From Haloarchaeobius amylolyticus (GTDB lineage: Archaea; Halobacteriota; Halobacteria; Halobacteriales; Natrialbaceae), in NCBI RefSeq assembly GCF_026616195.1, contig NZ_JANHDH010000001.1, positions 868,001 to 932,000 of the forward strand: DNA of 64,000 bases. Direction: 5' to 3'. Under the pieces are notes generated by a model. The model was not told where the DNA came from, did not search any database, and saw only the letters and a list, made by a program, of their open reading frames with translations. Below are positions 1-64,000 of the stretch, piece by piece (the stretch's first letter is position 1; each line of letters starts with the position of its first letter). Both the position numbers and the translations under genes were made by a program.

Positions 1-665
1 TGCTCCTGCGGTTCCTTCAGCTCGATGCGGGCGTGGGGGTTGACGACCGCGGTGTGCTGGATGTAGTCGTGGAGCTGCTGGCGCGCCCGCATGTTCGCCT
101 CCATCTCCAGCTCGATGCGCGTGCCGTGGGGGCGGTCCCACGAGGTGGTCGACTCCGCGCGGATCTCTGGCTCGTTGTCGTCCGTGTCGATGATGAGCTC
201 GTAGTAGTTCGCCTCGGCGGCGCCCTCGGTTCTGGAGGTTATCTTTGCGGGTTTGCCGCTGGTCAGCTGGGAGTAGAGGACGGCCGCGGAGATACCGATA
301 CCCTGCTGCCCGCGGGACTGTTCGCGCGAGTGAAAGCGACTCCCGTAGAGCAGTTTCCCGAAGACCTTCGGGAGCGATTCCTTGGTGATGCCCGGCCCGT
401 TGTCCTCGACGATGAGGCGGTAGTAGTCACCAGCCTCCTGTATCTCGACGTAGACGTCGGGGAGGATTCCGGCCTCTTCGGCGGCGTCGAGGGCGTTGTC
501 TACGGCTTCCTTGACCGCAGTGACGAGCCCTCGCGCGCCACTGTTGAAGCCGAGCATCTGTTTGTTCTTCTCGAAGAACTCGGCGATGGAGATGGCCCGC
601 TGGCTCTCGGCCAACTCCTCGGCGATGCCTGCCTCCTCGCCGAGTGTCGACTGGAAGGACGTCAT
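1..665 (-). CDS. top6B: DNA topoisomerase VI subunit B, N-terminal part (cut by window edge)
   Basis: The reverse strand reads from an ATG at 665 to the window edge, so only about the first 221 residues are present. It encodes the GHKL ATPase domain of topoisomerase VI, the archaeal type IIB enzyme that passes one duplex through another with Top6A. The translation begins [20 protein letters not shown], followed by the Bergerat-fold motifs: N1 ([15 protein letters not shown], with Glu and Asn that bind Mg-ATP), N2 (VEDNGPGI), and a glycine-rich lid ([12 protein letters not shown]). A TATA-like box (reverse complement of 692-700) lies about 30 nt before the ATG and supports this start. It is divergent from the small gene at 780 and next to gyrBA, the usual haloarchaeal grouping of both type II topoisomerases. 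Top6A would be expected beyond the left edge. Confidence 0.95.
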
Positions 666-700
666 TCTGTGGCGCAACGTTTCGCCCGCGGGGTTAAAAG

Positions 701-716
701 CCGTGCGCAAGCACGG
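701..716. repeat. Perfect 6-bp inverted repeat with GCAA loop in the top6B promoter region
   Basis: CCGTGC and GCACGG flank GCAA. The repeat lies directly upstream of the top6B TATA-like box and 60 nt before the divergent gene at 780. As DNA it could be an operator. As RNA it would form a GNRA-capped hairpin, but no transcript is predicted to cover it. Confidence 0.5.
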
Positions 717-779
717 TGAAAGTGAAGCACCCCGGCCAGTACAATCATATGGGGGCCTCTCGTACGAACGTGTCAAGAG

Positions 780-1112
780 ATGCCAATACTCGGACCCACC
801 GGAACCGACTACACGCTCGTGGTCGTCGCCGTCTCGCTCGCGGCCCTGTTGGTCTCGACGGCGACGCTCCTGACGCTCCGGAACAGCCCGTGGTCCGTCG
901 ACGAGACGCCGCTGTGGTTCCTCGCGGGCATCGCGTTCTCGGCGGTCAACGCCGTGTTGCTCGCCGCGCTCGCGCTCTACACGATGACGACCGGGCACGA
1001 GGCGTCGACCGTGATGCTGCTCGGCGCGTTCGGCGTGTTCTTCGCCGTCGTCGGTGGGTACCAGCAGACCCGGACCGAGCTGCTCGGGACGTACGACATC
1101 GAGGATATCTGA
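780..1112 (+). CDS. Small three-helix membrane protein, function unknown
   Basis: This 110-residue protein has three predicted membrane segments (about residues 12-33, 45-68 and 77-93) and a short acidic tail ending YDIEDI. I recognise no catalytic motif. A TATA-like box around 746-752 is spaced for a leaderless transcript starting at the ATG. It sits between top6B (divergent) and gyrB (same strand, 169 nt downstream). gyrB has its own promoter, so the two need not be co-transcribed. I infer a conserved haloarchaeal membrane protein of the unnamed DUF type, without functional assignment. Confidence 0.75.
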
Positions 1113-1242
1113 GGCTTCGTTCTCACCTGCTGACTGCACTGCCGTGAGCGACCGCATCGGCCCCAGATGACGGTTCCTCGCGCCGGGCGTCGCCGTGGTG
1201 CCGTCTGTGAATTCGGCTCACGCGCGCGAGCGCACACGTGAC

Positions 1243-1250
1243 TTTTATTA
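1243..1250 (+). promoter_or_regulatory. TATA-like box of gyrB
   Basis: A TTTTATTA run in GC-rich surroundings is centred about 35 nt before the gyrB ATG, predicting a transcript start about 8-10 nt upstream of the codon. Confidence 0.6.
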
Positions 1251-1251
1251 G

Positions 1252-3195
<1,944 letters not shown>

Positions 3196-5685
3196 ATGAG
3201 TTCAGAAGCCCCCGAATCCCCCGACGTTCCAGCCGACCGCATCGAGCACGTCCGCATCGAGGACGAGATGGAGCAGAGCTACATCGACTACGCGATGTCC
3301 GTCATCGTGGGTCGGGCCCTGCCCGACGTCCGTGACGGCCTGAAGCCCGTCCACCGCCGCATCCTCTACGCGATGCACGACATGGGCGTCACGAGTCGGT
3401 CGAGCCACCGCAAGAGTTCGTCCATCGTCGGCGAGACGATGGGTGACTACCACCCCCACGGCGACCAGGCCATCTACGACACCCTCGTCGGCATGGCTCA
3501 GGAGTTCTCCATGCGCTACCCCCTCGTCGACGGGCAGGGGAACTTCGGCAGCATGGACGGCGACCCGGCCGCGGCCATGCGGTACACCGAGGCCCGGATG
3601 GCGCCCATCGCCGAGACGCTCATGGAGGACATCGAGAAGGACACGGTCGACTTCTCCTCGAACTACGACGACCGCCTCCAGGAGCCCGACGTGCTCCCGG
3701 CGGCCTTCCCGAACCTCCTCGTCAACGGCTCGACCGGTATCGCGGTCGGGATGTCGACGAACATCCCGCCGCACAACCTCGGCGAGATCATCGACGCGAC
3801 CATCGAGGTCATCGACAACCCCGACGCCGACGTGAACGACCTGATGGAGCACGTCAAGGGGCCTGACTTCCCGACCGGCGCGAACATCGTCGGCCGCAAC
3901 GCCGTCCGCAAGGCGTACGCGACCGGCCGCGGGCGCATCCGCATCCGCGCCGAGTTCGAGGTCGAGGACTGGAAGAAGGACCGGAAACGCATCGTCATCA
4001 CCGAACTGCCCTACCAGGAGAACAAGGCCCGTCTCGTCGAGCGCATCGCCGACAACGTCAACGAGGGCAAGATAGAGGGCATCTCGGACCTGCGCGACGA
4101 GTCCGACCGCGACGGCGTCCGAATCGCCATCGACCTCAAGCGCGGCGCGAACGTCGAGGTCGTCAAGAACCAGCTCGTCGAGCACCACCTGGAGAAGACC
4201 TTCGGCGTCATCAACCTCGCGCTGGTCGACGGCCAGCCGAAGGTGCTCTCGCTGAAGGAGACGCTCGAGCACTACATCGACCACCGCAAGGAGGTCGTCC
4301 GCCGGCGCTCGCAGTACGACCTGCAGGAGGCCGAGGACCGCGCCCACATCCTCGAGGGCCGCCTGAAGGCGCTCGACCACATCGACGACGTGGTCGAACT
4401 CATCCGGAACTCCGACGACCGCGACGCCGCGAAGGCCGGCCTCGAGGAGACGTACGACCTCTCGGAAGCCCAGTCCGAGCACATCGTCCGGATGCAACTC
4501 GGGTCGCTCACCAGCATGGAGGCGGCCGAGATCGAGGACGAGTACGAGGAGGTCCAGGAGACCATCGAGTACCTCGAGTCCGTCCTCGCGAGCGAGGAGA
4601 AACTGCTCTCGGTCATCAAGGACGAACTCCGCGACGTGAAAGACGAGTTCGACGACGACCGCCGCACCTCCTTCGTCGAGGACACCGGCGAGGTCACCCA
4701 CGAGGACCTCATCCCCGAGGAGGACGTCCTCGTCGTCTTCACCGAGGACGACTACGTCAAGCGCATGCCCGTCGACGCCTTCGACGCCCAGAACCGCGGT
4801 GGCAAGGGCATCATCGGCGGCGACATCAAGGAGGGTGACCGGGTGTCGAAGGTGTTCCGCGCGAGCACCCACGACTACCTCCTCTGCTTCACCAACCACG
4901 GGCAGGTCTACCAGCTCAAGGGCTACCAGATACCCGAGATGTCCCGCACCGCCCGCGGGAAGTCGGCCGTGAACATCATCGACCTGGACGACGGCGAGGA
5001 GATCACCGCCGTCGTCAACACGGACGACTTCGACGAGGACGAGGCCATCACGATGGTCACCCGGAACGGCTACGTCAAGCGCACGAAGACCGAGGACTTC
5101 CAGAACATCCTCTCGACCGGCATCATCGCCGCCAAACTCGACGAGGGCGACGAACTCGCCGACGTGGAGGTCACCGACGGGACGACCGACCTCGTCATCG
5201 GCACCGAGCAGGGCATGACCATCCGGTTCGACGAGGACGAGGTCCGGACGATGGGCCGCAACACCCGCGGTGTCCGGGGCATCAAACTGGACGAGGACGA
5301 CCACGTCGCCGGCCTCGTCGCGACGAAGGAGTCCGACGACCGCGCGCTCCTGACCGTCACGAAGAACGGGTACGGCAAGCGCACGCTCCTGTCGAACTAC
5401 CGGCGCCAGTCCCGCTACGGGAAGGGCCTCATCGACATCAAGACGAACGAGCGCAACGGGACCGTCACCTCGGTCAAGGCGGTCGGCGAGGACGACCACG
5501 CGGTCGTCATGTCCGAACAGGGCCAGATCATGCGGACCCGCGTCTCCGACGTCTCGCTCCAGGGTCGCAACACCATGGGTGTGACCGTGATGGACGTCGA
5601 GGCGGACGACGCGGTCGCGACCGTCGAGGTCATCCCGGCGGCCGACGACCACGAGGACGACGTCGAGGTCGAGTCCGCGGAGTAA
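3196..5685 (+). CDS. gyrA: DNA gyrase subunit A
   Basis: GyrA is the DNA breakage-reunion and wrapping subunit. The 829-residue protein has the winged-helix/tower core with catalytic Tyr130 in [13 protein letters not shown]-terminal beta-pinwheel follows, built of repeated blades (for example [17 protein letters not shown] near residue 532 and [10 protein letters not shown] further on). The GyrA-box appears as QNRGGKG rather than QRRGGKG, which fits a supercoiling gyrase. In the quinolone-resistance region [11 protein letters not shown], the residue equivalent to E. coli Ser83 is Gln91, while the Asp87 equivalent is conserved as Asp95. The extreme C-terminus is a short acidic tail. The ATG follows the gyrB stop directly and no Shine-Dalgarno sequence is evident, so translational coupling is likely. 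Confidence 0.98.
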
Positions 5686-5835
5686 TCCCCCGGCAGTCTC
5701 GTTCTTTCGCTCGTCGAACCGGTCTAGTCGCTCATTAGCTATCCTGCCGGCGTGCATCTCTGCGGACACGCGGCGCCAGCGACGACGGTGGGGCAACCGA
5801 CCGCCGTCCGGCCGACATCAGCCGACGTTCCACCC

Positions 5836-6276
5836 ATGCCGACACTCAGCCCACCCGCCCAGACGGTTCGAGAGAGACGCGAGCACGCCTGTTCCCTGTT
5901 CGAGAGCCGGTGGCAGACGGGCCAGTTCGACCCCGACCTCGTGACCGAGGACTACCAGGCCTGTGGCCTGACCACCGAGCCGACCGACGCCGCGGGCGAG
6001 GCTGCCGCGGTGGCCGCGGTCCACGAGGCGTTCCCCGACCTGCGAACGACCGTCAGGGCCGTCGTCTGCGAAGGGGACTTCGTGGCGGTCCACTTCAGCG
6101 CGACCGGGACCCACGAGCGCCCCATCGCCGGTGTCTCTGCGACCGGCGAACAGGTCCGTACCGGCGGGATGGTGCTCTACGCGTTCGAGGATGGCCTGGT
6201 CGCAGAATCGCGGACGTTCCTCGACGTGTCGAGCCTCCTCGACGTGTGGGACGGCATCGATAGCCCCTCGACGTGA
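5836..6276 (+). CDS. SnoaL-like / ester cyclase-family protein
   Basis: This 146-residue protein has the SnoaL/NTF2-like pattern. An N-terminal helix (EHACSLFESRWQTG) is followed by a 'DLVTEDYQ' segment. Next come AVHEAFPDLRTTVRAVVCEGDFVAVHFSATGTH-type strands (quoted piecewise: HEAFPDLRTTVRAV, GDFVAVHFSATGTH) and a G-x-x-TGEQVRTGGMVLY strand pair. Such proteins are small alpha+beta cones, often with unknown ligands. An upstream in-frame GTG at 5752 would add 28 low-complexity residues. I prefer the ATG at 5836 because the family fold starts right after it. It follows gyrA by 150 nt, and I infer no functional link. Confidence 0.7.
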   Translation: MPTLSPPAQTVRERREHACSLFESRWQTGQFDPDLVTEDYQACGLTTEPTDAAGEAAAVAAVHEAFPDLRTTVRAVVCEGDFVAVHFSATGTHERPIAGVSATGEQVRTGGMVLYAFEDGLVAESRTFLDVSSLLDVWDGIDSPST

Positions 6277-6324
6277 CGGAATCCCCCACGATACTTTTCA
6301 GGAAGTGCTGTGAACACACCCCCC

Positions 6325-6678
6325 ATGGTTGTCAGGCACCCGACCAGAGAACTCCGGCTCGTCGGGGCGTACTTCGCACTCAACGCCCTCGTCCTCGTCC
6401 TGTTCGGCATCGGGTTCATCGGCACCGAGAGCACACCGTACGCGGCCTTCGTCGTCCTCGTCGGGGTGTGTCTGTTCCCCATCGCACTCGGCATCTGGAC
6501 CGCGAAGGAGTGGGCGCTGACCGCGGGTATCGTCGCCTCCTTCCTCGCCCTCGTCGCGAACCTCCTGACGTTCTCGCTCCCGGCGGTCGTCCCCGCCCTG
6601 CTCTGTCTCGCATACCTCATCAAGACGAAGGGGCCGAGCAACAGTTCGTGGGCACCGGGTGGCGCCCGGGACCCGTGA
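6325..6678 (+). CDS. Small four-helix membrane protein, function unknown
   Basis: The 117-residue protein is almost entirely hydrophobic, with segments at about 12-33, 39-59, 62-84 and 85-99 and a short polar C-terminus. No recognised motif is present. The ATG at 6325 is preferred; a GTG at 6310 in the same frame would add only five residues. An AT-rich box near 6291-6297 could drive it. The end lies 39 nt from the convergent arginase gene. Confidence 0.65.
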   Translation: MVVRHPTRELRLVGAYFALNALVLVLFGIGFIGTESTPYAAFVVLVGVCLFPIALGIWTAKEWALTAGIVASFLALVANLLTFSLPAVVPALLCLAYLIKTKGPSNSSWAPGGARDP

Positions 6679-6717
6679 GGAACGGTCGCTGAGCCGGGGC
6701 GAACTCGGCCGGGAGCC

Positions 6718-7644
6718 TCAGATGATGCGCTTGCCGAGGCCGCTGGCCGCCAGTTCGGTCGCGAGCTTCGCGGTCTGGTTCTGCTCGTCGAGCACCGGGT
6801 TCACCTCGACCAGCTCCATCGACCGGAGCACGTCGTGGTTGCGGTCGTACTCGGCGACGCGTTCGAGCGCGTAGTGGGCCTCGCGGTAGGTGACGCCGCC
6901 GTGGACCGGGGTCCCGACGCCGGGAGCCTCGTTGGGTTCGAGCCAGTCGAGGTCGAGGCTGACGTGGATGCCGTCGACGCCCGCGGTCGCGATCTCCAGC
7001 GCCTGGTCGACGACCTCGGCGATGCCGTGTTCGTCGATGTCGGACATCGTGAACACCGTGCCCTCGCTGTCGCGGATGGCCTCGGCCTCCTGGCTGTCGA
7101 TGTCGCGCAGGCCGACCCACACCGTGTTCTCCTCGCTGAGGTTCGGCGAGTTCGCCCACTCGACGCCGGCGAAGTCCCGGTAGCCCAGCGCTGCCGCGAG
7201 GGGCATCCCGTGGATGTTCCCGCTGGGGGAGGTCTCGGGCGTGTTGTAGTCGCCGTGGGCGTCGAACCAGATGGTGCCGATCTCGGCGTCGCGGGAGGCA
7301 CCCTTCAGCGACCCGATGGCGATGGAGTGGTCGCCGCCGAGGACCACCGGGACGTAGCCCTCCTCGATGGAGTCGGCGACCTGCTCGGAGAGGCGGGTAC
7401 AGACGTCCTCGACCTCGCGGACGAACTTGGCGTCCCGGCCCTCCTCCGTCGGTTCCTCGGCGGCCGGGTCGCGGGTCTCCGCCGGCGGGACGAGGAGGTC
7501 GCCGGTGTCGATGCACTCGACGCCGGCGTTGTCGAGTTCGTCCGCGAGCCCGGCGTAGCGGATGGCCGACGGCCCCATGTCGACGCCACGTCGGTTCGCT
7601 CCGTAGTCGGTCGGTGCCCCGATGAGTCGGACCTTCCTGCTCAT
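6718..7644 (-). CDS. rocF: Arginase (ureohydrolase family)
   Basis: This enzyme hydrolyses arginine to ornithine and urea using a binuclear Mn centre. All metal-ligand motifs are present in the 308-residue protein: GGDHSIAIGS, DAHGDYNTPE followed by SPSGNIHGMPL, and SLDLDWLEPNEAPGVGTP. The S-G-N-x-H-G-M-P segment is typical of arginase rather than agmatinase, so arginine is the likely substrate. The frame stays open to 7791. The ATG at 7644 is chosen because the family sequence (VRLIGAPTDYGANRRGVDMG) begins immediately after it and a TATA-like box (reverse of 7669-7676) sits about 28 nt upstream. No urease or ornithine-metabolism genes lie nearby. Confidence 0.9.
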   Translation of the reverse strand: MSRKVRLIGAPTDYGANRRGVDMGPSAIRYAGLADELDNAGVECIDTGDLLVPPAETRDPAAEEPTEEGRDAKFVREVEDVCTRLSEQVADSIEEGYVPVVLGGDHSIAIGSLKGASRDAEIGTIWFDAHGDYNTPETSPSGNIHGMPLAAALGYRDFAGVEWANSPNLSEENTVWVGLRDIDSQEAEAIRDSEGTVFTMSDIDEHGIAEVVDQALEIATAGVDGIHVSLDLDWLEPNEAPGVGTPVHGGVTYREAHYALERVAEYDRNHDVLRSMELVEVNPVLDEQNQTAKLATELAASGLGKRII

Positions 7645-7809
7645 GGCCCGCAATTCTCGCGGCGGCCGTAAGAACGAACCGGTCTGGGAGGCGGCGACGC
7701 GGGCGGGGTCGCCTGCCACCACCGACCGATTGCATCGGTGACACGATAACGAAAGGGCTCGCTGTAGTTTCCCGCACTTACAAGTCACCATCCCGCGTCA
7801 CTGAGTCAC

Positions 7810-8184
7810 ATGAGCACGGACGCATCGACCAGTTACGACGGGCTGGGCAGTCTCCCCTTCCGGTTCGTCGTCTGGCTCCTCGCCGCCATCCTCCTCGGCC
7901 GTCTGTTCCAGAACAACTCCCTCTACGACCTCCGGCAGCTCCGCGCCGAACAGGTCCTCCTCCGCCTCGGCACCCACGCGGTCATCGGCGCGTTCGCGTA
8001 CTGGTTGCTGTTCGTCGCCCGCCCCGACGCGGCCGCCATCGTCGTCGTCGCGTCGGGCGGGTTCATCGCGATGTGGATGCTCCCATGGGCCGTGGTTCGC
8101 ATGATGACCTACGCGGCCGACACCGAGGAGTACGCGAAGGCGCGCAAGTGGGAGGCGATAACCGACGGCAGGAAGTTCGACTGA
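7810..8184 (+). CDS. Small membrane protein, function unknown
   Basis: The 124-residue protein has three hydrophobic segments (about 18-32, 54-69 and 74-96) separated by a basic, glutamine-rich loop (YDLRQLRAEQVLLRLG). A charged C-terminal tail carries YAADTEEYAKARKWEA. I recognise no family. A TATA-like box at 7777-7782 is 28 nt before the ATG, as for a leaderless transcript. It is divergent from arginase and convergent with the epimerase gene. Confidence 0.7.
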   Translation: MSTDASTSYDGLGSLPFRFVVWLLAAILLGRLFQNNSLYDLRQLRAEQVLLRLGTHAVIGAFAYWLLFVARPDAAAIVVVASGGFIAMWMLPWAVVRMMTYAADTEEYAKARKWEAITDGRKFD

Positions 8185-8201
8185 CCGCCCGCGACGCTCG
8201 G

Positions 8202-8218
8202 CTCTTCTCTTTCTTCTT
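8202..8218 (+). terminator. Pyrimidine-rich terminator
   Basis: A 17-nt tract of only T and C lies 17 nt after the stop of the gene ending at 8184 and just before the convergent epimerase stop. Archaeal termination commonly uses T-rich tracts without a hairpin. Confidence 0.5.
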
Positions 8219-8221
8219 GGG

Positions 8222-9157
8222 TCAGTCCAGGTACGGCGAACAGACCCGCCGCATCCCCTCTTCGAAGCCGACCTGCGGTTCCCAGCCGGTCGCCTCGGTC
8301 ATCTTCTCGTGGTCCGCCATGGTGTGCTGGACGAAGACGTCCTCGTCGATGGGGTTCTCGACGTGCTCGGGCTCGATGTCCTTGCCCATGATGTCACAGA
8401 GCGTCTCGACGATCTCGTTCGCGGAGTACTGCTCGCCGGTGCCGAGGTTGTAGATACCCGTCAGCTCGTGGTCGGCGGCGGCCTCCAGTCCGCGGACGAT
8501 GTCGTCGACGTAGGTCAGGTCGCGGGTGTGGGTCCCGTCGCCGTAGATGACCGGCGGTTCGTCGTTCGCCAGCCAGTCCGCGAACTGGGCGACGATGTTG
8601 GCGAACTCGCCCTTGTGCTCCTCGGCGCCGTCCTCGTAGCCCTGGTAGACGGAGAAGAAGCGCATGCCGGCCATCGAGAGGTCGTGGTAGTTGTGGAAGT
8701 ACTCGGCGTAGCGTTCGCGAGCGAGCTTCGAGGCCTCGTACCCGGTGTTGGCCTCGACGGCCATCGACTCGGGCGAGGGCTCGGTCCGGCTCCCGTAGAT
8801 GGAGGAGGTCGACGCGTAGACGACCGTGTCACAGCCGTCCTGTCGACACTGTTCGACGGTGTTCGCGAACCCCTCGACGTTGACGCGAAGGCCGGTGAGG
8901 AGGTTCTCGCGGGAGTCCTCGTGCATCTTCAGCGAGGAGAGCGCCGCGAGGTGGAAGAGGACGTCGACGCCCTCGGTCGGGAGGTCGTCCTCGAGGACGC
9001 TGGCCTCGACGAACTCGACGTCGTCGTCGAGGTTCTCGGGGGTCCCGAGGTAGCAGTCGTCGACGACGACGACCTCGTTGTCCTCGGCGAGATAGTTCGC
9101 GAGATTCGAGCCGATGAAGCCTGCGCCACCTGTGACGAGGACGCGCTTGTCCTGCAT
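8222..9157 (-). CDS. NAD-dependent sugar epimerase/dehydratase (UDP-glucose 4-epimerase-like)
   Basis: This is an extended short-chain dehydrogenase of 311 residues. The N-terminal NAD-binding motif is TGGAGFIGSN. VVVDDCYLG ends the second strand, YASTSSIYGS provides the catalytic Ser/Thr, and YEASK is the YxxxK motif. The C-terminal half has the sugar-nucleotide pattern (THTRDLTYVDDIVRG and YNLGTGEQYS). GalE-like epimerases act on UDP-hexoses for glycan synthesis, but the exact substrate cannot be told. The gene stands alone, with a TATA-like box (reverse of 9180-9187) about 27 nt upstream of the ATG. Confidence 0.88.
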   Translation of the reverse strand: MQDKRVLVTGGAGFIGSNLANYLAEDNEVVVVDDCYLGTPENLDDDVEFVEASVLEDDLPTEGVDVLFHLAALSSLKMHEDSRENLLTGLRVNVEGFANTVEQCRQDGCDTVVYASTSSIYGSRTEPSPESMAVEANTGYEASKLARERYAEYFHNYHDLSMAGMRFFSVYQGYEDGAEEHKGEFANIVAQFADWLANDEPPVIYGDGTHTRDLTYVDDIVRGLEAAADHELTGIYNLGTGEQYSANEIVETLCDIMGKDIEPEHVENPIDEDVFVQHTMADHEKMTEATGWEPQVGFEEGMRRVCSPYLD

Positions 9158-9252
9158 GGGTGCGGGTGGTGCGAGCAGGTTTGTATCTCTATCGTTTCCT
9201 CTCCTCTTACTGCCACACAGACGTGTTCCGGACCCGACGACACACCCACGCC

Positions 9253-9259
9253 TTTAAGG
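9253..9259 (+). promoter_or_regulatory. TATA box of the winged-helix regulator gene
   Basis: TTTAAGG is centred 27 nt before the ATG at 9283, the spacing expected for a leaderless haloarchaeal transcript. Confidence 0.65.
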
Positions 9260-9282
9260 ACGCTAATTACGAATGATTTTCC

Positions 9283-9816
9283 ATGTCGTCAATCGAGCTG
9301 ACCCCGAGCCAGAAAAACATCCTGCAGGCGCTCATCAACCTCCACCGGAAGACGGAGGACGCCGTCAAGGGTGAAGACATCGCCGAACGCGTCGACCGGA
9401 ACCCCGGCACCATCCGGAACCAGATGCAGAGCCTGAAGGCGCTCCAGCTGGTCGAGGGTGTACCGGGGCCGAAAGGCGGGTACAAACCGACCGCAGCAGC
9501 GTACGAGGCACTCGAGATACAGCAGATGGACGAGCCCGCGACCGTCCCGTTCTTCCACGAGGGCGAGGAGGTCGAGGACGCCATCGTCGAGGAGATCGAC
9601 CTCTCGTCGGTCCACCATCCCGAGCTCTGCCGCGCCGAGATCCACGTCCAGGGCTCGGTCCGTGACATCCACGAGGGCGACTCCGTCATCGTCGGTCCGA
9701 CGCCCCTCTCGAAGCTCCGCATCACGGGCACCGTCGACGGGAAGGACGACACCAACAATATCGTCATCCTTCGCATCGACGGGATGGAGGCGCCGGCCGA
9801 AGAGCCTGAGCATTAG
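9283..9816 (+). CDS. Winged-helix transcriptional regulator with C-terminal ligand-type domain
   Basis: This is a 177-residue protein. Residues about 5-70 form a winged helix (TPSQKNILQALINLHRK, then GEDIAERVDRNPGTIRNQMQ as the recognition region, and PKGGYKPT as the wing). The C-terminal 95 residues are beta-rich (AEIHVQGSVRDIHEGDSVIV, PLSKLRITGTVDG), of the kind seen in Rrf2/TrmB-like archaeal regulators. I infer a DNA-binding regulator with a small-molecule or oligomerisation domain; its target is unknown. Its nearest downstream neighbour is the type II NADH dehydrogenase 69 nt away, which has its own TATA-like box. Confidence 0.75.
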   Translation: MSSIELTPSQKNILQALINLHRKTEDAVKGEDIAERVDRNPGTIRNQMQSLKALQLVEGVPGPKGGYKPTAAAYEALEIQQMDEPATVPFFHEGEEVEDAIVEEIDLSSVHHPELCRAEIHVQGSVRDIHEGDSVIVGPTPLSKLRITGTVDGKDDTNNIVILRIDGMEAPAEEPEH

Positions 9817-9885
9817 ACTGGCAACACTTCGCACACCCGGCGGGGTTTCAACACCTTTGTATCGGTCGGTTTCTGAGGTTGCCGT

Positions 9886-11043
9886 ATGGCTACGAAGGTC
9901 GTCGTGCTCGGTGCAGGCTACGCCGGCGCGGGCACCATCAACGATTTACAGGAGAAGGTCGGCCCGAACGTGGAGCTGACCTGGGTCGCCGACAAGGACT
10001 ACCATCTCGTTCTGCACGAGTCCCATCGCTGCATCCGGGACCCGAACGTCCAGGACAAGATCACCATCCCCGTCGGTGAGATCGCCGACCCCGGGACGGA
10101 GTTCATCAAGGGCGAGGTCGCCGACGTCGACGTCGACGAGCGCATCGTCGAACTCGCCGACGGCACCACCGTCGACTACGACTACGTCGTCGTCGCGCTG
10201 GGTAGCCAGACCGCCTACTACGGCATCCCCGGGATGGAAGAGAACGCGCTCACGCTCAAGAACCTCGACGACGCCCTCGAGATCCACGAGCAGGTCAAGC
10301 AGGCCGCCGAGGACGCGACCCGCGACGACCGCGCGACCATCGTCGTCGGCGGTGCCGGCCTCTCCGGCATCCAGTCCGCCGGTGAGATCGCGGAGTTCCG
10401 CGACAAGCACCGCGCCCCGATGGACATCTACCTCGTCGAGGCGCTGGAGGAGATCTTCCCGCCGGGCGACGCCGAGATCCAGGGCGCACTCCGCAAGCGC
10501 CTCGAGGACGCCGACATCGAGATTCTCACGAACGACCCCATCACCGAGGCCGAGGAGAGCACAATCCACTTCGACGAGGGCGAGCCCCTCGACTTCGACG
10601 TGTTCCTGTGGACCGGCGGTATCACCGGCCACGACTGCATGGACGAGGTCGACCTCGAGAACGAGCACAACCGCGTCAACGCGGACATGACCTTCCAGAC
10701 CTCCGACGAGCGCGTCTTCGCAATCGGCGACTCCGCGGTCATCGAGCAGCCCGGCGAGCGCCCCGCCCCGCCGACGGCCCAGGCCGCCTGGCAGGCCGCC
10801 GAGGTCGCCGCCGAGAACGTCTTCCGCGCCATCAACGGCCAGCGCCTGGAGACGTGGACCCACAACGACAAGGGGACCGTCGTCTCCGTCGGCGACAAGG
10901 CCGTCGCCCACGACGTCGACATGCTCCCCATCTCGACGTTCGGCGGCTTCCCCGCCGAGACCCTGAAGAAGCTCATCGCCGCACGCTGGATCGCGACCCT
11001 CACCTCCTGGAACCGCGCCCGGAAGTCCTGGGACGCGCTGTAG
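9886..11043 (+). CDS. ndh: Type II NADH dehydrogenase-like FAD oxidoreductase
   Basis: This 385-residue pyridine nucleotide-disulfide oxidoreductase-family protein has two Rossmann motifs: VVVLGAGYAGAG for FAD at the N-terminus and IVVGGAGLSGIQSAGE for NAD(P) in the middle. The FAD-site motif VFAIGDSAV follows. Its last 60 residues contain a hydrophobic/basic stretch (LKKLIAARWIATLTSWNRAR) that could bind the membrane surface, as in NDH-2. NDH-2 feeds electrons from NADH to quinone without pumping ions. Sulfide:quinone reductases look similar, but the redox-cysteine pattern is not evident. A TATA-like box at 9852-9860 supports the ATG. A T/C-rich terminator follows. Confidence 0.82.
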   Translation: MATKVVVLGAGYAGAGTINDLQEKVGPNVELTWVADKDYHLVLHESHRCIRDPNVQDKITIPVGEIADPGTEFIKGEVADVDVDERIVELADGTTVDYDYVVVALGSQTAYYGIPGMEENALTLKNLDDALEIHEQVKQAAEDATRDDRATIVVGGAGLSGIQSAGEIAEFRDKHRAPMDIYLVEALEEIFPPGDAEIQGALRKRLEDADIEILTNDPITEAEESTIHFDEGEPLDFDVFLWTGGITGHDCMDEVDLENEHNRVNADMTFQTSDERVFAIGDSAVIEQPGERPAPPTAQAAWQAAEVAAENVFRAINGQRLETWTHNDKGTVVSVGDKAVAHDVDMLPISTFGGFPAETLKKLIAARWIATLTSWNRARKSWDAL

Positions 11044-11055
11044 ACCGGTCCGCCG

Positions 11056-11072
11056 TCTTTCTCTCTCGTCTT
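11056..11072 (+). terminator. T/C-rich terminator after ndh
   Basis: A pyrimidine tract with a single interrupting G lies 12 nt after the ndh stop and before the convergent BrkB-like gene. Confidence 0.5.
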
Positions 11073-11103
11073 CACACCGCGGACAGCCTGCCCCACGCCC
11101 GGC

Positions 11104-11928
11104 TCACTGCGACGACCCCGCGGTAGTGTCCTCGGTCACGTCGACACCGTCCATCTCGACCGCGTTGACGACCGCACCGAGCAGCAGGACGACGCCACTG
11201 AAGTAGAGCCAGGTGACGAGCAGCAGGATGCTCGCGACGAGGTTGCCGTCCTCCCCGCTCAGCGAGGCGTATATCTGGAACAGCACCTGCAGGACGGTCC
11301 AGCCGACGGCCGCGACGACCGTCCCGGGCAGCACTGCGCGTGGCTCGAGGTCGACGTCGGGGAACAGGTAGTACATCGGGAAGAACGCGACGACGAGGCC
11401 GACGACCAGCACCAGGGGCACCACGACCCCGACGAACGGGACGAACGAGAAGAACGCGACGACGCTGGTCGCACCGACCATCGCGACGACACCCAGCGTG
11501 AGGGTGACGAGCATCAGGAGGCTCTTCTTCACCTGCCCGACGAAGGACTCCCTCGCGGTGGTCTCGTAGACTTCCGAGAACGCGGTGTCGATGCCCCGGA
11601 ACACCTTGATGGCACCCCAGACGAGCGTGAGGACGCCGATGATGGACGCGCCGACGGTCGACCCGGTGCCCGCGTCGTTCTGCTGTTCCAGCATCACCTC
11701 GATGACGCCGCCGACCGACGGGGAGACGCTGCTGGTCGTGACCTCGACGATGCGCTGTTGCAGCTCGGGGGCCCCGAACACGGAGACGGCGAGGAAGAAG
11801 AACAGGAGCAACGGCACGAGGGAGACGAACGCGCTGTAGGCGATACTGCCGGCGAGGAAGGTCACGTTCTTCTCGCTGAAGACGCGCTTGACCAGTTTCG
11901 CCCGTGCGACGACCGACTGGAGGTCCAT
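11104..11928 (-). CDS. YihY/BrkB-family membrane protein
   Basis: The 274-residue protein begins with an amphipathic helix (ARAKLVKRVFSEKNVTFLAG) and then has about six hydrophobic segments. Family-typical phrases are visible: GSIAYSAFVSLVPLLLFFF after the first helix and VRDLxF-like 'VYETTARESFVGQVKKSL' in the middle. A region of small and aromatic residues follows near the end (ILLLVTWLYFSGVVLLLGA). YihY/BrkB proteins were once called RNase BN in error; their transport role is unsettled. The reverse ATG at 11928 has a TATA-like box around 11954-11959. Confidence 0.85.
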   Translation of the reverse strand: MDLQSVVARAKLVKRVFSEKNVTFLAGSIAYSAFVSLVPLLLFFFLAVSVFGAPELQQRIVEVTTSSVSPSVGGVIEVMLEQQNDAGTGSTVGASIIGVLTLVWGAIKVFRGIDTAFSEVYETTARESFVGQVKKSLLMLVTLTLGVVAMVGATSVVAFFSFVPFVGVVVPLVLVVGLVVAFFPMYYLFPDVDLEPRAVLPGTVVAAVGWTVLQVLFQIYASLSGEDGNLVASILLLVTWLYFSGVVLLLGAVVNAVEMDGVDVTEDTTAGSSQ

Positions 11929-11983
11929 ACGTCACATATGGCGGCCGGCGACCGTAATCAGCCACCCTGACCGTGGGGGCCGG

Positions 11984-12102
11984 GCGTTCAAATACCAGAA
12001 CGGCACCAGTCCCGCCGTGCGCTGATGCCAGCCGCGCGGGGAACACGGCGGGTGTGCGACGACCCTCCGCGCGGGCAGCCCGACCCTCGTCGCCTGTTCG
12101 CC
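11984..12102 (+). ncRNA. Structured repeat, copy A (candidate small RNA)
   Basis: This 119-nt element matches 59453-59567 in four blocks: GCGTTCAA (11984-11991), GTGCGCTGA (12017-12025), GGGTGTGCGAC (12050-12060) and GTCGCCTGTTCGCC (12089-12102). It can fold into two perfect stems, 12011-12019 with 12044-12052 (9 bp) and 12056-12062 with 12087-12093 (7 bp). The second stem is kept in copy B with different bases. An AT-rich box at 11954-11960 is about 26 nt before the 5' edge. Strand is inferred from that box, which also serves as the reverse TATA box of the BrkB-like gene. It may equally be a structured DNA repeat. Confidence 0.5.
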
Positions 12103-12120
12103 CCTCCCGAACCCGACCCG

Positions 12121-12942
12121 TCAGTCCAGCGAGAGGCCGGCGTGCCAGCGGTCGACGCCCGCTTCGGCCTTCTTCTCGTCCATCTTCGCGAGCAGTTTCG
12201 TCGCCAGCGACGCACACTCGGAGGCCCGGGACTCACCCTCGGTCCGGAACTCGCCGGTGACCCGGTTCGCGTACACCGAGCAGACCGCCCCGGCGCGCAG
12301 GCCGTAGACGTTCGCGATTGTCATGATGCCGGCGGCCTCCATCTCGATGTTCTTGACGTTCGCCTCCTTGAGGTTCTCGACCAGTTCCTCGCCGCCGGCG
12401 GCCATGAAGTCCTGGAACCCGGGACGGCCCTGTCCGGCGTAGAAGGAGTCCGCGGACATCGTGATGCCGGTGTGGTAGTCGTAGCCGAGGCGCTCTGCGG
12501 CCGCGATGAGCGCGCTCACGACCTCGAAGTCGGCGGTCGCGGGGTAGTCCTCACGGACGTACTCCTTGCTCGTCCCCTCCTGGCGGACCCCGCCGGTCGT
12601 GATGACGAGGTCGCCGACGTCCATCTCGGGCTGGATGGCACCGCAGGAGCCGACGCGGATGAACGTGTCCACGCCGACGCGAGCCAGTTCTTCGACCGCG
12701 ATGGCCGCAGACGGCGAGCCGATACCCGTCGAGGTGACCGAGATGGGGACGCCGTCGTACGTCCCGGTCGCGGTCCGGTACTCGCGGTGGTAGGCTCGCT
12801 CCTCGTGGTCGTCCCAGAACTCGGTGATCTTCTCGACACGCTCCGGGTTGCCCGGGAGGAGGACCGTATCGGCGACGTCCTCGGGGCCGACCTCGATGTG
12901 GTACTGCTCGTCGGCGTTGGGGTCTTCGCTGGGTTGAGTCAT
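12121..12942 (-). CDS. udp: Uridine/nucleoside phosphorylase
   Basis: This 273-residue PNP/UDP-family enzyme splits uridine (and related nucleosides) with phosphate to base and ribose 1-phosphate. Visible motifs are LLPGNPERVEKITEFWDD at the N-terminus (phosphate loop), RVGSCGAIQPEMDVGDLVI (phosphate-binding), and NIEMEAAGIMTIANVYG (ribose-binding Glu-Met-Glu). It starts 50 nt after the cytidine deaminase stop and has its own TATA-like box (reverse of 12966-12973). With the deaminase and the BmpA importer upstream on the same strand, the context points to nucleoside salvage or catabolism. Confidence 0.9.
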   Translation of the reverse strand: MTQPSEDPNADEQYHIEVGPEDVADTVLLPGNPERVEKITEFWDDHEERAYHREYRTATGTYDGVPISVTSTGIGSPSAAIAVEELARVGVDTFIRVGSCGAIQPEMDVGDLVITTGGVRQEGTSKEYVREDYPATADFEVVSALIAAAERLGYDYHTGITMSADSFYAGQGRPGFQDFMAAGGEELVENLKEANVKNIEMEAAGIMTIANVYGLRAGAVCSVYANRVTGEFRTEGESRASECASLATKLLAKMDEKKAEAGVDRWHAGLSLD

Positions 12943-12991
12943 GGAACCGCGTTACGCCGGCAGGAAAATAGGTCTGTTCACTCGTGGTCGC

Positions 12992-13396
12992 TCACCCGTC
13001 GTCCCGGGCGACCATCTCCGCCGTGATGGTGTCCGGGAGCAACTCGCCGAGTTCGTAGGCCGCATAGCCGTCCTCGGCGTCACAGAGCACGACGAAGTCG
13101 TCGTCGCAGAACTCCGCGAGCGTCTGCCGGCACATCCCACAGGGGGTCACGCCGTCGCGCTTGCCCGAGGCGACCGCGAGTTTCGTGAACTCGGTGTGCC
13201 CCTCCTTGATGGCGTGGGAGATGGCCACCTCCTCGGCGTGCAGGCTGTTCGAGTAGTTCGCGTTCTCGATGTTGCAGCCGGTGTAGACGGTGCCGTCGGC
13301 GGTCTCGATGGCAGCGCCGACCGTGTACTCCGAGTAGGGGGCGTACGCCTGCTCGAGCATGTCGCGGGCGGCGCCGATGAGGGCGTCGTCGTCCAT
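12992..13396 (-). CDS. cdd: Cytidine deaminase
   Basis: This zinc enzyme deaminates cytidine and deoxycytidine to uridine forms. The 134-residue protein has the family signature: SLHAEEVAI (Zn-binding Cys/His replaced as in tetrameric CDAs, plus catalytic Glu) and PCGMCRQTLAEF (two zinc cysteines). The substrate-contact motif YTGCNIENANYSNS is also present. The frame extends nine residues upstream to 13423, but the ATG at 13396 matches the usual N-terminus (DDDALIGAARDMLEQAYAPY). Its product uridine would feed the phosphorylase encoded next. Confidence 0.95.
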   Translation of the reverse strand: MDDDALIGAARDMLEQAYAPYSEYTVGAAIETADGTVYTGCNIENANYSNSLHAEEVAISHAIKEGHTEFTKLAVASGKRDGVTPCGMCRQTLAEFCDDDFVVLCDAEDGYAAYELGELLPDTITAEMVARDDG

Positions 13397-13522
13397 GCCA
13401 CCTCGTAGGCGGACCGCTCCCAAGTACCCACCGAGACTCGACGACCGGCACCAGCCTCAGCTATCTGGACCGTCCGCCACGCTGAATATCGACTCTTGTT
13501 CGCGGGTCGCGTACTGTCTGGT

Positions 13523-13741
13523 ATGCTACGAACCGTCCTCCTCCTGTTCGGCCTGCTCGAGTTCCTGTTCCCGAAACAGGTCATCGACTTCATGACGAAG
13601 CGTGCCTACACGACGCCCGAGGAGTTCGAGGTCAAGCCGTGGGTCCTCACGGTGGCACGGGTGGAGGGACTCGTGTTCGTCCTGCTGGCGCTCAAAGGGA
13701 AGCGCTGTCGGTCGAAGTCGGCGAACGAAACGGAAGCGTAG
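13523..13741 (+). CDS. Small membrane-associated protein, function unknown
   Basis: The 72-residue product starts MLRTVLLLFGLLEFLFPKQV, which resembles a single N-terminal hydrophobic helix. A polar middle (DFMTKRAYTTPEEFEVK) is followed by a second hydrophobic stretch (ARVEGLVFVLLAL) and a basic tail. It is the only plus-strand gene inside the nucleoside block and overlaps nothing. The ATG is favoured over an in-frame TTG nine codons earlier. I recognise no family. Confidence 0.55.
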   Translation: MLRTVLLLFGLLEFLFPKQVIDFMTKRAYTTPEEFEVKPWVLTVARVEGLVFVLLALKGKRCRSKSANETEA

Positions 13742-13758
13742 TCGGGGAGTCCCCCGGG

Positions 13759-14928
13759 TCAGTCCTCGTTCGAGTCGTAGTGCTCGCCGGCGGCCGCAGG
13801 CGTGCGGGTCTTCCCGACCAGCACGAGCACGATGACGACGACCACGTACGGGAGCATGAGGAAGATCTCCGTCGGGATGTCGATCTGGACCCCCTGCAGG
13901 CGCAGCTGGATGGCCTGCAGGCTGGAGAACAGGTACGACGCCCCGAACGCCCCGATGGGGTTGTAGTTCCCGAACAGATAGGCGGCGATGGCGATGAAGC
14001 CACGGCCGTCGACCATGGTCTGGCCGGCGCCGGAGAACTGCCCGATGTTCCCGATCGAGAGCGCGGTGCCGCCGATACCGGCGAAGATGCCCGAGAGCAC
14101 CACTGCGGCGTAGCGGACGCGGTGGACGTTCACGCCCACCGTGTCGAGCGCCTTCGGGTTCTCACCGCTGGCGCGGACCCAGTAGCCGAAGCTCGTCCGG
14201 TTCATGACGTACCACGACCCGGGGACCGCGATGAGCATCATGAACACCATCGGGCTCGCATCGAAGAAGATGGGCCCGAGGAACGGGATGTCCGACAGCA
14301 GCGGGATCGACCAGTTGCCGACCGTCCCGACCTGGGGGGTCGAGGGACGGTCGTAGAACACCTTCGCGGCGAAGGGTGCGAGCCCGAGCGCCACGAGCCA
14401 GACCGCGAGCCCGGCGATGATCTGGTCGGCCTCGAACTCGATGCAGATGACCGCGAACAGCAGTGCGAACAGCACGCTGGTCAGGACACCCGCGAGGAAG
14501 CCGACCCAGATGTTCGGGATGAGCACCTGGTAGCCGGGGTCGAGGTGGTAGACGGTGCTCCCGACGTCGAGGTGGATGACCGGCGGGAGGCCGGTCGCGC
14601 CACCGGCGCCGAGGCGGTCGGTGACGAGGACGCTCACGAACGCGGAGACGATGAGCAGCCCCTCCAGCCCGATGTTGATGACGCCGCTCTTCTCGGCGTA
14701 GATGCCGCCGACCGCGGTCAGCGCGATGGGCACCGCGAGTCGCAGCGACGACTCGATGGTGCTCTGGCTGACCGCCGTCGAGAGGATCTTCCCCGCCGTC
14801 GACTCGGGGGCGACGAGCCCCCACAGCGAGAACACGGCGATGAAGACGGCCGTCGTGTAGGCGGCCAGCCGGCGTCCGCCGACCTCGTCGATGGTGTCGG
14901 TGATGGTCTCGGTCATCGTCTCAGCCAT
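13759..14928 (-). CDS. BmpA-type nucleoside ABC transporter, permease 2
   Basis: This 389-residue integral membrane protein of the BPD_transp_2 family (YufQ/NupC-like second permease) has many hydrophobic segments. The segment GIYAEKSGVINIGLEGLLI carries the EKSGVxNIGxEG motif typical of the second permease of purine-nucleoside/BMP importers. A second conserved piece, GRGFIAIAAYLFGNYNP, precedes the C-terminus. The ATG at 14928 overlaps the upstream permease stop by 8 nt and is preceded by a GGAGGTGAGG Shine-Dalgarno-like sequence. This makes it a better start than 14973 and shows operon translation. Confidence 0.88.
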   Translation of the reverse strand: MAETMTETITDTIDEVGGRRLAAYTTAVFIAVFSLWGLVAPESTAGKILSTAVSQSTIESSLRLAVPIALTAVGGIYAEKSGVINIGLEGLLIVSAFVSVLVTDRLGAGGATGLPPVIHLDVGSTVYHLDPGYQVLIPNIWVGFLAGVLTSVLFALLFAVICIEFEADQIIAGLAVWLVALGLAPFAAKVFYDRPSTPQVGTVGNWSIPLLSDIPFLGPIFFDASPMVFMMLIAVPGSWYVMNRTSFGYWVRASGENPKALDTVGVNVHRVRYAAVVLSGIFAGIGGTALSIGNIGQFSGAGQTMVDGRGFIAIAAYLFGNYNPIGAFGASYLFSSLQAIQLRLQGVQIDIPTEIFLMLPYVVVVIVLVLVGKTRTPAAAGEHYDSNED

Positions 14929-16213
14929 CGTCCTCACCTCCGTCGGTCGCGACGGCAGCCTGGTCGTCGCCACCGCCCAGTTGCGGGAAGCGACGCCCGA
15001 GCATGCGGAAGAACTCCGGCATCGCGACGAACAGGATGATGAGTCCGGAGAGGACCGCGGTCAGCTCCGGCGGCACGTCGGTCTCGAAGTTGAGCGCGTT
15101 ACCACCGCTCTTGAGGACGCCGAACAGCAGCGAACTGAAGATGACGCCGATGGGGTTGTTCCCGGCGAGCACCGAGACGGTGATGCCGTCGAAGCCGAGC
15201 GACGGGACCGAACTCAGGAACCGGCCGGTCGAGGTGAGCACCCACGCCGCGCCGCCGATGCCGCCGAGGGCGCCCGAGAGCGCCATGCTCGCGACCATCG
15301 TCCGTTCGGCGTCGACGCCGCCGTAGGTCGCGGCCTCCGGCTGGAGCCCGCTCGTCCGGACGTCGAACCCGAAGGAGGTCTGCCAGAGCAGGACGTAGAC
15401 GCCGCCGGCGAGTGCCAGCGCGAGGATGAACACCAGCAGCGAGAAGGTCCCCTCGGTGAACCCGAACGGGAGGCTCGGGAACAGCGCGTTCGTCGGCACC
15501 GACCGCGTCTGCGTGATGCCGGCGCCGGGGTCCTGGAAGAACTCCTTCGTGAGGAGGGTCGCGAGGTACAGCGCGACGAAGTTCAGCATGATGGTCGTGA
15601 TGACCTCGTTGGCCTCCGCGTACGCCTTCAGCGCACCGGGGATGGCACCCCAGATGCCGCCGAAGATGGCACCCGTGACGAGTGCGAGCGGGACGAGGAC
15701 GACCGTCCCGGCGATGCCGCCGGGGACGACGTTCCCCGCGGCGATGAGGACCACCGCCGAGGCGAGTGCGCCGAGGACGAGCTGGCCCTGGGTCCCGATG
15801 TTGAACATGCCGGCGCGGAACGCGACGGCCACCGAGAGCCCGGTGAACAGCAGCAGGGTGGCTCGCTGGAGGAGGACCTCCATCGAGAAGTTCGTCGCGG
15901 ACCAGCCCTGCTCCCAGGGGAAGCCACCGATGGCGCCGATGAACAGTTTCCCGTACACCGCGATGGGGTCGTAGCAGGCGGTCGCCCCGAACAGCGAGAT
16001 GGTCCCGTCGAACAGGAGTATCTCGAAGGCACCGGGGAGCGGAATCGCGAGGTGGAACTGCGTCGGCTGGCCACAGGACGCGGCGAGCCCGGAGAAGAAC
16101 ACGAGGAAGCCACCGACCACGATGGACAGCGCCAGCGCGGCCACGCTGATGAACAGTCGTTCCGTGCCGGAGTGGTTCGTGAACCGGTCGACGAGGTCCG
16201 ACAGCCGGCTCAT
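14921..16213 (-). CDS. BmpA-type nucleoside ABC transporter, permease 1
   Basis: A 430-residue BPD_transp_2 permease, the YufP-type partner of the gene that overlaps it by 8 nt. About ten hydrophobic segments are visible, with family-typical pieces FRAGMFNIGTQGQLVLGA and ANEVITTIMLNFVALYLATLL. Together the two permeases form the channel for the solute presented by the lipoprotein encoded at 17802. Its ATG overlaps the ATPase gene stop by 4 nt (ATGA type), so ATPase, permease 1 and permease 2 are translationally coupled. Confidence 0.9.
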   Translation of the reverse strand: MSRLSDLVDRFTNHSGTERLFISVAALALSIVVGGFLVFFSGLAASCGQPTQFHLAIPLPGAFEILLFDGTISLFGATACYDPIAVYGKLFIGAIGGFPWEQGWSATNFSMEVLLQRATLLLFTGLSVAVAFRAGMFNIGTQGQLVLGALASAVVLIAAGNVVPGGIAGTVVLVPLALVTGAIFGGIWGAIPGALKAYAEANEVITTIMLNFVALYLATLLTKEFFQDPGAGITQTRSVPTNALFPSLPFGFTEGTFSLLVFILALALAGGVYVLLWQTSFGFDVRTSGLQPEAATYGGVDAERTMVASMALSGALGGIGGAAWVLTSTGRFLSSVPSLGFDGITVSVLAGNNPIGVIFSSLLFGVLKSGGNALNFETDVPPELTAVLSGLIILFVAMPEFFRMLGRRFPQLGGGDDQAAVATDGGEDDG

Positions 16214-17760
16214 CGTACCCCCTCGGTGCGGACCGTCTCGAGTCCGTCCGGTTGCTCACCGGCCATCAGCAGGCCGATGTCCTCTTCTGTCGCTTCGTCC
16301 GGGTCGACGACGTCCATGATCTCTCCTTCGTACATCACACCGAGTCGGTCCGAGAGCTGGCGTACCTCGTCGAGCTTCGACGAGACCAGCAGGATGGCCC
16401 GGCCCTGCTTGCGGAGTTCGAGGATCTGCTCGTGGATGAACTCCGTCGAGCCGATGTCGACCCCACGCGTCGGGTGGGTGGCGACGACGACCTGCGGGTC
16501 GCGGGCGAACTCGCGGCCGACGATGAACTTCTGCTGGTTCCCGCCGGAGAGCGAGTGTGCTTCGGCGTCCGGGTTCGGCGGGCGGACGTCGTACGTCTCG
16601 ATGATGTCCTCGGCGTGCTCGCGGGTTCTGTCCCAGTCGATGCGCCCGTTCTCCGCGTAGGGCGCGCTGTGCTGGCTCCCGAGCAGGCCGTTCTCGACGA
16701 GGTCGAAGTCCATCACGAGACCGCGCTCGTGGCGGTCCTCGGGGATGTACGCCATCCCGTCGTCGATGCGGTCGCGCCGGGACTTCTCGGTGATGTCCTC
16801 GCCCTCGACCGAGATGGTCCCCGCCGCGGGGAACCGGAGGCCGGTGATGGCCTCGACGAGCTGGGCCTGTCCGTTGCCGTCGACGCCCGCGATGCCGAAT
16901 ATCTCGCCTTCGCGGATCTGGAAGGATACGTCGCTGACCTCGTCGATGCCGTCGTCGTTGGTGACGGTGACGTTCTGCACGTCGAGGCTGGTCGCGCCCG
17001 GTTCCTGGGCCGGCGCGTCGACCTCGAGGAGGACCTCGCGGCCGACCATCTTCTCGGCGAGTTCCTCGCGGGTGACGCCGTCGGCCGGTATCGTCCCGAT
17101 GGTCTTCCCGTCGCGGAGGACGGTGATCTCGTCGGCGGAGTGCATCGCCTCGCCGAGCTTGTGCGTGATGAAGATGACCGTCTTCCCCTGGTCGGTCAGC
17201 TCGTCGATGACCGCGAAGAGGTCCTCGACCTCCTGTGGCGTCAGCACCGCCGTCGGCTCGTCGAGGATGAGCACCTCCGCACCGCGGTACAGCGCCTTCA
17301 GGATCTCGACGCGTTGCTGGACGCCGACGCTGACGTCCTCGACGGTCGCGGTCGGGTCCACGTCGAAGCCGTAGCGCTGGCTCAACTCGCGGACCTCCCG
17401 GCGGGCGCGTTCCTTGTCGACGACGAGGTCGAAGTACTTGCGCGGCTCGTTGCCGAGGACGATGTTCTCGGTGACGGTCATCGGGTCGACCAGCATGAAG
17501 TGCTGGTGAATCATCCCGATGCCGGCGTCGATGGCATCCCGCGGCGAATCGAAGTCGCGCCGCTCGCCGTCGACGTAGATATCACCCTCGTTCGGTTCCA
17601 ACAGCCCGTAGAGGACGTTCATCAGCGTGGTCTTCCCCGCACCGTTCTCGCCGAGGAGGGCGTGGACGCTGCCCTTCTCGACGGTGAGGTTCACGTCGTC
17701 GTTGGCGACGACACCGGGGAACCGCTTGGTGATGCCCTCGAGGCGGATCGCGTCACTCAT
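16210..17760 (-). CDS. BmpA-type nucleoside ABC transporter, double ATPase subunit
   Basis: This 516-residue protein has two fused ABC domains, as in sugar (RbsA-like) and nucleoside (YufO-like) importers. The first half has Walker A GENGAGKTT, a weakened signature (VSVGVQQR) and Walker B VLILDEPTAVLTPQE. The second half has a degenerate Walker A (GVDGNGQAQL) and a canonical signature LSGGNQQKFIVGRE, so only one of the two ATP sites is composite-competent in the usual way. The ATG is 41 nt after the lipoprotein stop, in the same operon. It energises uptake of the nucleoside delivered by the BMP lipoprotein. Confidence 0.92.
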   Translation of the reverse strand: MSDAIRLEGITKRFPGVVANDDVNLTVEKGSVHALLGENGAGKTTLMNVLYGLLEPNEGDIYVDGERRDFDSPRDAIDAGIGMIHQHFMLVDPMTVTENIVLGNEPRKYFDLVVDKERARREVRELSQRYGFDVDPTATVEDVSVGVQQRVEILKALYRGAEVLILDEPTAVLTPQEVEDLFAVIDELTDQGKTVIFITHKLGEAMHSADEITVLRDGKTIGTIPADGVTREELAEKMVGREVLLEVDAPAQEPGATSLDVQNVTVTNDDGIDEVSDVSFQIREGEIFGIAGVDGNGQAQLVEAITGLRFPAAGTISVEGEDITEKSRRDRIDDGMAYIPEDRHERGLVMDFDLVENGLLGSQHSAPYAENGRIDWDRTREHAEDIIETYDVRPPNPDAEAHSLSGGNQQKFIVGREFARDPQVVVATHPTRGVDIGSTEFIHEQILELRKQGRAILLVSSKLDEVRQLSDRLGVMYEGEIMDVVDPDEATEEDIGLLMAGEQPDGLETVRTEGVR

Positions 17761-17801
17761 CTCTTATCCCCCCGCTCGTGGCCCATTGTGGCACCACCTA
17801 T

Positions 17802-18944
17802 CTACGGCTTGGACGGGACGGAGATCTCTCCGTTGATGATGGCCTCGCGGGACTTCGACACTTTGTCCTTGACGGACTGCGGGATCTCGGAGCCGAGCGT
17901 CTGGCCGTAGACGCACTCGACACCGTTGCGCTCGAGACCGAGCGTGACGACGTTGCCACCCTTGAAGTTGCCGTTGACCTCGGACTCGATGGCCTCGAAG
18001 ACGGCCGTGTTCACGCGCTTGACCATGCTCGCGAGGATGTACTCCTTGAAGTCCGGGTCGCTCTTGGACTGGTCGGCGTCGACGCCGATGGCGAACTTGC
18101 CCTTCTCCTTGGCGGCCTGGAAGACGCCGAGGCCGGTCGCACCGGAGGCGTGGTAGACGATGTCCGCGCCGGAGTCGTACATCGAGGCGGCTGCCTCCTT
18201 CCCGGCGGTCGGGTCGTTGAACGAGCCGACGTAGGAGGACTGCACGTCGATGTCCTCGTTGGCGTACTTCGCACCGGCCTCGAAGCCGGCCTGGAACTTC
18301 TCGATGAGGGGCGCCTTCACGCCGCCGACGAAGCCGAGCGTCGTGGAGTCACCGCTCGTCTCCGCCTTCGCGGTCGAGAACTGCTGGGACGTGAGTAGGC
18401 CGGCGAGGTGGCCGACCTGGAACGAGCCCTCGTGCTCCTTGAAGACGTAGTTCGCGACGTTGTCCGCCTCGACGACGGAGTCGACCAGCATGAAGTGCTG
18501 GTCGGAGTAGCGGCTCGCGTTCTCCTTCAGGGCGTCCGTCTGGGCGAACCCGATACAGCAGACGAGGTCGTAGTTCGGGTCGGTCGACTGGGCGAACTGG
18601 CGCTGTGCGGGCTTGAAGTCGGAGTTGGTCTCCGGCTGGGCCTGGCTGAACGAGATGCCGAGTTCGTCCTTGGCTTCCTGAGCGCCGCGCTGGGCCATGT
18701 CGTTGAACGACTTGTCGCCGAGGCCACCGGTCGCGTACACCATCCCGATGTTTGCAGCCATCTCGCCACCCGAGGTGGTCTGTTCGGTCTGGGTCTCGGT
18801 CCCGTCGCCACCCGACTCGTCGGTGGAGCCTTCAGTGGTCGTCTCGGTCGAACCAGAATCGTCTGTGCTGCTGATACATCCTGCCAGAGCGATGGTGCCT
18901 GCCACACCAGCACTCTTCAGAAACGTTCGTCTGTCACCCTTCAT
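17802..18944 (-). CDS. BMP-family (BmpA/Med) nucleoside-binding lipoprotein
   Basis: This is the substrate-binding protein of the importer, 380 residues. The N-terminus RRTFLKSAGVAGTIALAGC is a twin-arginine signal ending in a lipobox Cys; a Thr/Ser/Glu-rich linker follows. The BMP core includes IGMVYATGGLGDKSFNDMA, where the DKSFND motif is diagnostic, and later YHASGATGLGVFQAAKEKG. Longer starts exist at 18959 and 19046. I choose 18944 because the TATA box (reverse of 18971-18979) would place the transcript start about 5 nt before it. First gene of the operon ending at 13759. Confidence 0.92.
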   Translation of the reverse strand: MKGDRRTFLKSAGVAGTIALAGCISSTDDSGSTETTTEGSTDESGGDGTETQTEQTTSGGEMAANIGMVYATGGLGDKSFNDMAQRGAQEAKDELGISFSQAQPETNSDFKPAQRQFAQSTDPNYDLVCCIGFAQTDALKENASRYSDQHFMLVDSVVEADNVANYVFKEHEGSFQVGHLAGLLTSQQFSTAKAETSGDSTTLGFVGGVKAPLIEKFQAGFEAGAKYANEDIDVQSSYVGSFNDPTAGKEAAASMYDSGADIVYHASGATGLGVFQAAKEKGKFAIGVDADQSKSDPDFKEYILASMVKRVNTAVFEAIESEVNGNFKGGNVVTLGLERNGVECVYGQTLGSEIPQSVKDKVSKSREAIINGEISVPSKP

Positions 18945-18970
18945 ATGTCGTTGTACCATGAACGACCGTG

Positions 18971-18979
18971 ATTTAAACC
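18971..18979 (-). promoter_or_regulatory. TATA box of the nucleoside importer operon
   Basis: On the reverse strand this reads as a TTTAAAT-type box, centred 31 nt before the ATG at 18944. More AT-rich boxes lie upstream (around 19016-19024 and 19071-19079), so additional or regulated promoters are possible. Confidence 0.6.
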
Positions 18980-19145
18980 CGTCGGACCGCCCTCGAAGCG
19001 GCAGCCCACCGTGAGTAATATTTTCGCCCGAACGGTACGAAACCAAACCGGTCGTACGGAATCCACCGCGGAAATATATACGGACGACGAGGTTGACTGT
19101 GCAAGGTGTCGACGCGCACGGCCGGGTCGTGGGACCTGTCGACTG

Positions 19146-19162
19146 CCGGGGAGGGTCCCCGG
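19146..19162 (-). terminator. GC-rich hairpin 3' of the phosphomutase gene
   Basis: CCGGGGA and TCCCCGG flank GGG, a perfect 7-bp hairpin 36 nt beyond the stop of the minus-strand phosphomutase. No T tract follows, so a terminator role is only a guess. Confidence 0.35.
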
Positions 19163-19197
19163 TATCCGGGTGGAGAATCCCGTGGTGGGAGACGACG

Positions 19198-20568
19198 CTA
19201 CTGGACGCTGTCGACCGCGTCCTCGACGGTCGTCACGGCGGTCTCGACCAGTGCATCGACGTCCTCGCTCTCGGCGTAGACCCGGACGTACGGTTCGGTA
19301 CCACTCGGGCGGACGAGCACCCACGAGCCGTCCGGGCGGTCGATGCGGACCCCGTAGTCGGTGTCGACCGACCCCTCGGGGAACGTCTCCGGGAGGGTGG
19401 TCGCGAGCAACTCCATCGTGTCCGCCTTCGCGTCGTCGGGACAGTCGACGCTCACCTTCCGGTACGGGCGCTCCGTGATGGGGGCACGGAGGGCGGCCAG
19501 GCCGTCGTGTTCGGCGACCAGTCGGGAGATGACCGCGGCGCTGACGACGCCGTCGATCCAGCCGCCGAAGGCGGAGTGGATGTGCTTCCAGGGTTCGGCG
19601 GCGAAGACCACGCTCGTCTCGTCGGTGCCGGCCTCGCGCTCGCGGGCGATACCTTCGTGCAGTGCCCCGAGCCGGACCCGTTCGACCCGGCCGCCGGCGG
19701 CCTCGACCTGCTCGTCGATGCGTGCCGAGGCGTTCGGCGTGGTCACCACGACGGGGTCGGTCACGTCAGCTTCCGCCGTGTAGTGGCCGGCCAGCATCGC
19801 CAGCACGGTGTCCTCGTGGACGACCTCGCCGTCGGGAGCAACGACGACGATGCGGTCGGCGTCGCCGTCGTGGGCGATGCCGAGGTCGAAGTCGCCCTCA
19901 TCGAGGAAGGCGATGAGGTCGGTCAGGGTCTCCGGCGTCGGTTTCGACTCGCGGGCGGGGAAGTGCCCATCGACGTTGGCGTTGAGTGCGACGACCTCGG
20001 CCCCGAGACGCTTGAGCACCTGCGGGGTCGCCAGGCTCGCCATCCCGGTGCCGCAGTCGACGGCGACGCGAAGGCCCGACAGCGGCGACTCCTCGCGACC
20101 ACCGATGTCACGGGCGTACTCGGCGACGGCGTCGCGGTACTTCTCGAGGACGGCCTCCCGGTGGCCGGTCCCCCACTCGTCCCACTCGACGCGGGGCGTC
20201 CCGGTCTCGACGCGGTCCTCCAGCCGTACCTCGGCGTCGCGGTCGTACTCCACCCCGTCCGCGAGCATCTTGATGCCGTTGTCGGCCGGCGGGTTGTGGC
20301 TGGCCGTGATCATGACGCCACGGCGACCCTGCGAGGCGAACGCCAGCGCCGGCGTCGGCACCTGCCCCACCCGGTACACGTCGGCACCCGAACTCTCCAG
20401 TCCGGCCTCCATCGCGGCCGCGAGGGCCGACCCCGTCTCCCGGCCGTCTCGCCCGACCACGAACGTCTCGCCGTCGAGGCCCGCGGCGCGGCCGACCGCG
20501 AGCGCCAGCTCCGGCGTCACTACCTCCGCGACCGGACCGCGGATTCCAGCTGTCCCGAACAGTGTCAT
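19198..20568 (-). CDS. Phosphohexomutase family enzyme (phosphomannomutase/phosphopentomutase-like)
   Basis: This 456-residue alpha-D-phosphohexomutase shows all four domain motifs. GTAGIRG is at the N-terminus, TASHNPPADNGIK carries the phosphoserine, DGDADR is the Mg site, and RPSGTEPYVRVY binds the substrate phosphate near the C-terminus. Family members interconvert hexose 1- and 6-phosphates, or pentose 1- and 5-phosphates. Lying upstream of a nucleoside importer, deaminase and phosphorylase on the same strand, it could use ribose 1-phosphate from nucleoside phosphorolysis. A role in glycan precursor synthesis is equally compatible. The separation from the importer gene by a promoter region argues against strict co-transcription. 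Confidence 0.88.
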   Translation of the reverse strand: MTLFGTAGIRGPVAEVVTPELALAVGRAAGLDGETFVVGRDGRETGSALAAAMEAGLESSGADVYRVGQVPTPALAFASQGRRGVMITASHNPPADNGIKMLADGVEYDRDAEVRLEDRVETGTPRVEWDEWGTGHREAVLEKYRDAVAEYARDIGGREESPLSGLRVAVDCGTGMASLATPQVLKRLGAEVVALNANVDGHFPARESKPTPETLTDLIAFLDEGDFDLGIAHDGDADRIVVVAPDGEVVHEDTVLAMLAGHYTAEADVTDPVVVTTPNASARIDEQVEAAGGRVERVRLGALHEGIAREREAGTDETSVVFAAEPWKHIHSAFGGWIDGVVSAAVISRLVAEHDGLAALRAPITERPYRKVSVDCPDDAKADTMELLATTLPETFPEGSVDTDYGVRIDRPDGSWVLVRPSGTEPYVRVYAESEDVDALVETAVTTVEDAVDSVQ

Positions 20569-20685
20569 GCGCGGGGATTCTGTGGGGCGCTACGTATGTG
20601 TTGGCATCCGCGGTGGGGACACCACGCATTTAAGCAGGCGTGCACGAAACCTGCGTGCGATGTATCGGTCACGGGCAGAGACGCG

Positions 20686-21354
20686 ATGGGACGAGGGGAG
20701 TCGGCCGACGGAGGGGGTATGTACGACGTGAGCGGGCGGCTCCCCGTCGGGGAGCTTCGGCCGGGCACGAACGTGCTCGTGACGGGACCGGCGATGTCCG
20801 GGAAGTACGACCTCTGCTGTGCACTGCTGCGGGACGGCCTCGAACTCGGGGACGGTGCGCTGGTCGTGACGACGCAGAACGACGCCGGGTCGGTCCGGGA
20901 GGCGGTCCGCGGGCCCGACACCGACACGCCGACTCTCGGCATCGTCGACTGCGTCTCGAAGGAGCGAGGGGTCGACCCACCGGACCACGACCTGAACCGG
21001 TTCGTCTCCTCGCCCGGCGAGTTCACCGGTATCGGGATGGCGTCATCGCGGCTGCTCGAGGAGTTCGCCCAGCGCAACGACCGGACCCGCGTGGCCCTCG
21101 ACTCCATCTCCCAGCTCCTGATGTACGCCGACGTCAAGACCGTGTTCCGGTTCCTCCACATCCTGACCGGGCGCATCAGCGCCGCCCAGAGCATCGGCTT
21201 CGCCACGCTGGACGAGAGCGCACACGACGAACAGACCGTCAACACGGTGCGCCAGCTCTTCGACGGGATGGTACAGACGCGGACCGGAGAGGACGGAAGA
21301 GAACTGCGTGTCGTCGGCCTCGGCGGCGAGCCGACGGCGTGGACCGCCTTCTAG
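20686..21354 (+). CDS. KaiC/RAD55-like ATPase-fold protein with altered Walker A
   Basis: This is a 222-residue protein (211 if the second ATG at 20719 is used). It has the RecA/KaiC-like pattern: NVLVTGPAMSGKYDLCCALL as P-loop, ALVVTTQNDA as the next strand, RTRVALDSISQLLMYAD as Walker B, and a C-terminal strand LRVVGLGGEP. The residue after the P-loop lysine is Tyr instead of Ser/Thr, which would disturb Mg coordination. Similar haloarchaeal DUF proteins, often near chemotaxis or signalling genes, share this. A TATA-like box at 20629-20634 would start transcription about 29 nt before the ATG at 20686. Its stop overlaps the convergent gene's stop. Confidence 0.75.
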   Translation: MGRGESADGGGMYDVSGRLPVGELRPGTNVLVTGPAMSGKYDLCCALLRDGLELGDGALVVTTQNDAGSVREAVRGPDTDTPTLGIVDCVSKERGVDPPDHDLNRFVSSPGEFTGIGMASSRLLEEFAQRNDRTRVALDSISQLLMYADVKTVFRFLHILTGRISAAQSIGFATLDESAHDEQTVNTVRQLFDGMVQTRTGEDGRELRVVGLGGEPTAWTAF

Positions 21355-21824
21355 AGTTCGACGCCGCTCGGGATCAGGCTCTGACTCCGGAGGAGCCCGC
21401 CCTCCTCGTTGTAGACGAGGAACGTGCTCTTGTCGTAGGTGACGAACGACTCGCCTTCGAGAGACACCTCGACGGTGTACTCGCCCTCGCCATCGGCGGA
21501 CTCGCCGTAGCGACGGGCCGCCTTGATGAACGTGAGCACGTCGTCGGCGTCCTCGTTGAGTTCGAGGATGAAGTCGCCCGTGACGCGGTTCGTGACGCTC
21601 ACGACGCCGCGGGGGGCCTCGCCGTCGAGCGAGTCCTGGAGCCGGAACGCCACGTCGGTCTCTGCGGCCTCGAGCGGTTCGCCGTCGGTGCCTGTGAGGC
21701 GCTCTCGGAGCGTCGAGACTGGCCCCTCGAACTCGATGGTTACGGTCGGTTTCGCGGGGGTGCCCTCGTCCTCCTCGACCCAGTCGACGTTGCTGACCTG
21801 CAGCGTGAAGTAGTCGCGCCTCAT
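21351..21824 (-). CDS. Conserved haloarchaeal protein of unknown function (DUF5793-like)
   Basis: The 157-residue acidic protein begins MRRDYFTLQVSNVDWVEEDE and is beta-rich without membrane segments or catalytic motifs. I believe it belongs to the haloarchaeal DUF5793 family, from memory of that N-terminus. The frame extends seven residues upstream, but the ATG at 21824 fits the family and a TATA-like box (reverse of 21850-21857). Its stop codon overlaps the stop of the convergent KaiC-like gene by 3 nt. Confidence 0.7.
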   Translation of the reverse strand: MRRDYFTLQVSNVDWVEEDEGTPAKPTVTIEFEGPVSTLRERLTGTDGEPLEAAETDVAFRLQDSLDGEAPRGVVSVTNRVTGDFILELNEDADDVLTFIKAARRYGESADGEGEYTVEVSLEGESFVTYDKSTFLVYNEEGGLLRSQSLIPSGVEL

Positions 21825-21868
21825 TCCACGCTGGCGGGTTGGCACTCACGAGGTAAGAACGTAACGCC

Positions 21869-21952
21869 CCGACAGGCGCGTTCGCCCGGATTCGGGCGAT
21901 GGCTCCCGCGGAATCGGCCGGTTTCCACGCTGGGCGAAACCACGCCTGTCGG
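21869..21952. repeat. Long imperfect inverted repeat between divergent promoters
   Basis: Outer arms 21869-21878 (CCGACAGGCG) and 21943-21952 (CGCCTGTCGG) are perfect 10-mers. Inside them, 21881-21887 (TTCGCCC) pairs with 21932-21938, and 21889-21893 with 21911-21915. An alternative local hairpin forms at 21883-21898 (CGCCCG-GATT-CGGGCG). The element lies between the outward-facing promoters of the genes at 21824 and 22044 and is not predicted to be in either transcript. It could be a structured RNA gene, a cruciform or a protein-binding site. Confidence 0.55.
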
Positions 21953-22043
21953 TTCCGAGTCTCCCGGCGAGTGGCCTGACCGCCCGGGCCCCGACGCGGC
22001 CGTCTTCGATAGCTTTTATCACCGTCGGCGAGGGCTTCGCTGT

Positions 22044-22598
22044 ATGGTCTGGATAAACTCGGAGTACACCGAGGAGTTCGCCGTCCTGACGGCGTGGCTC
22101 TCGATGCTGCTCCCGTGGTCGGTCGTCTACGGCCGCGCCTCGCTGGTCGGCGACGCCACGAAGGAGACGACGGTCATCATCTTCCGGTTCCCCTTCTTCG
22201 GCATCCGGTACGTCCTCGGTTCGGGGTTCATCGACGGGACGACCCTGAAGACGCCGCTCGGGTTCTTCAACGAGACGTCCGGGCAGCTGCCGGCCCAGGC
22301 GGCCGCCCACATGGGCTGGACGGTCTCGCTCGGCATCCTCGCGCTGTTGCTCGCCGTGAGCGTCCTGATGTACATGGAGGTCGACGAGGTCGTCGCGAAG
22401 CTCCCCGGCCGCGGCGTCTACGTCGTCGGCGCCCTCATGCTGGCCCTCGCCGGCATCTACCTCTGGGCGGCGCTCCGGCTCAACGCGACGCAGAACACCA
22501 AGATAATCGGCATCCAGCAGTTCGTCCCGGTCGGGCTCGTCGGGACGCTCATCCTCGTCGTCTTCGGTGCGCTGAACCTGTTCGCACAGCGCACTTAG
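22044..22598 (+). CDS. Five-helix membrane protein (DUF7549-like), unknown function
   Basis: The 184-residue protein starts MVWINSEYTEEFAVLTAWLS and has hydrophobic segments near 11-31, 42-58, 91-111, 124-144 and 158-180. The pattern 'xxTAWLxxLLPWxVxY ... VIIFRFPFFGIRY' recalls a haloarchaeal membrane DUF (DUF7549), recognised from memory only. A TATA-like box at 22013-22020 is about 27 nt before the ATG. It precedes the PilB gene by 115 nt on the same strand, but PilB has a separate promoter. Confidence 0.68.
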   Translation: MVWINSEYTEEFAVLTAWLSMLLPWSVVYGRASLVGDATKETTVIIFRFPFFGIRYVLGSGFIDGTTLKTPLGFFNETSGQLPAQAAAHMGWTVSLGILALLLAVSVLMYMEVDEVVAKLPGRGVYVVGALMLALAGIYLWAALRLNATQNTKIIGIQQFVPVGLVGTLILVVFGALNLFAQRT

Positions 22599-22624
22599 GG
22601 CCCGTACCGACCGTTTTGGCCGCC

Positions 22625-22632
22625 TGATTTAA
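22625..22632 (+). promoter_or_regulatory. TATA box of the pilB-pilC operon
   Basis: GATTTAAG lies 27 nt after the preceding stop codon. The predicted transcript start is near 22652-22655, giving pilB a leader of about 60 nt, unlike the leaderless genes around it. Confidence 0.5.
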
Positions 22633-22713
22633 GTGACGGCCTCGCTTATCTGCCTCACAACGCACGGTCGGCCCCTCCGGCGTCTGGGCTTCGCGCCGAC
22701 CGACCGGCATCAC

Positions 22714-24423
22714 ATGTCACATCAGAACGAGCAACGGTCGGATGCACCGTCCAGTCTCCAGTCCGATGGGGTCAGCGACAGCGCCGCGAGCCTCGCGGCC
22801 ACCTCGACGGCGTCCTCCCTGACGGAACGCATCAAGCGGACCCTGCAGATGCTCCGCGGCACGACCATCTCCAGGGAGCCGTACTACCCCGACGAACACG
22901 GGTCGCTGGTGACGTTCGACGGCCTCGACGGCTACGAGGAGGTGGACCGCTACTGGGTGAACGCGCCCTACGCCTTCGTGTCCATCAACCACGACCCGAA
23001 CGCAAACGAGTCGCTCTACTACGTCGTCGAACCGGAGCTCGACGACTACGAGCACGCCCTGCTGGAGACCCTGTTCGAGGACATCCGGGACCCGCTAGTC
23101 TACCGGCGCGACCTCGACGAGAAGGACAGCGAGCAGGTGCTCGACGACGCCCTGCTCGAACACCTCGAGCGGTACGGCGCCGACGTGGACATGCGGACCT
23201 ACCACAAGCTACTGTACTACCTCTGGCGGGCCTTCCGCGGGTACGGCAAGCTCGACCCGGTGATGCACGACCCGCACGTGGAGGACATCTCCTGTGACGG
23301 GTACGACCTCCCGCTGTTCGTCTACCACGACGACTACACCGACATCGAGACCAACGTCTCGTTCGCGGCCGAGGAACTGGACAACTTCGTCGTCCGGCTG
23401 GCCCAGCACTCCGGCCGGCACATCTCCATCGGCGACCCGATGGTCGAGACGACGCTGCCCGACGGCTCGCGTGCCGAACTCGCTCTCGGGGAGGAGGTCA
23501 CCCCGCGCGGGTCGGCGTTCACCATCCGCAAGTACGCCGAGGAGCCGTTCACGCCCATCGACCTGCTCGACTACGGGACGTTCAACATCGACCAGATGGC
23601 GTTCCTCTGGCTCGCCATCGAGAACAACAAGTCGCTCATCTTCGCCGGTGGGACGGCATCCGGGAAGACCACGAGCATGAACGCTATCTCGATGTTCATC
23701 CCGCCCCGGTCGAAGGTGCTGACCATCGAGGACACCCGCGAACTCACGCTGTACCACGACAACTGGCTCTCCTCCGTGACCAGGGAACGCCTCCACGAGG
23801 GGACCGACGTGACGATGTACGACCTGCTGCGCTCGGCACTCCGGCACCGCCCCGAGTACATCATCGTCGGCGAGGTCCGCGGTGAAGAGGCCATCACGCT
23901 GTTCCAGGCGATGAACACCGGGCACACGACCTACTCGACGATGCACGCCGACTCGGTCCGCACCGTCATCAACCGCCTCGAGAACGAACCCATCAACGTC
24001 CCCCGGTCGATGGTCCAGAGCCTCGACGTGCTCTGCGTGCAGACGCTGACCCGCCTCGAGGGCGAGCGCGTCCGCCGGAACAAGACCATCGCCGAGATCG
24101 AGGGCATCGACCAGCGGACCGGCGAACTCGACTACTCGACCGCGTTCACCTGGAACGCGAACGACGACACCTTCACCTCCTCGGGCTCGGAGGTGCTCGA
24201 CGAGATCCGCGACGAGCGCGGCTGGTCACAGCAGGAGATGCTGAGCGAACTCCGGAACCGGCGTCGGTTCCTCGAGTACCTCTGGGAGAAGGACATCACG
24301 GACTACCGGCGGTTCACGGCGATGATAAACGAGTACTACGCCGACGCCGAGCGCGCCATGGCCCAGATAGAACCGACCGAGGAGGAGCCCGAACCGGCCG
24401 AAGCCGAGGCCGAGAGCGACTGA
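22714..24423 (+). CDS. pilB: Type IV pilus / secretion ATPase (PilB/GspE family)
   Basis: The 569-residue cytoplasmic ATPase powers assembly of archaeal type IV pili. The Walker A motif GGTASGKTTS lies near residue 312. The Asp box (TIEDTRELTLYHDNW), Walker B (IIVGEVRGEEA, near 383) and His box (NTGHTTYSTMHADS) follow. The N-terminal 35 residues are low-complexity and Ser-rich. The ATG at 22714 is preferred over an in-frame GTG at 22633, which overlaps the promoter. Haloarchaea carry several PilB/PilC pairs, and which pilus this pair assembles is unclear because no pilin or prepilin peptidase is nearby. The pilC ATG follows after 1 nt. Confidence 0.93.
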   Translation: MSHQNEQRSDAPSSLQSDGVSDSAASLAATSTASSLTERIKRTLQMLRGTTISREPYYPDEHGSLVTFDGLDGYEEVDRYWVNAPYAFVSINHDPNANESLYYVVEPELDDYEHALLETLFEDIRDPLVYRRDLDEKDSEQVLDDALLEHLERYGADVDMRTYHKLLYYLWRAFRGYGKLDPVMHDPHVEDISCDGYDLPLFVYHDDYTDIETNVSFAAEELDNFVVRLAQHSGRHISIGDPMVETTLPDGSRAELALGEEVTPRGSAFTIRKYAEEPFTPIDLLDYGTFNIDQMAFLWLAIENNKSLIFAGGTASGKTTSMNAISMFIPPRSKVLTIEDTRELTLYHDNWLSSVTRERLHEGTDVTMYDLLRSALRHRPEYIIVGEVRGEEAITLFQAMNTGHTTYSTMHADSVRTVINRLENEPINVPRSMVQSLDVLCVQTLTRLEGERVRRNKTIAEIEGIDQRTGELDYSTAFTWNANDDTFTSSGSEVLDEIRDERGWSQQEMLSELRNRRRFLEYLWEKDITDYRRFTAMINEYYADAERAMAQIEPTEEEPEPAEAEAESD

Positions 24424-24424
24424 G

Positions 24425-26548
24425 ATGTCCTGGGCGAACTACGTCCCGCTGGTCCTCGCCATCTGCATCGCGCTCCCGGTGGTGCTCTCGCCCGTCAGCG
24501 TCTACGCCGACCGCATCGTCACCCGGTTCTCGCTCATCATCTTCGGGAAGTACATCAGCCAGCGCGGGCGCAAGCGCAACCGTCGCAAACAGCTCCTCCG
24601 GGCGGCGCACATCCCGACCACGTACCGGACATACGCCTCCAAGACGGCGCTCTACACCGCCGCCGCGGCCCTCGTCGGCTCCATCCTCGGGATGTACTTC
24701 ATCTGGCTCGGGCTCATCATCCTCGCCATCGACGCGGAGACCATCCGGGCGGTGTTCCCCCCGGAGTTGCACTTCCTCGCGAACTTCGTCGGCCTCCCGA
24801 CCATCTCCGTCTTCGAGCTGTTCGCGCTCATGGCCGTGACCAGCCTCACGCTGGGCGCCTCCTTCGCCGGGATGACGTACTGGTACCGCTGGTGGTACCC
24901 GGACTACCGCGGGGACGAGCGCGAGCGGCGCATCGAGGCGTCGCTGCCCCGCACCATCGCGTTCATCTACGCGCTCTCGCGGTCTGGCATGGAGTTCCCG
25001 AAGGTCATGCGCATCCTCGCCGAGAACCAGCACATCTACGGCGAGTCCGCCGAGGAGGTCCACGTCGCGGTGCGGAACATGGACATGTTCGGCCAGGACA
25101 TGATCACCGCCATCCACACGATGGCGCGGCGCTCGCCGAGTTCGCAGTTCAAGGAGTTCGCGGAGAACCTCGCCAGCGTCCTCCAGTCCGGGCGGTCGCT
25201 CTCGGAGTTCCTCCACCAGCAGTACCGCGACTTCCAGGAGGAGGCCGAGTCTCAGCAGGAGAAGTTGCTCGACCTGCTTGCGACGCTCGCGGAGGCCTAC
25301 GTCACCGTCCTCGTCGCCGGGCCGCTCTTCCTCATCACCATCCTCGTCGTCCTCGGCATCGCGGTCGGTGACACCCTCGACCCGCTTCGCGTGTTTGTCT
25401 ACGTCATCCTCCCCTGTGCGAACCTCATCTTCATCCTCTACCTGCTCTCGGCGACCGACACCATCGCCACGAGCCGCGGGTACGAGAACGTCGAGGCGCC
25501 CGTCGACGGCCTCTCGGGCGTCCGCCGGGCGAACGCGCCCCAGACCGACGGTGGCTACGACGGGTACGACGACGCCGGGAACGTCGCGCGCCTGAAGGCG
25601 TACCGGCAGTTCCGGTCCCTGCGGTCCATCCTGGGGAACCCGTTCCGGACCGTGGTCGAGAAACCCCTCGCGCTCCTGTGGGTGACGGTTCCGCTCGCTC
25701 TCCTCATCGTCCTCCTCCGGCTCCCCGGCGTCGTCGACGCCGGTGGCCTGAACATCCGCGAGTTCGACGACCTCCTCATCCAGGCGGCCCTGTTCGTCAT
25801 CGGTACCTTCGCCATCGCCTACGAGGTCCACCGACGCCGCGCCGAGGCCATCGAGGCCGCCGTCCCGGACCTGCTCGACCGCCTCGCCAGCGTCAACGAA
25901 GCCGGGATGACCGTCGTCGAGTCCATCGAGCGCGTCCGCCGGTCCGAACTCGGGGCGCTCGACACCGAACTCGACCGCGTCTGGGCCGACATCCGATGGG
26001 GCGCCGACATCGAGACCGCGCTGCGCCGGTTCGAGGCGCGCATGCGGACCCAGATCATCTCGCGCGTCGTCACCATCACGACGAAGGCGATGAACGCCAG
26101 CGGCGACCTCGCGACGGTGCTGCGCATCGCCGCGAACCAGGCGAAGGCCGACCGCCGGCTGAAGCGCGCCCGTCGCCAGGAGATGGTGACCTACATGGTC
26201 GTCGTCTACCTCGCGTTCTTCGTCTTCCTGTTCATCGTGGTGGTCCTCTCCATCGTGCTCATCCCGAGCCTCCCGGAGGGTGGCACGACCGCGGCGATGA
26301 ACGCGACCGGCGGCGGGACCGCAAGCGCCCAGAACGTCCCCGCGGTGGGTGGAGTCGGCCAGACCGGCAGCATCGACAAGGACGAGTACATCCTCGTGTT
26401 CTTCCACACGACCATCATCCAGGGGCTGCTCTCGGGCCTCGTCGCCGGCCAGCTCTCCTCGGGCGACATCCGGACCGGGGCCAAGCACGCGGCCATCCTC
26501 ATCGCGATGGCCTACGCGACGTTCATCGTCCTCATCCCCGGGCCCTGA
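24425..26548 (+). CDS. pilC: Type IV pilus membrane platform protein (PilC/TadC, GspF family)
   Basis: This is a 707-residue polytopic membrane protein with two T2SSF cytoplasmic domains. The first includes LPRTIAFIYALSRSGMEFPK and QSGRSLSEFLHQQYRDF; the second includes VPDLLDRLASVNEAGMTVVE. Hydrophobic segments flank each domain (for example the strongly hydrophobic stretch after residue 290 and the last 60 residues, with GLVAGQLSSGD between the last two). It forms the inner-membrane platform on which the PilB ATPase acts. A Gly/Asn-rich extracellular loop (ATGGGTASAQNVPAVGG) lies near residue 630. It starts 1 nt after the pilB stop, so they are translationally coupled. Confidence 0.92.
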   Translation: MSWANYVPLVLAICIALPVVLSPVSVYADRIVTRFSLIIFGKYISQRGRKRNRRKQLLRAAHIPTTYRTYASKTALYTAAAALVGSILGMYFIWLGLIILAIDAETIRAVFPPELHFLANFVGLPTISVFELFALMAVTSLTLGASFAGMTYWYRWWYPDYRGDERERRIEASLPRTIAFIYALSRSGMEFPKVMRILAENQHIYGESAEEVHVAVRNMDMFGQDMITAIHTMARRSPSSQFKEFAENLASVLQSGRSLSEFLHQQYRDFQEEAESQQEKLLDLLATLAEAYVTVLVAGPLFLITILVVLGIAVGDTLDPLRVFVYVILPCANLIFILYLLSATDTIATSRGYENVEAPVDGLSGVRRANAPQTDGGYDGYDDAGNVARLKAYRQFRSLRSILGNPFRTVVEKPLALLWVTVPLALLIVLLRLPGVVDAGGLNIREFDDLLIQAALFVIGTFAIAYEVHRRRAEAIEAAVPDLLDRLASVNEAGMTVVESIERVRRSELGALDTELDRVWADIRWGADIETALRRFEARMRTQIISRVVTITTKAMNASGDLATVLRIAANQAKADRRLKRARRQEMVTYMVVVYLAFFVFLFIVVVLSIVLIPSLPEGGTTAAMNATGGGTASAQNVPAVGGVGQTGSIDKDEYILVFFHTTIIQGLLSGLVAGQLSSGDIRTGAKHAAILIAMAYATFIVLIPGP

Positions 26549-26593
26549 GCCGGAATCCAATCCCTTACCTCGGTCGCCCGCGAGAACTCCGCC

Positions 26594-27238
26594 ATGGACC
26601 GCTCCCCGTCGAACACCCGCGACACCTACGACCGCATCGCGGCCCACTTCGCGAAGACCCGGGAGTACGCCTGGCCGGAGGTCGAGTCCTTCGTCGCGGA
26701 CGCGCCCGAGGGCGGCCGGGGGCTCGACCTCGGCTGTGGCAACTGCCGCCACGCCGAGTTGCTGGCCGGCAACTGCGACAGCGTGGTCGGTCTCGACCTC
26801 TCCCGCGGCCTGCTGGAGACCGGACGCGAGCGCGCCGCCGACCACGGCTTCGCGGTCGACCTCGTACAGGCCGACGCTGCCCGACTCCCCCTCCGGGATG
26901 CCACGGTCGACCTCGCGGTCTACGTCGCGACCCTCCACCACCTGCCGACCGGGGACGCGCGCCGGGCCAGCCTCGACGAACTCGCCCGCGTGCTCGCCCC
27001 CGGCGGCCGCGCCCTCGTCTCCGCGTGGTCGACCGCCCACGACACTTTCGACCGCGAGGACTCCTTCGACACCGAGGTCGACTGGACCCTGCCCGGCGGC
27101 GTCACCGTCCCGAGATTCTACCACATCTACTCGCCCGCGGAGTTCGACGCCGACCTCGCGGCCAGCGACCTGACTGTCCATGCCAGCGAGGTCTCCTCCG
27201 GGAACTGCTACGCGACGGTGGCCGGTTCGAAAGGGTAA
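26594..27238 (+). CDS. SAM-dependent methyltransferase, Trm9-like
   Basis: This 214-residue class I methyltransferase has motif I LDLGCGNCRHAELLAG, a strand ending VVGLDLSRGLL, and VQADAARLPLRDATVDLAV as motifs II/III. TLHHLPTGDARRASLDELAR then precedes the GGRALVSAW strand. The 'LDLGCGN.RH' plus 'ALVSAW' pattern and the N-terminus TYDRIAAHFAKTREYAWPEV resemble Trm9/ALKBH8-type tRNA wobble-uridine methyltransferases. That specificity is an inference; small-molecule methylation is possible. A TATA-like box at 26563-26570 supports a leaderless transcript. Confidence 0.8.
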   Translation: MDRSPSNTRDTYDRIAAHFAKTREYAWPEVESFVADAPEGGRGLDLGCGNCRHAELLAGNCDSVVGLDLSRGLLETGRERAADHGFAVDLVQADAARLPLRDATVDLAVYVATLHHLPTGDARRASLDELARVLAPGGRALVSAWSTAHDTFDREDSFDTEVDWTLPGGVTVPRFYHIYSPAEFDADLAASDLTVHASEVSSGNCYATVAGSKG

Positions 27239-27273
27239 AGACCATAAGGCGTCACCGAGAAACGTCAGATGCG

Positions 27274-27488
27274 CACACCCGTTGGTGTGGGATTCGCGTG
27301 CCCCGGTGGGCCCTCGCGCACGGCTCGCCCGGGCGACCGCAGCGACGCGCCCTGCGTCGCCAGGTTCGTGCCTCGTGCACGAACTGCTGCGGGTACTTCG
27401 GACACAACGCCCGACAGCGACGTCCCCGTCGATGCAATTCCGAAGTGTTTTGTGTCCCTCGGGGCGAACGTCGGAGTGTACTCCCGAC
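27274..27488 (+). ncRNA. Strongly structured leader upstream of tRNA-Gly (candidate RNA)
   Basis: Five stems are visible: 27274-27279/27284-27289 (6 bp, CGTT loop); 27342-27348/27354-27360 (7 bp); 27364-27371/27377-27384 (8 bp). Next is either 27395-27402/27439-27446 or the mutually exclusive 27400-27407/27450-27457 (8 bp each). The last is 27470-27477/27480-27488 (8 bp with one bulge), ending directly before the tRNA. A TATA-like box near 27241-27248 (ACCATAAG) could start it. I checked for the RNase P and SRP RNA signature motifs and did not find them. Confidence 0.4.
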
Positions 27489-27559
27489 GCGCGGATGGTC
27501 TAGTGGTAGGACCTGAGCCTTCCAAGCTCATGGCCCGGGTTCGAATCCCGGTCCGCGCA
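27489..27559 (+). tRNA. tRNA-Gly (anticodon UCC)
   Basis: This is a 71-nt cloverleaf with no intron. The acceptor stem is GCGCGGA/TCCGCGC with discriminator A at 27559. The D arm is GTCT/GGAC. The anticodon stem TGAGC/GCTCA encloses the loop CTTCCAA, giving anticodon UCC (reads GGA and probably other Gly codons). The T arm CCGGG/CCCGG has loop TTCGAAT. No CCA is encoded, as usual in archaea. Its 3' end is duplicated at 27680-27701, marking use as an integration site. Confidence 0.95.
27538..27559 (+). repeat. Attachment-site repeat, copy inside tRNA-Gly
   Basis: The last 22 nt of the tRNA (second G of the T-stem 5' strand through the discriminator base) are repeated exactly at 27680-27701. 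Integrases of tyrosine-recombinase elements typically target this part of tRNA genes. Confidence 0.75.
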
Positions 27560-27581
27560 CTTTCTGAGCGGAACCAGACGA

Positions 27582-27596
27582 GGAGCCACAGGCTCC
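27582..27596 (+). terminator. Hairpin after tRNA-Gly
   Basis: GGAGCC and GGCTCC flank ACA, a 6-bp hairpin starting 23 nt after the tRNA 3' end. A similar hairpin (GAGCC/GGCTC, 27724-27736) follows the displaced tRNA end at the same 23-nt distance. Confidence 0.4.
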
Positions 27597-27679
27597 GAGT
27601 CATGTGGAGCGAAGACGGTCGTAACGGAGGGATTCGAATCAGGGAGGTCGCGCGCAGCGCAGCGAGCACGTCTGACCGT

Positions 27680-27701
27680 GGTTCGAATCCCGGTCCGCGC
27701 A
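27680..27701 (+). repeat. Displaced tRNA-Gly 3' end (integration scar)
   Basis: An exact 22-nt copy of the tRNA 3' end lies 142 nt downstream without the rest of the tRNA. Weaker similarity continues about 40 nt beyond both copies, including the hairpin. The 120 nt between the copies hold no gene. They do contain a further T-loop-like GATTCGAATC near 27631-27640. Confidence 0.75.
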
Positions 27702-28018
27702 TTCCTGTGGCGACCGAATCCGTGAGCCCCGGGCTCCGAGACGAATGTCAGAAATAACAGATTAGTTGGAGGTGAATCGGGTTTCCATCCCCCTCGACCA
27801 CGGCCTCAGTTGCGCAGTTGCTGGTCGATCTTGGTCAAGTCTCGGTGCTGCCAGCAGGCTCGTCCTTCGTCCTGTACCGTCCTGTCACAGGTAGTCCCAT
27901 CGGTACAGACGCGGCCACATCTCGGCTCGTCGGTCTCTGTACTGCGGGGTTCACTCAGCGCCACGCCCATAGTGTGGGTAACCGGGAACTTAAAATGAAC
28001 GCTGCATGCATTTCTTTG

Positions 28019-28058
28019 CGTTTACCCTCTGCTCCTCGATAGTTTACGAGGAGGGGTA
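28019..28058 (+). ncRNA. Hairpin with own TATA box (candidate small RNA)
   Basis: TACCC (28023-28027), a 4-nt bulge and CTCCTCG (28032-28038) pair with CGAGGAG (28047-28053) and GGGTA (28054-28058) around an 8-nt A/T-rich loop. A TATA box at 27988-27996 is centred about 26 nt before 28019, so a transcript would begin right at the base of the stem. The next gene has a separate TATA box (28104-28110). Confidence 0.4.
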
Positions 28059-28103
28059 CCCGGCACAGTGACACGTCCTCTCTATGACAACTGGCAGGAA
28101 CGG

Positions 28104-28110
28104 TTAAGCT
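28104..28110 (+). promoter_or_regulatory. TATA box of the receiver-PAS gene
   Basis: TTAAGCT is centred 28 nt before the ATG at 28135, which predicts a leaderless transcript. Confidence 0.6.
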
Positions 28111-28134
28111 TACTCGAACGCTCGTAGAGGTACG

Positions 28135-28941
28135 ATGAGCCGCCCGACGGTCCGTCTCCTGCACGTCGACGACGACCCTGCATTCACCGAGCTGGTCGGT
28201 ACTGTCCTCGAGAAGACCGACGACAGTCTGGAGATTACGTCGGTGACGTCGCCGACGAGTGCACTGTCGATGCTCGAGGAGGACAGTCCCGACTGCATCG
28301 TCAGCGACTACGACATGCCGGAGATGAACGGGCTGGCACTGTTACGCGAGGTCAGGGAGCGTGAGGCCGAGATACCGTTCGTGCTGTTCACGGGCAAGGG
28401 CTCCGAGGAGGTGGCCAGCGAGGCCATCTCCGCCGGGGTGTCCGACTACCTCCAGAAGTCGGGTGGGCTCGAGAAGTACGAGATACTCGCGAACCGCGTC
28501 CGGAACCTGGTCGAGAAGTACCACGCCGAACGCCGGAGTCGGCAGTTGATGGCCGCCATCGAGTCGGTCGGCCAGGGCGTCAGCCTGCTGAACCCGGCTG
28601 GCGAGTTCGTCTTCGCCAACGACGCCTACGCGACGTGCTTCGGGTACGAGCCCGACGAGCTGGTCGGCGAGCACTGGTCGCTGCTGTACGAGACCGACGC
28701 CGACATCGAGCACATGCACGGGGTGGTGGAGTCCATCCCCGAGAACGGCTACTGGACCGGACAGACCAGACAGGTCCGCAAGGACCAGAGCAAGGTCCTG
28801 TTGAACCACCAGCTCGCGTTCGCGCAGGACCGCACGATGATCTGTACGGTCGGCGAACCACGGGACGCCGCAGGCTCGGAACCCATCGTGGTCGACGGGC
28901 AGGTGTTCGACGAGGACAGCCCGGCGGGCGTCCCACAGTAG
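28135..28941 (+). CDS. Response-regulator receiver domain fused to a PAS domain
   Basis: This 268-residue signalling protein has an N-terminal CheY-like receiver (residues 5-125): acidic pocket VDDDP (Asp12-14), phospho-acceptor Asp58 in IVSDYDMPEMNG, Thr86 in FTGKG, and Lys108 in YLQKSG. A PAS sensor follows (about 135-240: GQGVSLLNPAGEFVFANDAY, FGYEPDELVGEHW). It lacks a histidine-kinase core or a DNA-binding domain, so it probably acts as an intermediate in a phosphorelay or through protein contacts. Haloarchaea have many such receiver-PAS proteins. No cognate kinase lies nearby. Confidence 0.9.
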   Translation: MSRPTVRLLHVDDDPAFTELVGTVLEKTDDSLEITSVTSPTSALSMLEEDSPDCIVSDYDMPEMNGLALLREVREREAEIPFVLFTGKGSEEVASEAISAGVSDYLQKSGGLEKYEILANRVRNLVEKYHAERRSRQLMAAIESVGQGVSLLNPAGEFVFANDAYATCFGYEPDELVGEHWSLLYETDADIEHMHGVVESIPENGYWTGQTRQVRKDQSKVLLNHQLAFAQDRTMICTVGEPRDAAGSEPIVVDGQVFDEDSPAGVPQ

Positions 28942-28978
28942 TACGTACCTTTACTCTCGCTCGCCGCGTACTCCAACC

Positions 28979-29323
28979 ATGGCGACAGCTATCTCGCTCG
29001 ACGGGCGGACGCTCACCGCCCGGCAGAACGAAGGCGGCGAGGTATCGAGCGACACGAGTCTGCACTTCCGGCAGGAGGGACAGCGCATCAGCGCCGACTA
29101 CGCCGGGGGGTCCATCGTCGAGGGGTACCTGGTGGGGACCTTCGACGGGGAGCGGTGGGACGTCCGGTACGTCCAGTTGACCGAGGACGGCGAGACGGCG
29201 ACCGGCCACTCCATCGGCGAGGTGACGCTGCTGGACGACGGGCGCGTCCGCGTCGAGGACGAGTGGGAGTGGGAGTCGAAACCCGGCGGCGGCCGGACGC
29301 TCCTGGAGGAGGTCATCGAGTGA
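28979..29323 (+). CDS. Avidin-like beta-barrel protein (formerly 'N-acetylglutamate synthase'-annotated family)
   Basis: The 114-residue protein has repeated beta-hairpins: SLDGRTLTARQNEGGEVS, HFRQEGQRISADYAGG, GYLVGTFDGERWDVRYVQL and VRVEDEWEWES. This matches the small bacterial/archaeal family with an avidin-like fold that databases sometimes mislabel as N-acetylglutamate synthase. No enzymatic motif is present. A TATA-like box at 28949-28956 fits the ATG. It overlaps the convergent gene by 11 nt. Confidence 0.75.
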   Translation: MATAISLDGRTLTARQNEGGEVSSDTSLHFRQEGQRISADYAGGSIVEGYLVGTFDGERWDVRYVQLTEDGETATGHSIGEVTLLDDGRVRVEDEWEWESKPGGGRTLLEEVIE

Positions 29324-30989
29324 GCGGCCGACTCGTCGTCGAGTCGGTCGTGGTCGGGTCGGCAGTCGTGGGTTCGCTCGTCGTCGGCTCACCCGTCGTG
29401 GTCCCGTTCACGCCGGCGTCGATTCCCGGTTCACCGACGTCGTCGTAGTGGAACGACACGGTCACGGTCTGGTCCCCGGCCGGCGTCGACCGTTCGTATT
29501 TCACCGTGAGGTCCGTGACGAGGCCGTCCTCGGTCACGACCGCGACGAACCGGTAGTCCGTGACGTTCGAGAGCCCCGGCGGGGCGTTCCAGCCGACGAC
29601 CCGGTGGTACGTCAGGCCGTCGACGCTGTAGGAGCCGCTCCGGATGCTCCGCGGGGTATCGAGGTACAGTTCGACGAATCGCTCGGCGCGGTCCTCGTGG
29701 TAGCCCTCCCCGTACCGGACCATCACCGGTTCGCGGTTGATGGCGTACGTGTTCCCCTTCTTCGTGACGACCTCGCGGGTCTCGCCGTCGGCCGACCCGG
29801 TCTGCTCGATGGCCTCGCCGTCGATGGTGACGCCGGTCAGTTCCGACGAGTAGACGGTCCGGTTCTCGACGGTGACCACCTCCCTGGCGACGCGCCAGAC
29901 CGGGCCGTCGGTCGAGGGGTCGGCGGTCGCGCCGAACTCCAGCGTCCACCGGTAGGACTCCCCGGCGAGGGCGTTCGCGTGTGCCTGTGCGAGGGTCGAA
30001 GCGTCGGTGACGCCGTAGGCCCCGAGCCCCGGCGGCCGGCCGTCGTTCGGGGTCGGGTCGGCGAGGGTATCGCCCCCGAAGTCGCCGGGATAGGTGTCGC
30101 TCTCGTCCAGCCGGAACTCGGGGTCCTCGGCGGCGATGCTGGTGTCGGACCCCGGCACGCCGTCCGCCCCCGCGCCCCCGTCGTCTCCGGGGAGCAGGCC
30201 GAGCGCGAGGCCACCACCGGCGAGGAGGACGGCGACGACCACCAGCCCGAGGACGACCAGCCGAGGTGTCGAGGTGAGCCAGTTCGGCCGCCAGCCGTCG
30301 GTGGCATCGTAGCCGGCGTCGGCAGTCTGGTCCTCGCCGGGGTTCTGGTCGGTCGCTCCGTCACCCACATCTTCGTCGCTTGCTGCTGGGGCAGCCCCGT
30401 ACCGGAGGAACTCGGGCGAGGCGGCGAGCCCGTCGGGTCGTTTCGCGAACCGCGAGCCGTCCCCGTCTGACTCCTCCTCGTCGTCCCCCGCGGCTCCCGC
30501 CAGTTCGGATGTGTCGCCACCCTCCTCGGCGGAATCGACTGTCGCTGTCGCGGTCGATGATGCTGGCATCGAGACCCCGGCGTCCCGGGTCATCCGGGTC
30601 CCGAGGTACTCGGTACAGACCTCGTCGACCGAAGCGCGGTCGAGCCCATAGCACGCGAAGGAGTAGAGGTCGAGGACCTGCCCGGGCGGGTCGGGCGGAG
30701 CGACCGCCGGGTGGTAGACGAGTCGGTCGGCCGCGGTCGAATCGCGGTCGCCTCTGTCGGACTCCGTCCCCTGCTCGTCCTCGTCCCCGCCATCCTCGTC
30801 GCTGGCGTCCCCGGTGACCACCCGGTAATGCTCTCCATCCCTTACGAAGACGGTCCCCGAGTCCTTCCCGCCGTCCTTCCGCACCAGCGACTCGGCCTCG
30901 ACTGCGAGGAGTGCCGCCACGAATTCGCGGAACGCCGCGGGTGGGAGGTCCGCGACCCGTTCCTCGAACGCGGTGCGTGACAGGGGCAT
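29313..30989 (-). CDS. Single-pass membrane protein with nuclease-like N-terminal segment and extracellular domain
   Basis: The 558-residue protein has four parts. Residues 1-60 (FEERVADLPPAAFREFVAAL, VRKDGGKDSGTVFV) recall the start of restriction-endonuclease-like (Mrr) domains but lack a clear PD-(D/E)xK core. Residues 61-240 are a highly acidic disordered region containing a short folded piece (VLDLYSFACYGLDRASVDE). One membrane helix spans about 243-266. The C-terminal ~290 residues are an extracellular beta domain (YRWTLEFGA, EGYHEDRAERFVELYLDTP, YRFVAVVTEDGLV), like haloarchaeal lipoprotein DUFs, ending in a Thr/Ser/Pro repeat tail. Function unknown; a surface sensor is a guess. Confidence 0.7.
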   Translation of the reverse strand: MPLSRTAFEERVADLPPAAFREFVAALLAVEAESLVRKDGGKDSGTVFVRDGEHYRVVTGDASDEDGGDEDEQGTESDRGDRDSTAADRLVYHPAVAPPDPPGQVLDLYSFACYGLDRASVDEVCTEYLGTRMTRDAGVSMPASSTATATVDSAEEGGDTSELAGAAGDDEEESDGDGSRFAKRPDGLAASPEFLRYGAAPAASDEDVGDGATDQNPGEDQTADAGYDATDGWRPNWLTSTPRLVVLGLVVVAVLLAGGGLALGLLPGDDGGAGADGVPGSDTSIAAEDPEFRLDESDTYPGDFGGDTLADPTPNDGRPPGLGAYGVTDASTLAQAHANALAGESYRWTLEFGATADPSTDGPVWRVAREVVTVENRTVYSSELTGVTIDGEAIEQTGSADGETREVVTKKGNTYAINREPVMVRYGEGYHEDRAERFVELYLDTPRSIRSGSYSVDGLTYHRVVGWNAPPGLSNVTDYRFVAVVTEDGLVTDLTVKYERSTPAGDQTVTVSFHYDDVGEPGIDAGVNGTTTGEPTTSEPTTADPTTTDSTTSRPLTR

Positions 30990-31070
30990 CGGGACTCTAC
31001 CGTAGATAGGGGACGAACAGTCTTAGTGACTGCACTCGCGGCACTCTGGGCCGGCTCGTCGACCCCGGCA

Positions 31071-31751
31071 TCAGTCCCCCACCGTCTCGAACTCGGGGTG
31101 GTGGTCACCGTCCTCGCCGTCGCTGCTGTCGTCGCCGCCCCCGTCACGACCAGCCGGCCAGACCGGGAGGGTCTGGGCGACCAGCCCGCCGAGCAGTCGT
31201 GGCGCGGCTGCGATCGTCGCCAGCGCCCCGAGCACGTTGAACACGGCGTCGTAGGCGGTGTCCTCGTCGCTGTAGACCACGAGCCACGGGTGGACGAGTT
31301 CGATACCCTCCCAGACCAGTCCGAGGGCGAGCGTGGTCGTCAGGACGGCCGCGGGGACCGTCCACCCCGGGACGAAGGGCGTCTCGCCGTTGAGGTAGTA
31401 GGCCCGCGCGAGCAGGTAGGTCGGGCCGGCGACCAGCGTCGCCGACGCGAGGTGCGTGAGGTGGTCCCACCACCAGACGGTGTCGTACAGGCCGAAGATG
31501 CCGCCGAGTGGGTGCAAGAAGAGCGCGATGCTGACCCAGACGACGTGGAAGGGAGCCAGCTCGACGCCGAGTGCCTGCCGGACGATGTACGGGTGGAACA
31601 GGATGAGGGCGGCGTAGTGCGGGTAGTCGTGGAGCGAGTCGGAGGTCAGCGCGAACCCGACCAGTAATGCCGCGAGCACCAGCCTGACCACCCCGGCGAC
31701 GGCCTGGGCGAGGGGCGACCCGTCGACCCGCCACGCGTGTCCGACCGACAT
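31071..31751 (-). CDS. Polytopic membrane protein (YjdF/DUF2238-like), unknown function
   Basis: The 226-residue protein has about six hydrophobic segments. A central TVWWWDHLTHLASATLV motif and later GIELVHPWLVVYSDEDTAYD put paired acidic/His residues at membrane edges, faintly like the DUF2238/YjdF family. The start at 31751 is chosen because a TATA-like box (reverse of 31776-31783) lies 28 nt upstream; the frame itself extends to 31805. The tail after the last helix is Asp/Gly-rich. Confidence 0.65.
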   Translation of the reverse strand: MSVGHAWRVDGSPLAQAVAGVVRLVLAALLVGFALTSDSLHDYPHYAALILFHPYIVRQALGVELAPFHVVWVSIALFLHPLGGIFGLYDTVWWWDHLTHLASATLVAGPTYLLARAYYLNGETPFVPGWTVPAAVLTTTLALGLVWEGIELVHPWLVVYSDEDTAYDAVFNVLGALATIAAAPRLLGGLVAQTLPVWPAGRDGGGDDSSDGEDGDHHPEFETVGD

Positions 31752-31945
31752 ACTATCCAGAGAATCGAGACGAGCGCGGATAAGGTCGCAGCGACCGAAA
31801 CGCAACGACGTAACCGGGGTGAAACCGATTCTCGTGGGCTCTCCGTCGTGGCAGGGGAGTGGCGGGGAACCGTCGGCGAAGGCCCCCCGACCGCCGGCGG
31901 TGCGACCCCGAAAGCCCCTACTGTCCCCGCGCCCTCTCTCGACCC

Positions 31946-32536
31946 GTGTCAGACGACGCCCGGCGTTCGTGCGAGTTCCTCGGCTGGCCCGCCGACGAGC
32001 CGACGCTCCGGCTCGACTACCGGCGGTTCAGCTACGCCGGGAAGTTCGTCATGACGAGTACGGGCAAGGCCGTCGTCCGGGGGCCAGCACACGCCATCGA
32101 CGACTCCCGACCCGACGCCGGCGAGTACGACCGGGACGTGCTGGCCGCCGTCGCGTTCAACGAGGACCGGACCGACGCCGGCACCCTCTGGCTCCGGTAC
32201 GTCACGGTCCGCGAGGACCACCGCGGCGAGGGCATCGGCCCCGACCTCGTCGGGTTCGTGGTCGACCGGGCCCGCGAGGACGGGTACGACCGGGCCCGCA
32301 TCGCGGTCAACAACCCCTACTCCTACGAGGCGCTCTACCGCGCTGGCTTCGGCTACACCGGCCGCCAGACCGGGCTCGCGGAGCTGGTCCTCGAGAACCC
32401 CGACCCCGCCGCGGACGCGGACGAACCGTCCCGGTACCGCGAGGGGCTGGGCGCCTTCACCGACCGCGAGGACCTCTCCGCCGCCGAGCGCGAGTTCGTC
32501 GCCGAGAAGCGCGAGCGCGGGCCCCCGCCGCGCTGA
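31946..32536 (+). CDS. GNAT-family N-acetyltransferase
   Basis: The 196-residue protein (GTG start) has the GNAT acetyl-CoA motif VREDHRGEGIGPDLVGFVVD (R/H-x-G-x-G-x-G pattern) and the following helix. It also has NPYSYEALYRAGFGYTGRQ, where the family's 'N..a..lY...GF' motif is clear. An in-frame ATG at 31859 would add 29 Arg/Pro-rich residues with no family similarity, so the GTG is preferred; a weak AT box at 31916-31922 supports it. The acetylated substrate (small molecule or protein N-terminus) is unknown. Confidence 0.8.
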   Translation: MSDDARRSCEFLGWPADEPTLRLDYRRFSYAGKFVMTSTGKAVVRGPAHAIDDSRPDAGEYDRDVLAAVAFNEDRTDAGTLWLRYVTVREDHRGEGIGPDLVGFVVDRAREDGYDRARIAVNNPYSYEALYRAGFGYTGRQTGLAELVLENPDPAADADEPSRYREGLGAFTDREDLSAAEREFVAEKRERGPPPR

Positions 32537-32607
32537 CCCGGGACAGCCCTCGAATCCGGACCTGGAATCACCAGTATTGAAACCCTGCGCCCCGTAGCCA
32601 GCCCAAG

Positions 32608-33588
32608 ATGGGAAACGCAGACCTTCGGGACCTCGCGCACATCGAGGAGGTCCCCTTCGACGAACTCGGCGGCGGCGTGGTGGCGGTCGACGCCCACAAC
32701 TGGCTCTACCGCTACCTGACGACGACCGTCCGCTGGACCAGCGACCACCGCTACACCACCGAGGGCGGCGACGAGGTGGCGAACCTCATCGGCATCGTCC
32801 AGGGGCTCCCGAAGTTCTTCGAGCACGACCTGACGCCCGTGATGGTGTTCGACGGCGGGCCCTCCGAGCTGAAGACCGACGAGATCGAGTCCCGCCGCGA
32901 GCAGCGCAAGCAGATGGAAGAACGCCTCGAAGAGGCCCGCGAGCGCGGTGACACCGCCGAGGTCGCCCGCCTCGACTCCGCCACCCAGCGTCTTACTCCT
33001 GTTATCCAGGAGACCAGCCGGGAACTCCTGCGCCTGCTCGACGTGCCGGTGGTCGAGGCCCCTGCCGAGGGGGAGGCCCAGTGCGCCCACATCGCCAAGC
33101 GCGGCGATTCGGATTACGTCGGGACCGAGGACTACGACGCCCTGCTGTTCGGCGCGCCCGTCACGCTCCGCCAGTTGACCAGCAAGGGCGACCCCGAGCG
33201 CATGGACCTCCAGCAGACGCTCGACGACCTCGACGTGACCCTCGAACAGCTCATCGACATCGCCATCCTCTGTGGCACCGACTTCAACGAGGGCGTCCAC
33301 GGCTACGGGCCCAAGACCGCCCTGAAGAAGGTCAGGGAGCACGGCGACCTCTGGACCGTCTTCGAGAAGGAGGACGTGTACGTCGAGAACGCCGACCTCG
33401 TCCGCGCCCTGTTCCGCGACCCGAACGTCACCGACGACTACGAGTTCGACACCAGCATCTCGCCCGACGTGGACGCGGCCCGCGAGTACGTCGTCGAGGA
33501 GTGGGAGGTCGACCCCGACGAGGTCCGCCGCGGCTTCGAGCGCATGGAGGAGGGGCTGACCCAGACCGGACTGGACAACTGGACCTGA
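32608..33588 (+). CDS. fen: Flap endonuclease 1
   Basis: The 326-residue FEN1 of the XPG/RAD2 family removes 5' flaps in Okazaki fragment maturation and base-excision repair. The N-terminal nuclease region begins [20 protein letters not shown] and has acidic ligands [12 protein letters not shown] and VMVFDGGPS. The internal region has [14 protein letters not shown] and [14 protein letters not shown]. The helix-hairpin-helix piece is [20 protein letters not shown]. The last residues QTGLDNW form a PCNA-interacting PIP box (Q-x-x-L-x-x-W). All seven acidic catalytic positions appear present. It is a single gene with a TATA-like box near 32574-32580. Confidence 0.97.
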
Positions 33589-33761
33589 ACTGTCGAGCCG
33601 TCACTTTTCCGTTCACCGCCTTCAGCCGACGTCCCAGCCACGGCAGCGCCGCCAGAACCGTGGTGAGGCCGGCGTCAGACACCGTTTCGACCGTTGGAAA
33701 CGTTGCCGAACGGGATTACCCTGCTCGCAATAAACGGGGTGCATGGACAGGGAAGCACTGC

Positions 33762-34946
33762 ATGTCGAAGTTCACGACTCGACGCGGAGTGCTTGGAACG
33801 GTGACTGGACTGGTCGCGGCCACTGCCGGCGTCGCCGGGGTGGGTGGCGGGACAGCACCCGAGAACGGCGGTAGCACCACCGGCGGAGACGCAGCCGGTG
33901 GCGGTGTCGCCGACGCGGCAGCACAGACAGCGAACCGACAGCAGTTCGATATCCTCGAGGGGACCGACCTGCAGACGACCGTGTACGTCCGAACGGCCGA
34001 GGCCGACGGCCCGACCGTGTTCGTGGTCGGTGGCGTCCACGGCGACGAGGAATCCGGGTACAGGACGGCCGACGCCGTGACCGAGTGGGAGGTCGACGCC
34101 GGCCAGCTCGTCGTCCTCCCGCGGGCGAACCAGCCGGCCGTCGAGTCCGGGACCCGGACAGGCGGCATCGGCGACCTCAACCGGCAGTTCCCGGCCGGCG
34201 AGGAACCGACCAGCGAGCTCGCGCGGGCCATCTGGTCGGTCATCACGGAGTACGACCCCGACGTGCTGGTCGACCTGCACCAGGCCGACAGCATCTACAC
34301 GCCCGGGCAGGAGGGCCCCGAGAAGGACGTCGGGCAGGCCATCTTCCACAGTGGCGGCAACGCCGGCGGGTACGCCACGGAGATGGCGGCACAGGTGAAC
34401 GAGAACGTCGTGCCCGACTCCCGGCCGCGGTACGACTTCCTGACGGCGATGTTCGACTTCGAGATGGAGCCGTCGGGACTGCTCGCCACGAAGGCGGCGA
34501 CGGCCCTCGACAGCGACAGCCTGCTGGTCGAGGTCACGGACGAGGACCTCGCACTCGAGACGCAGGTGGCCTGGCAGACCGCGCTCGTCCGGGTCCTCCT
34601 CTCGGGACTGGTCATCGCGGACGGGGAAGGGGAGGACGGGGAGGAGCCCGAACCGGAGAACGAACCACCCGTGGCGGTCCTCGAGACCATGCCCGCCGAC
34701 GCCGAGAGCGTCGACTTCGAGCGCGGTGACACCGTCACCTTCGACGCCTCGCGGTCCAGCGACCCCGACGGTGAGGTCGCCACCTACGAGTGGTCGCTCG
34801 ACGGCGAGTCGTTCCGGGAGGGCGACGCCACGGCCGAACTCACGTTCAACGAGTGTGGCACCGCCGAGGTCAAGGTCCGGGTCACCGACGACGACGGCGC
34901 GACCGACACCGTCGCCGTGACCGTCTCGACGAAGGACCGGGACTGA
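33762..34946 (+). CDS. Secreted M14-like (succinylglutamate desuccinylase/aspartoacylase-type) zinc hydrolase with PKD domain
   Basis: This 394-residue protein carries a twin-arginine-type signal (TTRRGVLGTVTGLVAATAG) without a lipobox Cys. Next comes a linker rich in Gly/Thr, then the catalytic domain: VVGGVHGDEES provides His and Glu zinc ligands, QFPAGEEPTSELAR follows, and VDLHQADSIY provides the second His. Residues about 305-394 form a PKD/Ig-like domain (FDASRSSDPDGEVATYEWSL, VRVTDDDGATDTVAV). The enzyme type cleaves amide bonds of acylated amino acids or carboxy-terminal residues. Its PKD domain suggests surface or polymer contact. A TATA-like box at 33729-33735 fits the ATG. Confidence 0.82.
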   Translation: MSKFTTRRGVLGTVTGLVAATAGVAGVGGGTAPENGGSTTGGDAAGGGVADAAAQTANRQQFDILEGTDLQTTVYVRTAEADGPTVFVVGGVHGDEESGYRTADAVTEWEVDAGQLVVLPRANQPAVESGTRTGGIGDLNRQFPAGEEPTSELARAIWSVITEYDPDVLVDLHQADSIYTPGQEGPEKDVGQAIFHSGGNAGGYATEMAAQVNENVVPDSRPRYDFLTAMFDFEMEPSGLLATKAATALDSDSLLVEVTDEDLALETQVAWQTALVRVLLSGLVIADGEGEDGEEPEPENEPPVAVLETMPADAESVDFERGDTVTFDASRSSDPDGEVATYEWSLDGESFREGDATAELTFNECGTAEVKVRVTDDDGATDTVAVTVSTKDRD

Positions 34947-35024
34947 GCCGGCGAGGACCCCGGGACCGGCTGCCCCGGACGCAATCCCTAAACGCTGGAC
35001 CGACGTAGGCGACGACGAGCCCAG

Positions 35025-35273
35025 ATGACACCCGAGGAAGTCGCCGACATGATCGAAGCGAACCTCGACGACGCCGAGGCGACCGTCGAGCGCGCCCGTG
35101 GCGAACACGACGACGACCACCTGCGCGCCATCGTCGTCTCGCCCGCCTTCGAGGGCAAGCCGCTGGTCCAGCAACACCAGCTCGTCTACGACGCGCTCGG
35201 CGAGCACATGACGACGGACATCCACGCGCTGGAGCTGAAGACCTACACGCCCGCGGAGTACGCCGACCTGTAG
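35025..35273 (+). CDS. BolA family protein
   Basis: The 82-residue protein has the BolA fold: MTPEEVADMIEANLDDAEATV as the first helix, HLRAIVVSPAFEGKPLVQQH as the hairpin with the 'F.g....rHq.vy' loop, and LVYDALGEHM next. The last part is HALELKTYTPAEY. The conserved His in QQHQLVYDAL is present. BolA proteins partner monothiol glutaredoxins in iron-sulfur cluster handling. No glutaredoxin is seen nearby. A TATA-like box at 34985-34991 could drive it. Confidence 0.88.
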   Translation: MTPEEVADMIEANLDDAEATVERARGEHDDDHLRAIVVSPAFEGKPLVQQHQLVYDALGEHMTTDIHALELKTYTPAEYADL

Positions 35274-35338
35274 CCGCCGGCGCCCCACAGCCGTCCGGCG
35301 AGCACGGCTTTTTTACGCCAGCGAGCCACCGTGTCAGT

Positions 35339-35803
35339 ATGGAAACCCTTCACGGTCGCGTTCGCGTCGAGTGGGCGCTCCAGACGGTCGTCACGGCGGT
35401 CGTCCTCGGCGGGGTCGTCTTCGGCATCGACCGGGTCGCCCAGCTGGGGCTCGGGCCGGCGGTCCCGGCCGCCCTGGCCGTGCTCATCGTCGCCATCGGC
35501 GTCGGACACGCGATACTGCTCTACCGTGACTGGCGGTTCGACCTCGAACCGGACTCCCTCTACCTCGAACGCGGCGTCGTCACCCGGGTCGAGACGGCGG
35601 TCCCCTACGTCCGCGTCCAGCACGTCGACACCCAGCGCAACCCCATCGACCGCGCGCTCGGCCTCTCCCGGGTGGTGGTCTACACCGCGGGTTCGCGGGG
35701 CGCCGACGTGTCGGTACCGGGGCTGACCCCCGAGCGTGCCCGCCGCCTGCGTAACGAACTCCGGGACCTCGCGGTCGAGTCCGAACCGGAGGACGCGGTG
35801 TAG
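35339..35803 (+). CDS. PH-domain membrane protein, YdbS-like
   Basis: This is a 154-residue bPH2 (DUF304) protein. Two hydrophobic segments (about 19-34 and 40-62) are followed by the PH-like core: WRFDLEPDSLYLERGVVTR, the family's 'vPy.riQhvd..r.pi.r.lGl' motif seen as VPYVRVQHVDTQRNPIDRAL, and VVYTAGSRGADVSVPGL. It ends 2 nt before the larger YdbT-like gene, forming the well-known two-gene arrangement. In bacteria this pair is linked to surfactin-like/antibiotic resistance and membrane homeostasis. A TATA box at 35308-35316 starts the operon. Confidence 0.85.
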   Translation: METLHGRVRVEWALQTVVTAVVLGGVVFGIDRVAQLGLGPAVPAALAVLIVAIGVGHAILLYRDWRFDLEPDSLYLERGVVTRVETAVPYVRVQHVDTQRNPIDRALGLSRVVVYTAGSRGADVSVPGLTPERARRLRNELRDLAVESEPEDAV

Positions 35804-35805
35804 CG

Positions 35806-37476
35806 ATGCGACTCCATCCCATCTCCGCGGTCAGCCGGGCGCTCCGCTACGGCGTCAACGGGCTGTCCATCCCGTTCTTCCTCGTGGCGATGCTGAGTGC
35901 GGCCGGTATCGGCTCCATCGACTGGCTGTTCCTCGTGGCCCCGGTCGGCCTCGTCGTCGGCGTCACCTACGGCGTGATGACGTACCTGCGCTACGACTAC
36001 GCCCTCAGCGAGGACACCTTCGACGTGGCCCAAGGCGTCATCGGCCGGACCGAACGCGAGATTCCCCTCCGGCGCATCCAGAACGTCGACGTCTCCCAGA
36101 ACGTCTTCCACCGGCTGTTCGGCGTCGCCGTCGTCCGCATCGAGACGGCCGGTGGCGGCGGGACCGAGGCGACCCTCTCGGTCGTCGCCGAGGCGGAGGC
36201 GAGCCGGTTGCGCCGGGAGATCCGCGAGCGCCGCGCGAAGGTCACCGGCGAGGCCGAGGCACGGGAGACGGGCGAGGCCGCGCCGACCGACGCGGCTTCT
36301 GACTCGGCCACCGGGGCGACTGCTGACGCGTCCACCGACACGACTGCTGGCCAGCCCGCCGACCCGGCGAGGGCACCGCCCGGCCAGGCGGCCGGCGGCG
36401 AGCAGCATCCCGGCGAGTACGTCGACGAAGCCACCGCCGGGAAGCCGACCACCACCCACGCCCCGACCAGCGAGGTGCTCTTCGAGCTCAGACCCGTCGA
36501 GTTGCTCGCGCTCGCGGTGACCCGGTTCCGGTTCCGCTCCGTGGTCCTGCTCGTGGTCGCCATCCCGTTCGTGGAGGACTTCGCCATCCGGCTCCTGCTC
36601 GACGCGGCCGCCCCCCTGGGCGGGCCGGCCGCCCTCGACCCCGGGGTGATGACCAGACAGGAGCTGCTCGCCGTCGGGCTCGTCGGGCCGCCGCTCATCC
36701 TGCTCGCGTCCATCCTCACCAGCGTCGTCCTCTCCACGCTGGAGTTCTACGACTTCGAACTCGGCCGCGAGGGCGACGACCTCGTCTACGAGCGCGGCCT
36801 GCTCCAGCGCTACAGCGGCTCCATCCCCCGCGAGAAGGTCCAGACCATCAGCCTGACCGAGACGTTCCTGATGCGCCCGCTCGGGTTCGCCGGGCTCACC
36901 GTCGAGACCGCGGGCTACGCCGGGAGCCGCGCCAGCCAGGGCAGCCAGGCCGCGGTCCCCATCGCGAAACTGGACCGGACGCTCGAACTCGCCCGGGAAC
37001 TGGAGGACTTCCCCGACCTCGAGTTCACGCGCCCGCCGAAACGTGCCCGCCGACGCTACGCGGTCCGGTACAGCATCCCCATCGTCCTGCTGCTCGCGGT
37101 CGCCTACGCCGTCTCGGCGATGGTCACGCCCATCCCGTGGTACCTGCCTGCCGCGGCGTTCGTCGCGGTCCCCTTCGCTGCCCACCTGAAGTGGGCGAAC
37201 CGCGGCTTCGCCGTCGGCGAGGACCACCTGCTCATCCGCGACGGCTTCTGGAACCGGACGACCCGCGTCGTGCCCTACTACCGCATCCAGACGGTCGTCA
37301 GCGAGGCGACGGTCTTCCAGCGCCGCCTCGACCTCGCGACCCTGGTCGCCGACACGGCGAGTTCCGCGACCCTGCTCGGCGGCAGTCCGACCGCGTTCGA
37401 CCTCGACGAGTCGACCGTGGACGAGTTGCAGTCGAGCCTCAGGGAGCGGTTGCAGGCGAGCCTGCACGGGGCGTGA
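35806..37476 (+). CDS. PH-domain membrane protein, YdbT-like (three bPH2 domains)
   Basis: The 556-residue membrane protein has three PH-like repeats, each preceded by hydrophobic helices: IPLRRIQNVDVSQNVFHRLF near residue 85, IPREKVQTISLTETFLMRPL near 345, and VPYYRIQTVVSEATVFQRRL near 490. Between the first and second repeats lies an Ala/Thr/Asp-rich linker (about 150-220), probably exposed. It starts 2 nt after the YdbS-like stop, so the pair is co-translated and probably forms a complex. Confidence 0.88.
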   Translation: MRLHPISAVSRALRYGVNGLSIPFFLVAMLSAAGIGSIDWLFLVAPVGLVVGVTYGVMTYLRYDYALSEDTFDVAQGVIGRTEREIPLRRIQNVDVSQNVFHRLFGVAVVRIETAGGGGTEATLSVVAEAEASRLRREIRERRAKVTGEAEARETGEAAPTDAASDSATGATADASTDTTAGQPADPARAPPGQAAGGEQHPGEYVDEATAGKPTTTHAPTSEVLFELRPVELLALAVTRFRFRSVVLLVVAIPFVEDFAIRLLLDAAAPLGGPAALDPGVMTRQELLAVGLVGPPLILLASILTSVVLSTLEFYDFELGREGDDLVYERGLLQRYSGSIPREKVQTISLTETFLMRPLGFAGLTVETAGYAGSRASQGSQAAVPIAKLDRTLELARELEDFPDLEFTRPPKRARRRYAVRYSIPIVLLLAVAYAVSAMVTPIPWYLPAAAFVAVPFAAHLKWANRGFAVGEDHLLIRDGFWNRTTRVVPYYRIQTVVSEATVFQRRLDLATLVADTASSATLLGGSPTAFDLDESTVDELQSSLRERLQASLHGA

Positions 37477-37626
37477 GGGACGCCCGGTCGGAGAGGCGTT
37501 CAGTCACCGGGGGCGAGGGAGCATCGTACCCAGCAGCGGCCGACATCTCCCTGTCTGTTGCGCACTCCATTGACGACCAGCGACCGATGCACGGCTTATT
37601 TGAGTGGCCCAGCGGGAGGTAGACCA

Positions 37627-38787
37627 ATGACCGACACCTTCGCGGACAGGACCCTCGCCGAGCACCGGCGTGTCTTCGAGAAGATATGGTGGCAGAACCC
37701 CGAGCGACAGAACGCGACGTCATCGTCCTGGTGGTTCTTTCTCCTGTTCCCGGAGGGCGAGGAGGGCTACGGTCCGCGTCAACTGATGTTCTCGGTAGCT
37801 GCCTGTGTGGGTGACCAGTCCCGGGTGAACGACCTCCCGCCCCGGGGGATGGACGCTGACCGCCCCGTCGAAGACGGTGTGGACAGATTCGACGCGACGA
37901 CGGTCGGCTGGGCCGGCGACGAGGACGTGGTCCACGACCACGTCGTCAGGCAACCAGCCGAGGCGGTGCTCTCTCGCGAGGACCAGCGTCTCGAGGCCTG
38001 GGCAGACCGCGAGGACGGTACCAGACGCGGCAGCGAGATAACAGCGCTCTCGGACCGTCCGCTCGGTCTGCGAGCCCACGTCATCGGTGACGACGCGGAG
38101 GCGGAGTTCGAGGCGTGGGGCGACCTCGACTCGAAGATGACCGCACCACACCACTCGCTGGACATCGACACCCCGCTGGGTGGCGCCGAGGTCGTGGCCT
38201 GGCGCCAGATGCAGTTCGAGGGCGAGTTCGACCTGCCCGACGGCCCCGAGACGCTCTCCGGCTCGTGTTACTTCCAGCGCGTGTGTTTCGACATGCCGCT
38301 GATGCCCTGGAAGTGGGTCTGGGCGATATTCCCGGACGGGACCTCGTTCTCGGTACTGGTTCCGTTCATCGGGCCACACCTGTTCCGAAAGGGCTACCAG
38401 TTCTTCTCCTCGGACAGACTCGAACGCCTGACGATACCCCTTCGACAGAACGGGTTCTGGAACTGGGGCTCGAAAGCGGGGCACGTCGAGTTCGACAGGA
38501 TCACCGTCGAACCACTGCTGGGCACCGGCGAGCACCCCGACTTCGACGTTCGCGTCGAGAACGAGGCGGGCGATTACGTGCGGTTCGTCGCCCGGACCTA
38601 TGGCCACGCGCGAAACTGGCTCGACCGCCCGAGGCTCGGTGGGCGGCTCACGTCTCACTGGAGTTACAACGAGTTCATGTTCCGGATGACCGGGCTCGCC
38701 GGACACGTCGGCGGCACGTCGATCGACGCAGAGTCACTGGGAACCGGATTCGGAACGCTGGAGTACAGTACCGGGCTGGGGCTGTGA
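37627..38787 (+). CDS. Lipocalin-like protein of unknown function
   Basis: The 386-residue soluble protein is rich in Trp, Phe and Tyr. Segments such as EKIWWQNPERQNATSSSWWF, PLGGAEVVAWRQMQFEG, MPWKWVWAIFPDGTSFSVL and FVARTYGHARNWLDRPRLGG alternate beta strands. They loosely recall the double-lipocalin fold of AttH/CrtC (carotenoid hydratase-like) proteins. I do not assign a reaction. The ATG at 37627 is supported by a TATA box near 37592-37599. It is isolated and convergent with the sugar importer operon. Confidence 0.62.
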   Translation: MTDTFADRTLAEHRRVFEKIWWQNPERQNATSSSWWFFLLFPEGEEGYGPRQLMFSVAACVGDQSRVNDLPPRGMDADRPVEDGVDRFDATTVGWAGDEDVVHDHVVRQPAEAVLSREDQRLEAWADREDGTRRGSEITALSDRPLGLRAHVIGDDAEAEFEAWGDLDSKMTAPHHSLDIDTPLGGAEVVAWRQMQFEGEFDLPDGPETLSGSCYFQRVCFDMPLMPWKWVWAIFPDGTSFSVLVPFIGPHLFRKGYQFFSSDRLERLTIPLRQNGFWNWGSKAGHVEFDRITVEPLLGTGEHPDFDVRVENEAGDYVRFVARTYGHARNWLDRPRLGGRLTSHWSYNEFMFRMTGLAGHVGGTSIDAESLGTGFGTLEYSTGLGL

Positions 38788-38851
38788 GTCACCGGTCGGT
38801 CCGCCAGCGCCTCGCCGAGGGACGATACCGACAGAAGAGAAGCCCCGACGG

Positions 38852-40000
38852 TCAGACCGGCTGGCCGAGCGCCTCGACGTTCTCCAGCGACCGGTTCTTC
38901 AGCGCCTTCCCGGTGTTCGCGTCGAACAGGTGGACGGCGTCCTCGGGGACGTGCGCGACGACCGGCTGGCCGGCCTCGACGCGTTGCATCCCACCGATGG
39001 TGACGATGAACGTCTCCGGGTCGGCCTCCTCCGGGTCGAAGGTCAGGTAGAGGTTGTTCTCGTCGCCGGTCGGCTCGACCACGTCCACGACGGTCTCGAA
39101 GTCGTGGTCGCCCGCGGCGTCGGAACGGATCTCGATGTCCTCGGGCCGGATGCCCATGGTGAGGTTCGTCGCGTCGCCGACGGCATCGAGCGTCTCCTGG
39201 GAGACGGGGTAGGAGAACTTCTCGGCGCGCAGGCGGTCGCCCTGGACCTCCACGTCGAAGAAGTTCATCGAGGGCTCGCCGATGAAGTCCGCGACGAACT
39301 CGTTGTTCGGTTCGTGGTAGCACTCCAGTGGCGTGCCGACCTGCTGGAGGACGCCGTCGTCGAGGATGGCGATGCGGTCGCCCATCGTCATCGCCTCCGT
39401 CTGGTCGTGCGTGACGTAGACGGTGGAGACGCCGAGGTCCTCCTGGATGCGCTGGAGTTCGGTGCGCATCTTCGCGCGGAGCTTGGCGTCGAGGTTCGAC
39501 AGCGGCTCGTCCATCAGGAACACCTCGGGGTCGCGGACGATGGCGCGACCCAGGGCGACGCGCTGTTGCTGGCCACCGGAGAGTTCCCGGGGCTTGCGGT
39601 CGAGCAGGTCGCCGATGCCCATCATCTCCGCGGCGGCGGTGACCTTCTCCTGTATCTCGTCGTCCGGCATGTCCGTCGACTCCTCCAGCCCGAAGCTCAT
39701 GTTCTCGGCGACGGTCATGTGCGGGTACAGCGCGTAGGACTGGAACACCATCGCGATGTCGCGGTCGGCGGGCTGTTTGTGGTTGATGAGGCCGCCCCCG
39801 AGGCGGAGTTCGCCATCGGTGACGGTCTCCAGCCCCGCGATCATCCGCAGGGTGGTGGACTTCCCACACCCCGAGGGGCCGACCAGCACGAGGAACTCGC
39901 CGTCCTCGATGTCGACGTTCACGTCGTCGACGGCCACGATCTCGTTTCCGTCGTCTTCGACGAACACCTTGGTGATGCCGTCGAGGGTCAGTTCAGCCAT
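38852..40000 (-). CDS. Carbohydrate ABC importer ATPase (UgpC/MalK type)
   Basis: The 382-residue ATPase has Walker A GPSGCGKSTTLR, signature LSGGQQQRVALGRA and Walker B VFLMDEPLSNLDAK. The D-loop and switch His follow (VYVTHDQTEAMTMGD). The last ~140 residues form the MalK/UgpC-type TOBE regulatory domain (TMGIRPEDIEI). It is the last gene of a four-gene importer operon, with 33 nt between it and the upstream permease. UgpC-type ATPases can be shared by several sugar importers. The transported sugar is unknown. Confidence 0.93.
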   Translation of the reverse strand: MAELTLDGITKVFVEDDGNEIVAVDDVNVDIEDGEFLVLVGPSGCGKSTTLRMIAGLETVTDGELRLGGGLINHKQPADRDIAMVFQSYALYPHMTVAENMSFGLEESTDMPDDEIQEKVTAAAEMMGIGDLLDRKPRELSGGQQQRVALGRAIVRDPEVFLMDEPLSNLDAKLRAKMRTELQRIQEDLGVSTVYVTHDQTEAMTMGDRIAILDDGVLQQVGTPLECYHEPNNEFVADFIGEPSMNFFDVEVQGDRLRAEKFSYPVSQETLDAVGDATNLTMGIRPEDIEIRSDAAGDHDFETVVDVVEPTGDENNLYLTFDPEEADPETFIVTIGGMQRVEAGQPVVAHVPEDAVHLFDANTGKALKNRSLENVEALGQPV

Positions 40001-40033
40001 GTGTCTTCCTCCGTTGTCTCGTTGTGAATCATC

Positions 40034-40945
40034 TTAGGCGGTTACTCCTTTCGCGAACTGTTCTCCGAAGAAGATGTACACCAGCAGCGTCGGCAGGGCG
40101 GTGACGAACGCGCCGGCCATCTGGAGCGGGAAGTTCGTCCCCGACTGGGAGACGCCGAGCCCCGACAGCGACATCGTCACGACCGACGCGTCGCCGGACT
40201 GGACGATGATGAGCGCGAACAGCAGGTCGTTCCAGATCTGGGTGAACTGGTAGATGAACGTCACCGCGAACATCGGGATCGAGAGCGGCAGGATGATGCG
40301 CCGGTAGATCTTGTACACCGAGGCACCGTCGAGCCGTGCCGCCTCGACCATCTCCCCGGAGAGGTCCTTGTAGTACGACCGGAACAGCAACGTACAGATG
40401 GGGATACCGTACGCCGTGTGCGTGATGATGAGCGCGAGGATCTTCCAGTGGTACGTCTCGATGACGGGCAGCAGGTAGGCCCACGGCTCGAACATCGTCC
40501 GCAGCGGGACGATGTTGTACCAGAACTGCGAGAGCGGCACCAGCACGGCCTGGTACGGGATGAAGATGCCCGCGACGAACAGGGTGTAGATGCCGACCTG
40601 GTACTTCCAGTCGACGCTGGTCAGGCCGTAGGCGGCCATGCTCCCGAACGCGGCCGACAGGATGGTCGCCGGGATGGTCAGCAGGAGGCTGTTGAACAGC
40701 CCGCTCGAGAGCTGTTCGAACGCCTCGACCCACATCGCGAAACTGAGCCCGTCCGGGGTGGGCGGGAGGAACGGGACGCCGGTCCCGTAGTACGAAAGCG
40801 TCTTGATGGAGGTCATCAGCCCCGTCTCGATGGGGATGAGGTAGAACACCGCCATGCCGAGGAGCGTGAGGTAGAGTCCCACGCGCCGGAACGGGAAGCC
40901 GGTCTGCTGTTCGGTCTGGGTCTCGGTCGCGGTCGCCTGACTCAT
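40034..40945 (-). CDS. Carbohydrate ABC importer permease (MalG type)
   Basis: The 303-residue membrane protein has six hydrophobic segments and the ABC-permease EAA loop VEAARLDGASVYKIYRRIIL, which contacts the ATPase. The N-terminal 20 residues are Thr/Gln-rich and cytoplasmic. It overlaps the previous permease gene by 4 nt (ATGA), so the two permeases are translationally coupled. It belongs to the BPD_transp_1/MalG side of CUT1-type sugar importers. Confidence 0.92.
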   Translation of the reverse strand: MSQATATETQTEQQTGFPFRRVGLYLTLLGMAVFYLIPIETGLMTSIKTLSYYGTGVPFLPPTPDGLSFAMWVEAFEQLSSGLFNSLLLTIPATILSAAFGSMAAYGLTSVDWKYQVGIYTLFVAGIFIPYQAVLVPLSQFWYNIVPLRTMFEPWAYLLPVIETYHWKILALIITHTAYGIPICTLLFRSYYKDLSGEMVEAARLDGASVYKIYRRIILPLSIPMFAVTFIYQFTQIWNDLLFALIIVQSGDASVVTMSLSGLGVSQSGTNFPLQMAGAFVTALPTLLVYIFFGEQFAKGVTA

Positions 40946-41943
40946 AGTTGCCCCCGCTGGTACTGCGTGTAGAGGTACGGTGCGACGATGGCGAGTGCCA
41001 TCAGGAACAGGATGACGGCGATGGCCGAGCCGTACGCCCAGTTCCCGTTGCTGTACGCCTCACGGACCATCCGCGTCGCGAGGATGTCGGCGGACGGACC
41101 GGGCTGGTAGCCACCGTACATCGCGTAGAGGAAGTCGAACGCCTTCAGCGCGAACACGACCAGCACGACCGACGCGCTGATGGTCGCGGTCCGCAGCTGC
41201 GGGATGATGACCCGCCAGTACATGCGGACCGAACTCGCGCCGTCGACGCGGGCGGCCTCGAAGTGCTCGTTCGGGATGGCGCGCAGGCCGGCAAGGTAGA
41301 CGACCATCGCGTAGCCGCTGAACTGCCAGATGAGCGCGAACACGACCGCCGCGAGCTTCAGCTGTGGGTTCTGCACGATGCCGACCGAGTCGAACCCGAG
41401 CGTCGTGATGACGGCGTTGACGAGGCCGGACTCCTGGTTGTACATGAACAGCCAGAACTTCGCGGTCACGACGAACGAGAGGCTCATCGGGAGCAGGTAG
41501 ATGGTCCGGAAGGTGTTCTCGTAGCGGATCTCCTGGTCGACGAGGATGGCCATCAGCAGGCCGATGACCAGGCAGACCGCGGTGAACGCGACCATCAGTA
41601 TCAACGTGTTCGTCGCCGAGTTCCAGATGGGTTCCACCGAGAGGTTCGACCACGACGGCGTCCCGCCGGTGAACGCGATGACGTAGTTCTCGAGGTCCAG
41701 GCTGGTGTAGTCCGGCGACGCCGTGAAGCCCGCCAGGTCCGTCAGCGAGATGACGACGTTCCAGAGGATGGCCCCGTAGACGAACAGCCCGACGAGCAGG
41801 AACGGCGGCAGCCAGAACGGCGCGGACTGGACGCTGTCGCGGTCCAGAAGCGACCGTTCCTCCTGCGCCGTGCCACCGTCGGTGCGTACCTCGCGCTGAC
41901 GGTTTGCGAGCGCCTGTACGAGTTCTGTTAGTTTCTTGCGCAT
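40942..41943 (-). CDS. Carbohydrate ABC importer permease (MalF type)
   Basis: The 333-residue permease has an N-terminal cytoplasmic stretch of about 35 residues (RKKLTELVQALANRQREVRT), then six membrane segments and the EAA loop EAARVDGASSVRMYWRVII. It pairs with the MalG-type permease that overlaps its stop. The ATG is 24 nt after the binding-protein stop. Within the second half, WQFSGYAMVVYLAGLRAIP precedes the EAA loop, as in UgpA/MalF relatives. Confidence 0.92.
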   Translation of the reverse strand: MRKKLTELVQALANRQREVRTDGGTAQEERSLLDRDSVQSAPFWLPPFLLVGLFVYGAILWNVVISLTDLAGFTASPDYTSLDLENYVIAFTGGTPSWSNLSVEPIWNSATNTLILMVAFTAVCLVIGLLMAILVDQEIRYENTFRTIYLLPMSLSFVVTAKFWLFMYNQESGLVNAVITTLGFDSVGIVQNPQLKLAAVVFALIWQFSGYAMVVYLAGLRAIPNEHFEAARVDGASSVRMYWRVIIPQLRTATISASVVLVVFALKAFDFLYAMYGGYQPGPSADILATRMVREAYSNGNWAYGSAIAVILFLMALAIVAPYLYTQYQRGQL

Positions 41944-41967
41944 AAAATGTGGTACGGCGGTGCCGTG

Positions 41968-43260
41968 TTAGCTGAACGACCCGACCAGCTGCGTCGTCGT
42001 CTTGTCCACGTCGTAGGACTCGATGAAGCCACTGAACGCGTCGAGGACGTTCGTCCGGATGGCCGGTGCGAGCGCGAGACCGTGCTGGATGGACGGCGGC
42101 TGCGCGTCCGAGCTGGTGAAGTCGTCGAACTGGTCCTGCTGGAACTTGTTCAGTTTGGACGGGTCGGCGTCCTTACGCGGCGGGATGGAGCCCTTCTTCT
42201 TGTTGAAGCGGATCTGGGCGTCCGTCGTGCCACAGTAGCTGAGGAACGTCTTCGTCGCCTCGGGCGACGGGTTGTTCGACGGGAACGGGAACGAGTCCAT
42301 GTTGAGGGCGTAGTAGCCGTCGGTGCCCGGGAACGGGACGTGGCCCCAGTCCTCGCCGTAGTTGAACTCGTCGTTGCCGCTGTAGGCGCCGGCCGCCCAG
42401 TCGCCCTGGTGGATGAACGCGGCCTTCCCGCTCATGACGCGGTTGTTCGCCTCGGTGAACGTGATGGAGGCGGCGTCGTCGGGGTAGAACTCGGAGTAGT
42501 CCTTGACCGTCTGGAGCGCCTTCTTGATCTGTGCTTCCTTCCCGTTGCCGTTGACGAAGGCGTTGTAGCCGGACTGGCCGGCCTGCCCGAGCAGCACGGT
42601 GGCCCAGAGCTGCACGGTCGACCAGTTGGAACTGGTCTGCTGGGCGAACGGGGTCGCGTCCGTGTTGTCGGCGACCTTCTGGAAGGCGGCCGTGAGGTCG
42701 TCCGGCGTCGAGATGCTGGACGGGTCGACGCCCGCCTCCTCGACGACCGACTTGTTGTAGAAGAGGTTGTTGATGCGGTGGATGTTGAGCGGGACGGTGA
42801 CGAACGTGCCACCGACCTGGGCCTGCTTCTTCGGCCCCGGCAGGTAGTTGCTCTTCATGTCGTCGTCCCAGACGTCACCCTCGAGGTCGCCGTAGGCGCC
42901 CTCGAACTTGGTGAGGTTCTTGCCGGGCCACGCCTGCCACGTGCTCGGCGGGTTGTTGTTCTTCATCCGGTTCTGGATGACCGTCCCGAGGTTCTTCCGG
43001 GCGGCCCCGTTGACCGGCTCTTCCGCGAACTCCACGTCGGGGTGTTCCTCCTGGAACCCGTCGAGGAGTGCCGCGATGGCGTCGGAGCCGTCACCACTGC
43101 TCCACGCGTGGAGGAGTTCGATCGGTTCCTGACCGCCACCGCCGCCGGTCAGGCCACCGACACATCCGGCGAGACCTGTCAGACCGGCCGCGCCAGCTGC
43201 GCCGGCTGTCTTCAGCACACTGCGCCGCGAAACATCGTGAGTCGAATCGTTTCCTGTCAT
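41968..43260 (-). CDS. Extracellular carbohydrate-binding lipoprotein
   Basis: This is the 430-residue solute-binding protein of the importer. The N-terminus SRRSVLKTAGAAGAAGLTG followed by LAGC is a twin-arginine lipoprotein signal; a Gly-rich linker follows. The mature part has the type 1 sugar-binding pattern: ELLHAWSSGDGSDAIAALLD, FQEEHPDVEFAEEPV, and a central GKAAFIHQGDWAAGAYSG, diagnostic for family-1 extracellular solute-binding proteins. First gene of the operon. Its promoter region carries an inverted repeat between TATA box and start. Confidence 0.93.
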   Translation of the reverse strand: MTGNDSTHDVSRRSVLKTAGAAGAAGLTGLAGCVGGLTGGGGGQEPIELLHAWSSGDGSDAIAALLDGFQEEHPDVEFAEEPVNGAARKNLGTVIQNRMKNNNPPSTWQAWPGKNLTKFEGAYGDLEGDVWDDDMKSNYLPGPKKQAQVGGTFVTVPLNIHRINNLFYNKSVVEEAGVDPSSISTPDDLTAAFQKVADNTDATPFAQQTSSNWSTVQLWATVLLGQAGQSGYNAFVNGNGKEAQIKKALQTVKDYSEFYPDDAASITFTEANNRVMSGKAAFIHQGDWAAGAYSGNDEFNYGEDWGHVPFPGTDGYYALNMDSFPFPSNNPSPEATKTFLSYCGTTDAQIRFNKKKGSIPPRKDADPSKLNKFQQDQFDDFTSSDAQPPSIQHGLALAPAIRTNVLDAFSGFIESYDVDKTTTQLVGSFS

Positions 43261-43294
43261 GCCACCACGTGTCCCACTATGTGAGACCTACGCA

Positions 43295-43319
43295 GGCATT
43301 GCGGATGCCCACACTTAAC
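43295..43319 (-). promoter_or_regulatory. Sugar importer promoter with candidate operator
   Basis: The reverse-strand TATA-like box (43315-43319, GTTAAG type) predicts a start near 43290. GGCAT (43295-43299) and ATGCC (43305-43309) form an inverted repeat with a 5-nt spacer exactly between box and start. A second AT-rich inverted repeat, AATTCA/TGAATT, lies upstream around 43334-43353. Confidence 0.45.
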
Positions 43320-43489
43320 ACTTTCTCAAATTAATTCAGTTCTGAGTGAATTCTGCAGAGGTACAACGGCTGTTGTTGGATTCTGGCCACCCTTCTCCCC
43401 TCTCGGCAGTGATATGTATCCGGGCTGGCACCGCCCTCCAGCGAACGGATTCGGTGGGTTTTACGCACCGGCCGGTCGACCGTTCAGGT

Positions 43490-44899
43490 ATGTCCGACGA
43501 CTACCGCACCGAGCGGGACAGCCTCGGCGAGATGCAGGTACCGGCCGACGCCTACTGGGGGGCACAGACCCAGCGCGCGGTGGAGAACTTCCCCATCTCC
43601 GGCCTCACGTTCGGGCGTCGGTTCGTGCGTGCACTCGGCGTGGTGAAGAAGGCTGCGGCCCAGGCCAACCGCGACCTCGAGATGATCCCCGAGGACAAGG
43701 CCGAATGCATCATCGAGGCCGCCGACGAGGTCATCGCCGGCGAGCACGACGACCAGTTCCCGGTCGACGTGTTCCAGACCGGCTCGGGCACCTCCTCGAA
43801 CATGAACGCCAACGAGGTCATCGCGAACCGCGCGACCGAGCTCTACGGCGGGGAGATCGGCAGCCGCGAGATCCACCCGAACGACCACGTCAACTTCGGG
43901 CAGTCCTCGAACGACGTCATCCCGACCGCGATGCACGTCGCCGCGCTGGAGGCCGTCGAGAAGGACGTCATCCCGGCGCTCGACACCCTCCGCGAGGAAC
44001 TCGAGCAGAAGACAGAGGAGTTCGACGGCATCGTCAAGACCGGCCGCACCCACCTGCAGGACGCCACCCCGGTCCGGCTCGGCCAGGAGTTCGGCGGCTA
44101 CAGGACCCAGGTCGAGAAGGGGCTCGTCCGCGTCGACAACACGCGCGAGCACCTCGCCGAACTCGCCCTCGGCGGCACCGCGGTCGGCACGGGACTGAAC
44201 ACCCACCCGGAGTTCCCCGAGCGCGCCGCCGAGTACATCACGAAGGAGACCGGCGTCCAGTTCCGCGAGGCCGACGACCACTTCGAGGCCCAGGCCGCCC
44301 ACGACGCGATGTCCGAGGCCCACGGCGCCCTGCGGACCGTCGCCGGCAGCCTGAACAAGATCGCGAACGACCTTCGCCTGCTCGCGTCGGGCCCGCGCAA
44401 CGGGCTCGGTGAACTCGAACAGCCCGAGAACCAGCCCGGCTCGTCCATCATGCCCGGCAAGATCAACCCGGTCGTCGCCGAGGCCGTCAACCAGCTCCAC
44501 AAGCAGGTCGTCGGCAACGACGCCGCCGTCTCCGCCGGCGCCGCCGAGGGCCAGATCGACCTCAACCTGTACAAGCCGGTGTGTGCGTACAACTTCCTGC
44601 AGTCCGCCGAGCTCATCGCGAACGGGAGCACGGTGTTCGCCCGGAAGTTCGTCGCGAAGCTCGAGGCCAACGAGGCGCACTGCGAGGAGCAGGTCGAGCA
44701 GTCGATGGCGCTCGCGACCGCGCTCAACCCGCACATCGGGTACGACAGGGCCAGCGAGGCCGCCAAGACCGCGCTCAAGGAGGGCAAGACCGTCCGGCAG
44801 GTCGTCGTCGAAAAGGGCTACCTGACCGAGGAGGAGGCCGACGAGATCATCGACCCCGAGGCGATGACCCACCGCGGCATCCTCGGCCAGGACGACTGA
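43490..44899 (+). CDS. fumC: Class II fumarate hydratase
   Basis: The 469-residue TCA-cycle enzyme converts fumarate and malate. The fumarase/aspartase superfamily signature GSSIMPGKINPV is present. So are TGSGTSSNMNANEV, the HPNDHVNFGQSSNDVIPTAM substrate loop, and GRTHLQDATPVRLGQEF (catalytic His). The N-terminus YRTERDSLGEMQVPADAYWG is typical of FumC. The open frame extends upstream to 43346, but a TATA box (GTTTTACG, 43459-43465) about 28 nt before 43490 supports this ATG and a leaderless transcript. Confidence 0.96.
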   Translation: MSDDYRTERDSLGEMQVPADAYWGAQTQRAVENFPISGLTFGRRFVRALGVVKKAAAQANRDLEMIPEDKAECIIEAADEVIAGEHDDQFPVDVFQTGSGTSSNMNANEVIANRATELYGGEIGSREIHPNDHVNFGQSSNDVIPTAMHVAALEAVEKDVIPALDTLREELEQKTEEFDGIVKTGRTHLQDATPVRLGQEFGGYRTQVEKGLVRVDNTREHLAELALGGTAVGTGLNTHPEFPERAAEYITKETGVQFREADDHFEAQAAHDAMSEAHGALRTVAGSLNKIANDLRLLASGPRNGLGELEQPENQPGSSIMPGKINPVVAEAVNQLHKQVVGNDAAVSAGAAEGQIDLNLYKPVCAYNFLQSAELIANGSTVFARKFVAKLEANEAHCEEQVEQSMALATALNPHIGYDRASEAAKTALKEGKTVRQVVVEKGYLTEEEADEIIDPEAMTHRGILGQDD

Positions 44900-45143
44900 G
44901 CACCCCGACCGCCCCCGCCCGGCCGACCGCGCACCACGACGTTTTCTCGCCCCGACAGGAGTCCGGTTGTTGACACCACTCACCACGTGTGAGGATATCA
45001 AGGGCAACGTTTATTACCGAGTAATGCTCGGGGTGGAAGTGAAATAATCGGGAGACTGCGGAAAGTTACCGAACGTTATCGACAGACGGCACGAACCCGA
45101 ACAATCCACGGGTGTTATGGTGGTTGCAGTCCATATTTCTACC

Positions 45144-45377
45144 ATGCACACCTGTCGCAACTGCAACCAATCGTTCAGCACCGAGCTCGCTCTAGAGATG
45201 CACCTCGACACATGTGAGAAAGGACAGCTCTTCTGCGAACAATGTGGTGACCGGTTCTCCGAGCGTGTAGCGACACGGGATGGCTGGCACTATCGATGCC
45301 CGAACGACGAATGCGACGGACAGGGACTGGGCGAGGACATTCTTCAGATCGACAATATTCGCGCGGCGACGCAGTAA
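45144..45377 (+). CDS. Small zinc-finger protein
   Basis: The 77-residue protein has two zinc modules. The first, CRNCNQSFSTELALEMHLDTC, is described by pattern C-x2-C-x12-H-x3-C (residues 4-24 approximately), a C2H2-like finger with a final Cys. The second has FCEQCGDRF followed by HYRCPNDEC (C-x2-C ... C-x4-C, ribbon type). Small haloarchaeal zinc-finger proteins of this size have been shown to affect swarming and biofilm in Haloferax, though this exact protein is not identified. An in-frame ATG at 45117 would add nine residues; the shorter start is preferred because the finger begins at once. Confidence 0.75.
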   Translation: MHTCRNCNQSFSTELALEMHLDTCEKGQLFCEQCGDRFSERVATRDGWHYRCPNDECDGQGLGEDILQIDNIRAATQ

Positions 45378-45540
45378 CGAACACCAGACGCTTCTCCGGT
45401 TCAACCACACCCCAGAGCCCCGGCACGCGGTCCTGCCGGGCGAGCACCGCGACAGGTGACGGATCCGCTGGCACACGGCCCCTGGCCAGGGTCGCCGCAA
45501 CTGGACGGTTTTTTACCCCTCCGACTCGGACCCTCTCGCA

Positions 45541-47409
45541 ATGACCGACCACGACTACGAGGAGCTGGGACTGGTCGCCGGGCTGGAGATCCACCAGCAG
45601 CTCGACACGGCGAGCAAGCTGTTCTGTGCCTGCCCGACCGACCTCCGGGAACCCGAGGAGGCAGCACGCGAGTTCACGCGCTACCTGCACCCGACGAAGT
45701 CCGAACTCGGGGAACTGGACGAGGCCGCACTGGAGGAGAGCCAGGTCGAACGCGAGTTCACCTACCTCGCCTACGACTCGACCTGTCTCGTCGAGGAGGA
45801 CGACGAACCGCCCCACCGGCTGGACGACGAGGCGCGCGAGGTCGCCCTGGAGATCGCACAGTTGCTGGACATGACGCCCGTCGACACCGCCCACGTCATG
45901 CGCAAGATCGTCGTCGACGGCTCGAACACCTCGGGCTTCCAGCGCTCGACCCAGATCGCCACCGACGGCGAGATATCGACCGACGACGGCCCGGTCCGCG
46001 TCGCCGACCTGATGCTGGAGGAGGAGTCCTGCCAGCGCGTCGAGGAGCACGAGGACGGCGTCACGTTCAGCCTCGACCGCCTCGGCATCCCGCTGGTCGA
46101 AATCGGCACGAAACCGGACATCTCCTCGCCCGAGCAGGCCCGCGAGGCCGCAGAGCGCATCGGGATGTTGCTCCGCTCGACCGGCCACGTCAAGCGCGGC
46201 CTCGGCACCATCCGCCAGGACGTGAACATCTCCATCGCCGAGGGCGCCCGCGTCGAGGTCAAGGGCGTCCAGAGCCTCGACGACATCGACGACATCGTCC
46301 GGAACGAGGCCGGCCGGCAGGTCGAACTTCTCGCAATCCGCGACGAACTCGCCGAGCGCGGCGCGAGCGTCGGCGAGGTGCAGGACGTCACGAGCGTCTT
46401 CGAGGATTCGGACTCCGGCGTCATCCGCGACGCGCTCGATTCCGGCGGGAAGGTCACCGCAGTTCCTCTGTTCGGGTTCGACGGACTGGTCGGCCGCGAG
46501 ATACAGCCCGACCGTCGTCTGGGGACCGAGTTCTCCGACCACGCCAAGCGCCACGGTGCCGGCGGCATCTTCCACACCGACGAGCTCCCGGCCTACGGCG
46601 TCACCGAGGACGAGGTCGCCGCCCTGCGCGAGGCCGTCGACGCCGGCGAGGACGACGCCGTGGCCATCGTCGCCGCGGGCGCCGAGGTCGCCGACAAGGC
46701 CATCGAGGCCGCCGCGACGCGCGCCGAGACCGCACTGGAGGGCGTCCCGGAGGAGACCCGCGGCGCGAACGAGGACGGCACGACCCGGTACCTGCGCCCG
46801 CTCCCCGGCGCGGCCCGGATGTACCCCGAGACGGACGTGCCGCCGGTCGACCTCGACCCCAGCGAGGTCGACACACCCGAACTCCTGACTGAAAAAGTCG
46901 AGCGCTACCAGGACGAGTACGGCCTCGACGCGGGGCTGGCCGAGCAGGTCGCCTACGGTCAGCGCATGCCCCTGTTCGAGTCGGTCGTCGCCGACGGCAT
47001 CGACGCGACCCTCGCCGCGGGTACCCTCGAGTCCACGCTGACCGAGTTGCGGCGTGACGACGTGCCCGTCGCGAACCTCACCGACGAGCACCTGCGCGAC
47101 GCGCTGGCGCTCGTCGACGACGGCGAGGTGCCCAACGAGGGTATGAACGACCTGCTGACCGCGCTCGCCGAGGATCCGAGTCTCACTGCTGAGGAGGCCG
47201 TCGAGGCCGAGGACCTCGGTGGGGTCTCCGAGGACGAGGTCCGCGAGGCCGTCGCGGAGGTCGTCGAACGCAATTCCGAACAGGTCGAAGAGGAGGGTAT
47301 GGGCGCGTTCTCCGCGCTCATGGGCGAGTGCATGGGTGCGCTCCGCGGCAAGGCCGGTGGCGACACCGTGAGCGCCGTGCTCCGCGAGGAGATCCAGAAG
47401 CGCGCCTGA
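45541..47409 (+). CDS. gatE: Glutamyl-tRNA(Gln) amidotransferase subunit E
   Basis: The 622-residue GatE is the tRNA-binding/kinase subunit of the archaeal GatDE enzyme that converts Glu-tRNA(Gln) to Gln-tRNA(Gln). The cradle domain opens with VAGLEIHQQLDTASKLFCAC. IVVDGSNTSGFQRSTQIATD and IPLVEIGTKPDISSPEQA follow, typical of GatB/GatE. An inserted AspRS-like domain (GAGGIFHTDELPAYG and PLPGAARMYPETDVPPV) sets GatE apart from GatB. The C-terminal Yqey-like tail is ALMGECMGALRGKAGGD. GatD is not in the window. A TATA box at 45509-45516 is about 28 nt before the ATG. Confidence 0.96.
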   Translation: MTDHDYEELGLVAGLEIHQQLDTASKLFCACPTDLREPEEAAREFTRYLHPTKSELGELDEAALEESQVEREFTYLAYDSTCLVEEDDEPPHRLDDEAREVALEIAQLLDMTPVDTAHVMRKIVVDGSNTSGFQRSTQIATDGEISTDDGPVRVADLMLEEESCQRVEEHEDGVTFSLDRLGIPLVEIGTKPDISSPEQAREAAERIGMLLRSTGHVKRGLGTIRQDVNISIAEGARVEVKGVQSLDDIDDIVRNEAGRQVELLAIRDELAERGASVGEVQDVTSVFEDSDSGVIRDALDSGGKVTAVPLFGFDGLVGREIQPDRRLGTEFSDHAKRHGAGGIFHTDELPAYGVTEDEVAALREAVDAGEDDAVAIVAAGAEVADKAIEAAATRAETALEGVPEETRGANEDGTTRYLRPLPGAARMYPETDVPPVDLDPSEVDTPELLTEKVERYQDEYGLDAGLAEQVAYGQRMPLFESVVADGIDATLAAGTLESTLTELRRDDVPVANLTDEHLRDALALVDDGEVPNEGMNDLLTALAEDPSLTAEEAVEAEDLGGVSEDEVREAVAEVVERNSEQVEEEGMGAFSALMGECMGALRGKAGGDTVSAVLREEIQKRA

Positions 47410-47500
47410 CCCCTTTCTGCGAACCGCCCGTCGGAGTCTGGCTCTCGACTCTTTCGTCCACACAATACTCTTCTCGATAGCCGACATACAGGATAGGTGA

Positions 47501-47941
47501 ATGACGATCGATGGCTCCAAGCGTCGGCTTTTCGGGACGATTGGAGCAGTCACCCTCGCGTCACTTACTGGCTGTCTGCAGACCCTGTTCGTCGAACAAC
47601 CGTCCGGTGAACTCGTCGTCGCGAACCAGAACGACCGTCCGCATACCGTGTCGATCACCGCCACGAACGACCATCTCGTCCACGAGGGAAAGCCTGCAGC
47701 GAACAGACGGTTTCAACAGACCATCGAGCCGAGCGAGACGGTTCGGAGATCACGGTTCTTCGTCAGTGGTCAAACCGAGGTGGTCGTCGCCGTGGATGGC
47801 ACCCAGATTGGACGCCACACCGTGGACATCTGGCGAGGCGAGGGTGGCGACGACGACCGTCACGAGGAGGCACTCGAAGTGACGATTCGACCCGATGGGA
47901 CCACCGCTGTCGATGTCGTGGTTACACACACTGCTTCCTGA
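47501..47941 (+). CDS. Secreted lipoprotein of unknown function
   Basis: The 146-residue product starts with a twin-arginine-like signal, SKRRLFGTIGAVTLASLTGC, ending in a lipobox Cys. The mature part is beta-rich (ELVVANQNDRPHTVSITATN, RFFVSGQTEVVVAVDGTQIG, EVTIRPDGTTAVDVVVTH), like small Ig-fold haloarchaeal lipoproteins. An arginine pair in position and the hydrophobic stretch are clear, but the signal is short. No family assigned. A TATA-like box at 47464-47471 would allow a short leader. Confidence 0.7.
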   Translation: MTIDGSKRRLFGTIGAVTLASLTGCLQTLFVEQPSGELVVANQNDRPHTVSITATNDHLVHEGKPAANRRFQQTIEPSETVRRSRFFVSGQTEVVVAVDGTQIGRHTVDIWRGEGGDDDRHEEALEVTIRPDGTTAVDVVVTHTAS

Positions 47942-47969
47942 TTCGAGGTGTTGAAACCGGCGTAATCGG

Positions 47970-48842
47970 TCAGTCCGCGCTGCGTCCGTAGCCGCCGTCG
48001 GAACTGCTCTGGTCGCGCAGCGCCTTCTTGAGCCGTTCCTCGTAGGTCGCCGGGTCCGCGATGCGCTGTGAGATGTAGAACGAGAGTCCCACGAGCACCA
48101 GCGCGAACGCGGCGTCCGTCAGCCAGTGGACGCCGAGGTAGAACGTCGAGAACACGATGGCGACGGTGAGGCCGGTCGCAAGTCTGGCGTAGTGCTTCGT
48201 GCTGTACCGGGCGTAGACCGCGGCGAGCGCGGAGATGCCGGTGTGCAGGCTCGGGAACGCCTTCACGAGCGTGTCGGTCGAGGTGATGCCCTCGGTGATG
48301 ATGGGGTGGAGGTCGTACATCAGGGCCTCCATGCCGGTGCCGCCGGAGGCCGTGTGGCCGAGGTACTCCGAGGTGACCGCGACCGGGAACGCCAGGAAGT
48401 ACGGCAGCGCCATCAGCACGAGCAGGGCGTAGCCCGCGCAGTAGCGTCTGGCCTGCTCGGGGTCGTGGGCCTTCAGTTTCCAGTAGGTGAACAGCGTCAC
48501 GAACGGGAAGCCGATGAGGTAGACGAACGTCATCGCGTACGTCAGGGGCACCCACGTCACCGCCTGGAACAGCATGACGGTCGTCCCCTCGAGGCCGTAG
48601 ATGACCGAGGTGTAGGTCCGGCCGGCGTAGAAGTTGTGCGCGAGCGTGTTCACGCCGAAGGTGACGGTCCAGGCGACGCCGAGGTACTTCCAGTCCGTCC
48701 GGACCAGGCCGCCGGCGAACGACCGGAGGCTGACGCCAGGGACGAACAGGCGGAACCCGAGGGCGAAGACGAGCAGCGTGGGCACCGCTACGAGGAGGCT
48801 GAACAGGGTGCCGTGGGTGAGGGAGGGCAGTAGCTGCTCCAT
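47970..48842 (-). CDS. PAP2-family membrane phosphatase (inositolphosphotransferase-like)
   Basis: The 290-residue polytopic protein has about six hydrophobic segments and the PAP2 signature split in two. KAFPSLHTGISALAAVYARY (PS-x-H-T) precedes YLGVHWLTDAAFALVLVGLS (G-x-H-W-x-x-D). The first C1 motif (Lys-rich) is weak. Such enzymes dephosphorylate lipid phosphates or transfer phospho-head groups (Aur1/Ipt1-like). The C-terminus is short, cytosolic and Ser-rich. Its promoter lies just upstream of the reverse ATG near 48868-48885. Confidence 0.82.
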   Translation of the reverse strand: MEQLLPSLTHGTLFSLLVAVPTLLVFALGFRLFVPGVSLRSFAGGLVRTDWKYLGVAWTVTFGVNTLAHNFYAGRTYTSVIYGLEGTTVMLFQAVTWVPLTYAMTFVYLIGFPFVTLFTYWKLKAHDPEQARRYCAGYALLVLMALPYFLAFPVAVTSEYLGHTASGGTGMEALMYDLHPIITEGITSTDTLVKAFPSLHTGISALAAVYARYSTKHYARLATGLTVAIVFSTFYLGVHWLTDAAFALVLVGLSFYISQRIADPATYEERLKKALRDQSSSDGGYGRSAD

Positions 48843-48997
48843 ATGTCTATATACCGATACTGTACCGTCGTTGTATCATAGTTTCGGTCCGGAGAGCGCA
48901 ATCTCCGGGTGGGCGGGGCTGTCGCATGCGGGGACTCCCGCAATAATAGTCCGGGAGGAAATAAATCCTTTCTGTAAATTCTTCAGGGCCGGCGTGG

Positions 48998-49825
48998 TCA
49001 GTCGTCCTGTGCCGGCCGGTCGGTCGCGGTCTCGCTCGCGGCATCGTCTGCCGTTTCGCTCCCGTCTTCGCGGTCTGCGGGGTCACGCGGGACGCCGGCG
49101 AGTTCGGGGTGGTTCGTCGCGCGCCGGAAGATGCCGAGCAGGGAGCGCGCCTCGCGCTGGGTCGGGTGCGCCCGGCCGAAGACGCGCCGGGCCATCCGGA
49201 GGGTCTTCGCGCGCTTCTCCTCGGGGTGGTCGATGCTGTCGAGCAGGTCGTCGAACTGGTCGTACAGTCGGTCGAGCATCGCCTCCTCGGCGCGCTCGTG
49301 CTCGCGGTCCGGCAGCTGGGTCTCCTCGACGGTCAGCCCGCGCAGCTCGTAGAGCGTGATGGTCGCGGCCTGCCCGAGGTTGAGGACCGGGTAGTCGTCG
49401 CTGGCCGGGATCGAGCAGACGGCGTCGAGCTTCGAGAGCTCCTCGTTGGTCAGGCCGTCGGCCTCGCGCCCGAAGACGAGACAGCTGTCGGCCTCCAGGC
49501 CGGCGAGGTCCTCCGCGAGTTCGTCCGGCGTGAAGAAGGGGAACCGGACGTGCTTGCGGCAGTCCTCGTTGGTCGTGGCGGTCAGCCCCACCGTGTAGTA
49601 GTTCTCGACGATGTCGTCGAAGTCGACGACCTGCGCGTTCGCGAGGACGTCCTCGCGGGCGCGCCCGGCGAAGCCCCAGGCCTCGCCGTGTTCCTCCATG
49701 ACGCCCGCCGGCGGGTCGACGAGCAGCAACTCGGAGAGCCCGAAGTTCTTCATCGCCCGGGCGATGGTGCCGACGTTGCCCGGCGTCTTGCTGTCGACGA
49801 CGGCGACTGCTGGCGTGCTCATCAC
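48998..49825 (-). CDS. trmJ: TrmJ-like tRNA 2'-O-methyltransferase (SPOUT family)
   Basis: This 275-residue SpoU/TrmJ-family protein opens with VAVVDSKTPGNVGTIARAMK (family motif 'P.N.G..aRa..nfG'). The motifs SCLVFGREADGLTNEELSKL and VLNLGQAATITLYELRG follow and form the SAM-binding trefoil knot. TrmJ methylates the 2'-O of nucleotide 32 in tRNAs. A C-terminal helical region with an Arg-rich piece (RKTLRMARRVFGRAHPTQRE, roughly) and an acidic tail follow. Its ATG overlaps the preceding gene's stop by 4 nt, so both are one transcription unit. Confidence 0.88.
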   Translation of the reverse strand: MMSTPAVAVVDSKTPGNVGTIARAMKNFGLSELLLVDPPAGVMEEHGEAWGFAGRAREDVLANAQVVDFDDIVENYYTVGLTATTNEDCRKHVRFPFFTPDELAEDLAGLEADSCLVFGREADGLTNEELSKLDAVCSIPASDDYPVLNLGQAATITLYELRGLTVEETQLPDREHERAEEAMLDRLYDQFDDLLDSIDHPEEKRAKTLRMARRVFGRAHPTQREARSLLGIFRRATNHPELAGVPRDPADREDGSETADDAASETATDRPAQDD

Positions 49826-50370
49826 TTATCGCCCGTCGGGTACTCCTTCGAGATGTCCATGTTGCGGATGTCGATGCGCTCTTTCGGCTCGTCGTCGTCG
49901 ACGCCCGCGTGGTCGTACTCGTCGAGGTCCGACGGGTCCGGCAGGTCCGGCTTCGGGAGGGCCATCGGGTCCGTCTCGACGTGCTCGATGCCGCCGTAGT
50001 CCTCGGGGGCCCGGCCGCCGTCTGCGAACCACTCGTGGAACTCGTCCTCGAAGCGGTCGGTCTCGGCGTACTCGACGCCGCCCTCCTCGCGGAACCAGTA
50101 GAGGAAGTCCGGCTCGTGCTCGTCACAGAGGACGACCTCGGCCAGGGGCTCCCCGTAGACCACGGTCGCGATGTTGCACTCGTCGACGTGCTCGTCGCCG
50201 TGGATCAGCCAGCAGGCGTCACACGGCCCGTTGTAGATGACGCCGAGGCGCACGAGGCGTCGCTTCGTGTCCTCGTCCATCTCGTCGAAGGGCCGGACCT
50301 CGCCCTCCGCGGTGAACACCTCGTCCTCGTCGAAGCGCCACCCCCGGAGACCGATGCTTATCTTGCTCAT
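49822..50370 (-). CDS. Conserved haloarchaeal Cys/His protein, unknown function
   Basis: The very acidic 182-residue protein begins MSKISIGLRGWRFDEDEVF. Residues about 46-85 hold a Cys/His cluster (CDACWLIHGDEHVDECNIA and VVLCDEHEPDF) that could bind zinc. The C-terminus is disordered and Asp-rich, ending KERIDIRNMDISKEYPTGDK. The open frame extends to 50517, but a TATA box (reverse of 50392-50400) is about 27 nt before 50370. It is the first gene of the operon with trmJ, which suggests (without proof) a role in RNA metabolism. Confidence 0.7.
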   Translation of the reverse strand: MSKISIGLRGWRFDEDEVFTAEGEVRPFDEMDEDTKRRLVRLGVIYNGPCDACWLIHGDEHVDECNIATVVYGEPLAEVVLCDEHEPDFLYWFREEGGVEYAETDRFEDEFHEWFADGGRAPEDYGGIEHVETDPMALPKPDLPDPSDLDEYDHAGVDDDEPKERIDIRNMDISKEYPTGDK

Positions 50371-50583
50371 ACCCGGTGGTATCGGGTCTGTGGGTAAAAA
50401 CGACGCGTCTTCCGGTGTGGTGGGTCGGGGCAGGACGTTCTGATGTCGGTCTGGACGCTGCCACGGATTCCGACGGCACGACGACCTCCCCCAGCCGACC
50501 AGACCACCGAACACCACCAGAACTCCCGGCAGCCAGCGCGGGGAACAGGCCGTTTTTCACGATTCAGCCCCCCATCTCTGGTA

Positions 50584-51780
50584 ATGAGAGACGTAGACGC
50601 CGCCGGGCTCGGTATCGGGGACGGCTACCCGACCCGGGTCATGGGGGTGCTGAACGTGAGTTCGGAATCACCGTACAAGCCGAGCGTCTTCGACGATGCG
50701 GGCGACGCGGCCGCGTACGTGGACGAGGAACTCATCGGCGAGGGCGCGGACATCGTGGACGTGGGTCTCGAGTCCGCGAACAAGAAGTTCGACGTGCTCT
50801 CCGCCGAGCAGGAACTCGACCGGCTGGACGTCGCCCTCGAGACCATCGAGTCAACGTCGGGCGACGCGGTCTGGTCCATCGAGACGCGCTACCACGAGGT
50901 CGCCGAGGCCGCCATCGAGGGCGGCTTCGACATGGTGAACGACATCGCCGGCTTCGCCGACCCCGAGATGCCCCGCGTCTGTGAGGAGTACGACGTGGCA
51001 GTGGGGAAGATGGCGAGCCCACCGGACCTGACACGACCGGGGGCGGTCGAGGAGACGCCGTGGGCCGAGCGCAAGGGCGCCGAGTGGGCCGAGTCCGCGG
51101 ACTACGTCGACCAGGTGTACGAGGCGCTGAAGCAGCACGGTCTGACGGACAAGACCATCGTCGACCCGGCCTTCGGCGGCTGGTCGGAGGCCCAGACGAC
51201 CGAGCAGGACCGCGAGACCCTTCGACGGCTCCGAGAGTTCCGCGGGCTGGGCCAGCCCATCCTCGTCTCCATCAACCGGAAGAACTTCCTGCGCGAGCTG
51301 ACCGGCCGCGACACCGAGCAGGCGCTCGCGGTCTCGCTGGCCGCGACCTCGATGGCCATCGAGCGCGGCGCACACGTCGTCCGGACCCACGACGTGCGCG
51401 AGACGGTCGACGCCTGCGCCGTCGGCGACGCCTTCACGCCCGACCGGCTCCGCGGCGGCTCCGGGGACGTGACCGTCGAGGAACTCGACGTCCAGACCGA
51501 GGATGACGTGGCCCGCCACGTCGAGCGTCTCGACACCGACGACGTGGCGGCGGACGCGACCCGGGCCGTGCTCGAGGTGTCCGGGCTCACCACGGCCCAG
51601 GCGGAATCGCTGGCTGCGGCCGCGTCTGACGCGGGCGCGGTCTTCGCGACCGGCGCGGGCGACGGCCGGGGTGGCCTGCTCGTCGGCAGTTACCGTTGCT
51701 TGCGGAGACTGGCCGCGACAGCCCCTGAGGACGGCGAGCTGTCGGCTGTCACCGACGAGGTAGAATCGCTCGTCGGCTGA
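50584..51780 (+). CDS. folP: Dihydropteroate synthase-like protein with C-terminal extension
   Basis: This 398-residue TIM-barrel pterin-binding protein has MGVLNVSSESPYKPSVF (family motif 'gilNvTpDSF'), EGADIVDVGLESANKKFD, FDMVNDIAGFADPEM, and SINRKNFLRELTG (family 'SRK.f...l'). ERGAHVVRTHDVRETVDA ends the barrel. Several canonical residues differ: the DPGIGFGK phosphate loop appears as VDPAFGGWS, and the DSFSDGG loop is altered. The last ~120 residues are not part of a normal DHPS. With MptE next door, a role in pterin/folate synthesis is likely. Whether it is a true p-aminobenzoate-using enzyme is uncertain. Confidence 0.8.
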   Translation: MRDVDAAGLGIGDGYPTRVMGVLNVSSESPYKPSVFDDAGDAAAYVDEELIGEGADIVDVGLESANKKFDVLSAEQELDRLDVALETIESTSGDAVWSIETRYHEVAEAAIEGGFDMVNDIAGFADPEMPRVCEEYDVAVGKMASPPDLTRPGAVEETPWAERKGAEWAESADYVDQVYEALKQHGLTDKTIVDPAFGGWSEAQTTEQDRETLRRLREFRGLGQPILVSINRKNFLRELTGRDTEQALAVSLAATSMAIERGAHVVRTHDVRETVDACAVGDAFTPDRLRGGSGDVTVEELDVQTEDDVARHVERLDTDDVAADATRAVLEVSGLTTAQAESLAAAASDAGAVFATGAGDGRGGLLVGSYRCLRRLAATAPEDGELSAVTDEVESLVG

Positions 51781-51994
51781 GCGACGCCGGCTGCCACCCG
51801 TTGGACGGCCGACAGCCCGTAATCCCGTCATCGCGTCGTCGTCCGGCGATTCTCAGGCGGTGAAAACGTTGTTTCGAGGTGTATAAGGCCGTGTTATCCA
51901 GCGAATCTTCGAGCGCAAGAATGGTCGAAAGGTAGAGACGAACCCGGGTATCACCCTGGTTTCGACCCGATAACGACGGAGGAAAGAGAGAAAA

Positions 51995-52001
51995 CTTATA
52001 C
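51995..52001 (+). promoter_or_regulatory. Strong TATA box upstream of the mptE leader
   Basis: CTTATAC is preceded by an A/G-rich stretch (GAGAGAAAA) of the kind seen as BRE in haloarchaeal promoters. The predicted start is near 52023-52025. Confidence 0.65.
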
Positions 52002-52022
52002 CACGGCAGTATGAACGAACGG

Positions 52023-52081
52023 GTGGAAGCCGGAAGGGCCTCTCGGGTAGGGGTACCTTGTAAGAGGCAATTCCGGCCCAC
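52023..52081 (+). ncRNA. Structured leader or small RNA upstream of mptE
   Basis: The stem has three nested parts: GTGG/CCAC (52023-52026 with 52078-52081), an AA bulge, GCCGGAA/TTCCGGC (52029-52035 with 52071-52077), a symmetric GG/AA internal loop, and GCCTCT/AGAGGC (52038-52043 with 52063-52068). A 19-nt apical part can form a small AGG-GGTA-CCT hairpin. The 5' base of the stem coincides with the predicted transcript start, and mptE begins 40 nt after its 3' base. It could be a regulatory leader of mptE or a processed small RNA. Confidence 0.5.
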
Positions 52082-52120
52082 ACCAACGGTTATCTTGGAC
52101 ACAACCCGATAGCCACTGGT

Positions 52121-52795
52121 ATGGACTTCAGCGAGTTCGAATCCGTCTACGAGCGCATCCTCCGAGACTTCGGCTTCGACCGCGAAGGCGACGAGCGCGC
52201 CCGAGACGTTCTGCGCGAACTGACGACCTCGTTCGACGAGTCACGACTCTCGTCGCTGGCCCGCGAACGCGTGGCCATCTGCGGGGCGGCCCCGTCGCTG
52301 GCGGACGACCTCGCGAGCCTCGACGCGGACCGCATCGTCGCCGTCTCCTCGGCGGCCGCGGTCTGTCGGGACCACGGCCTCGATATCGACGTGTACGTGA
52401 CCGACCTCGACGCCGAGCCCGAACTCGCTGGGGTATTGAGCGCCGAGGGGATTCCGACCGTCGTCCACGCGCACGGGGACAACGTGGACGCAGTCCGGGA
52501 GCTGGTGCCGACGCTCACACAGGAGCACGTCCTGCCCACGACGCAGGCCGCACCCGTCGCTCACGTGCGGAACTACGGCGGGTTCACCGACGGGGACCGG
52601 GCGGCCTTCCTCGCGGACCACGTCGGGGCCGGCGAACTGGTCTTCCCGGGCTGGGACTTCGACGACCCGTCGGTGGGCGAGCTGAAACGGCAGAAACTGG
52701 AGTGGGCGGCGCGGTTGCTCTACTGGCTGGAACAGCGCCGCGGGGTGACGTTCGACGTGCTCGACGGGCGTCGTGACGGCTTAGAACTCCCCTAA
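52121..52795 (+). CDS. mptE: 6-hydroxymethyl-7,8-dihydropterin pyrophosphokinase, MptE-type
   Basis: This 224-residue DUF115-family protein is the archaeal counterpart of FolK, which pyrophosphorylates 6-hydroxymethyl-dihydropterin. Visible motifs are VAICGAAPSLADDLASL (family 'G.GPSL'), DIDVYVTDLDAEP, HAHGDNVDAVRELVP and NYGGFTDGDRAAF. The last has WAARLLYWLEQ as C-terminal helix. Placed directly after the DHPS-like gene, it marks a two-gene pterin cluster. Its transcript would have an unusually long, structured leader (about 97 nt) in a genome where most genes look leaderless, which suggests post-transcriptional control. Confidence 0.9.
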   Translation: MDFSEFESVYERILRDFGFDREGDERARDVLRELTTSFDESRLSSLARERVAICGAAPSLADDLASLDADRIVAVSSAAAVCRDHGLDIDVYVTDLDAEPELAGVLSAEGIPTVVHAHGDNVDAVRELVPTLTQEHVLPTTQAAPVAHVRNYGGFTDGDRAAFLADHVGAGELVFPGWDFDDPSVGELKRQKLEWAARLLYWLEQRRGVTFDVLDGRRDGLELP

Positions 52796-52837
52796 GCCCG
52801 CGTTCTGGGGAGAGAATCGGCTGGCGGTCGACCTGGC

Positions 52838-53815
52838 TCAGGGTTCGAGGACGACCTTGCCCGAGGACTTGCGGTCCTCGATGTACTGGTGGGCCTCGGC
52901 GGCGTCCTCGAGGGCGAACGTCTCGCCGACGACGACCTCGAGTTCGCCGGACTCGAGCCCCTGCGTGAGCTCCGGGACGGCTTCGAGGACGCGCTCGGGC
53001 TTGCGCTGCATCGCCTTCCCGAGGTGGTAGCCGATGATCGACTGGTTCCGGAAGAACATCTCGCTGGTGTCGACGGTGCCGGGGACGCCGCTGGCGGCGC
53101 CGTAGGGCACGATACGGCCGAAGTCCTTGGTCGCGCGGACCGACTCGGCGAACACCTCGTCGCCGACGCCGTCGAGGGCGAGGTCGACGCCCACGCCGTC
53201 GGTCTCGTCCAGCACGACCTCCCGGAATTCTTCCTCGGTGTAGTTGATGGGGTGGTCACAGCCGAGGTCGGCCGCGAGGTCGAGCTTCTCCTGCGTGCTC
53301 GCCGTGCCGAAGACCTCTGCCCCGGCGCGGTCGGCGAGCTGGACCGCGGCCGTGCCGACGCCACCGGCGGCAGCCTGGATGAGGACGGACTCGCCCTCCT
53401 CGAGGCCGCCCCAGCCGAACAGGCAGTTGTGGGCGGTCAGGAACTGGACGGGGAAGCCGGCGGCCTCCGCGAATGACATCCCCTCCGGGATGGGGAACAG
53501 GCTCTCGGCGTCCGCCAGGACGTACTCCGCGTAGCCACCCTGTCCGACGAGGCCGACGACGCGCTCGCCGCCCTCGTAGGCCACGTCCTCGCCGACCGCG
53601 TCGATGGTCCCCGCGGCCTCGAAGCCGGGCACGAAGGGGGCGTCGGGGCCGCCCGGGTAGTGCCCGCGTCGTTGCATGATGTCGGCGAAGTTGATGCCCG
53701 CCGCCGCGACCTCGATGCGGACCTGCCCGGGACCTGGTTCGGGAACGTCCTCCTCGACCACCCGCATCGTCTCGGTGTCGCCGTACTCGGTGACCTCGAT
53801 GGCTTGCATCTGCAT
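52838..53815 (-). CDS. NADPH:quinone oxidoreductase (zinc-independent MDR family)
   Basis: This 325-residue medium-chain dehydrogenase/reductase has a GroES-like N-terminal domain (GPGQVRIEVAAAGINFADIM, family 'aagvN..D...R.G.Y'). The NADPH-binding motif is AAAGGVGTAAVQLADRAGAE. No Cys/His zinc set is present, as in QOR/zeta-crystallins that reduce quinones with one electron pair. An in-frame ATG two codons later (53809) is possible. The TATA box (reverse of 53839-53845) makes a leaderless start at 53815 likely. The inverted repeat between box and ATG suggests repressor control. It is divergent from the FAD-linked dehydrogenase at 53962. Confidence 0.9.
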   Translation of the reverse strand: MQMQAIEVTEYGDTETMRVVEEDVPEPGPGQVRIEVAAAGINFADIMQRRGHYPGGPDAPFVPGFEAAGTIDAVGEDVAYEGGERVVGLVGQGGYAEYVLADAESLFPIPEGMSFAEAAGFPVQFLTAHNCLFGWGGLEEGESVLIQAAAGGVGTAAVQLADRAGAEVFGTASTQEKLDLAADLGCDHPINYTEEEFREVVLDETDGVGVDLALDGVGDEVFAESVRATKDFGRIVPYGAASGVPGTVDTSEMFFRNQSIIGYHLGKAMQRKPERVLEAVPELTQGLESGELEVVVGETFALEDAAEAHQYIEDRKSSGKVVLEP

Positions 53816-53819
53816 CGCG

Positions 53820-53845
53820 ACTGAGTACTCACTCAGTACATAAAG
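53820..53845 (-). promoter_or_regulatory. Promoter of the quinone oxidoreductase gene with candidate operator
   Basis: The reverse-strand TATA box CTTTATG covers 53839-53845. ACTGAGT (53820-53826) and ACTCAGT (53831-53837) form a perfect 7-bp inverted repeat with a 4-nt spacer between TATA box and the predicted start at the ATG. A repressor there would block initiation. TetR-type proteins commonly bind such sites, but no TetR gene is in this window. Confidence 0.6.
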
Positions 53846-53961
53846 GTCCGAGAGAACCGGCGAAACCGTCCACGAGTTTTGCGTTGTCTGGGGCGACGCA
53901 ACCGCGGCCGAGCACCGTCGCGGGGGGCAGTTTTAATCCGACGGTCGCCCCACGAGAGCAC

Positions 53962-55383
53962 ATGACACATGACGTCGCGTTCCTCGACGACCTCGCGCTC
54001 GCCGACGACCAGGTCACGACCGTCGAGGCGACACGCGAGAGCCACGCCTCGGACTGGGGGACCCCGGACGGCAAGGAGGTCGTGCCCGACGCCGTGGTGT
54101 ACCCCGAATCGACCGAGGACGTGTCGGCCATCCTCGCGGCCGCCACCGACCACGACGTGCCGGTCACGCCCTACGCCGCCGGGACGAGCCTGGAGGGCAA
54201 CGCGGTCCCGGCCTTCGCCGGCATCAGCATGGACCTGATGCGGCTGAACGACATCACCGACTTCCGGCCCGAGGACTTCCAGATAGACGTGCAAGCGGGC
54301 GTGATGGGGTCGGCCATCGACGACCGGGCCGGCGAGGCCGGGCTGTTCTTCCCGCCGCTGCCCTCCTCGGGCGACATCTCCACTATCGGCGGGATGCTCG
54401 CCAACGCCGCCAGCGGGATGCAGACCGTGAAGTACGGCGAGGTGGCCGACTGGGTGCTGGAGGTCGAGGCCGTCCTCGCCGACGGCTCGGTCATCTCCGC
54501 CGGCTCGAAGGCGGTGAAGACCTCCGCCGGGTACAACCTCCGCGACCTGCTCATCGGGAGCGAGGGCACCCTCGCGGTCATCACGGAGGCCACCCTGCGC
54601 CTCGCGGGCCGCCCCGAACAGATCCGCGGCGGCCGGGCCGTCTTCGAGACGCTGGACGGCGCGGCGGCCGCGGTCGAGGACACCGTCCAGTCCGGGGTCG
54701 ACGTGGCGAAGATCGAACTCGTCGACGCCGAGAGCGCGATGATGGCCAACGCCTACTCCGGCACCGACCTGCCCGACAGCCCCCTCGTCTTCCTCGAGTT
54801 CCACCGCAACCACGGCATCGAACGCGAGGTCGAGTTCTGCCGGTCCATCTTCGAGCACCACGGCGCGACCCGGTTCGAGGTCGCCGCGGCCGACGAGGGG
54901 ATGGCCGACCTCTGGCAGGCCCGCAAGGACATGGCGTACGCGATGCAGTCCTACGACCCCGACCTGACGCCGCTCCATCCCGGCGACATCACGGTGCCCA
55001 TCTCGAAGTACGCCGACGTCATCCGCTACGCCAAGGAACTCGCCGCGGAACACGACGTGCTCGTCCCCTGCTTCGGCCACGCCGGCGACGGGAACGTCCA
55101 CTACTCGGTGCTCGTGGACGAGGACGACCCCGAACAGGTCGAGGCCGGCGAGGAGGTCTACAGCGAGATCGTCGAGTACGCCATCGACTGCGGCGGCACC
55201 TGCACCGGCGAGCACGGCATCGGCCTCGGCAAGCGCGAGTACCTCGAACGCGAACACGGCGAGGCGACCGTCGAGGCCATGCGGAAGGTCAAGCGCGCGC
55301 TCGACCCCACCGACACGCTGAATCCCGGGAAGATGTTCCCGGAGACCGTCGACGGGGGGCGGGTCAGGGACGAGGACGCGTAG
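53962..55383 (+). CDS. FAD-linked 2-hydroxyacid dehydrogenase (GlcD / D-lactate dehydrogenase-like)
   Basis: This 473-residue flavoprotein of the VAO/PCMH fold has VVYPESTEDVSAILAAATDH and TPYAAGTSLEGNAVP (FAD loop). PPLPSSGDISTIGGMLANAA and LIGSEGTLAVITEATLRLAG also contact FAD. The C-terminal FAD-oxidase domain has CFGHAGDGNVHYSVLVDE (substrate/metal His) and GGTCTGEHGIGLGKREYL. It oxidises glycolate or D-lactate to the 2-oxoacid, passing electrons to the chain. A fused iron-sulfur domain, as in some archaeal forms, is absent. The TATA box TTTTAAT near 53931 is about 28 nt before this ATG; the frame itself begins at 53884. Confidence 0.9.
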   Translation: MTHDVAFLDDLALADDQVTTVEATRESHASDWGTPDGKEVVPDAVVYPESTEDVSAILAAATDHDVPVTPYAAGTSLEGNAVPAFAGISMDLMRLNDITDFRPEDFQIDVQAGVMGSAIDDRAGEAGLFFPPLPSSGDISTIGGMLANAASGMQTVKYGEVADWVLEVEAVLADGSVISAGSKAVKTSAGYNLRDLLIGSEGTLAVITEATLRLAGRPEQIRGGRAVFETLDGAAAAVEDTVQSGVDVAKIELVDAESAMMANAYSGTDLPDSPLVFLEFHRNHGIEREVEFCRSIFEHHGATRFEVAAADEGMADLWQARKDMAYAMQSYDPDLTPLHPGDITVPISKYADVIRYAKELAAEHDVLVPCFGHAGDGNVHYSVLVDEDDPEQVEAGEEVYSEIVEYAIDCGGTCTGEHGIGLGKREYLEREHGEATVEAMRKVKRALDPTDTLNPGKMFPETVDGGRVRDEDA

Positions 55384-55407
55384 AAGGGTCTCCCGGGGGC
55401 GGGCGGT

Positions 55408-55863
55408 TCAGCGCTCGAACTCGAACGTCTCGTCCTCCGGGGCCCGCTCGCGACCGTTCTCGACTCTGGCCTGTACGTCCTCCAGGCGCTCGTTCTCGAG
55501 CAGTTTCTCGGTCCGTTCCTCGAACTCCGTCTCCGAGAGCTCGCCGGCGGCGTAGCGTCGTTTGAGTTCCTCGAGGGCGTCGTCGGCCTCGCTCGGTGCG
55601 CGGGACGAGTGCGACACCTGGTTGCGGTCACGACTGCCACCGAACAGCGACCGGAGTTCGTCGTTCAGGATGGCGCTCAGCGGGAGGACGACGATGAACC
55701 CGAGGGCGGCGACGAGCCCGGCGATGCTGCCGAAGCCCATCACCCCGAGGAGGATGACGGCCGCGAGCGTGCCGAAGACGATGAGTGCGGGGAGCTTGTC
55801 GAAGAGGTCCGCGTCCTGATGGGTCGGGTCGAAGTCGACCTCGCCGCGCCGGTCGTCGGGCAT
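55408..55863 (-). CDS. SHOCT-domain membrane protein
   Basis: The 151-residue protein has two adjacent hydrophobic segments (about 22-45 and 46-65), a basic middle (SRDRNQVSHSSRAPSEAD) and a C-terminal SHOCT motif (DALEELKRRYAAGELSETEF, then EERTEKLL), a short helix-turn-helix thought to mediate oligomerisation. The ATG at 55863 has a TATA box (reverse of 55888-55895, GATATTTT) with an upstream CGAAAACG. The frame extends to 56043 but runs into the next gene. Confidence 0.8.
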   Translation of the reverse strand: MPDDRRGEVDFDPTHQDADLFDKLPALIVFGTLAAVILLGVMGFGSIAGLVAALGFIVVLPLSAILNDELRSLFGGSRDRNQVSHSSRAPSEADDALEELKRRYAAGELSETEFEERTEKLLENERLEDVQARVENGRERAPEDETFEFER

Positions 55864-55936
55864 GTTCGTACCAGTCCCGTGAGGGAAAATATCGTTTTCG
55901 ACTCGGATGGCACAGGCACCCACGGCCCCGGTCGAA

Positions 55937-57634
55937 TCAGTCCTCGATGAGCACGTCCACGACCGATGGCCCGGACTCCGCGACTGCCTCGGCGAGCGTG
56001 TCCTCGAGGTCGGGCAGCGAGTCCACGAGGTGGCCCGAGGCACCGTTGCTCTCGGCGTTCTTCGGGATGTCCACGGGCGGGTCGAAGTCCATCCCGACGA
56101 ACTCGTAGTCCGCCTCCTCGCCGCCGAACATGCTCACCGTGTTGTCCTTCAGGATGCGGTAGTTCCGGTTGTCCGGGACCACGACGGTCAGGTCGAGGTC
56201 GTGTCTGGCCGCGGTGTAGAGCGCGTTCGGGTAGTAGAGGTACGAGCCGTCGCCGACGAAGCCGTACACCGTCCGGGACCCTCCGCGGTCCCGCTCGGCG
56301 AGTGCTGCGCCAACCGCCGCCGGCAGGCCGTACCCCAGGCCGCCGCCCTTGTTGCCCATGATGTGCCCCGGCTGGAAGTCCCAGCGCGTGAGCAGGGCGT
56401 AGCGAGCCGTCACGCCCTCGTCCATGACGAACGCGTCCGGCGCGACCGCCTGCATCGCGTCCACGAGGTCGGCCTTCGAGACCGCGTCCTCGGCCGTCTC
56501 GTCCTCGCCCATCTCGTTCATCTGCTGGCTGGCGAGTTGCTTCATCGCGTCGACCTGCACCAGCCGTTCCTCGCGCGTCTCGTCGTCGACGCGGTCGGCC
56601 ACGCGCTCCGCGAGGTCGGCCATGACGTGGCCCATGTCGCCCGTGACGACCGTCGCGGGGTGATTCTTCGCGCCCTGCCACGGCTGGTCGGTCAGGTCGA
56701 CGATGGTCGCGTCGTCGGGCACGAGCGGGTTCTCGTGGGCCCACAGCGTCGTGTTGGTCGAACAGCCCGCGAAGACGAGCGTGTCGGTGTGAAAGAGCGT
56801 CTGCGCCAGTTGCTCGTTCGGCGGGACGTGGCTCACCCACTGCTCGTGGTCGGTCGGGAAGTTCACCTCGTAACCCAGTATCTCGCCGTGGACCCGCGCG
56901 CCCGCGGCCTCCGCGAGGTCGACCGCCGCCTCAACCGGGTCGACGCCGGACCAGGCGCGGTGGCGACCCACGTGGTCACCCACGACGAGCACCGGGTTCT
57001 CGGCCTCGGCCAGCGCGTCGGCCGCGTCGTCGAGCGCCGCCGGGTCGCCCCGCCCCGGGTTCGGGATGGTCCCACCCATCGGTTCGGGCTCCTGTTCGGT
57101 CTCGTCGGTCATCACGTCCAGCGGGAGCGCCAGGAAGACCGGGCCGGTCGGCGGCGTGCACGCAACCCGGAAGGCCCGGCGGAGCATCGTCGGCAGCGCC
57201 TCCACGGACAGCACCTCGTCGGACCACTTGGTGTACTGCTCGGTCAGTTCGACGAGGTCGCCCGAGAGGATGGGCTCCTCGTGGCGGAAGTGGCGCTCGT
57301 GGTTCCCCGCCGTCACGACCAGCGGCGCACCGGCCATGTAGGCACCGTAGAGGTTCCCGAGCCCGTGGGCCATCCCCGGCGCGACGTGCAGGTTGACGAC
57401 ACCCGCCGGGAGCCCCTCGTCCTCGTCGGCGTACTGGCGCCTGACGCTGGCGTAGCCCGCGGCCGCCCCGACCGCCACGTCCTCGTGGAGGCCGAGTACG
57501 TACTCGACCTCGGACTCGGCGATGGCGTTCACGACCGGGAGTTCGGTCGTGCCCGGGTTGCCGAAGACGTACTCGACACCGTACTCGTCGAGGGCGTCGA
57601 CGAACAACTGTGCACCAGTGCGAGATTGTGTCAT
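55937..57634 (-). CDS. Thiamine diphosphate-dependent decarboxylase/synthase (acetolactate synthase-like)
   Basis: This 565-residue ThDP enzyme has three domains. The N-terminal Pyr domain has VFGNPGTTELPVVNAIAESE and the activating Glu in GLHEDVAVGAAAGYA. The central domain is NPVLVVGDHVGRHRAW. The C-terminal PP domain binds Mg-ThDP: FVGDGSYLYYPNALYTAARH, then VVVPDNRNYRIL gives the GDG-x(25)-N motif. The GN-PGT and LHED motifs resemble benzoylformate decarboxylase and acetolactate synthase-like enzymes rather than true IlvB (no partner ilvN nearby). The substrate is unknown. A TATA box (reverse of 57658-57666) is about 28 nt before the ATG. Confidence 0.88.
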   Translation of the reverse strand: MTQSRTGAQLFVDALDEYGVEYVFGNPGTTELPVVNAIAESEVEYVLGLHEDVAVGAAAGYASVRRQYADEDEGLPAGVVNLHVAPGMAHGLGNLYGAYMAGAPLVVTAGNHERHFRHEEPILSGDLVELTEQYTKWSDEVLSVEALPTMLRRAFRVACTPPTGPVFLALPLDVMTDETEQEPEPMGGTIPNPGRGDPAALDDAADALAEAENPVLVVGDHVGRHRAWSGVDPVEAAVDLAEAAGARVHGEILGYEVNFPTDHEQWVSHVPPNEQLAQTLFHTDTLVFAGCSTNTTLWAHENPLVPDDATIVDLTDQPWQGAKNHPATVVTGDMGHVMADLAERVADRVDDETREERLVQVDAMKQLASQQMNEMGEDETAEDAVSKADLVDAMQAVAPDAFVMDEGVTARYALLTRWDFQPGHIMGNKGGGLGYGLPAAVGAALAERDRGGSRTVYGFVGDGSYLYYPNALYTAARHDLDLTVVVPDNRNYRILKDNTVSMFGGEEADYEFVGMDFDPPVDIPKNAESNGASGHLVDSLPDLEDTLAEAVAESGPSVVDVLIED

Positions 57635-57959
57635 GAGATGAGTGTCGGGTGGTGGTCACAAAACGATTCGGCTGCCGGTGGTCTCGAGTGCTGCTGTCGT
57701 GGTCGGTTCAGCGGTGGAACTCGAAGGGACTGGTTCCGCCGAGCATCGAACTCGCGCCGATGGCAGTGGAAACCGCAACCGCAACCGCACCGCTCCGCAC
57801 CACGCCCTCCCCAGCCGATTCCGATGCTCGCTCCACTGCGTTTCGCTGCGCTTCTCATCCCTCGCGCGCTGCTGCCGCTGGCCCTCGCTATCGCTCGGGA
57901 CCGGCGGCTGCGCGCGCCAGACAGAAAGAGAAGAAGCGTCGCAGACTGTCGTACCCGTC
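57635..57959. other. Intergenic region between MetY and the ThDP enzyme gene
   Basis: The right part holds the MetY terminator tract. The left part (57635-57680) holds the ThDP enzyme promoter. Between them is a low-complexity stretch with three tandem AACCGC units near 57773-57790. A segment dominated by CGCT/GCGC runs (57825-57910) follows; it is common in haloarchaeal intergenic DNA and has no coding potential that I can support. Confidence 0.55.
57921..57936 (-). terminator. Pyrimidine-rich terminator of metY
   Basis: On the reverse strand the tract reads CTTCTTCTCTTTCTGT, beginning 23 nt after the metY stop. A T-rich sequence without a hairpin is normal for archaeal termination. Confidence 0.5.
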
Positions 57960-59246
57960 TCAGTGCGCCCGCTCGATGGCCTGGTCGAGGTCGGCGATGA
58001 TGTCGTCGACCTCCTCGATACCGACCGAGAGCCGGACGAGGTCCGGGGTGACACCGCTCGCCATCTGCTCCTCCTCGGTGAGCTGCTGGTGGGTGGTGCT
58101 GCCGGGGTGGATGATGAGCGACTTGGCGTCGCCGACGTTGGCGAGCAGGCTCAGGAGTTCGGTCTCCTCGGTGACGGCGCGGCCGGCCTCGTAGCCGCCC
58201 TCGAGCCCGAAGGTGATCATGCCGCCGTAGCCGCCGTCGAGGTACTCGCTGGCCGTCTCGTGGGTCTCGTGGCTCTCGAGGCCGGGGTAGGTGACCCACT
58301 CGACCTTCTCGTGGTCCTCGAGGAACCGGGCGACCTCGAGGGCGTTCTCGGAGTGGCGCTCGACGCGCAGGGGCAGCGTCTCGAGCTTCTGGAGGGTGAC
58401 CCAGGCGTCGAAGGGAGACTGCTGGTCGCCGAGGTCGCGCAGGCCCCGGGCGCGGGCGGCCATCGCGAAGGCCATGTCGCCGAAGCGCTCCTGGAAGTTG
58501 ACGCCGTGGTACGCCGGGTTGTCGCCGGCGACCTCGGGGTAGTCCTCGGCGGTCCAGTCGAACGAACCGCCGTCGATGAGGACCCCGCCGATGGAGGTGC
58601 CAGACCCGTGGATCCACTTCGTGGTGGAGTGCCAGACGAGGTCGGCGCCATGGTCGAGCGGGTTGCAGAGGTACGGCGTCGCGAACGTGTTGTCGACGAA
58701 CAGGGGCGCGCCGTGCTCATGGGCGATGTCGGCGATGCGCTGGATGTCCGGCGTCACGAGCGCCGGGTTCCCGATGGTCTCGAGGTGGACGTAGGCGGTG
58801 TCCTCGTCGATGGCCTCGGCGTAGGCGTCGTAGTCCAGTGTCTCGACGAAGCGGGCCTCGACCCCGCGGCGCGGCGCGGTGTGCGTGAAGTAGGTGTAGG
58901 TGCCGCCGTAGAGCGACGACGCGGTGACGATGTTGTCGCCCTCGCCCGCGAGCACGAACGTCGCGAGGTCGAGCGCGGCCATCCCGGAGGAGGTGGCGAC
59001 GGCCGCCACGCCGTTCTCCAGCGCGGCGAGGCGCTGTTCGAGCACCGCGTTGGTCGGGTTCATGATGCGGCTGTAGATGTTGCCCGCCTCCTCCAGCGCG
59101 AACAGGCTGGCGGCGTGCTCGGCGTCGTCGAAGACGTAGGAGGTCGTCTGGTACAGCGGCGGGGCGCGCGAGCCGGTCGTCGGGTCGGGTTCCTGGCCGG
59201 CGTGGACGCTGTTCGTTGCGAAGCCGTGAGATTCGTCGTCTGCCAT
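57960..59246 (-). CDS. O-acetylhomoserine sulfhydrylase family (MetY-like)
   Basis: This 428-residue PLP enzyme of the Cys/Met-metabolism family condenses O-acetylhomoserine (or serine) with sulfide or a thiol. The PLP lysine is in WHSTTKWIHGSGTSIGG. The phosphate-binding piece is ATSSGMAALDLATFVLA, and VDNTFATPYLCNPLDHGADL precedes the lysine. FATNSVHAGQEPDPTTGSRA starts the chain, and LIHPGSTTHQQLTEEEQ is near the C-terminus. Starting from the ATG at 59246 fits the family; the frame itself extends to 59291. A TATA box (reverse of 59272-59277) gives a leaderless transcript. Confidence 0.9.
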   Translation of the reverse strand: MADDESHGFATNSVHAGQEPDPTTGSRAPPLYQTTSYVFDDAEHAASLFALEEAGNIYSRIMNPTNAVLEQRLAALENGVAAVATSSGMAALDLATFVLAGEGDNIVTASSLYGGTYTYFTHTAPRRGVEARFVETLDYDAYAEAIDEDTAYVHLETIGNPALVTPDIQRIADIAHEHGAPLFVDNTFATPYLCNPLDHGADLVWHSTTKWIHGSGTSIGGVLIDGGSFDWTAEDYPEVAGDNPAYHGVNFQERFGDMAFAMAARARGLRDLGDQQSPFDAWVTLQKLETLPLRVERHSENALEVARFLEDHEKVEWVTYPGLESHETHETASEYLDGGYGGMITFGLEGGYEAGRAVTEETELLSLLANVGDAKSLIIHPGSTTHQQLTEEEQMASGVTPDLVRLSVGIEEVDDIIADLDQAIERAH

Positions 59247-59452
59247 GCAGCATACTCCTTTCAGGGACCGCCTTAACCTACCGACACCCACAACACTGAC
59301 CTCGTTTCGTCGTCAGGGACACGGAGGACGGAAGCGGCGAACCAGTCGATTTCGGGCGTCTCGTGGCCTCGATAACGGTGTCACCCGAGGCCGTCGCCTC
59401 CTCGCGGCGCGAACGCTGTCATAGATATCGGCAAGGTGTGCGCCACCACCGA

Positions 59453-59567
59453 GCGTTCAAGGAGGAAGCCGCGGCCAGCCCCGGCGTGCGCTGAGAACCA
59501 TCACGGGACGCGTCGCGGGTGTGCGACACGGCCGTCTCGTGCCCTGACTCCGTGTCGCCTGTTCGCC
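59453..59567 (+). ncRNA. Structured repeat, copy B (candidate small RNA)
   Basis: This 115-nt element matches 11984-12102. The conserved blocks are GCGTTCAA (59453-59460), GTGCGCTGA (59486-59494), GGGTGTGCGAC (59517-59527) and GTCGCCTGTTCGCC (59554-59567). Its main stem is 59523-59531 with 59550-59558 (GCGACACGG/CCGTGTCGC, 9 bp); copy A has GCGACGA/TCGTCGC at the same place, so paired differences keep the stem. The other stem is imperfect here (CCCG/CGGG plus GTGCG/CGCGT around a 2x2 loop). An AT-rich box (CATAGATATC, 59420-59429) is about 26 nt before the 5' edge. It occupies the gap between metY and the F420-type gene. Confidence 0.5.
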
Positions 59568-59588
59568 AGAGAAGGTGCCGCAGTACCG

Positions 59589-60596
59589 CTATTCCGCGCC
59601 GGGTGCGAGCGCCTCGAGCGTCGCGTGGATCTGCTCCTGGGTCGCCGCACGCGGGAAGCCGACGCTGACGGCGTCGACCCCCTCGATGTCCGCGAACTTC
59701 TGGAGTTCGTCGCGGGCGCGCTCGGGCGTCCCGGCCGCCGTGAAGTCGTCCAGCATCTCGTCGGTGAAGATCTCCAGTGCCTCCTCGCGGTCGCCGTTCA
59801 TCCAGTTCGCGGCGATGGCGTGGGCCTCGTCCTCGTAGCCCTGCCGCGCCAGCGAGTCGCGGTAGTACGTGCCCATCGCGCCGACGTAGAACGCGGAGTG
59901 CTGCCGGGTCAGCTCCCGGGCCTCCTCGCCGTCCTCGAGCGCACAGCACGTCAGCGACAGCGTGCACTGCTGCTCGCTCCGGTCGCGGTCGCCCATCTCG
60001 CCGCCGCGCTCGAAGTCCTCCAGCCGGTCGCGCATCGTCTCCGGCGTGAAGAGGATGGCGTGCCAGCCGTCGGCGAACCGGCCCGCCAGTTCGACCGCCT
60101 TCGGGCCCATGCCGGCCACGTCCACGTCCGGCGCGGGCTCGGGCGGGTCACAGCGCAGGCGGAACCCGGAGACGTTGAAGTACTCGCCGTTGTAGTCGAG
60201 TTCCTCGCCCGCCAGCACCATCTTGATGATGTCGACGTACTCGCGGGTGCGTCGCAGCGGGTTCCCGAAGTCCTCGCCGTGCCAGCCGCCGATGACGGCC
60301 GGGCCGGAGGGCCCGATGCCGAGGCGGAAGCGCCCGTCGGAGACCTCCTGGAGCGTCGCGGCCGTCTGCGCGAGCAGCGCCGGGGACCGCGAGTAGACGT
60401 TCATGATGGAGGAGCCGATGCCGATCTCCTCGGTCGCGTGGGCGATGCTCGTCATGATGGTGACCGCGTCGCGGCCCCACGTCTCGGGGAGCCAGACGAA
60501 GTCGTAGCCCAGTTCCTCGGCCTTTACGGCCTGGTCGACGAAGTCCTGGACGCTCTCCTGTGCAGCGACTGGCAGGTGGACGTGCCGTTCGGTCAT
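59589..60596 (-). CDS. F420-dependent luciferase-like oxidoreductase (TIGR04024 type)
   Basis: The 335-residue TIM-barrel LLM protein begins RHVHLPVAAQESVQDFVDQA and has VWLPETWGRDAVTIMTSIAH, RFRLGIGPSGPAVIGGWHG, and GMGPKAVELAGRFADGWHAI. The last 'A..aDGW' phrase is typical of coenzyme F420-using family members. It matches the haloarchaea-specific subgroup as I recall it. The substrate is unknown. The TATA box (reverse of 60622-60630) is about 28 nt before the ATG, and the gene is monocistronic. Confidence 0.85.
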   Translation of the reverse strand: MTERHVHLPVAAQESVQDFVDQAVKAEELGYDFVWLPETWGRDAVTIMTSIAHATEEIGIGSSIMNVYSRSPALLAQTAATLQEVSDGRFRLGIGPSGPAVIGGWHGEDFGNPLRRTREYVDIIKMVLAGEELDYNGEYFNVSGFRLRCDPPEPAPDVDVAGMGPKAVELAGRFADGWHAILFTPETMRDRLEDFERGGEMGDRDRSEQQCTLSLTCCALEDGEEARELTRQHSAFYVGAMGTYYRDSLARQGYEDEAHAIAANWMNGDREEALEIFTDEMLDDFTAAGTPERARDELQKFADIEGVDAVSVGFPRAATQEQIHATLEALAPGAE

Positions 60597-60695
60597 TCTC
60601 TGTGAATGGATGCCACCCCAACAACAAAAAGAGGGATGGAAGTTGTCTGTCGTTGAACGCGGTTTGCTACTGGCCCCAGTTCACTCCCGGCTCGC

Positions 60696-61472
60696 TCAGA
60701 CGTCCGGGGACTCCATGATGTCGGGCAGGCCAGCCGCGGTGATGGTCTGCCCGACGACGTACGACGACGCGGGCGACGCCAGGAACTGTGCGATGTCGGC
60801 GATCTCCTCGCTCAGCCCGATGCGGCGTTCGACCTCGTCGCGGTCGATCTCGTCGGCGGTGACGCCCATCTGGCTGGCGACGCCGGGAGTGGCGACGAAG
60901 CCGGGCGCGATGCAGTTGACCCGGACGTCGTCGTCGGCCCACTCGTAGGCGAGCGTCTTCGTGAGGTTCTCGACGGCTGCCTTGGCGGCGGCGTAGTGAC
61001 TCATCCACGGGGCGCCCTGCTGGCCGGCGACGCTGGAGAGGTTGATGACGGTCCCGTTCGACTCCTTCAGGTGCTCCGCGGCGGCCTGCACGCAGTGGTA
61101 CGTCCCGGTGAGGTTGATGTCCACGATGGTCGACCAGCCGTTCGGCGAGATGTCGTCGAAGTTCGCCATGAACGACGCGCCGGCGTTGTTCACCAGCACG
61201 TCGATACCGCCGAACTCCTCGACGGTCGCCTCGACCAGCGCCTCGACCGCCTCGCGGTCTGTCACGTCGCACTCGACCGCGTGGGCGTCGCCGGGCCGGT
61301 CGCTCTCTTCGATGCCCTCGGCGACCGGTTCGACGTTCTCCATGTCCCGCGAGCAGACGACGACGTCGACGCCGTCGTCGGCGAACCGCTCCGCGATAAC
61401 CTTCCCGATACCGCTGGACGAGCCGGTGACGATGGCGACGTCGCCGTCGACGTGGAACTGTTCGGTCGTCAT
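60696..61472 (-). CDS. Short-chain dehydrogenase/reductase (FabG-like)
   Basis: This 258-residue SDR has the NAD(P) motif IVTGSSSGIGKVIAERFAD, the structural NNAGASFMANF, catalytic Ser in VINLSSVAGQQG and YAAAK (Tyr-x3-Lys). The C-terminal part carries VNCIAPGFVATPGV and SSYVVGQTITAAGLPD. FabG-like enzymes reduce 3-oxoacyl or other carbonyl groups; the substrate is unknown. The ATG at 61472 is chosen because the Rossmann fold begins within ten residues. The frame extends to 61601 through the promoter. A palindrome overlaps the predicted transcript start. Confidence 0.9.
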   Translation of the reverse strand: MTTEQFHVDGDVAIVTGSSSGIGKVIAERFADDGVDVVVCSRDMENVEPVAEGIEESDRPGDAHAVECDVTDREAVEALVEATVEEFGGIDVLVNNAGASFMANFDDISPNGWSTIVDINLTGTYHCVQAAAEHLKESNGTVINLSSVAGQQGAPWMSHYAAAKAAVENLTKTLAYEWADDDVRVNCIAPGFVATPGVASQMGVTADEIDRDEVERRIGLSEEIADIAQFLASPASSYVVGQTITAAGLPDIMESPDV

Positions 61473-61501
61473 CGTCCGCCCTCCGTGCTGTGAACTTGCA
61501 T

Positions 61502-61537
61502 ACTCTCGGAGAGTGTACGGGGAGCGAGTTAAAAGTG
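61502..61537 (-). promoter_or_regulatory. Promoter of the SDR gene with candidate operator
   Basis: The reverse-strand TATA box TTTTAACTC covers 61529-61537, predicting a start near 61507. The palindrome ACTCTC-C-GAGAGT (reverse strand; 61502-61514) sits on that start, leaving a leader of about 35 nt to the ATG. Confidence 0.55.
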
Positions 61538-61660
61538 AACGAACCCCACACGCCGGGCCGGAAGTTGTGGGCCGACCACACTCGCGACCGTGGACTGTCA
61601 AGCGGCCAGTAGTGATATATGCGCCGAAATTTTAGATAGATTACAACTACGGGGGAGCGC

Positions 61661-63157
61661 ATGACACACAGGGGACGGGGGTCCAGACAGCACGGTATGA
61701 CCGTCGCGAGAGACGGCGTCATCGTCGAGAAGCGCCTCGACGTGCAGTCGATGCCGCTCCCGGCGGTCTCGTTCGATATCGTCTCTGACAGGGACCGACC
61801 GGTCGAGGTGACACTGGTCGAACAGCTACCGGCCGACGTCGACGTCGACCGGCTCGGGTTCCATCCGGGCTTCGGCGCCGAGGGCTGGTCCTGCTACGAC
61901 GGGGGTGAACTCGTCTGGCGCGGCCGACTGGCGCCCGGCGAGCACGTCCAGACCGTCTTCGGCGTCTGGCTGGATTCGCCGGACCGGGCGCGCTCGTTGC
62001 TCACGTCGCCGAGCGTCGAGGCCATCCGGGCGGTCGCAGACGACACCGAGCCGCGCGTCCTCGACGAGTCGTTCGTCGCGAGACCGGACGCAGGAGACAC
62101 CGCCCTCAAGACCGCCGTCGAGGCGACGGTCCCCGACGAAGCACTCCGGGGCGAAGGCGGGCTCCCGCGCTGGAGCGACCTCCCAGATGCCGGCGCAGAC
62201 CTCACCGCCCCGAGCCGGGCGGCCGTCGACGAGGTCGTCGCGGCCGTCACGAACGCGACCGACGTGACCGCCCACGACCGGTACTACCACCTCCGGCTGT
62301 CCGTCGAGACCGCCGGCCGCGGCGACCGCGAGGTCTCCCTGCTGGAGGACCTGACGAACGCCCTGTCCGTGCTGTACGCCGACGCGGACGACCGCGACGA
62401 CGGTGCCTGGCGGGTCCTCGACGTGGTCATCGGGACGAACTGGCAGGCCGAACGTATCGTCACCGCGCTCGGCGACGACCACCGCGTCGCCGGGTTGCTG
62501 GTGACGGAGCTGACGGGCGCGGTCGAGAGCGGGGTGTCGACCGGGAACCCGCGACCGGAGCCACGGCCGCCCGACGAGTCGGGCACTGCACCGGCAGACG
62601 ACGAGCTGGCCTCGACAGTGCTCTTCGGGCACGTCTCGGAGCCCGAGGGTGCCGACGAATCGGACGAGCCCGCCGAGTCGGTCGATGTCCCGGCAGAGAC
62701 CAGCGACCTGGCCAGCGACGACGACGCCGGTGGCTTCGAGTTCGCCGACCCGGTCGAGCCCGAGTCCGAAGCGGAAGACGACGAGGTCGAGGCCGCCCTG
62801 GCCGAGGTCGATCCGGACGAGGAGGCGGGCGAGACAGCCACCGACGACGGGTTCGGTGGCTTCGAGCCGGCGTCGGTCGAGTCGGCCGACGACGCCGGTG
62901 ACGGGTCGAGCACGGTGGCGACCGACGAGCCGGCCGAGGACGAGCCCGGGCCAGTCGAGGGCGAGACCGACGACCACCCGCAGGACTCGATGGCCACCTT
63001 CGCGGAGCTGAAGGCCGAGACCGAGCAGGCCAGCGTCGACGACCTCGACGAGGAACTCGAGGAGATGGTGCTCTCGCCGGACGAAGAGGAGGAGTACAGC
63101 ATCGCCGACCTGCTCGAGGACTTCGACGAGGAGGGCGACACGGTCTCGGCGGCCTGA
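61661..63157 (+). CDS. Acidic protein with disordered C-terminal half, unknown function
   Basis: The 498-residue protein has an N-terminal ~90-residue beta domain (VEKRLDVQSMPLPAVSFDIV, VTLVEQLPADVDVDRLGFHP, WSCYDGGELVWRGRLAPGEH) that recalls haloarchaeal Ig-like/CARDB-type domains. A glycosyltransferase-like middle follows (DRYYHLRLSVETAGRGDREV, VVIGTNWQAERIVTAL). From about residue 300 it is almost only Asp, Glu, Ser, Pro and Ala, and it ends YSIADLLEDFDEEGDTVSAA. A TATA box TTTTAGA at 61630-61636 makes the ATG at 61661 leaderless, so the longer start is preferred to 61697. I do not recognise the protein. Confidence 0.65.
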   Translation: MTHRGRGSRQHGMTVARDGVIVEKRLDVQSMPLPAVSFDIVSDRDRPVEVTLVEQLPADVDVDRLGFHPGFGAEGWSCYDGGELVWRGRLAPGEHVQTVFGVWLDSPDRARSLLTSPSVEAIRAVADDTEPRVLDESFVARPDAGDTALKTAVEATVPDEALRGEGGLPRWSDLPDAGADLTAPSRAAVDEVVAAVTNATDVTAHDRYYHLRLSVETAGRGDREVSLLEDLTNALSVLYADADDRDDGAWRVLDVVIGTNWQAERIVTALGDDHRVAGLLVTELTGAVESGVSTGNPRPEPRPPDESGTAPADDELASTVLFGHVSEPEGADESDEPAESVDVPAETSDLASDDDAGGFEFADPVEPESEAEDDEVEAALAEVDPDEEAGETATDDGFGGFEPASVESADDAGDGSSTVATDEPAEDEPGPVEGETDDHPQDSMATFAELKAETEQASVDDLDEELEEMVLSPDEEEEYSIADLLEDFDEEGDTVSAA

Positions 63158-63245
63158 GTTCGCGTCGCCGGCACGAGGAGGTCCTGCTTCTTCGCCGTGC
63201 ATCGATGGGTAGATAGGCTCGGTCCCCCACGCCAGTGATAACTCG

Positions 63246-64000
63246 ATGGCTTCGACCGAGGACACGCCGTTCGACCAGTACCGCGCCGACGTCGACCGCC
63301 CGTTGCTCCGCCTGTTCCGGGAGTACGGCCTGCCCCGACTGCGCTGGTTCGTCGCGGGCAACCTGGCGAACCTCGTCGGTCGTGGCGCGAGCCTGCTGCC
63401 GCCACTGGTGCTCGGGACGGCCATCGACGCCATCTTCATCGGCGACGGGACCTACGGGCTGCCGCTGGTGCCGGAGACGTGGTTCCCGACCGGGCAGGTC
63501 GAGCAGTTCTGGCTCTCGGTCGGGCTCATCCTCGGGGGGTTCCTCCTCACCGCCGCCGGGACGTTCCTCTGGGGGGTGACGATGAACCGGTTCGCCCACG
63601 GCGTGATGCACGCGGTCCGGACCGACACCTTCGCCGCGATGCAGGCGCTGGACATGGCGTTCTTCGACGACAAGCAGACCGGGGAGGTGATGTCGGTGCT
63701 GAACAACGACGCCTCGAACCTGGAGACGTTCCTCGACGACGCCCTCAGCGAGGGGCTGCGAATCGTCGTGATGATCCTCGGCATCGCTGGCATCCTCATC
63801 CACCTCAATCGCCAGCTGGCGGCCGTGACGCTCGTGCTCGTGCCCGCGATGGGGCTGTTCACGTGGTGGTTCATGCGGCAGGTCGAACCGCTGTACAAGC
63901 AGGTCCGCAGCGACGTGGGGAGCCTGAACACCCGGCTGGAGAACGCGCTCTCGGGCGTCGAACTGGTCAAGACGACCGGGACGGAGGACTACGAGACCGG
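63246..64000 (+). CDS. ABC exporter-type transporter, N-terminal membrane part (cut by window edge)
   Basis: This protein is truncated at the window edge; 251 residues are visible. It has several hydrophobic segments and the exporter-type coupling motif ALDMAFFDDKQTGEVMSVLN ('q...FFd...tGei.srl.nD'), the signature of the ABC_membrane domain of MsbA/Sav1866-like half transporters. A nucleotide-binding domain is expected beyond the edge. Substrates of such haloarchaeal exporters are mostly unknown (lipids, drugs or peptides). The ATG at 63246 follows a 5-nt GATAACTC-like AT box. Confidence 0.85.
   Translation, partial: MASTEDTPFDQYRADVDRPLLRLFREYGLPRLRWFVAGNLANLVGRGASLLPPLVLGTAIDAIFIGDGTYGLPLVPETWFPTGQVEQFWLSVGLILGGFLLTAAGTFLWGVTMNRFAHGVMHAVRTDTFAAMQALDMAFFDDKQTGEVMSVLNNDASNLETFLDDALSEGLRIVVMILGIAGILIHLNRQLAAVTLVLVPAMGLFTWWFMRQVEPLYKQVRSDVGSLNTRLENALSGVELVKTTGTEDYET

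Follow-up and report, generated by a model that had tools for sequence, protein, structure and literature searches.

A dispersed family of haloarchaeal loci predicted to encode pseudoknotted small RNAs that open with a leaderless start-X-stop frame

Minigenes of the lambda bar type are two-codon minigenes. The mg2 minigene of axe-txe, which reads ATGactTAA, is another small frame of this kind, and the toxicity of overexpression has been reported to be highest for two-codon open reading frames (ORFs) (PMC8708949). Among haloarchaeal small RNAs, s194 of Haloferax volcanii is a ribosome-associated RNA (rancRNA) of about 100 nt that targets cstA (PMC6104027); it is not conserved in other haloarchaea (PMC3956466). 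For DNA exchange, the Ups and Ced systems of the Sulfolobales have type IV pilus genes and genes of VirB4/HerA-type ATPases under common control (PMC11868833). Haloarchaeal promoters have a described BRE and TATA consensus, and the leaderless fraction is 72% (PMC4983044). To judge from their sequence, the loci analysed here almost certainly form a dispersed multicopy family whose members have a promoter and a pseudoknot.

Copies in the window, the genome and the order

The initial annotation had described two dispersed copies of a structured element in the window, that is, in the whole 64-kb stretch of DNA that was analysed. Both are present at the places given. A covariance model (R1) built from 17 copies matches exactly two sites, copy A at 11987-12102 (plus strand, 91.6 bits, E=7e-22) and copy B at 59456-59567 (plus strand, 101.9 bits, E=2e-24), and finds nothing else in the window below E=0.08, the third-best match having E=0.083. 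Since copies A and B both belong to the model seed, the rest of the family is the stronger evidence against chance. The dispersal was confirmed by a search of the whole genome but the count was not, as the genome holds 36 full copies with E-values up to 3e-11. Below these comes a sharp gap, followed by weak matches to the 5' part only, and no decayed copy was found in this search between E=3e-11 and E=3e-4. All 36 copies lie on the two largest contigs and none on the smaller ones, and the closest long intragenomic matches are about 76–79% identical. The proposed search for further copies also returned 36 in a congener and revealed carriers among 159 of the 293 sampled genomes of the order, representing 47 of 87 genera (a per-genome count of 15 in this survey stands for at least 15). 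Named carriers include Haloarchaeobius, Halobaculum, Halomarina, Halobellus, Halostella, Halopenitus, Halorarius and Haloarcula pellucida. Haloarchaeobius is probably also the genus of the window, as locus L065 of G004, a genome of that same genus, has the same score as L133 of Haloarchaeobius sp. FL176. In a phylum-wide sample, all of the matches listed fall in the same order.

Promoter and pseudoknot

The two copies in the window are made up of the following features.

11981-12016, plus strand: predicted promoter of copy A, with a TATA-like TTCAAATA at 11987-11994 and a conserved downstream box up to -1
12017-12102, plus strand: predicted RNA of copy A, 86 nt with the conserved 3' tail included
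12017-12025, plus strand: two-codon ORF of copy A, GTG CGC TGA, read from the sequence
12032-12041, plus strand: P2 5' strand of copy A, CCGCGCGGGG, pairing with 12065-12074
12056-12062, plus strand: P3 5' strand of copy A, GCGACGA, pairing with 12087-12093 and crossing P2
12065-12074, plus strand: P2 3' strand of copy A, CTCCGCGCGG
12087-12093, plus strand: P3 3' strand of copy A, TCGTCGC
12094-12102, plus strand: conserved tail of copy A, CTGTTCGCC
59449-59485, plus strand: predicted promoter of copy B, with a TATA-like TTCAAGGA at 59456-59463 and the downstream box
59486-59567, plus strand: predicted RNA of copy B, 82 nt with the conserved 3' tail included
59486-59494, plus strand: two-codon ORF of copy B, GTG CGC TGA, read from the sequence
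59502-59510, plus strand: P2 5' strand of copy B, CACGGGACG, pairing with 59533-59541
59523-59531, plus strand: P3 5' strand of copy B, GCGACACGG, pairing with 59550-59558 and crossing P2
59533-59541, plus strand: P2 3' strand of copy B, CGTCTCGTG
59550-59558, plus strand: P3 3' strand of copy B, CCGTGTCGC
59559-59567, plus strand: conserved tail of copy B, CTGTTCGCC

A promoter model (R3) matches copy A at 11981-12019 (E=1.3e-7) and copy B at 59449-59488 (E=3.3e-10), both copies being part of its seed. The promoter was also examined blindly, with a model of the RNA alone that has matches in many genera. In the consensus of 108 copies collected in this way, the RNA is preceded by a BRE-like stretch of CGAA type (about -37 to -33), by a TATA (-31 to -26) and by a conserved box near CGGGGCCA (about -17 to -10), and RTG stands at +1. 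Each RNA locus is thus preceded by a predicted promoter of its own, in which BRE, TATA and box stand at a fixed distance, and I infer from it both the transcription of the RNA and its start site. This assignment displaces the 5' ends given in the initial annotation. The bases 11984 and 59453 are promoter, the predicted +1 positions being 12017 and 59486, and in the GCGTTCAA block that had been taken for the RNA 5' end, the first block TTCAA is the TATA box (TTCAAATA or TTCAAGGA), with the predicted +1 lying 30 nt downstream. An AT-rich box described 26 nt upstream does not hold up either, the sequence there not being conserved among copies. At the other end, a terminator scan found no U-rich terminator, so the 3' end of the RNA is uncertain.

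Within the RNA of about 80 nt, the elements follow one another in the order P2a, L1, P3a, P2b, L3, P3b and tail. The GCGAC/GTCGC stem (P3) has 7 bp in copy A and 9 bp in copy B, as claimed, but a longer second helix that crosses it (P2) had been overlooked, and the pair forms a pseudoknot. The two interleaved helices, of about 10 bp (P2) and 7 bp (P3), are present in all 36 copies of the genome and correspond to the H type, P3a almost abutting P2b. Covariation of the stem, first proposed from two samples, is strong for both helices across 46 diverse and 100 further copies. In the 46 diverse copies, two-sided changes occur in 17 of 17 pairs, 89.5% of the cells are paired, the covariation score is 0.542 against 0.202 after shuffling, and none of 500 shuffles and no slid version reaches the observed value in any pairing measure; the 100 further copies behave similarly, with two-sided changes in 10 of 10 pairs of P2. 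A third helix (P4, GCGGGUG with UGUUCGC), between the L1 motif and the tail, was considered and found unsupported, as the 100 further copies contain no two-sided change in it. Ordinary minimum-energy folding does not detect the pseudoknot (z=0.18) and is uninformative. G-U pairs outnumber A-C pairs in the stems (45 versus 8, and 31 versus 14), an excess that points to the plus strand as the acting RNA. It is highly probable that the element acts as RNA.

Comparison of orthologues indicates which parts of this RNA are constrained. Substitutions affect 9% of stem positions and 22% of the others, and the pseudoknot is more conserved than the promoter. The slowest parts are P3 (5–6.5%), the tail CTGTTCGCC (6%) and the L1 motif (10%), while the loop L3 evolves fast (38% substitutions, 14% gaps). 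Since the conserved L1 motif (GCGGGUGU), P3 and the conserved 3' tail (CUGUUCGCC) are both slow and alike in all copies, one common partner is likelier than many antisense targets, and the L1 motif and the tail are probably read by such a partner. Antisense seeds specific to each copy, in the linker that precedes the pseudoknot or in L3, were rejected because these are the fastest-evolving parts of the RNA; the idea that the tail pairs with 16S rRNA was dropped because chance complementarity is high.

A start-X-stop frame at a constant distance from the pseudoknot

The predicted RNA begins with a start codon, ATG or GTG, in 198 of 210 distinct copies, and in 192 of these 198 the third codon is a stop (186 TGA, 5 TAA and 1 TAG). 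The two-codon leaderless ORF predicted from these sequences is one in which start-X-stop is conserved while X varies. Among 25 orthologous pairs, positions 1 and 2 of codon 2 differ in about half; by contrast, first-base differences in the start codon are of the A/G swap type only, and differences in the stop amount to another stop (TAG/TGA) or to a stop in one partner of the pair. The disparity between codon 2 and the start and stop codons is significant (p=4e-10). The ORF is not absolutely required, since 12 of the 210 copies have no ATG or GTG start (ATC in 9) and 5 start-bearing copies have no early stop. In three loci of the genome itself (L045, L054 and L096), ATC replaces the start codon and the stop is kept, and in the orthologous pair L045/L146 one partner has ATC and the other GTG.

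The position of the pseudoknot relative to this frame varies little. P2 starts between +14 and +18 in 206 of 215 copies, with a median of +17 and a typical start at about +16/+17, and the linker from the stop to the pseudoknot differs between orthologues by 37% substitutions and only 1% gaps. Constant spacing combined with a free linker sequence points to a measuring device. In toeprint experiments, a ribosome whose P site holds the start codon has its leading edge at about this distance. On this basis, engagement of the ribosome might be the function of the RNA, which I put forward as a tentative proposal. A different reading, itself rather unlikely, is that start-X-stop merely insulates the RNA: the promoter or initiator would demand RTG at +1, the immediate stop would prevent ribosomes from unwinding the pseudoknot, and the RNA of the regulon would act through a protein that reads the L1 motif and the tail rather than on the ribosome. 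This reading would fit the slow evolution of L1, P3 and the tail, the retention of the stop in the ATC variants and the same RTG at +1 of the protein genes that share the promoter (see below). However, a constant spacing of +16/+17 with a free linker is more than an insulator needs.

Inheritance and the shared promoter

All copies lie in intergenic gaps near stop codons. Of the loci of the congener that were checked, 28 of 30 are orthologous on both flanks to loci of the genome under study; a comparison of genera shows mostly different loci, which adjoin unrelated housekeeping genes. The downstream gene is convergent in 25 of 33 copies of the genome. No match was found in viral contigs, searched with one exact pattern, or in plasmids, searched with two queries. 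Orthologous loci, lack of plasmid and viral matches and convergent neighbours together indicate an old, stably inherited family with slow birth and death rather than a mobile repeat.

These data bear on the initial alternative of a MITE-like repeat, and more generally on a non-autonomous mobile element, MITE-like or akin to the omega-RNAs of IS200/IS605, that folds by chance. Dispersal of the copies, their different places in different genera and a similar promoter on one TnpB gene (E=0.001) would fit such an element. Yet the loci are orthologous between congeners, neither decayed nor near-identical recent copies were found in the genome, all copies reside on the two largest contigs, and the stems are under constraint. 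Moreover, the surroundings of that TnpB gene contain no significant match to the family RNA (R2 model), for which reason an omega-RNA of TnpB was also rejected. A mobile origin of this kind is accordingly very improbable. The TnpB gene itself (L110, G000:C1:709040-709071) stands alone, and its promoter, which is outside the model seed, resembles that of the regulon described below. A cis-acting element, either a 5' leader (riboswitch) or a 3' UTR element of the adjoining genes, is slightly less plausible still: it would agree with the position of every copy in an intergenic gap near a stop codon, but the downstream gene is mostly convergent and not co-directional, so that the element is not a leader, the neighbours are unrelated housekeeping genes that differ between genera, and the copies have their own promoter.

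Examined gene by gene in this genome, the same promoter was found upstream of 11 leaderless protein genes, with the start codon (ATG or GTG) at +1 (shifted by a base in one of them); the weak matches to the 5' part only are protein genes of this type. A 40-nt model of the promoter alone returns the RNA loci, these genes and a few new ones including the TnpB gene, the RNA loci accounting for 36 of about 47 strong matches in the genome. That proportion would fit promoter boxes that serve as decoys for the regulator, the RNA being incidental, a proposal that scarcely survives the observations that the pseudoknot is conserved best, above the promoter, and that G-U pairs exceed A-C pairs. The promoter-sharing genes encode a type IV pilus-like ATPase, archaeal type IV pilins, a HerA/DUF87 ATPase, a MinD-like ATPase and nuclease-type products (a NucS N-terminal domain with a zinc ribbon, Cas4-like and PLD-like); their Pfam domains are T2SSE, Pilin_N, DUF7283, DUF7310, DUF7382, DUF87, NucS_N, Cas4, PLD and TctA, and several of the proteins match known families weakly.

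Several of these genes deserve mention in their own right. A type IV pilus-like cluster with several regulon promoters (L099-L100 and L287, G000:C2:630000-645000; DUF7283, DUF7310, TadA-like ATPase) resembles an uncharacterised haloarchaeal DNA-uptake locus. At L103 (G000:C2:101700-102030), the genes of a DUF7382 protein and a HerA/DUF87 ATPase diverge, each with a regulon promoter, and the NucS-N plus zinc-ribbon protein and the Cas4-like exonuclease (L101 and L107) are both under such a promoter. Further protein genes (L283, L284 and L286; 202, 203 and 214 aa) lie near a regulon-like promoter, which is weak at L286.

DUF7283 is present in 144 of 159 RNA-positive and in 55 of 134 RNA-negative genomes, a comparison that ignores kinship, and, among RNA-positive genera, in 44 of 47 (p=2e-8, a statistic that ignores phylogeny). 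Fifteen RNA-positive genomes lack it. Conversely, 55 of the 199 genomes with this marker, chiefly from the family to which the window belongs, have DUF7283 without the RNA, which indicates that the regulon can do without the RNA. The RNAs in all likelihood share a regulon with the pilus genes. A putative role of the regulon in DNA uptake, or exchange, is suggested with fair confidence by the domain names and by analogy with Ups/Ced. Because the promoter is common to the RNAs and to pilus and DNA-handling genes, the RNAs are probably induced together with the DNA-uptake programme.

A candidate regulon RNA and its relation to known systems

The explanation that I favour, with moderate confidence, is that of a multicopy trans-acting small RNA of this regulon, which ribosomes would meet as a leaderless mRNA of two codons, its pseudoknot lying at the entry channel. 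Each RNA would be expressed from a promoter of its own, with BRE, TATA and CGGGGCCA box, alongside the pilus and DNA-handling genes, and the transcript of about 80 nt would fold into the H-type pseudoknot with P2 and P3 nearly stacked. A common partner would recognise the L1 motif GCGGGUGU and the tail CUGUUCGCC, and the ribosome would load the RNA as a pseudo-mRNA at the leaderless start codon. The immediate stop might then shield the pseudoknot from read-through; alternatively, the complex of ribosome and RNA might itself be the effector and damp translation in the induced state. More speculatively, and at present doubtfully, dozens of leaderless pseudo-mRNAs from dispersed genes, co-regulated with a machine for DNA uptake or exchange and engaging ribosomes with the pseudoknot at the entry channel, would constitute a new class of RNA that floods the induced cell and slows or reprograms translation. 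The layout of start-X-stop followed by a pseudoknot would in any case be a testable kind of RNA control over ribosomes. If real, with at most about 36 copies per genome and a presence in about half of the sampled haloarchaeal genomes, the family would be among the largest of archaeal small-RNA genes, and its promoter, which ties the RNA to pilus and DNA-handling genes of seemingly undescribed regulation and function, would provide a handle on haloarchaeal DNA uptake.

The family appears undescribed. In Rfam release 15, the window matches tRNA only, eight copies with their flanks give nothing at the gathering threshold, and copy B has no match at E<=5. No description of the family or of its regulon was found in the haloarchaeal small-RNA literature searched, which contains few subscription papers, so that individual members may have been mentioned in experimental work elsewhere. 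The initial suggestion of an undescribed haloarchaeal sRNA family is thus sustained at the level of sequence by the copies, the promoter, the covarying helices, the excess of G-U over A-C, vertical inheritance and the lack of an Rfam match.

Comparison with described systems brings out what the family has in common with each. The omega-RNAs of IS200/IS605 are likewise archaeal structured RNAs for which pseudoknots are discussed (PMC12558985), whereas the family has no TnpB adjacency and is inherited vertically. The family also differs from Ups/Ced, which has type IV pilus and ATPase genes under common control but in whose abstract small RNAs go unmentioned (PMC11868833), and the haloarchaeal regulon is for its part defined by promoter and domains only. 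Like the family, s194 is a haloarchaeal small RNA, but it is not a dispersed family, and its description mentions no pseudoknot (PMC6104027). Two-codon minigenes share with the family the succession of a start, one codon and a stop, and in both the engagement of the ribosome would be the point. Known minigenes, however, have a Shine-Dalgarno sequence and are found in mRNA leaders, whereas the predicted ORF of the family is leaderless and opens an independent structured RNA present in dozens of copies.

Follow-up and report, generated by a model that had tools for sequence, protein, structure and literature searches.

Most haloarchaeal small RNAs are reported to be unconserved even between related species (PMC3956466, PMC5852579). 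The closest described counterparts of the RNA reported here are two catalogued RNAs, HVO_2908s and HM42_V. HVO_2908s is abundant and enriched in H. volcanii vesicles, and Halobacterium salinarum has a homologue, of high sequence identity, that is also enriched in vesicles; the study describing them (PMC10927574) predicted no function for any intergenic ncRNA and gave no structure, family or loop motif for HVO_2908s. HM42_V is an RNA-seq-verified RNA of 58 nt from H. mediterranei, located between HFX_2905 and HFX_2904 (folP), which was predicted from homology to an H. volcanii sRNA and is described by a table entry only (PMC5852579). Published support for a discrete transcript comes from Haloferax and Halobacterium (PMC5852579, PMC10927574).

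The window (the whole 64,000-nt stretch of DNA that was analysed) contains a hairpin at 52023-52081 on the plus strand. It lies between folP (dihydropteroate synthase; 50443-51780, plus strand; TIGR01496 above cut-off, with a true start that may be internal) and mptE (6-hydroxymethylpterin diphosphokinase; 52121-52795, plus strand; Pfam PF01973, E = 4e-16), and farther upstream trmJ (48998-49825) and a small protein gene between trmJ and folP are encoded on the minus strand. The same gene order, trmJ-small gene-folP-RNA-mptE, is present in Haloferax, and HVO_2906 is a COG0565 methyltransferase (PMC2584109). Since HVO_2906 is trmJ, this gene order indicates that folP should be HVO_2908, the gene that HVO_2908s adjoins according to its locus number, and that the RNA should be HVO_2908s. 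Haloferax species share the folP-RNA-mptE arrangement, as do 37 of 40 loci from outside the window's own family, and the Haloferax hairpin found here is ~54 nt long, as compared with the 58 nt of HM42_V beside folP. From gene order and size, rather than from their published sequences, we infer that the hairpin RNA is HVO_2908s/HM42_V. H225.2R, hts10 and htsf359, the only well conserved RNAs among the deleted H. volcanii small RNAs (PMC3956466), were rejected as candidates because they carry other locus numbers.

The RNA is thus already catalogued, but its structure, its conservation across the order, its loop and its relatives appear to be undescribed in searchable open-access papers. The loop sequence was absent from the paper texts searched, in which its reverse complement alone occurred, in two unrelated papers. 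In contrast to most haloarchaeal small RNAs, the hairpin RNA is conserved in most of an order, is single-copy before mptE, has a near-invariant loop and belongs to no Rfam family. The comparisons establish, at the level of sequence, the elements of a small-RNA gene: a promoter, a covarying hairpin, a loop, a place before mptE and stand-alone hairpins elsewhere. We consider it probable that folP and mptE flank a haloarchaeal gene for a small non-coding RNA (HVO_2908s/HM42_V).

Structure and conservation of the hairpin

The initial annotation had described a 17-bp stem in three segments with an AA bulge and a GG/AA internal loop, and folding of the window sequence reproduced this stem exactly (4 + 7 + 6 bp). 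Helix P1a pairs GUGG (52023-52026) with CCAC (52078-52081) and is followed by the 2-nt AA bulge (52027-52028), which is flanked by G-C pairs. Helix P1b pairs GCCGGAA (52029-52035) with UUCCGGC (52071-52077) and is separated by the GG/AA internal loop (52036-37/52069-70) from helix P2, in which GCCUCU (52038-52043) pairs with AGAGGC (52063-52068); the 5' arms are all on the plus strand. The apical module, GGGUAGGGGUAC (52045-52056, plus strand), can fold as a 3-bp GUA/UAC helix closing a GGGG tetraloop. The 111-nt fold around the hairpin had a free energy of -48.2 kcal/mol (z = -3.1), which was equalled by 2 of 200 shuffles. The hairpin RNA at 52023-52081 is supported by this fold, by covariance-model matching and by covariation, with a 5' end predicted from TATA spacing. 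A 117-codon open reading frame runs antisense across the hairpin (51749-52102, minus strand) and gave no sign of being a gene. An exact 22-nt copy of the P2-loop region was also observed elsewhere in the window's own genome (G000:C1:1340108-1340129; L002, L199), lacking a clear promoter or a full hairpin.

A DNA search with 51940-52125 produced matches in 121 of the 125 genomes of the window's own family. A covariance model (R1) was built from 34 relatives outside the window's genus, with the structure supplied for alignment; this genus-independent model recovered the window copy at 51.9 bits (E = 1.6e-12) and matched 210 of the 293 genomes of the haloarchaeal order. A second model (R2), built from 60 diverse sequences, one of them the window's, matched 248 of the 293 genomes at E up to 0.1, as compared with 287 in which mptE itself was detected. 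According to the match table, 233 of the R2 matches were strong (E below 1e-5) and 15 were weaker. Outside the order, matches were marginal only (best E = 8e-4, in another family), which were not counted as homologues.

Covariation was evaluated on the 60-sequence alignment. Paired cells made up 95.3% of the total in this alignment, which was fitted to the model and so favours pairing, and slid versions of the pairing, used as a control, gave 24-42%. Double changes occurred in 13 of 19 pairs, a number that none of 500 shuffles equalled, and 124 double-change cells were observed against 45.5 in shuffles (0/500 reaching the observed value). Among relatives, double changes affected all four P1a pairs (88.9% of cells paired) and three of the six modelled pairs of P1b (98.6% of cells paired). 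The modelled pairs of P2 covary, one of them occurring as A-U 25, U-A 21, C-G 9 and G-C 1 times, and the double changes in P2 are evident by eye, as in the replacement of GCCUCC/GGAGGC by GGCAC/GUGCC. Compensatory changes in other haloarchaea had been proposed as a check on the stem and were thus found, and the stem, far from being absent upstream of mptE elsewhere, is conserved order-wide. These results confirmed the structured RNA more strongly than first claimed, the covariation of its pairs across the order being far beyond chance.

Promoter of the RNA and putative promoter of mptE

The small-RNA promoter (BRE + TATA; 51986-52002, plus strand; core CTTAT at 51995-51999) follows the consensus TAAGAGAAA[AG]CTTAT[AG]CC, which is nearly invariant among 113 loci. 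The CTTAT core of the window is 28 nt upstream of the stem, and the TATA-to-stem distance was 28 nt in 94 and 28-30 nt in 110 of the 113 loci. This fixed spacing supports the earlier proposal of an own promoter with a start at the stem base, because it matches the usual archaeal distance. The expected RNA would have its 5' end at ~52021-52025 and a length of about 58-75 nt. RNA polymerase would start at the stem base and make an RNA of ~60-75 nt consisting almost entirely of the hairpin, in which the stem would act as a scaffold and display the loop.

Linkage of the RNA to mptE is strict. At the 40 loci from other families, mptE was always downstream on the same strand and folP was upstream at 37; at the remaining three, which showed no folP nearby, the RNA was still beside mptE. 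Likewise, the RNA was directly upstream of mptE in 60 of 60 coordinate-compared genomes outside the window's family, a set that partly overlaps the 40 loci. The gap between the hairpin and mptE ranged from <15 nt to >200 nt. In most families a TTTATA, TTTATC, TTATTG or TTATCT box was found 3' of the hairpin, ~25-32 nt upstream of the mptE ATG, and where mptE is more distant, several genomes have a TATA-like box close to the gene start. The putative mptE TATA box of the window, the consensus match TTATCT (52090-52095, plus strand), lies 31 nt upstream of the mptE ATG (52121). An own TATA box ~25-32 nt before the ATG implies a leaderless mRNA, and these consensus boxes therefore argue that mptE is mainly leaderless and that the hairpin would not be part of its mRNA. 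Transcription of mptE would mostly use the gene's own promoter, which overlaps the 3' end of the RNA, so that the two units could interfere with one another or act in co-ordination. In many Natrialbaceae the mptE start is >130 nt past the loop and a weak box was all that was seen; in long-spacer members of this family (L011, L017, L020, L022, L025, L030, L032), a conserved ACANATACGACTCC-like motif was observed ~28 nt before the mptE ATG, possibly a shifted mptE promoter.

The initial annotation had read the hairpin as a structured leader or ncRNA immediately before mptE. In a cis-acting leader, transcription from the upstream promoter would continue into mptE under the control of a pterin, a folate or a protein bound to the loop. 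The constant position and orientation of the RNA directly upstream of mptE, its retention at the three loci without folP nearby, and the end of the Halorussus hairpin ~10-15 nt before the ATG are consistent with this reading. Where the spacing is this short (Halorussus, L140, L166-L170), a leader is possible, and Halorussus leaves no space for a separate mptE promoter. Against it stand the separate mptE TATA box in most families, the variable gap, the discrete RNA of 58 nt that was reported for H. mediterranei, and hairpins with the same loop that adjoin unrelated or convergent genes elsewhere. Searches of Rfam, at the gathering threshold and at E up to 1, returned nothing credible for the hairpin, in agreement with the earlier failure to recognise any riboswitch consensus. 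The pterin- or folate-responsive element suggested at first was not borne out by any known riboswitch model; THF riboswitches have the folate-pathway context in common with the hairpin, but with E values up to 1 admitted they matched it neither in sequence nor in structure. We therefore regard the cis-acting leader as unlikely. A cis role on mptE of some kind is still conceivable, because the linkage, which it would also account for, is strict and because the RNA overlaps the mptE promoter.

One promoter might alternatively give rise both to a processed or terminated small RNA and to a minor mptE 5' leader, with the same factor binding the loop in each. Both promoter geometries do exist, in different families, but the stand-alone copies require no mRNA, and we give this dual arrangement a rather small chance.

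Stand-alone hairpins and the apical loop

Weak extra matches brought to light stand-alone hairpins elsewhere in haloarchaeal genomes, which combine the GGGUAGGGGUAC loop with different stems, an own TATA box ~25-30 nt upstream and a U-rich tail. A covariance model built from them (R3) gave one to four matches per genome throughout the sampled Haladaptatus-Halorussus family, several per genome being seen in Haladaptatus and Halorussus, and weaker matches in Halobacterium and Haloferacaceae. The collected copies represent five unrelated genomic neighbourhoods and one singleton, and the genes flanking them are mixed and often convergent. The locus set (L175, L179, L180, L182, L184-L198, L203-L207, L209-L263, L384-L412, L423, L425-L427) includes a minority of mptE-linked copies or chance matches. 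Covariation among the stand-alone hairpins was modest, with 10 double-change cells against 2.3 and few pair types. These same-loop hairpins in Haladaptatus, Halorussus and probably other haloarchaea are new here. Most carry a TATA box of the ACAAAG[CT]ATWTA or AGAAAGCTTTTA type, and some sit on plasmids.

The 12-base apical loop is near-invariant in all relatives and is thus the part of the hairpin under constraint. Its local fold recurred in all but one of the folded representative and stand-alone hairpins, and the GUA/UAC pairs within it are maintained, including one G-U and one U-G variant; in the Halobacterium copies the pairing is lengthened to GGGUA/UACCC. The 12-mer was counted 206 times in 117 genomes, against 70 reversed-control matches, with many extra copies that lack a stem and resemble coding sequence. 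In viral contigs, strict search patterns gave no or weak matches.

Because one loop sits on unrelated stems at unrelated loci, we infer a trans-acting small RNA family that may be recognised through the loop. The partner would be conserved and, judging from sequence comparison, more likely a protein than an antisense target, because the internal pairs of the loop are kept and no complementarity to rRNA stands out. More tentatively, and with somewhat less than an even chance in our estimation, many loci per genome may express minimal hairpins whose stems differ and whose GGGUAGGGGUAC tetraloop module is common, all read by one conserved protein. The mptE-linked, order-wide copy would then be the ancestral member of a previously unrecognised haloarchaeal RNA class. 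Because the loop recurs at unrelated loci, Haloferax volcanii and Halorussus offer systems in which a single binding partner can be sought directly.

Base pairing of the loop with target mRNAs or rRNA, as in an antisense-type small RNA, would suit a near-invariant stretch of 12 nt that is single-stranded or weakly paired. However, the best complementarity between the loop and the rRNA operon was no better than that of shuffled controls and the GUA/UAC pairs inside the loop are kept, which makes an antisense role improbable.

A K-turn has a three-nt bulge followed by tandem G.A and A.G pairs, and an H/ACA guide RNA has a K-turn or K-loop, a guide pocket and an ACA ~14 nt from the target site. 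The K-turn (L7Ae) site suggested earlier does not hold, since the bulge is only 2 nt and flanked by G-C pairs and the tandem G.A is not kept, CG/GACC or AG/AC replacing the GG/AA internal loop in relatives. The short hairpin, whose stem is followed by an ACA in the window and in many relatives, recalls archaeal H/ACA and K-turn RNAs, but it has no K-turn or K-loop motif, its internal loop of ~2x2 to 2x4 forms no pseudouridylation guide pocket and the ACA is not conserved in other families, so that an H/ACA guide or L7Ae-binding K-turn RNA is scarcely credible.

Two further arrangements of loop hairpins were observed. One genome of another haloarchaeal family (L186, family f4) carries two near-identical loop hairpins with GTGGGCAGC...GCCCACC stems in tandem, ~1.3 kb apart. 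Halobacterium and its relatives (L215, L231, L411, L412, L425-L427) contain a second conserved hairpin; its promoter is GACAAGACATTTA and its apex GGGTA-GGGG-TACCC, and it could be the vesicle RNA H3.2.
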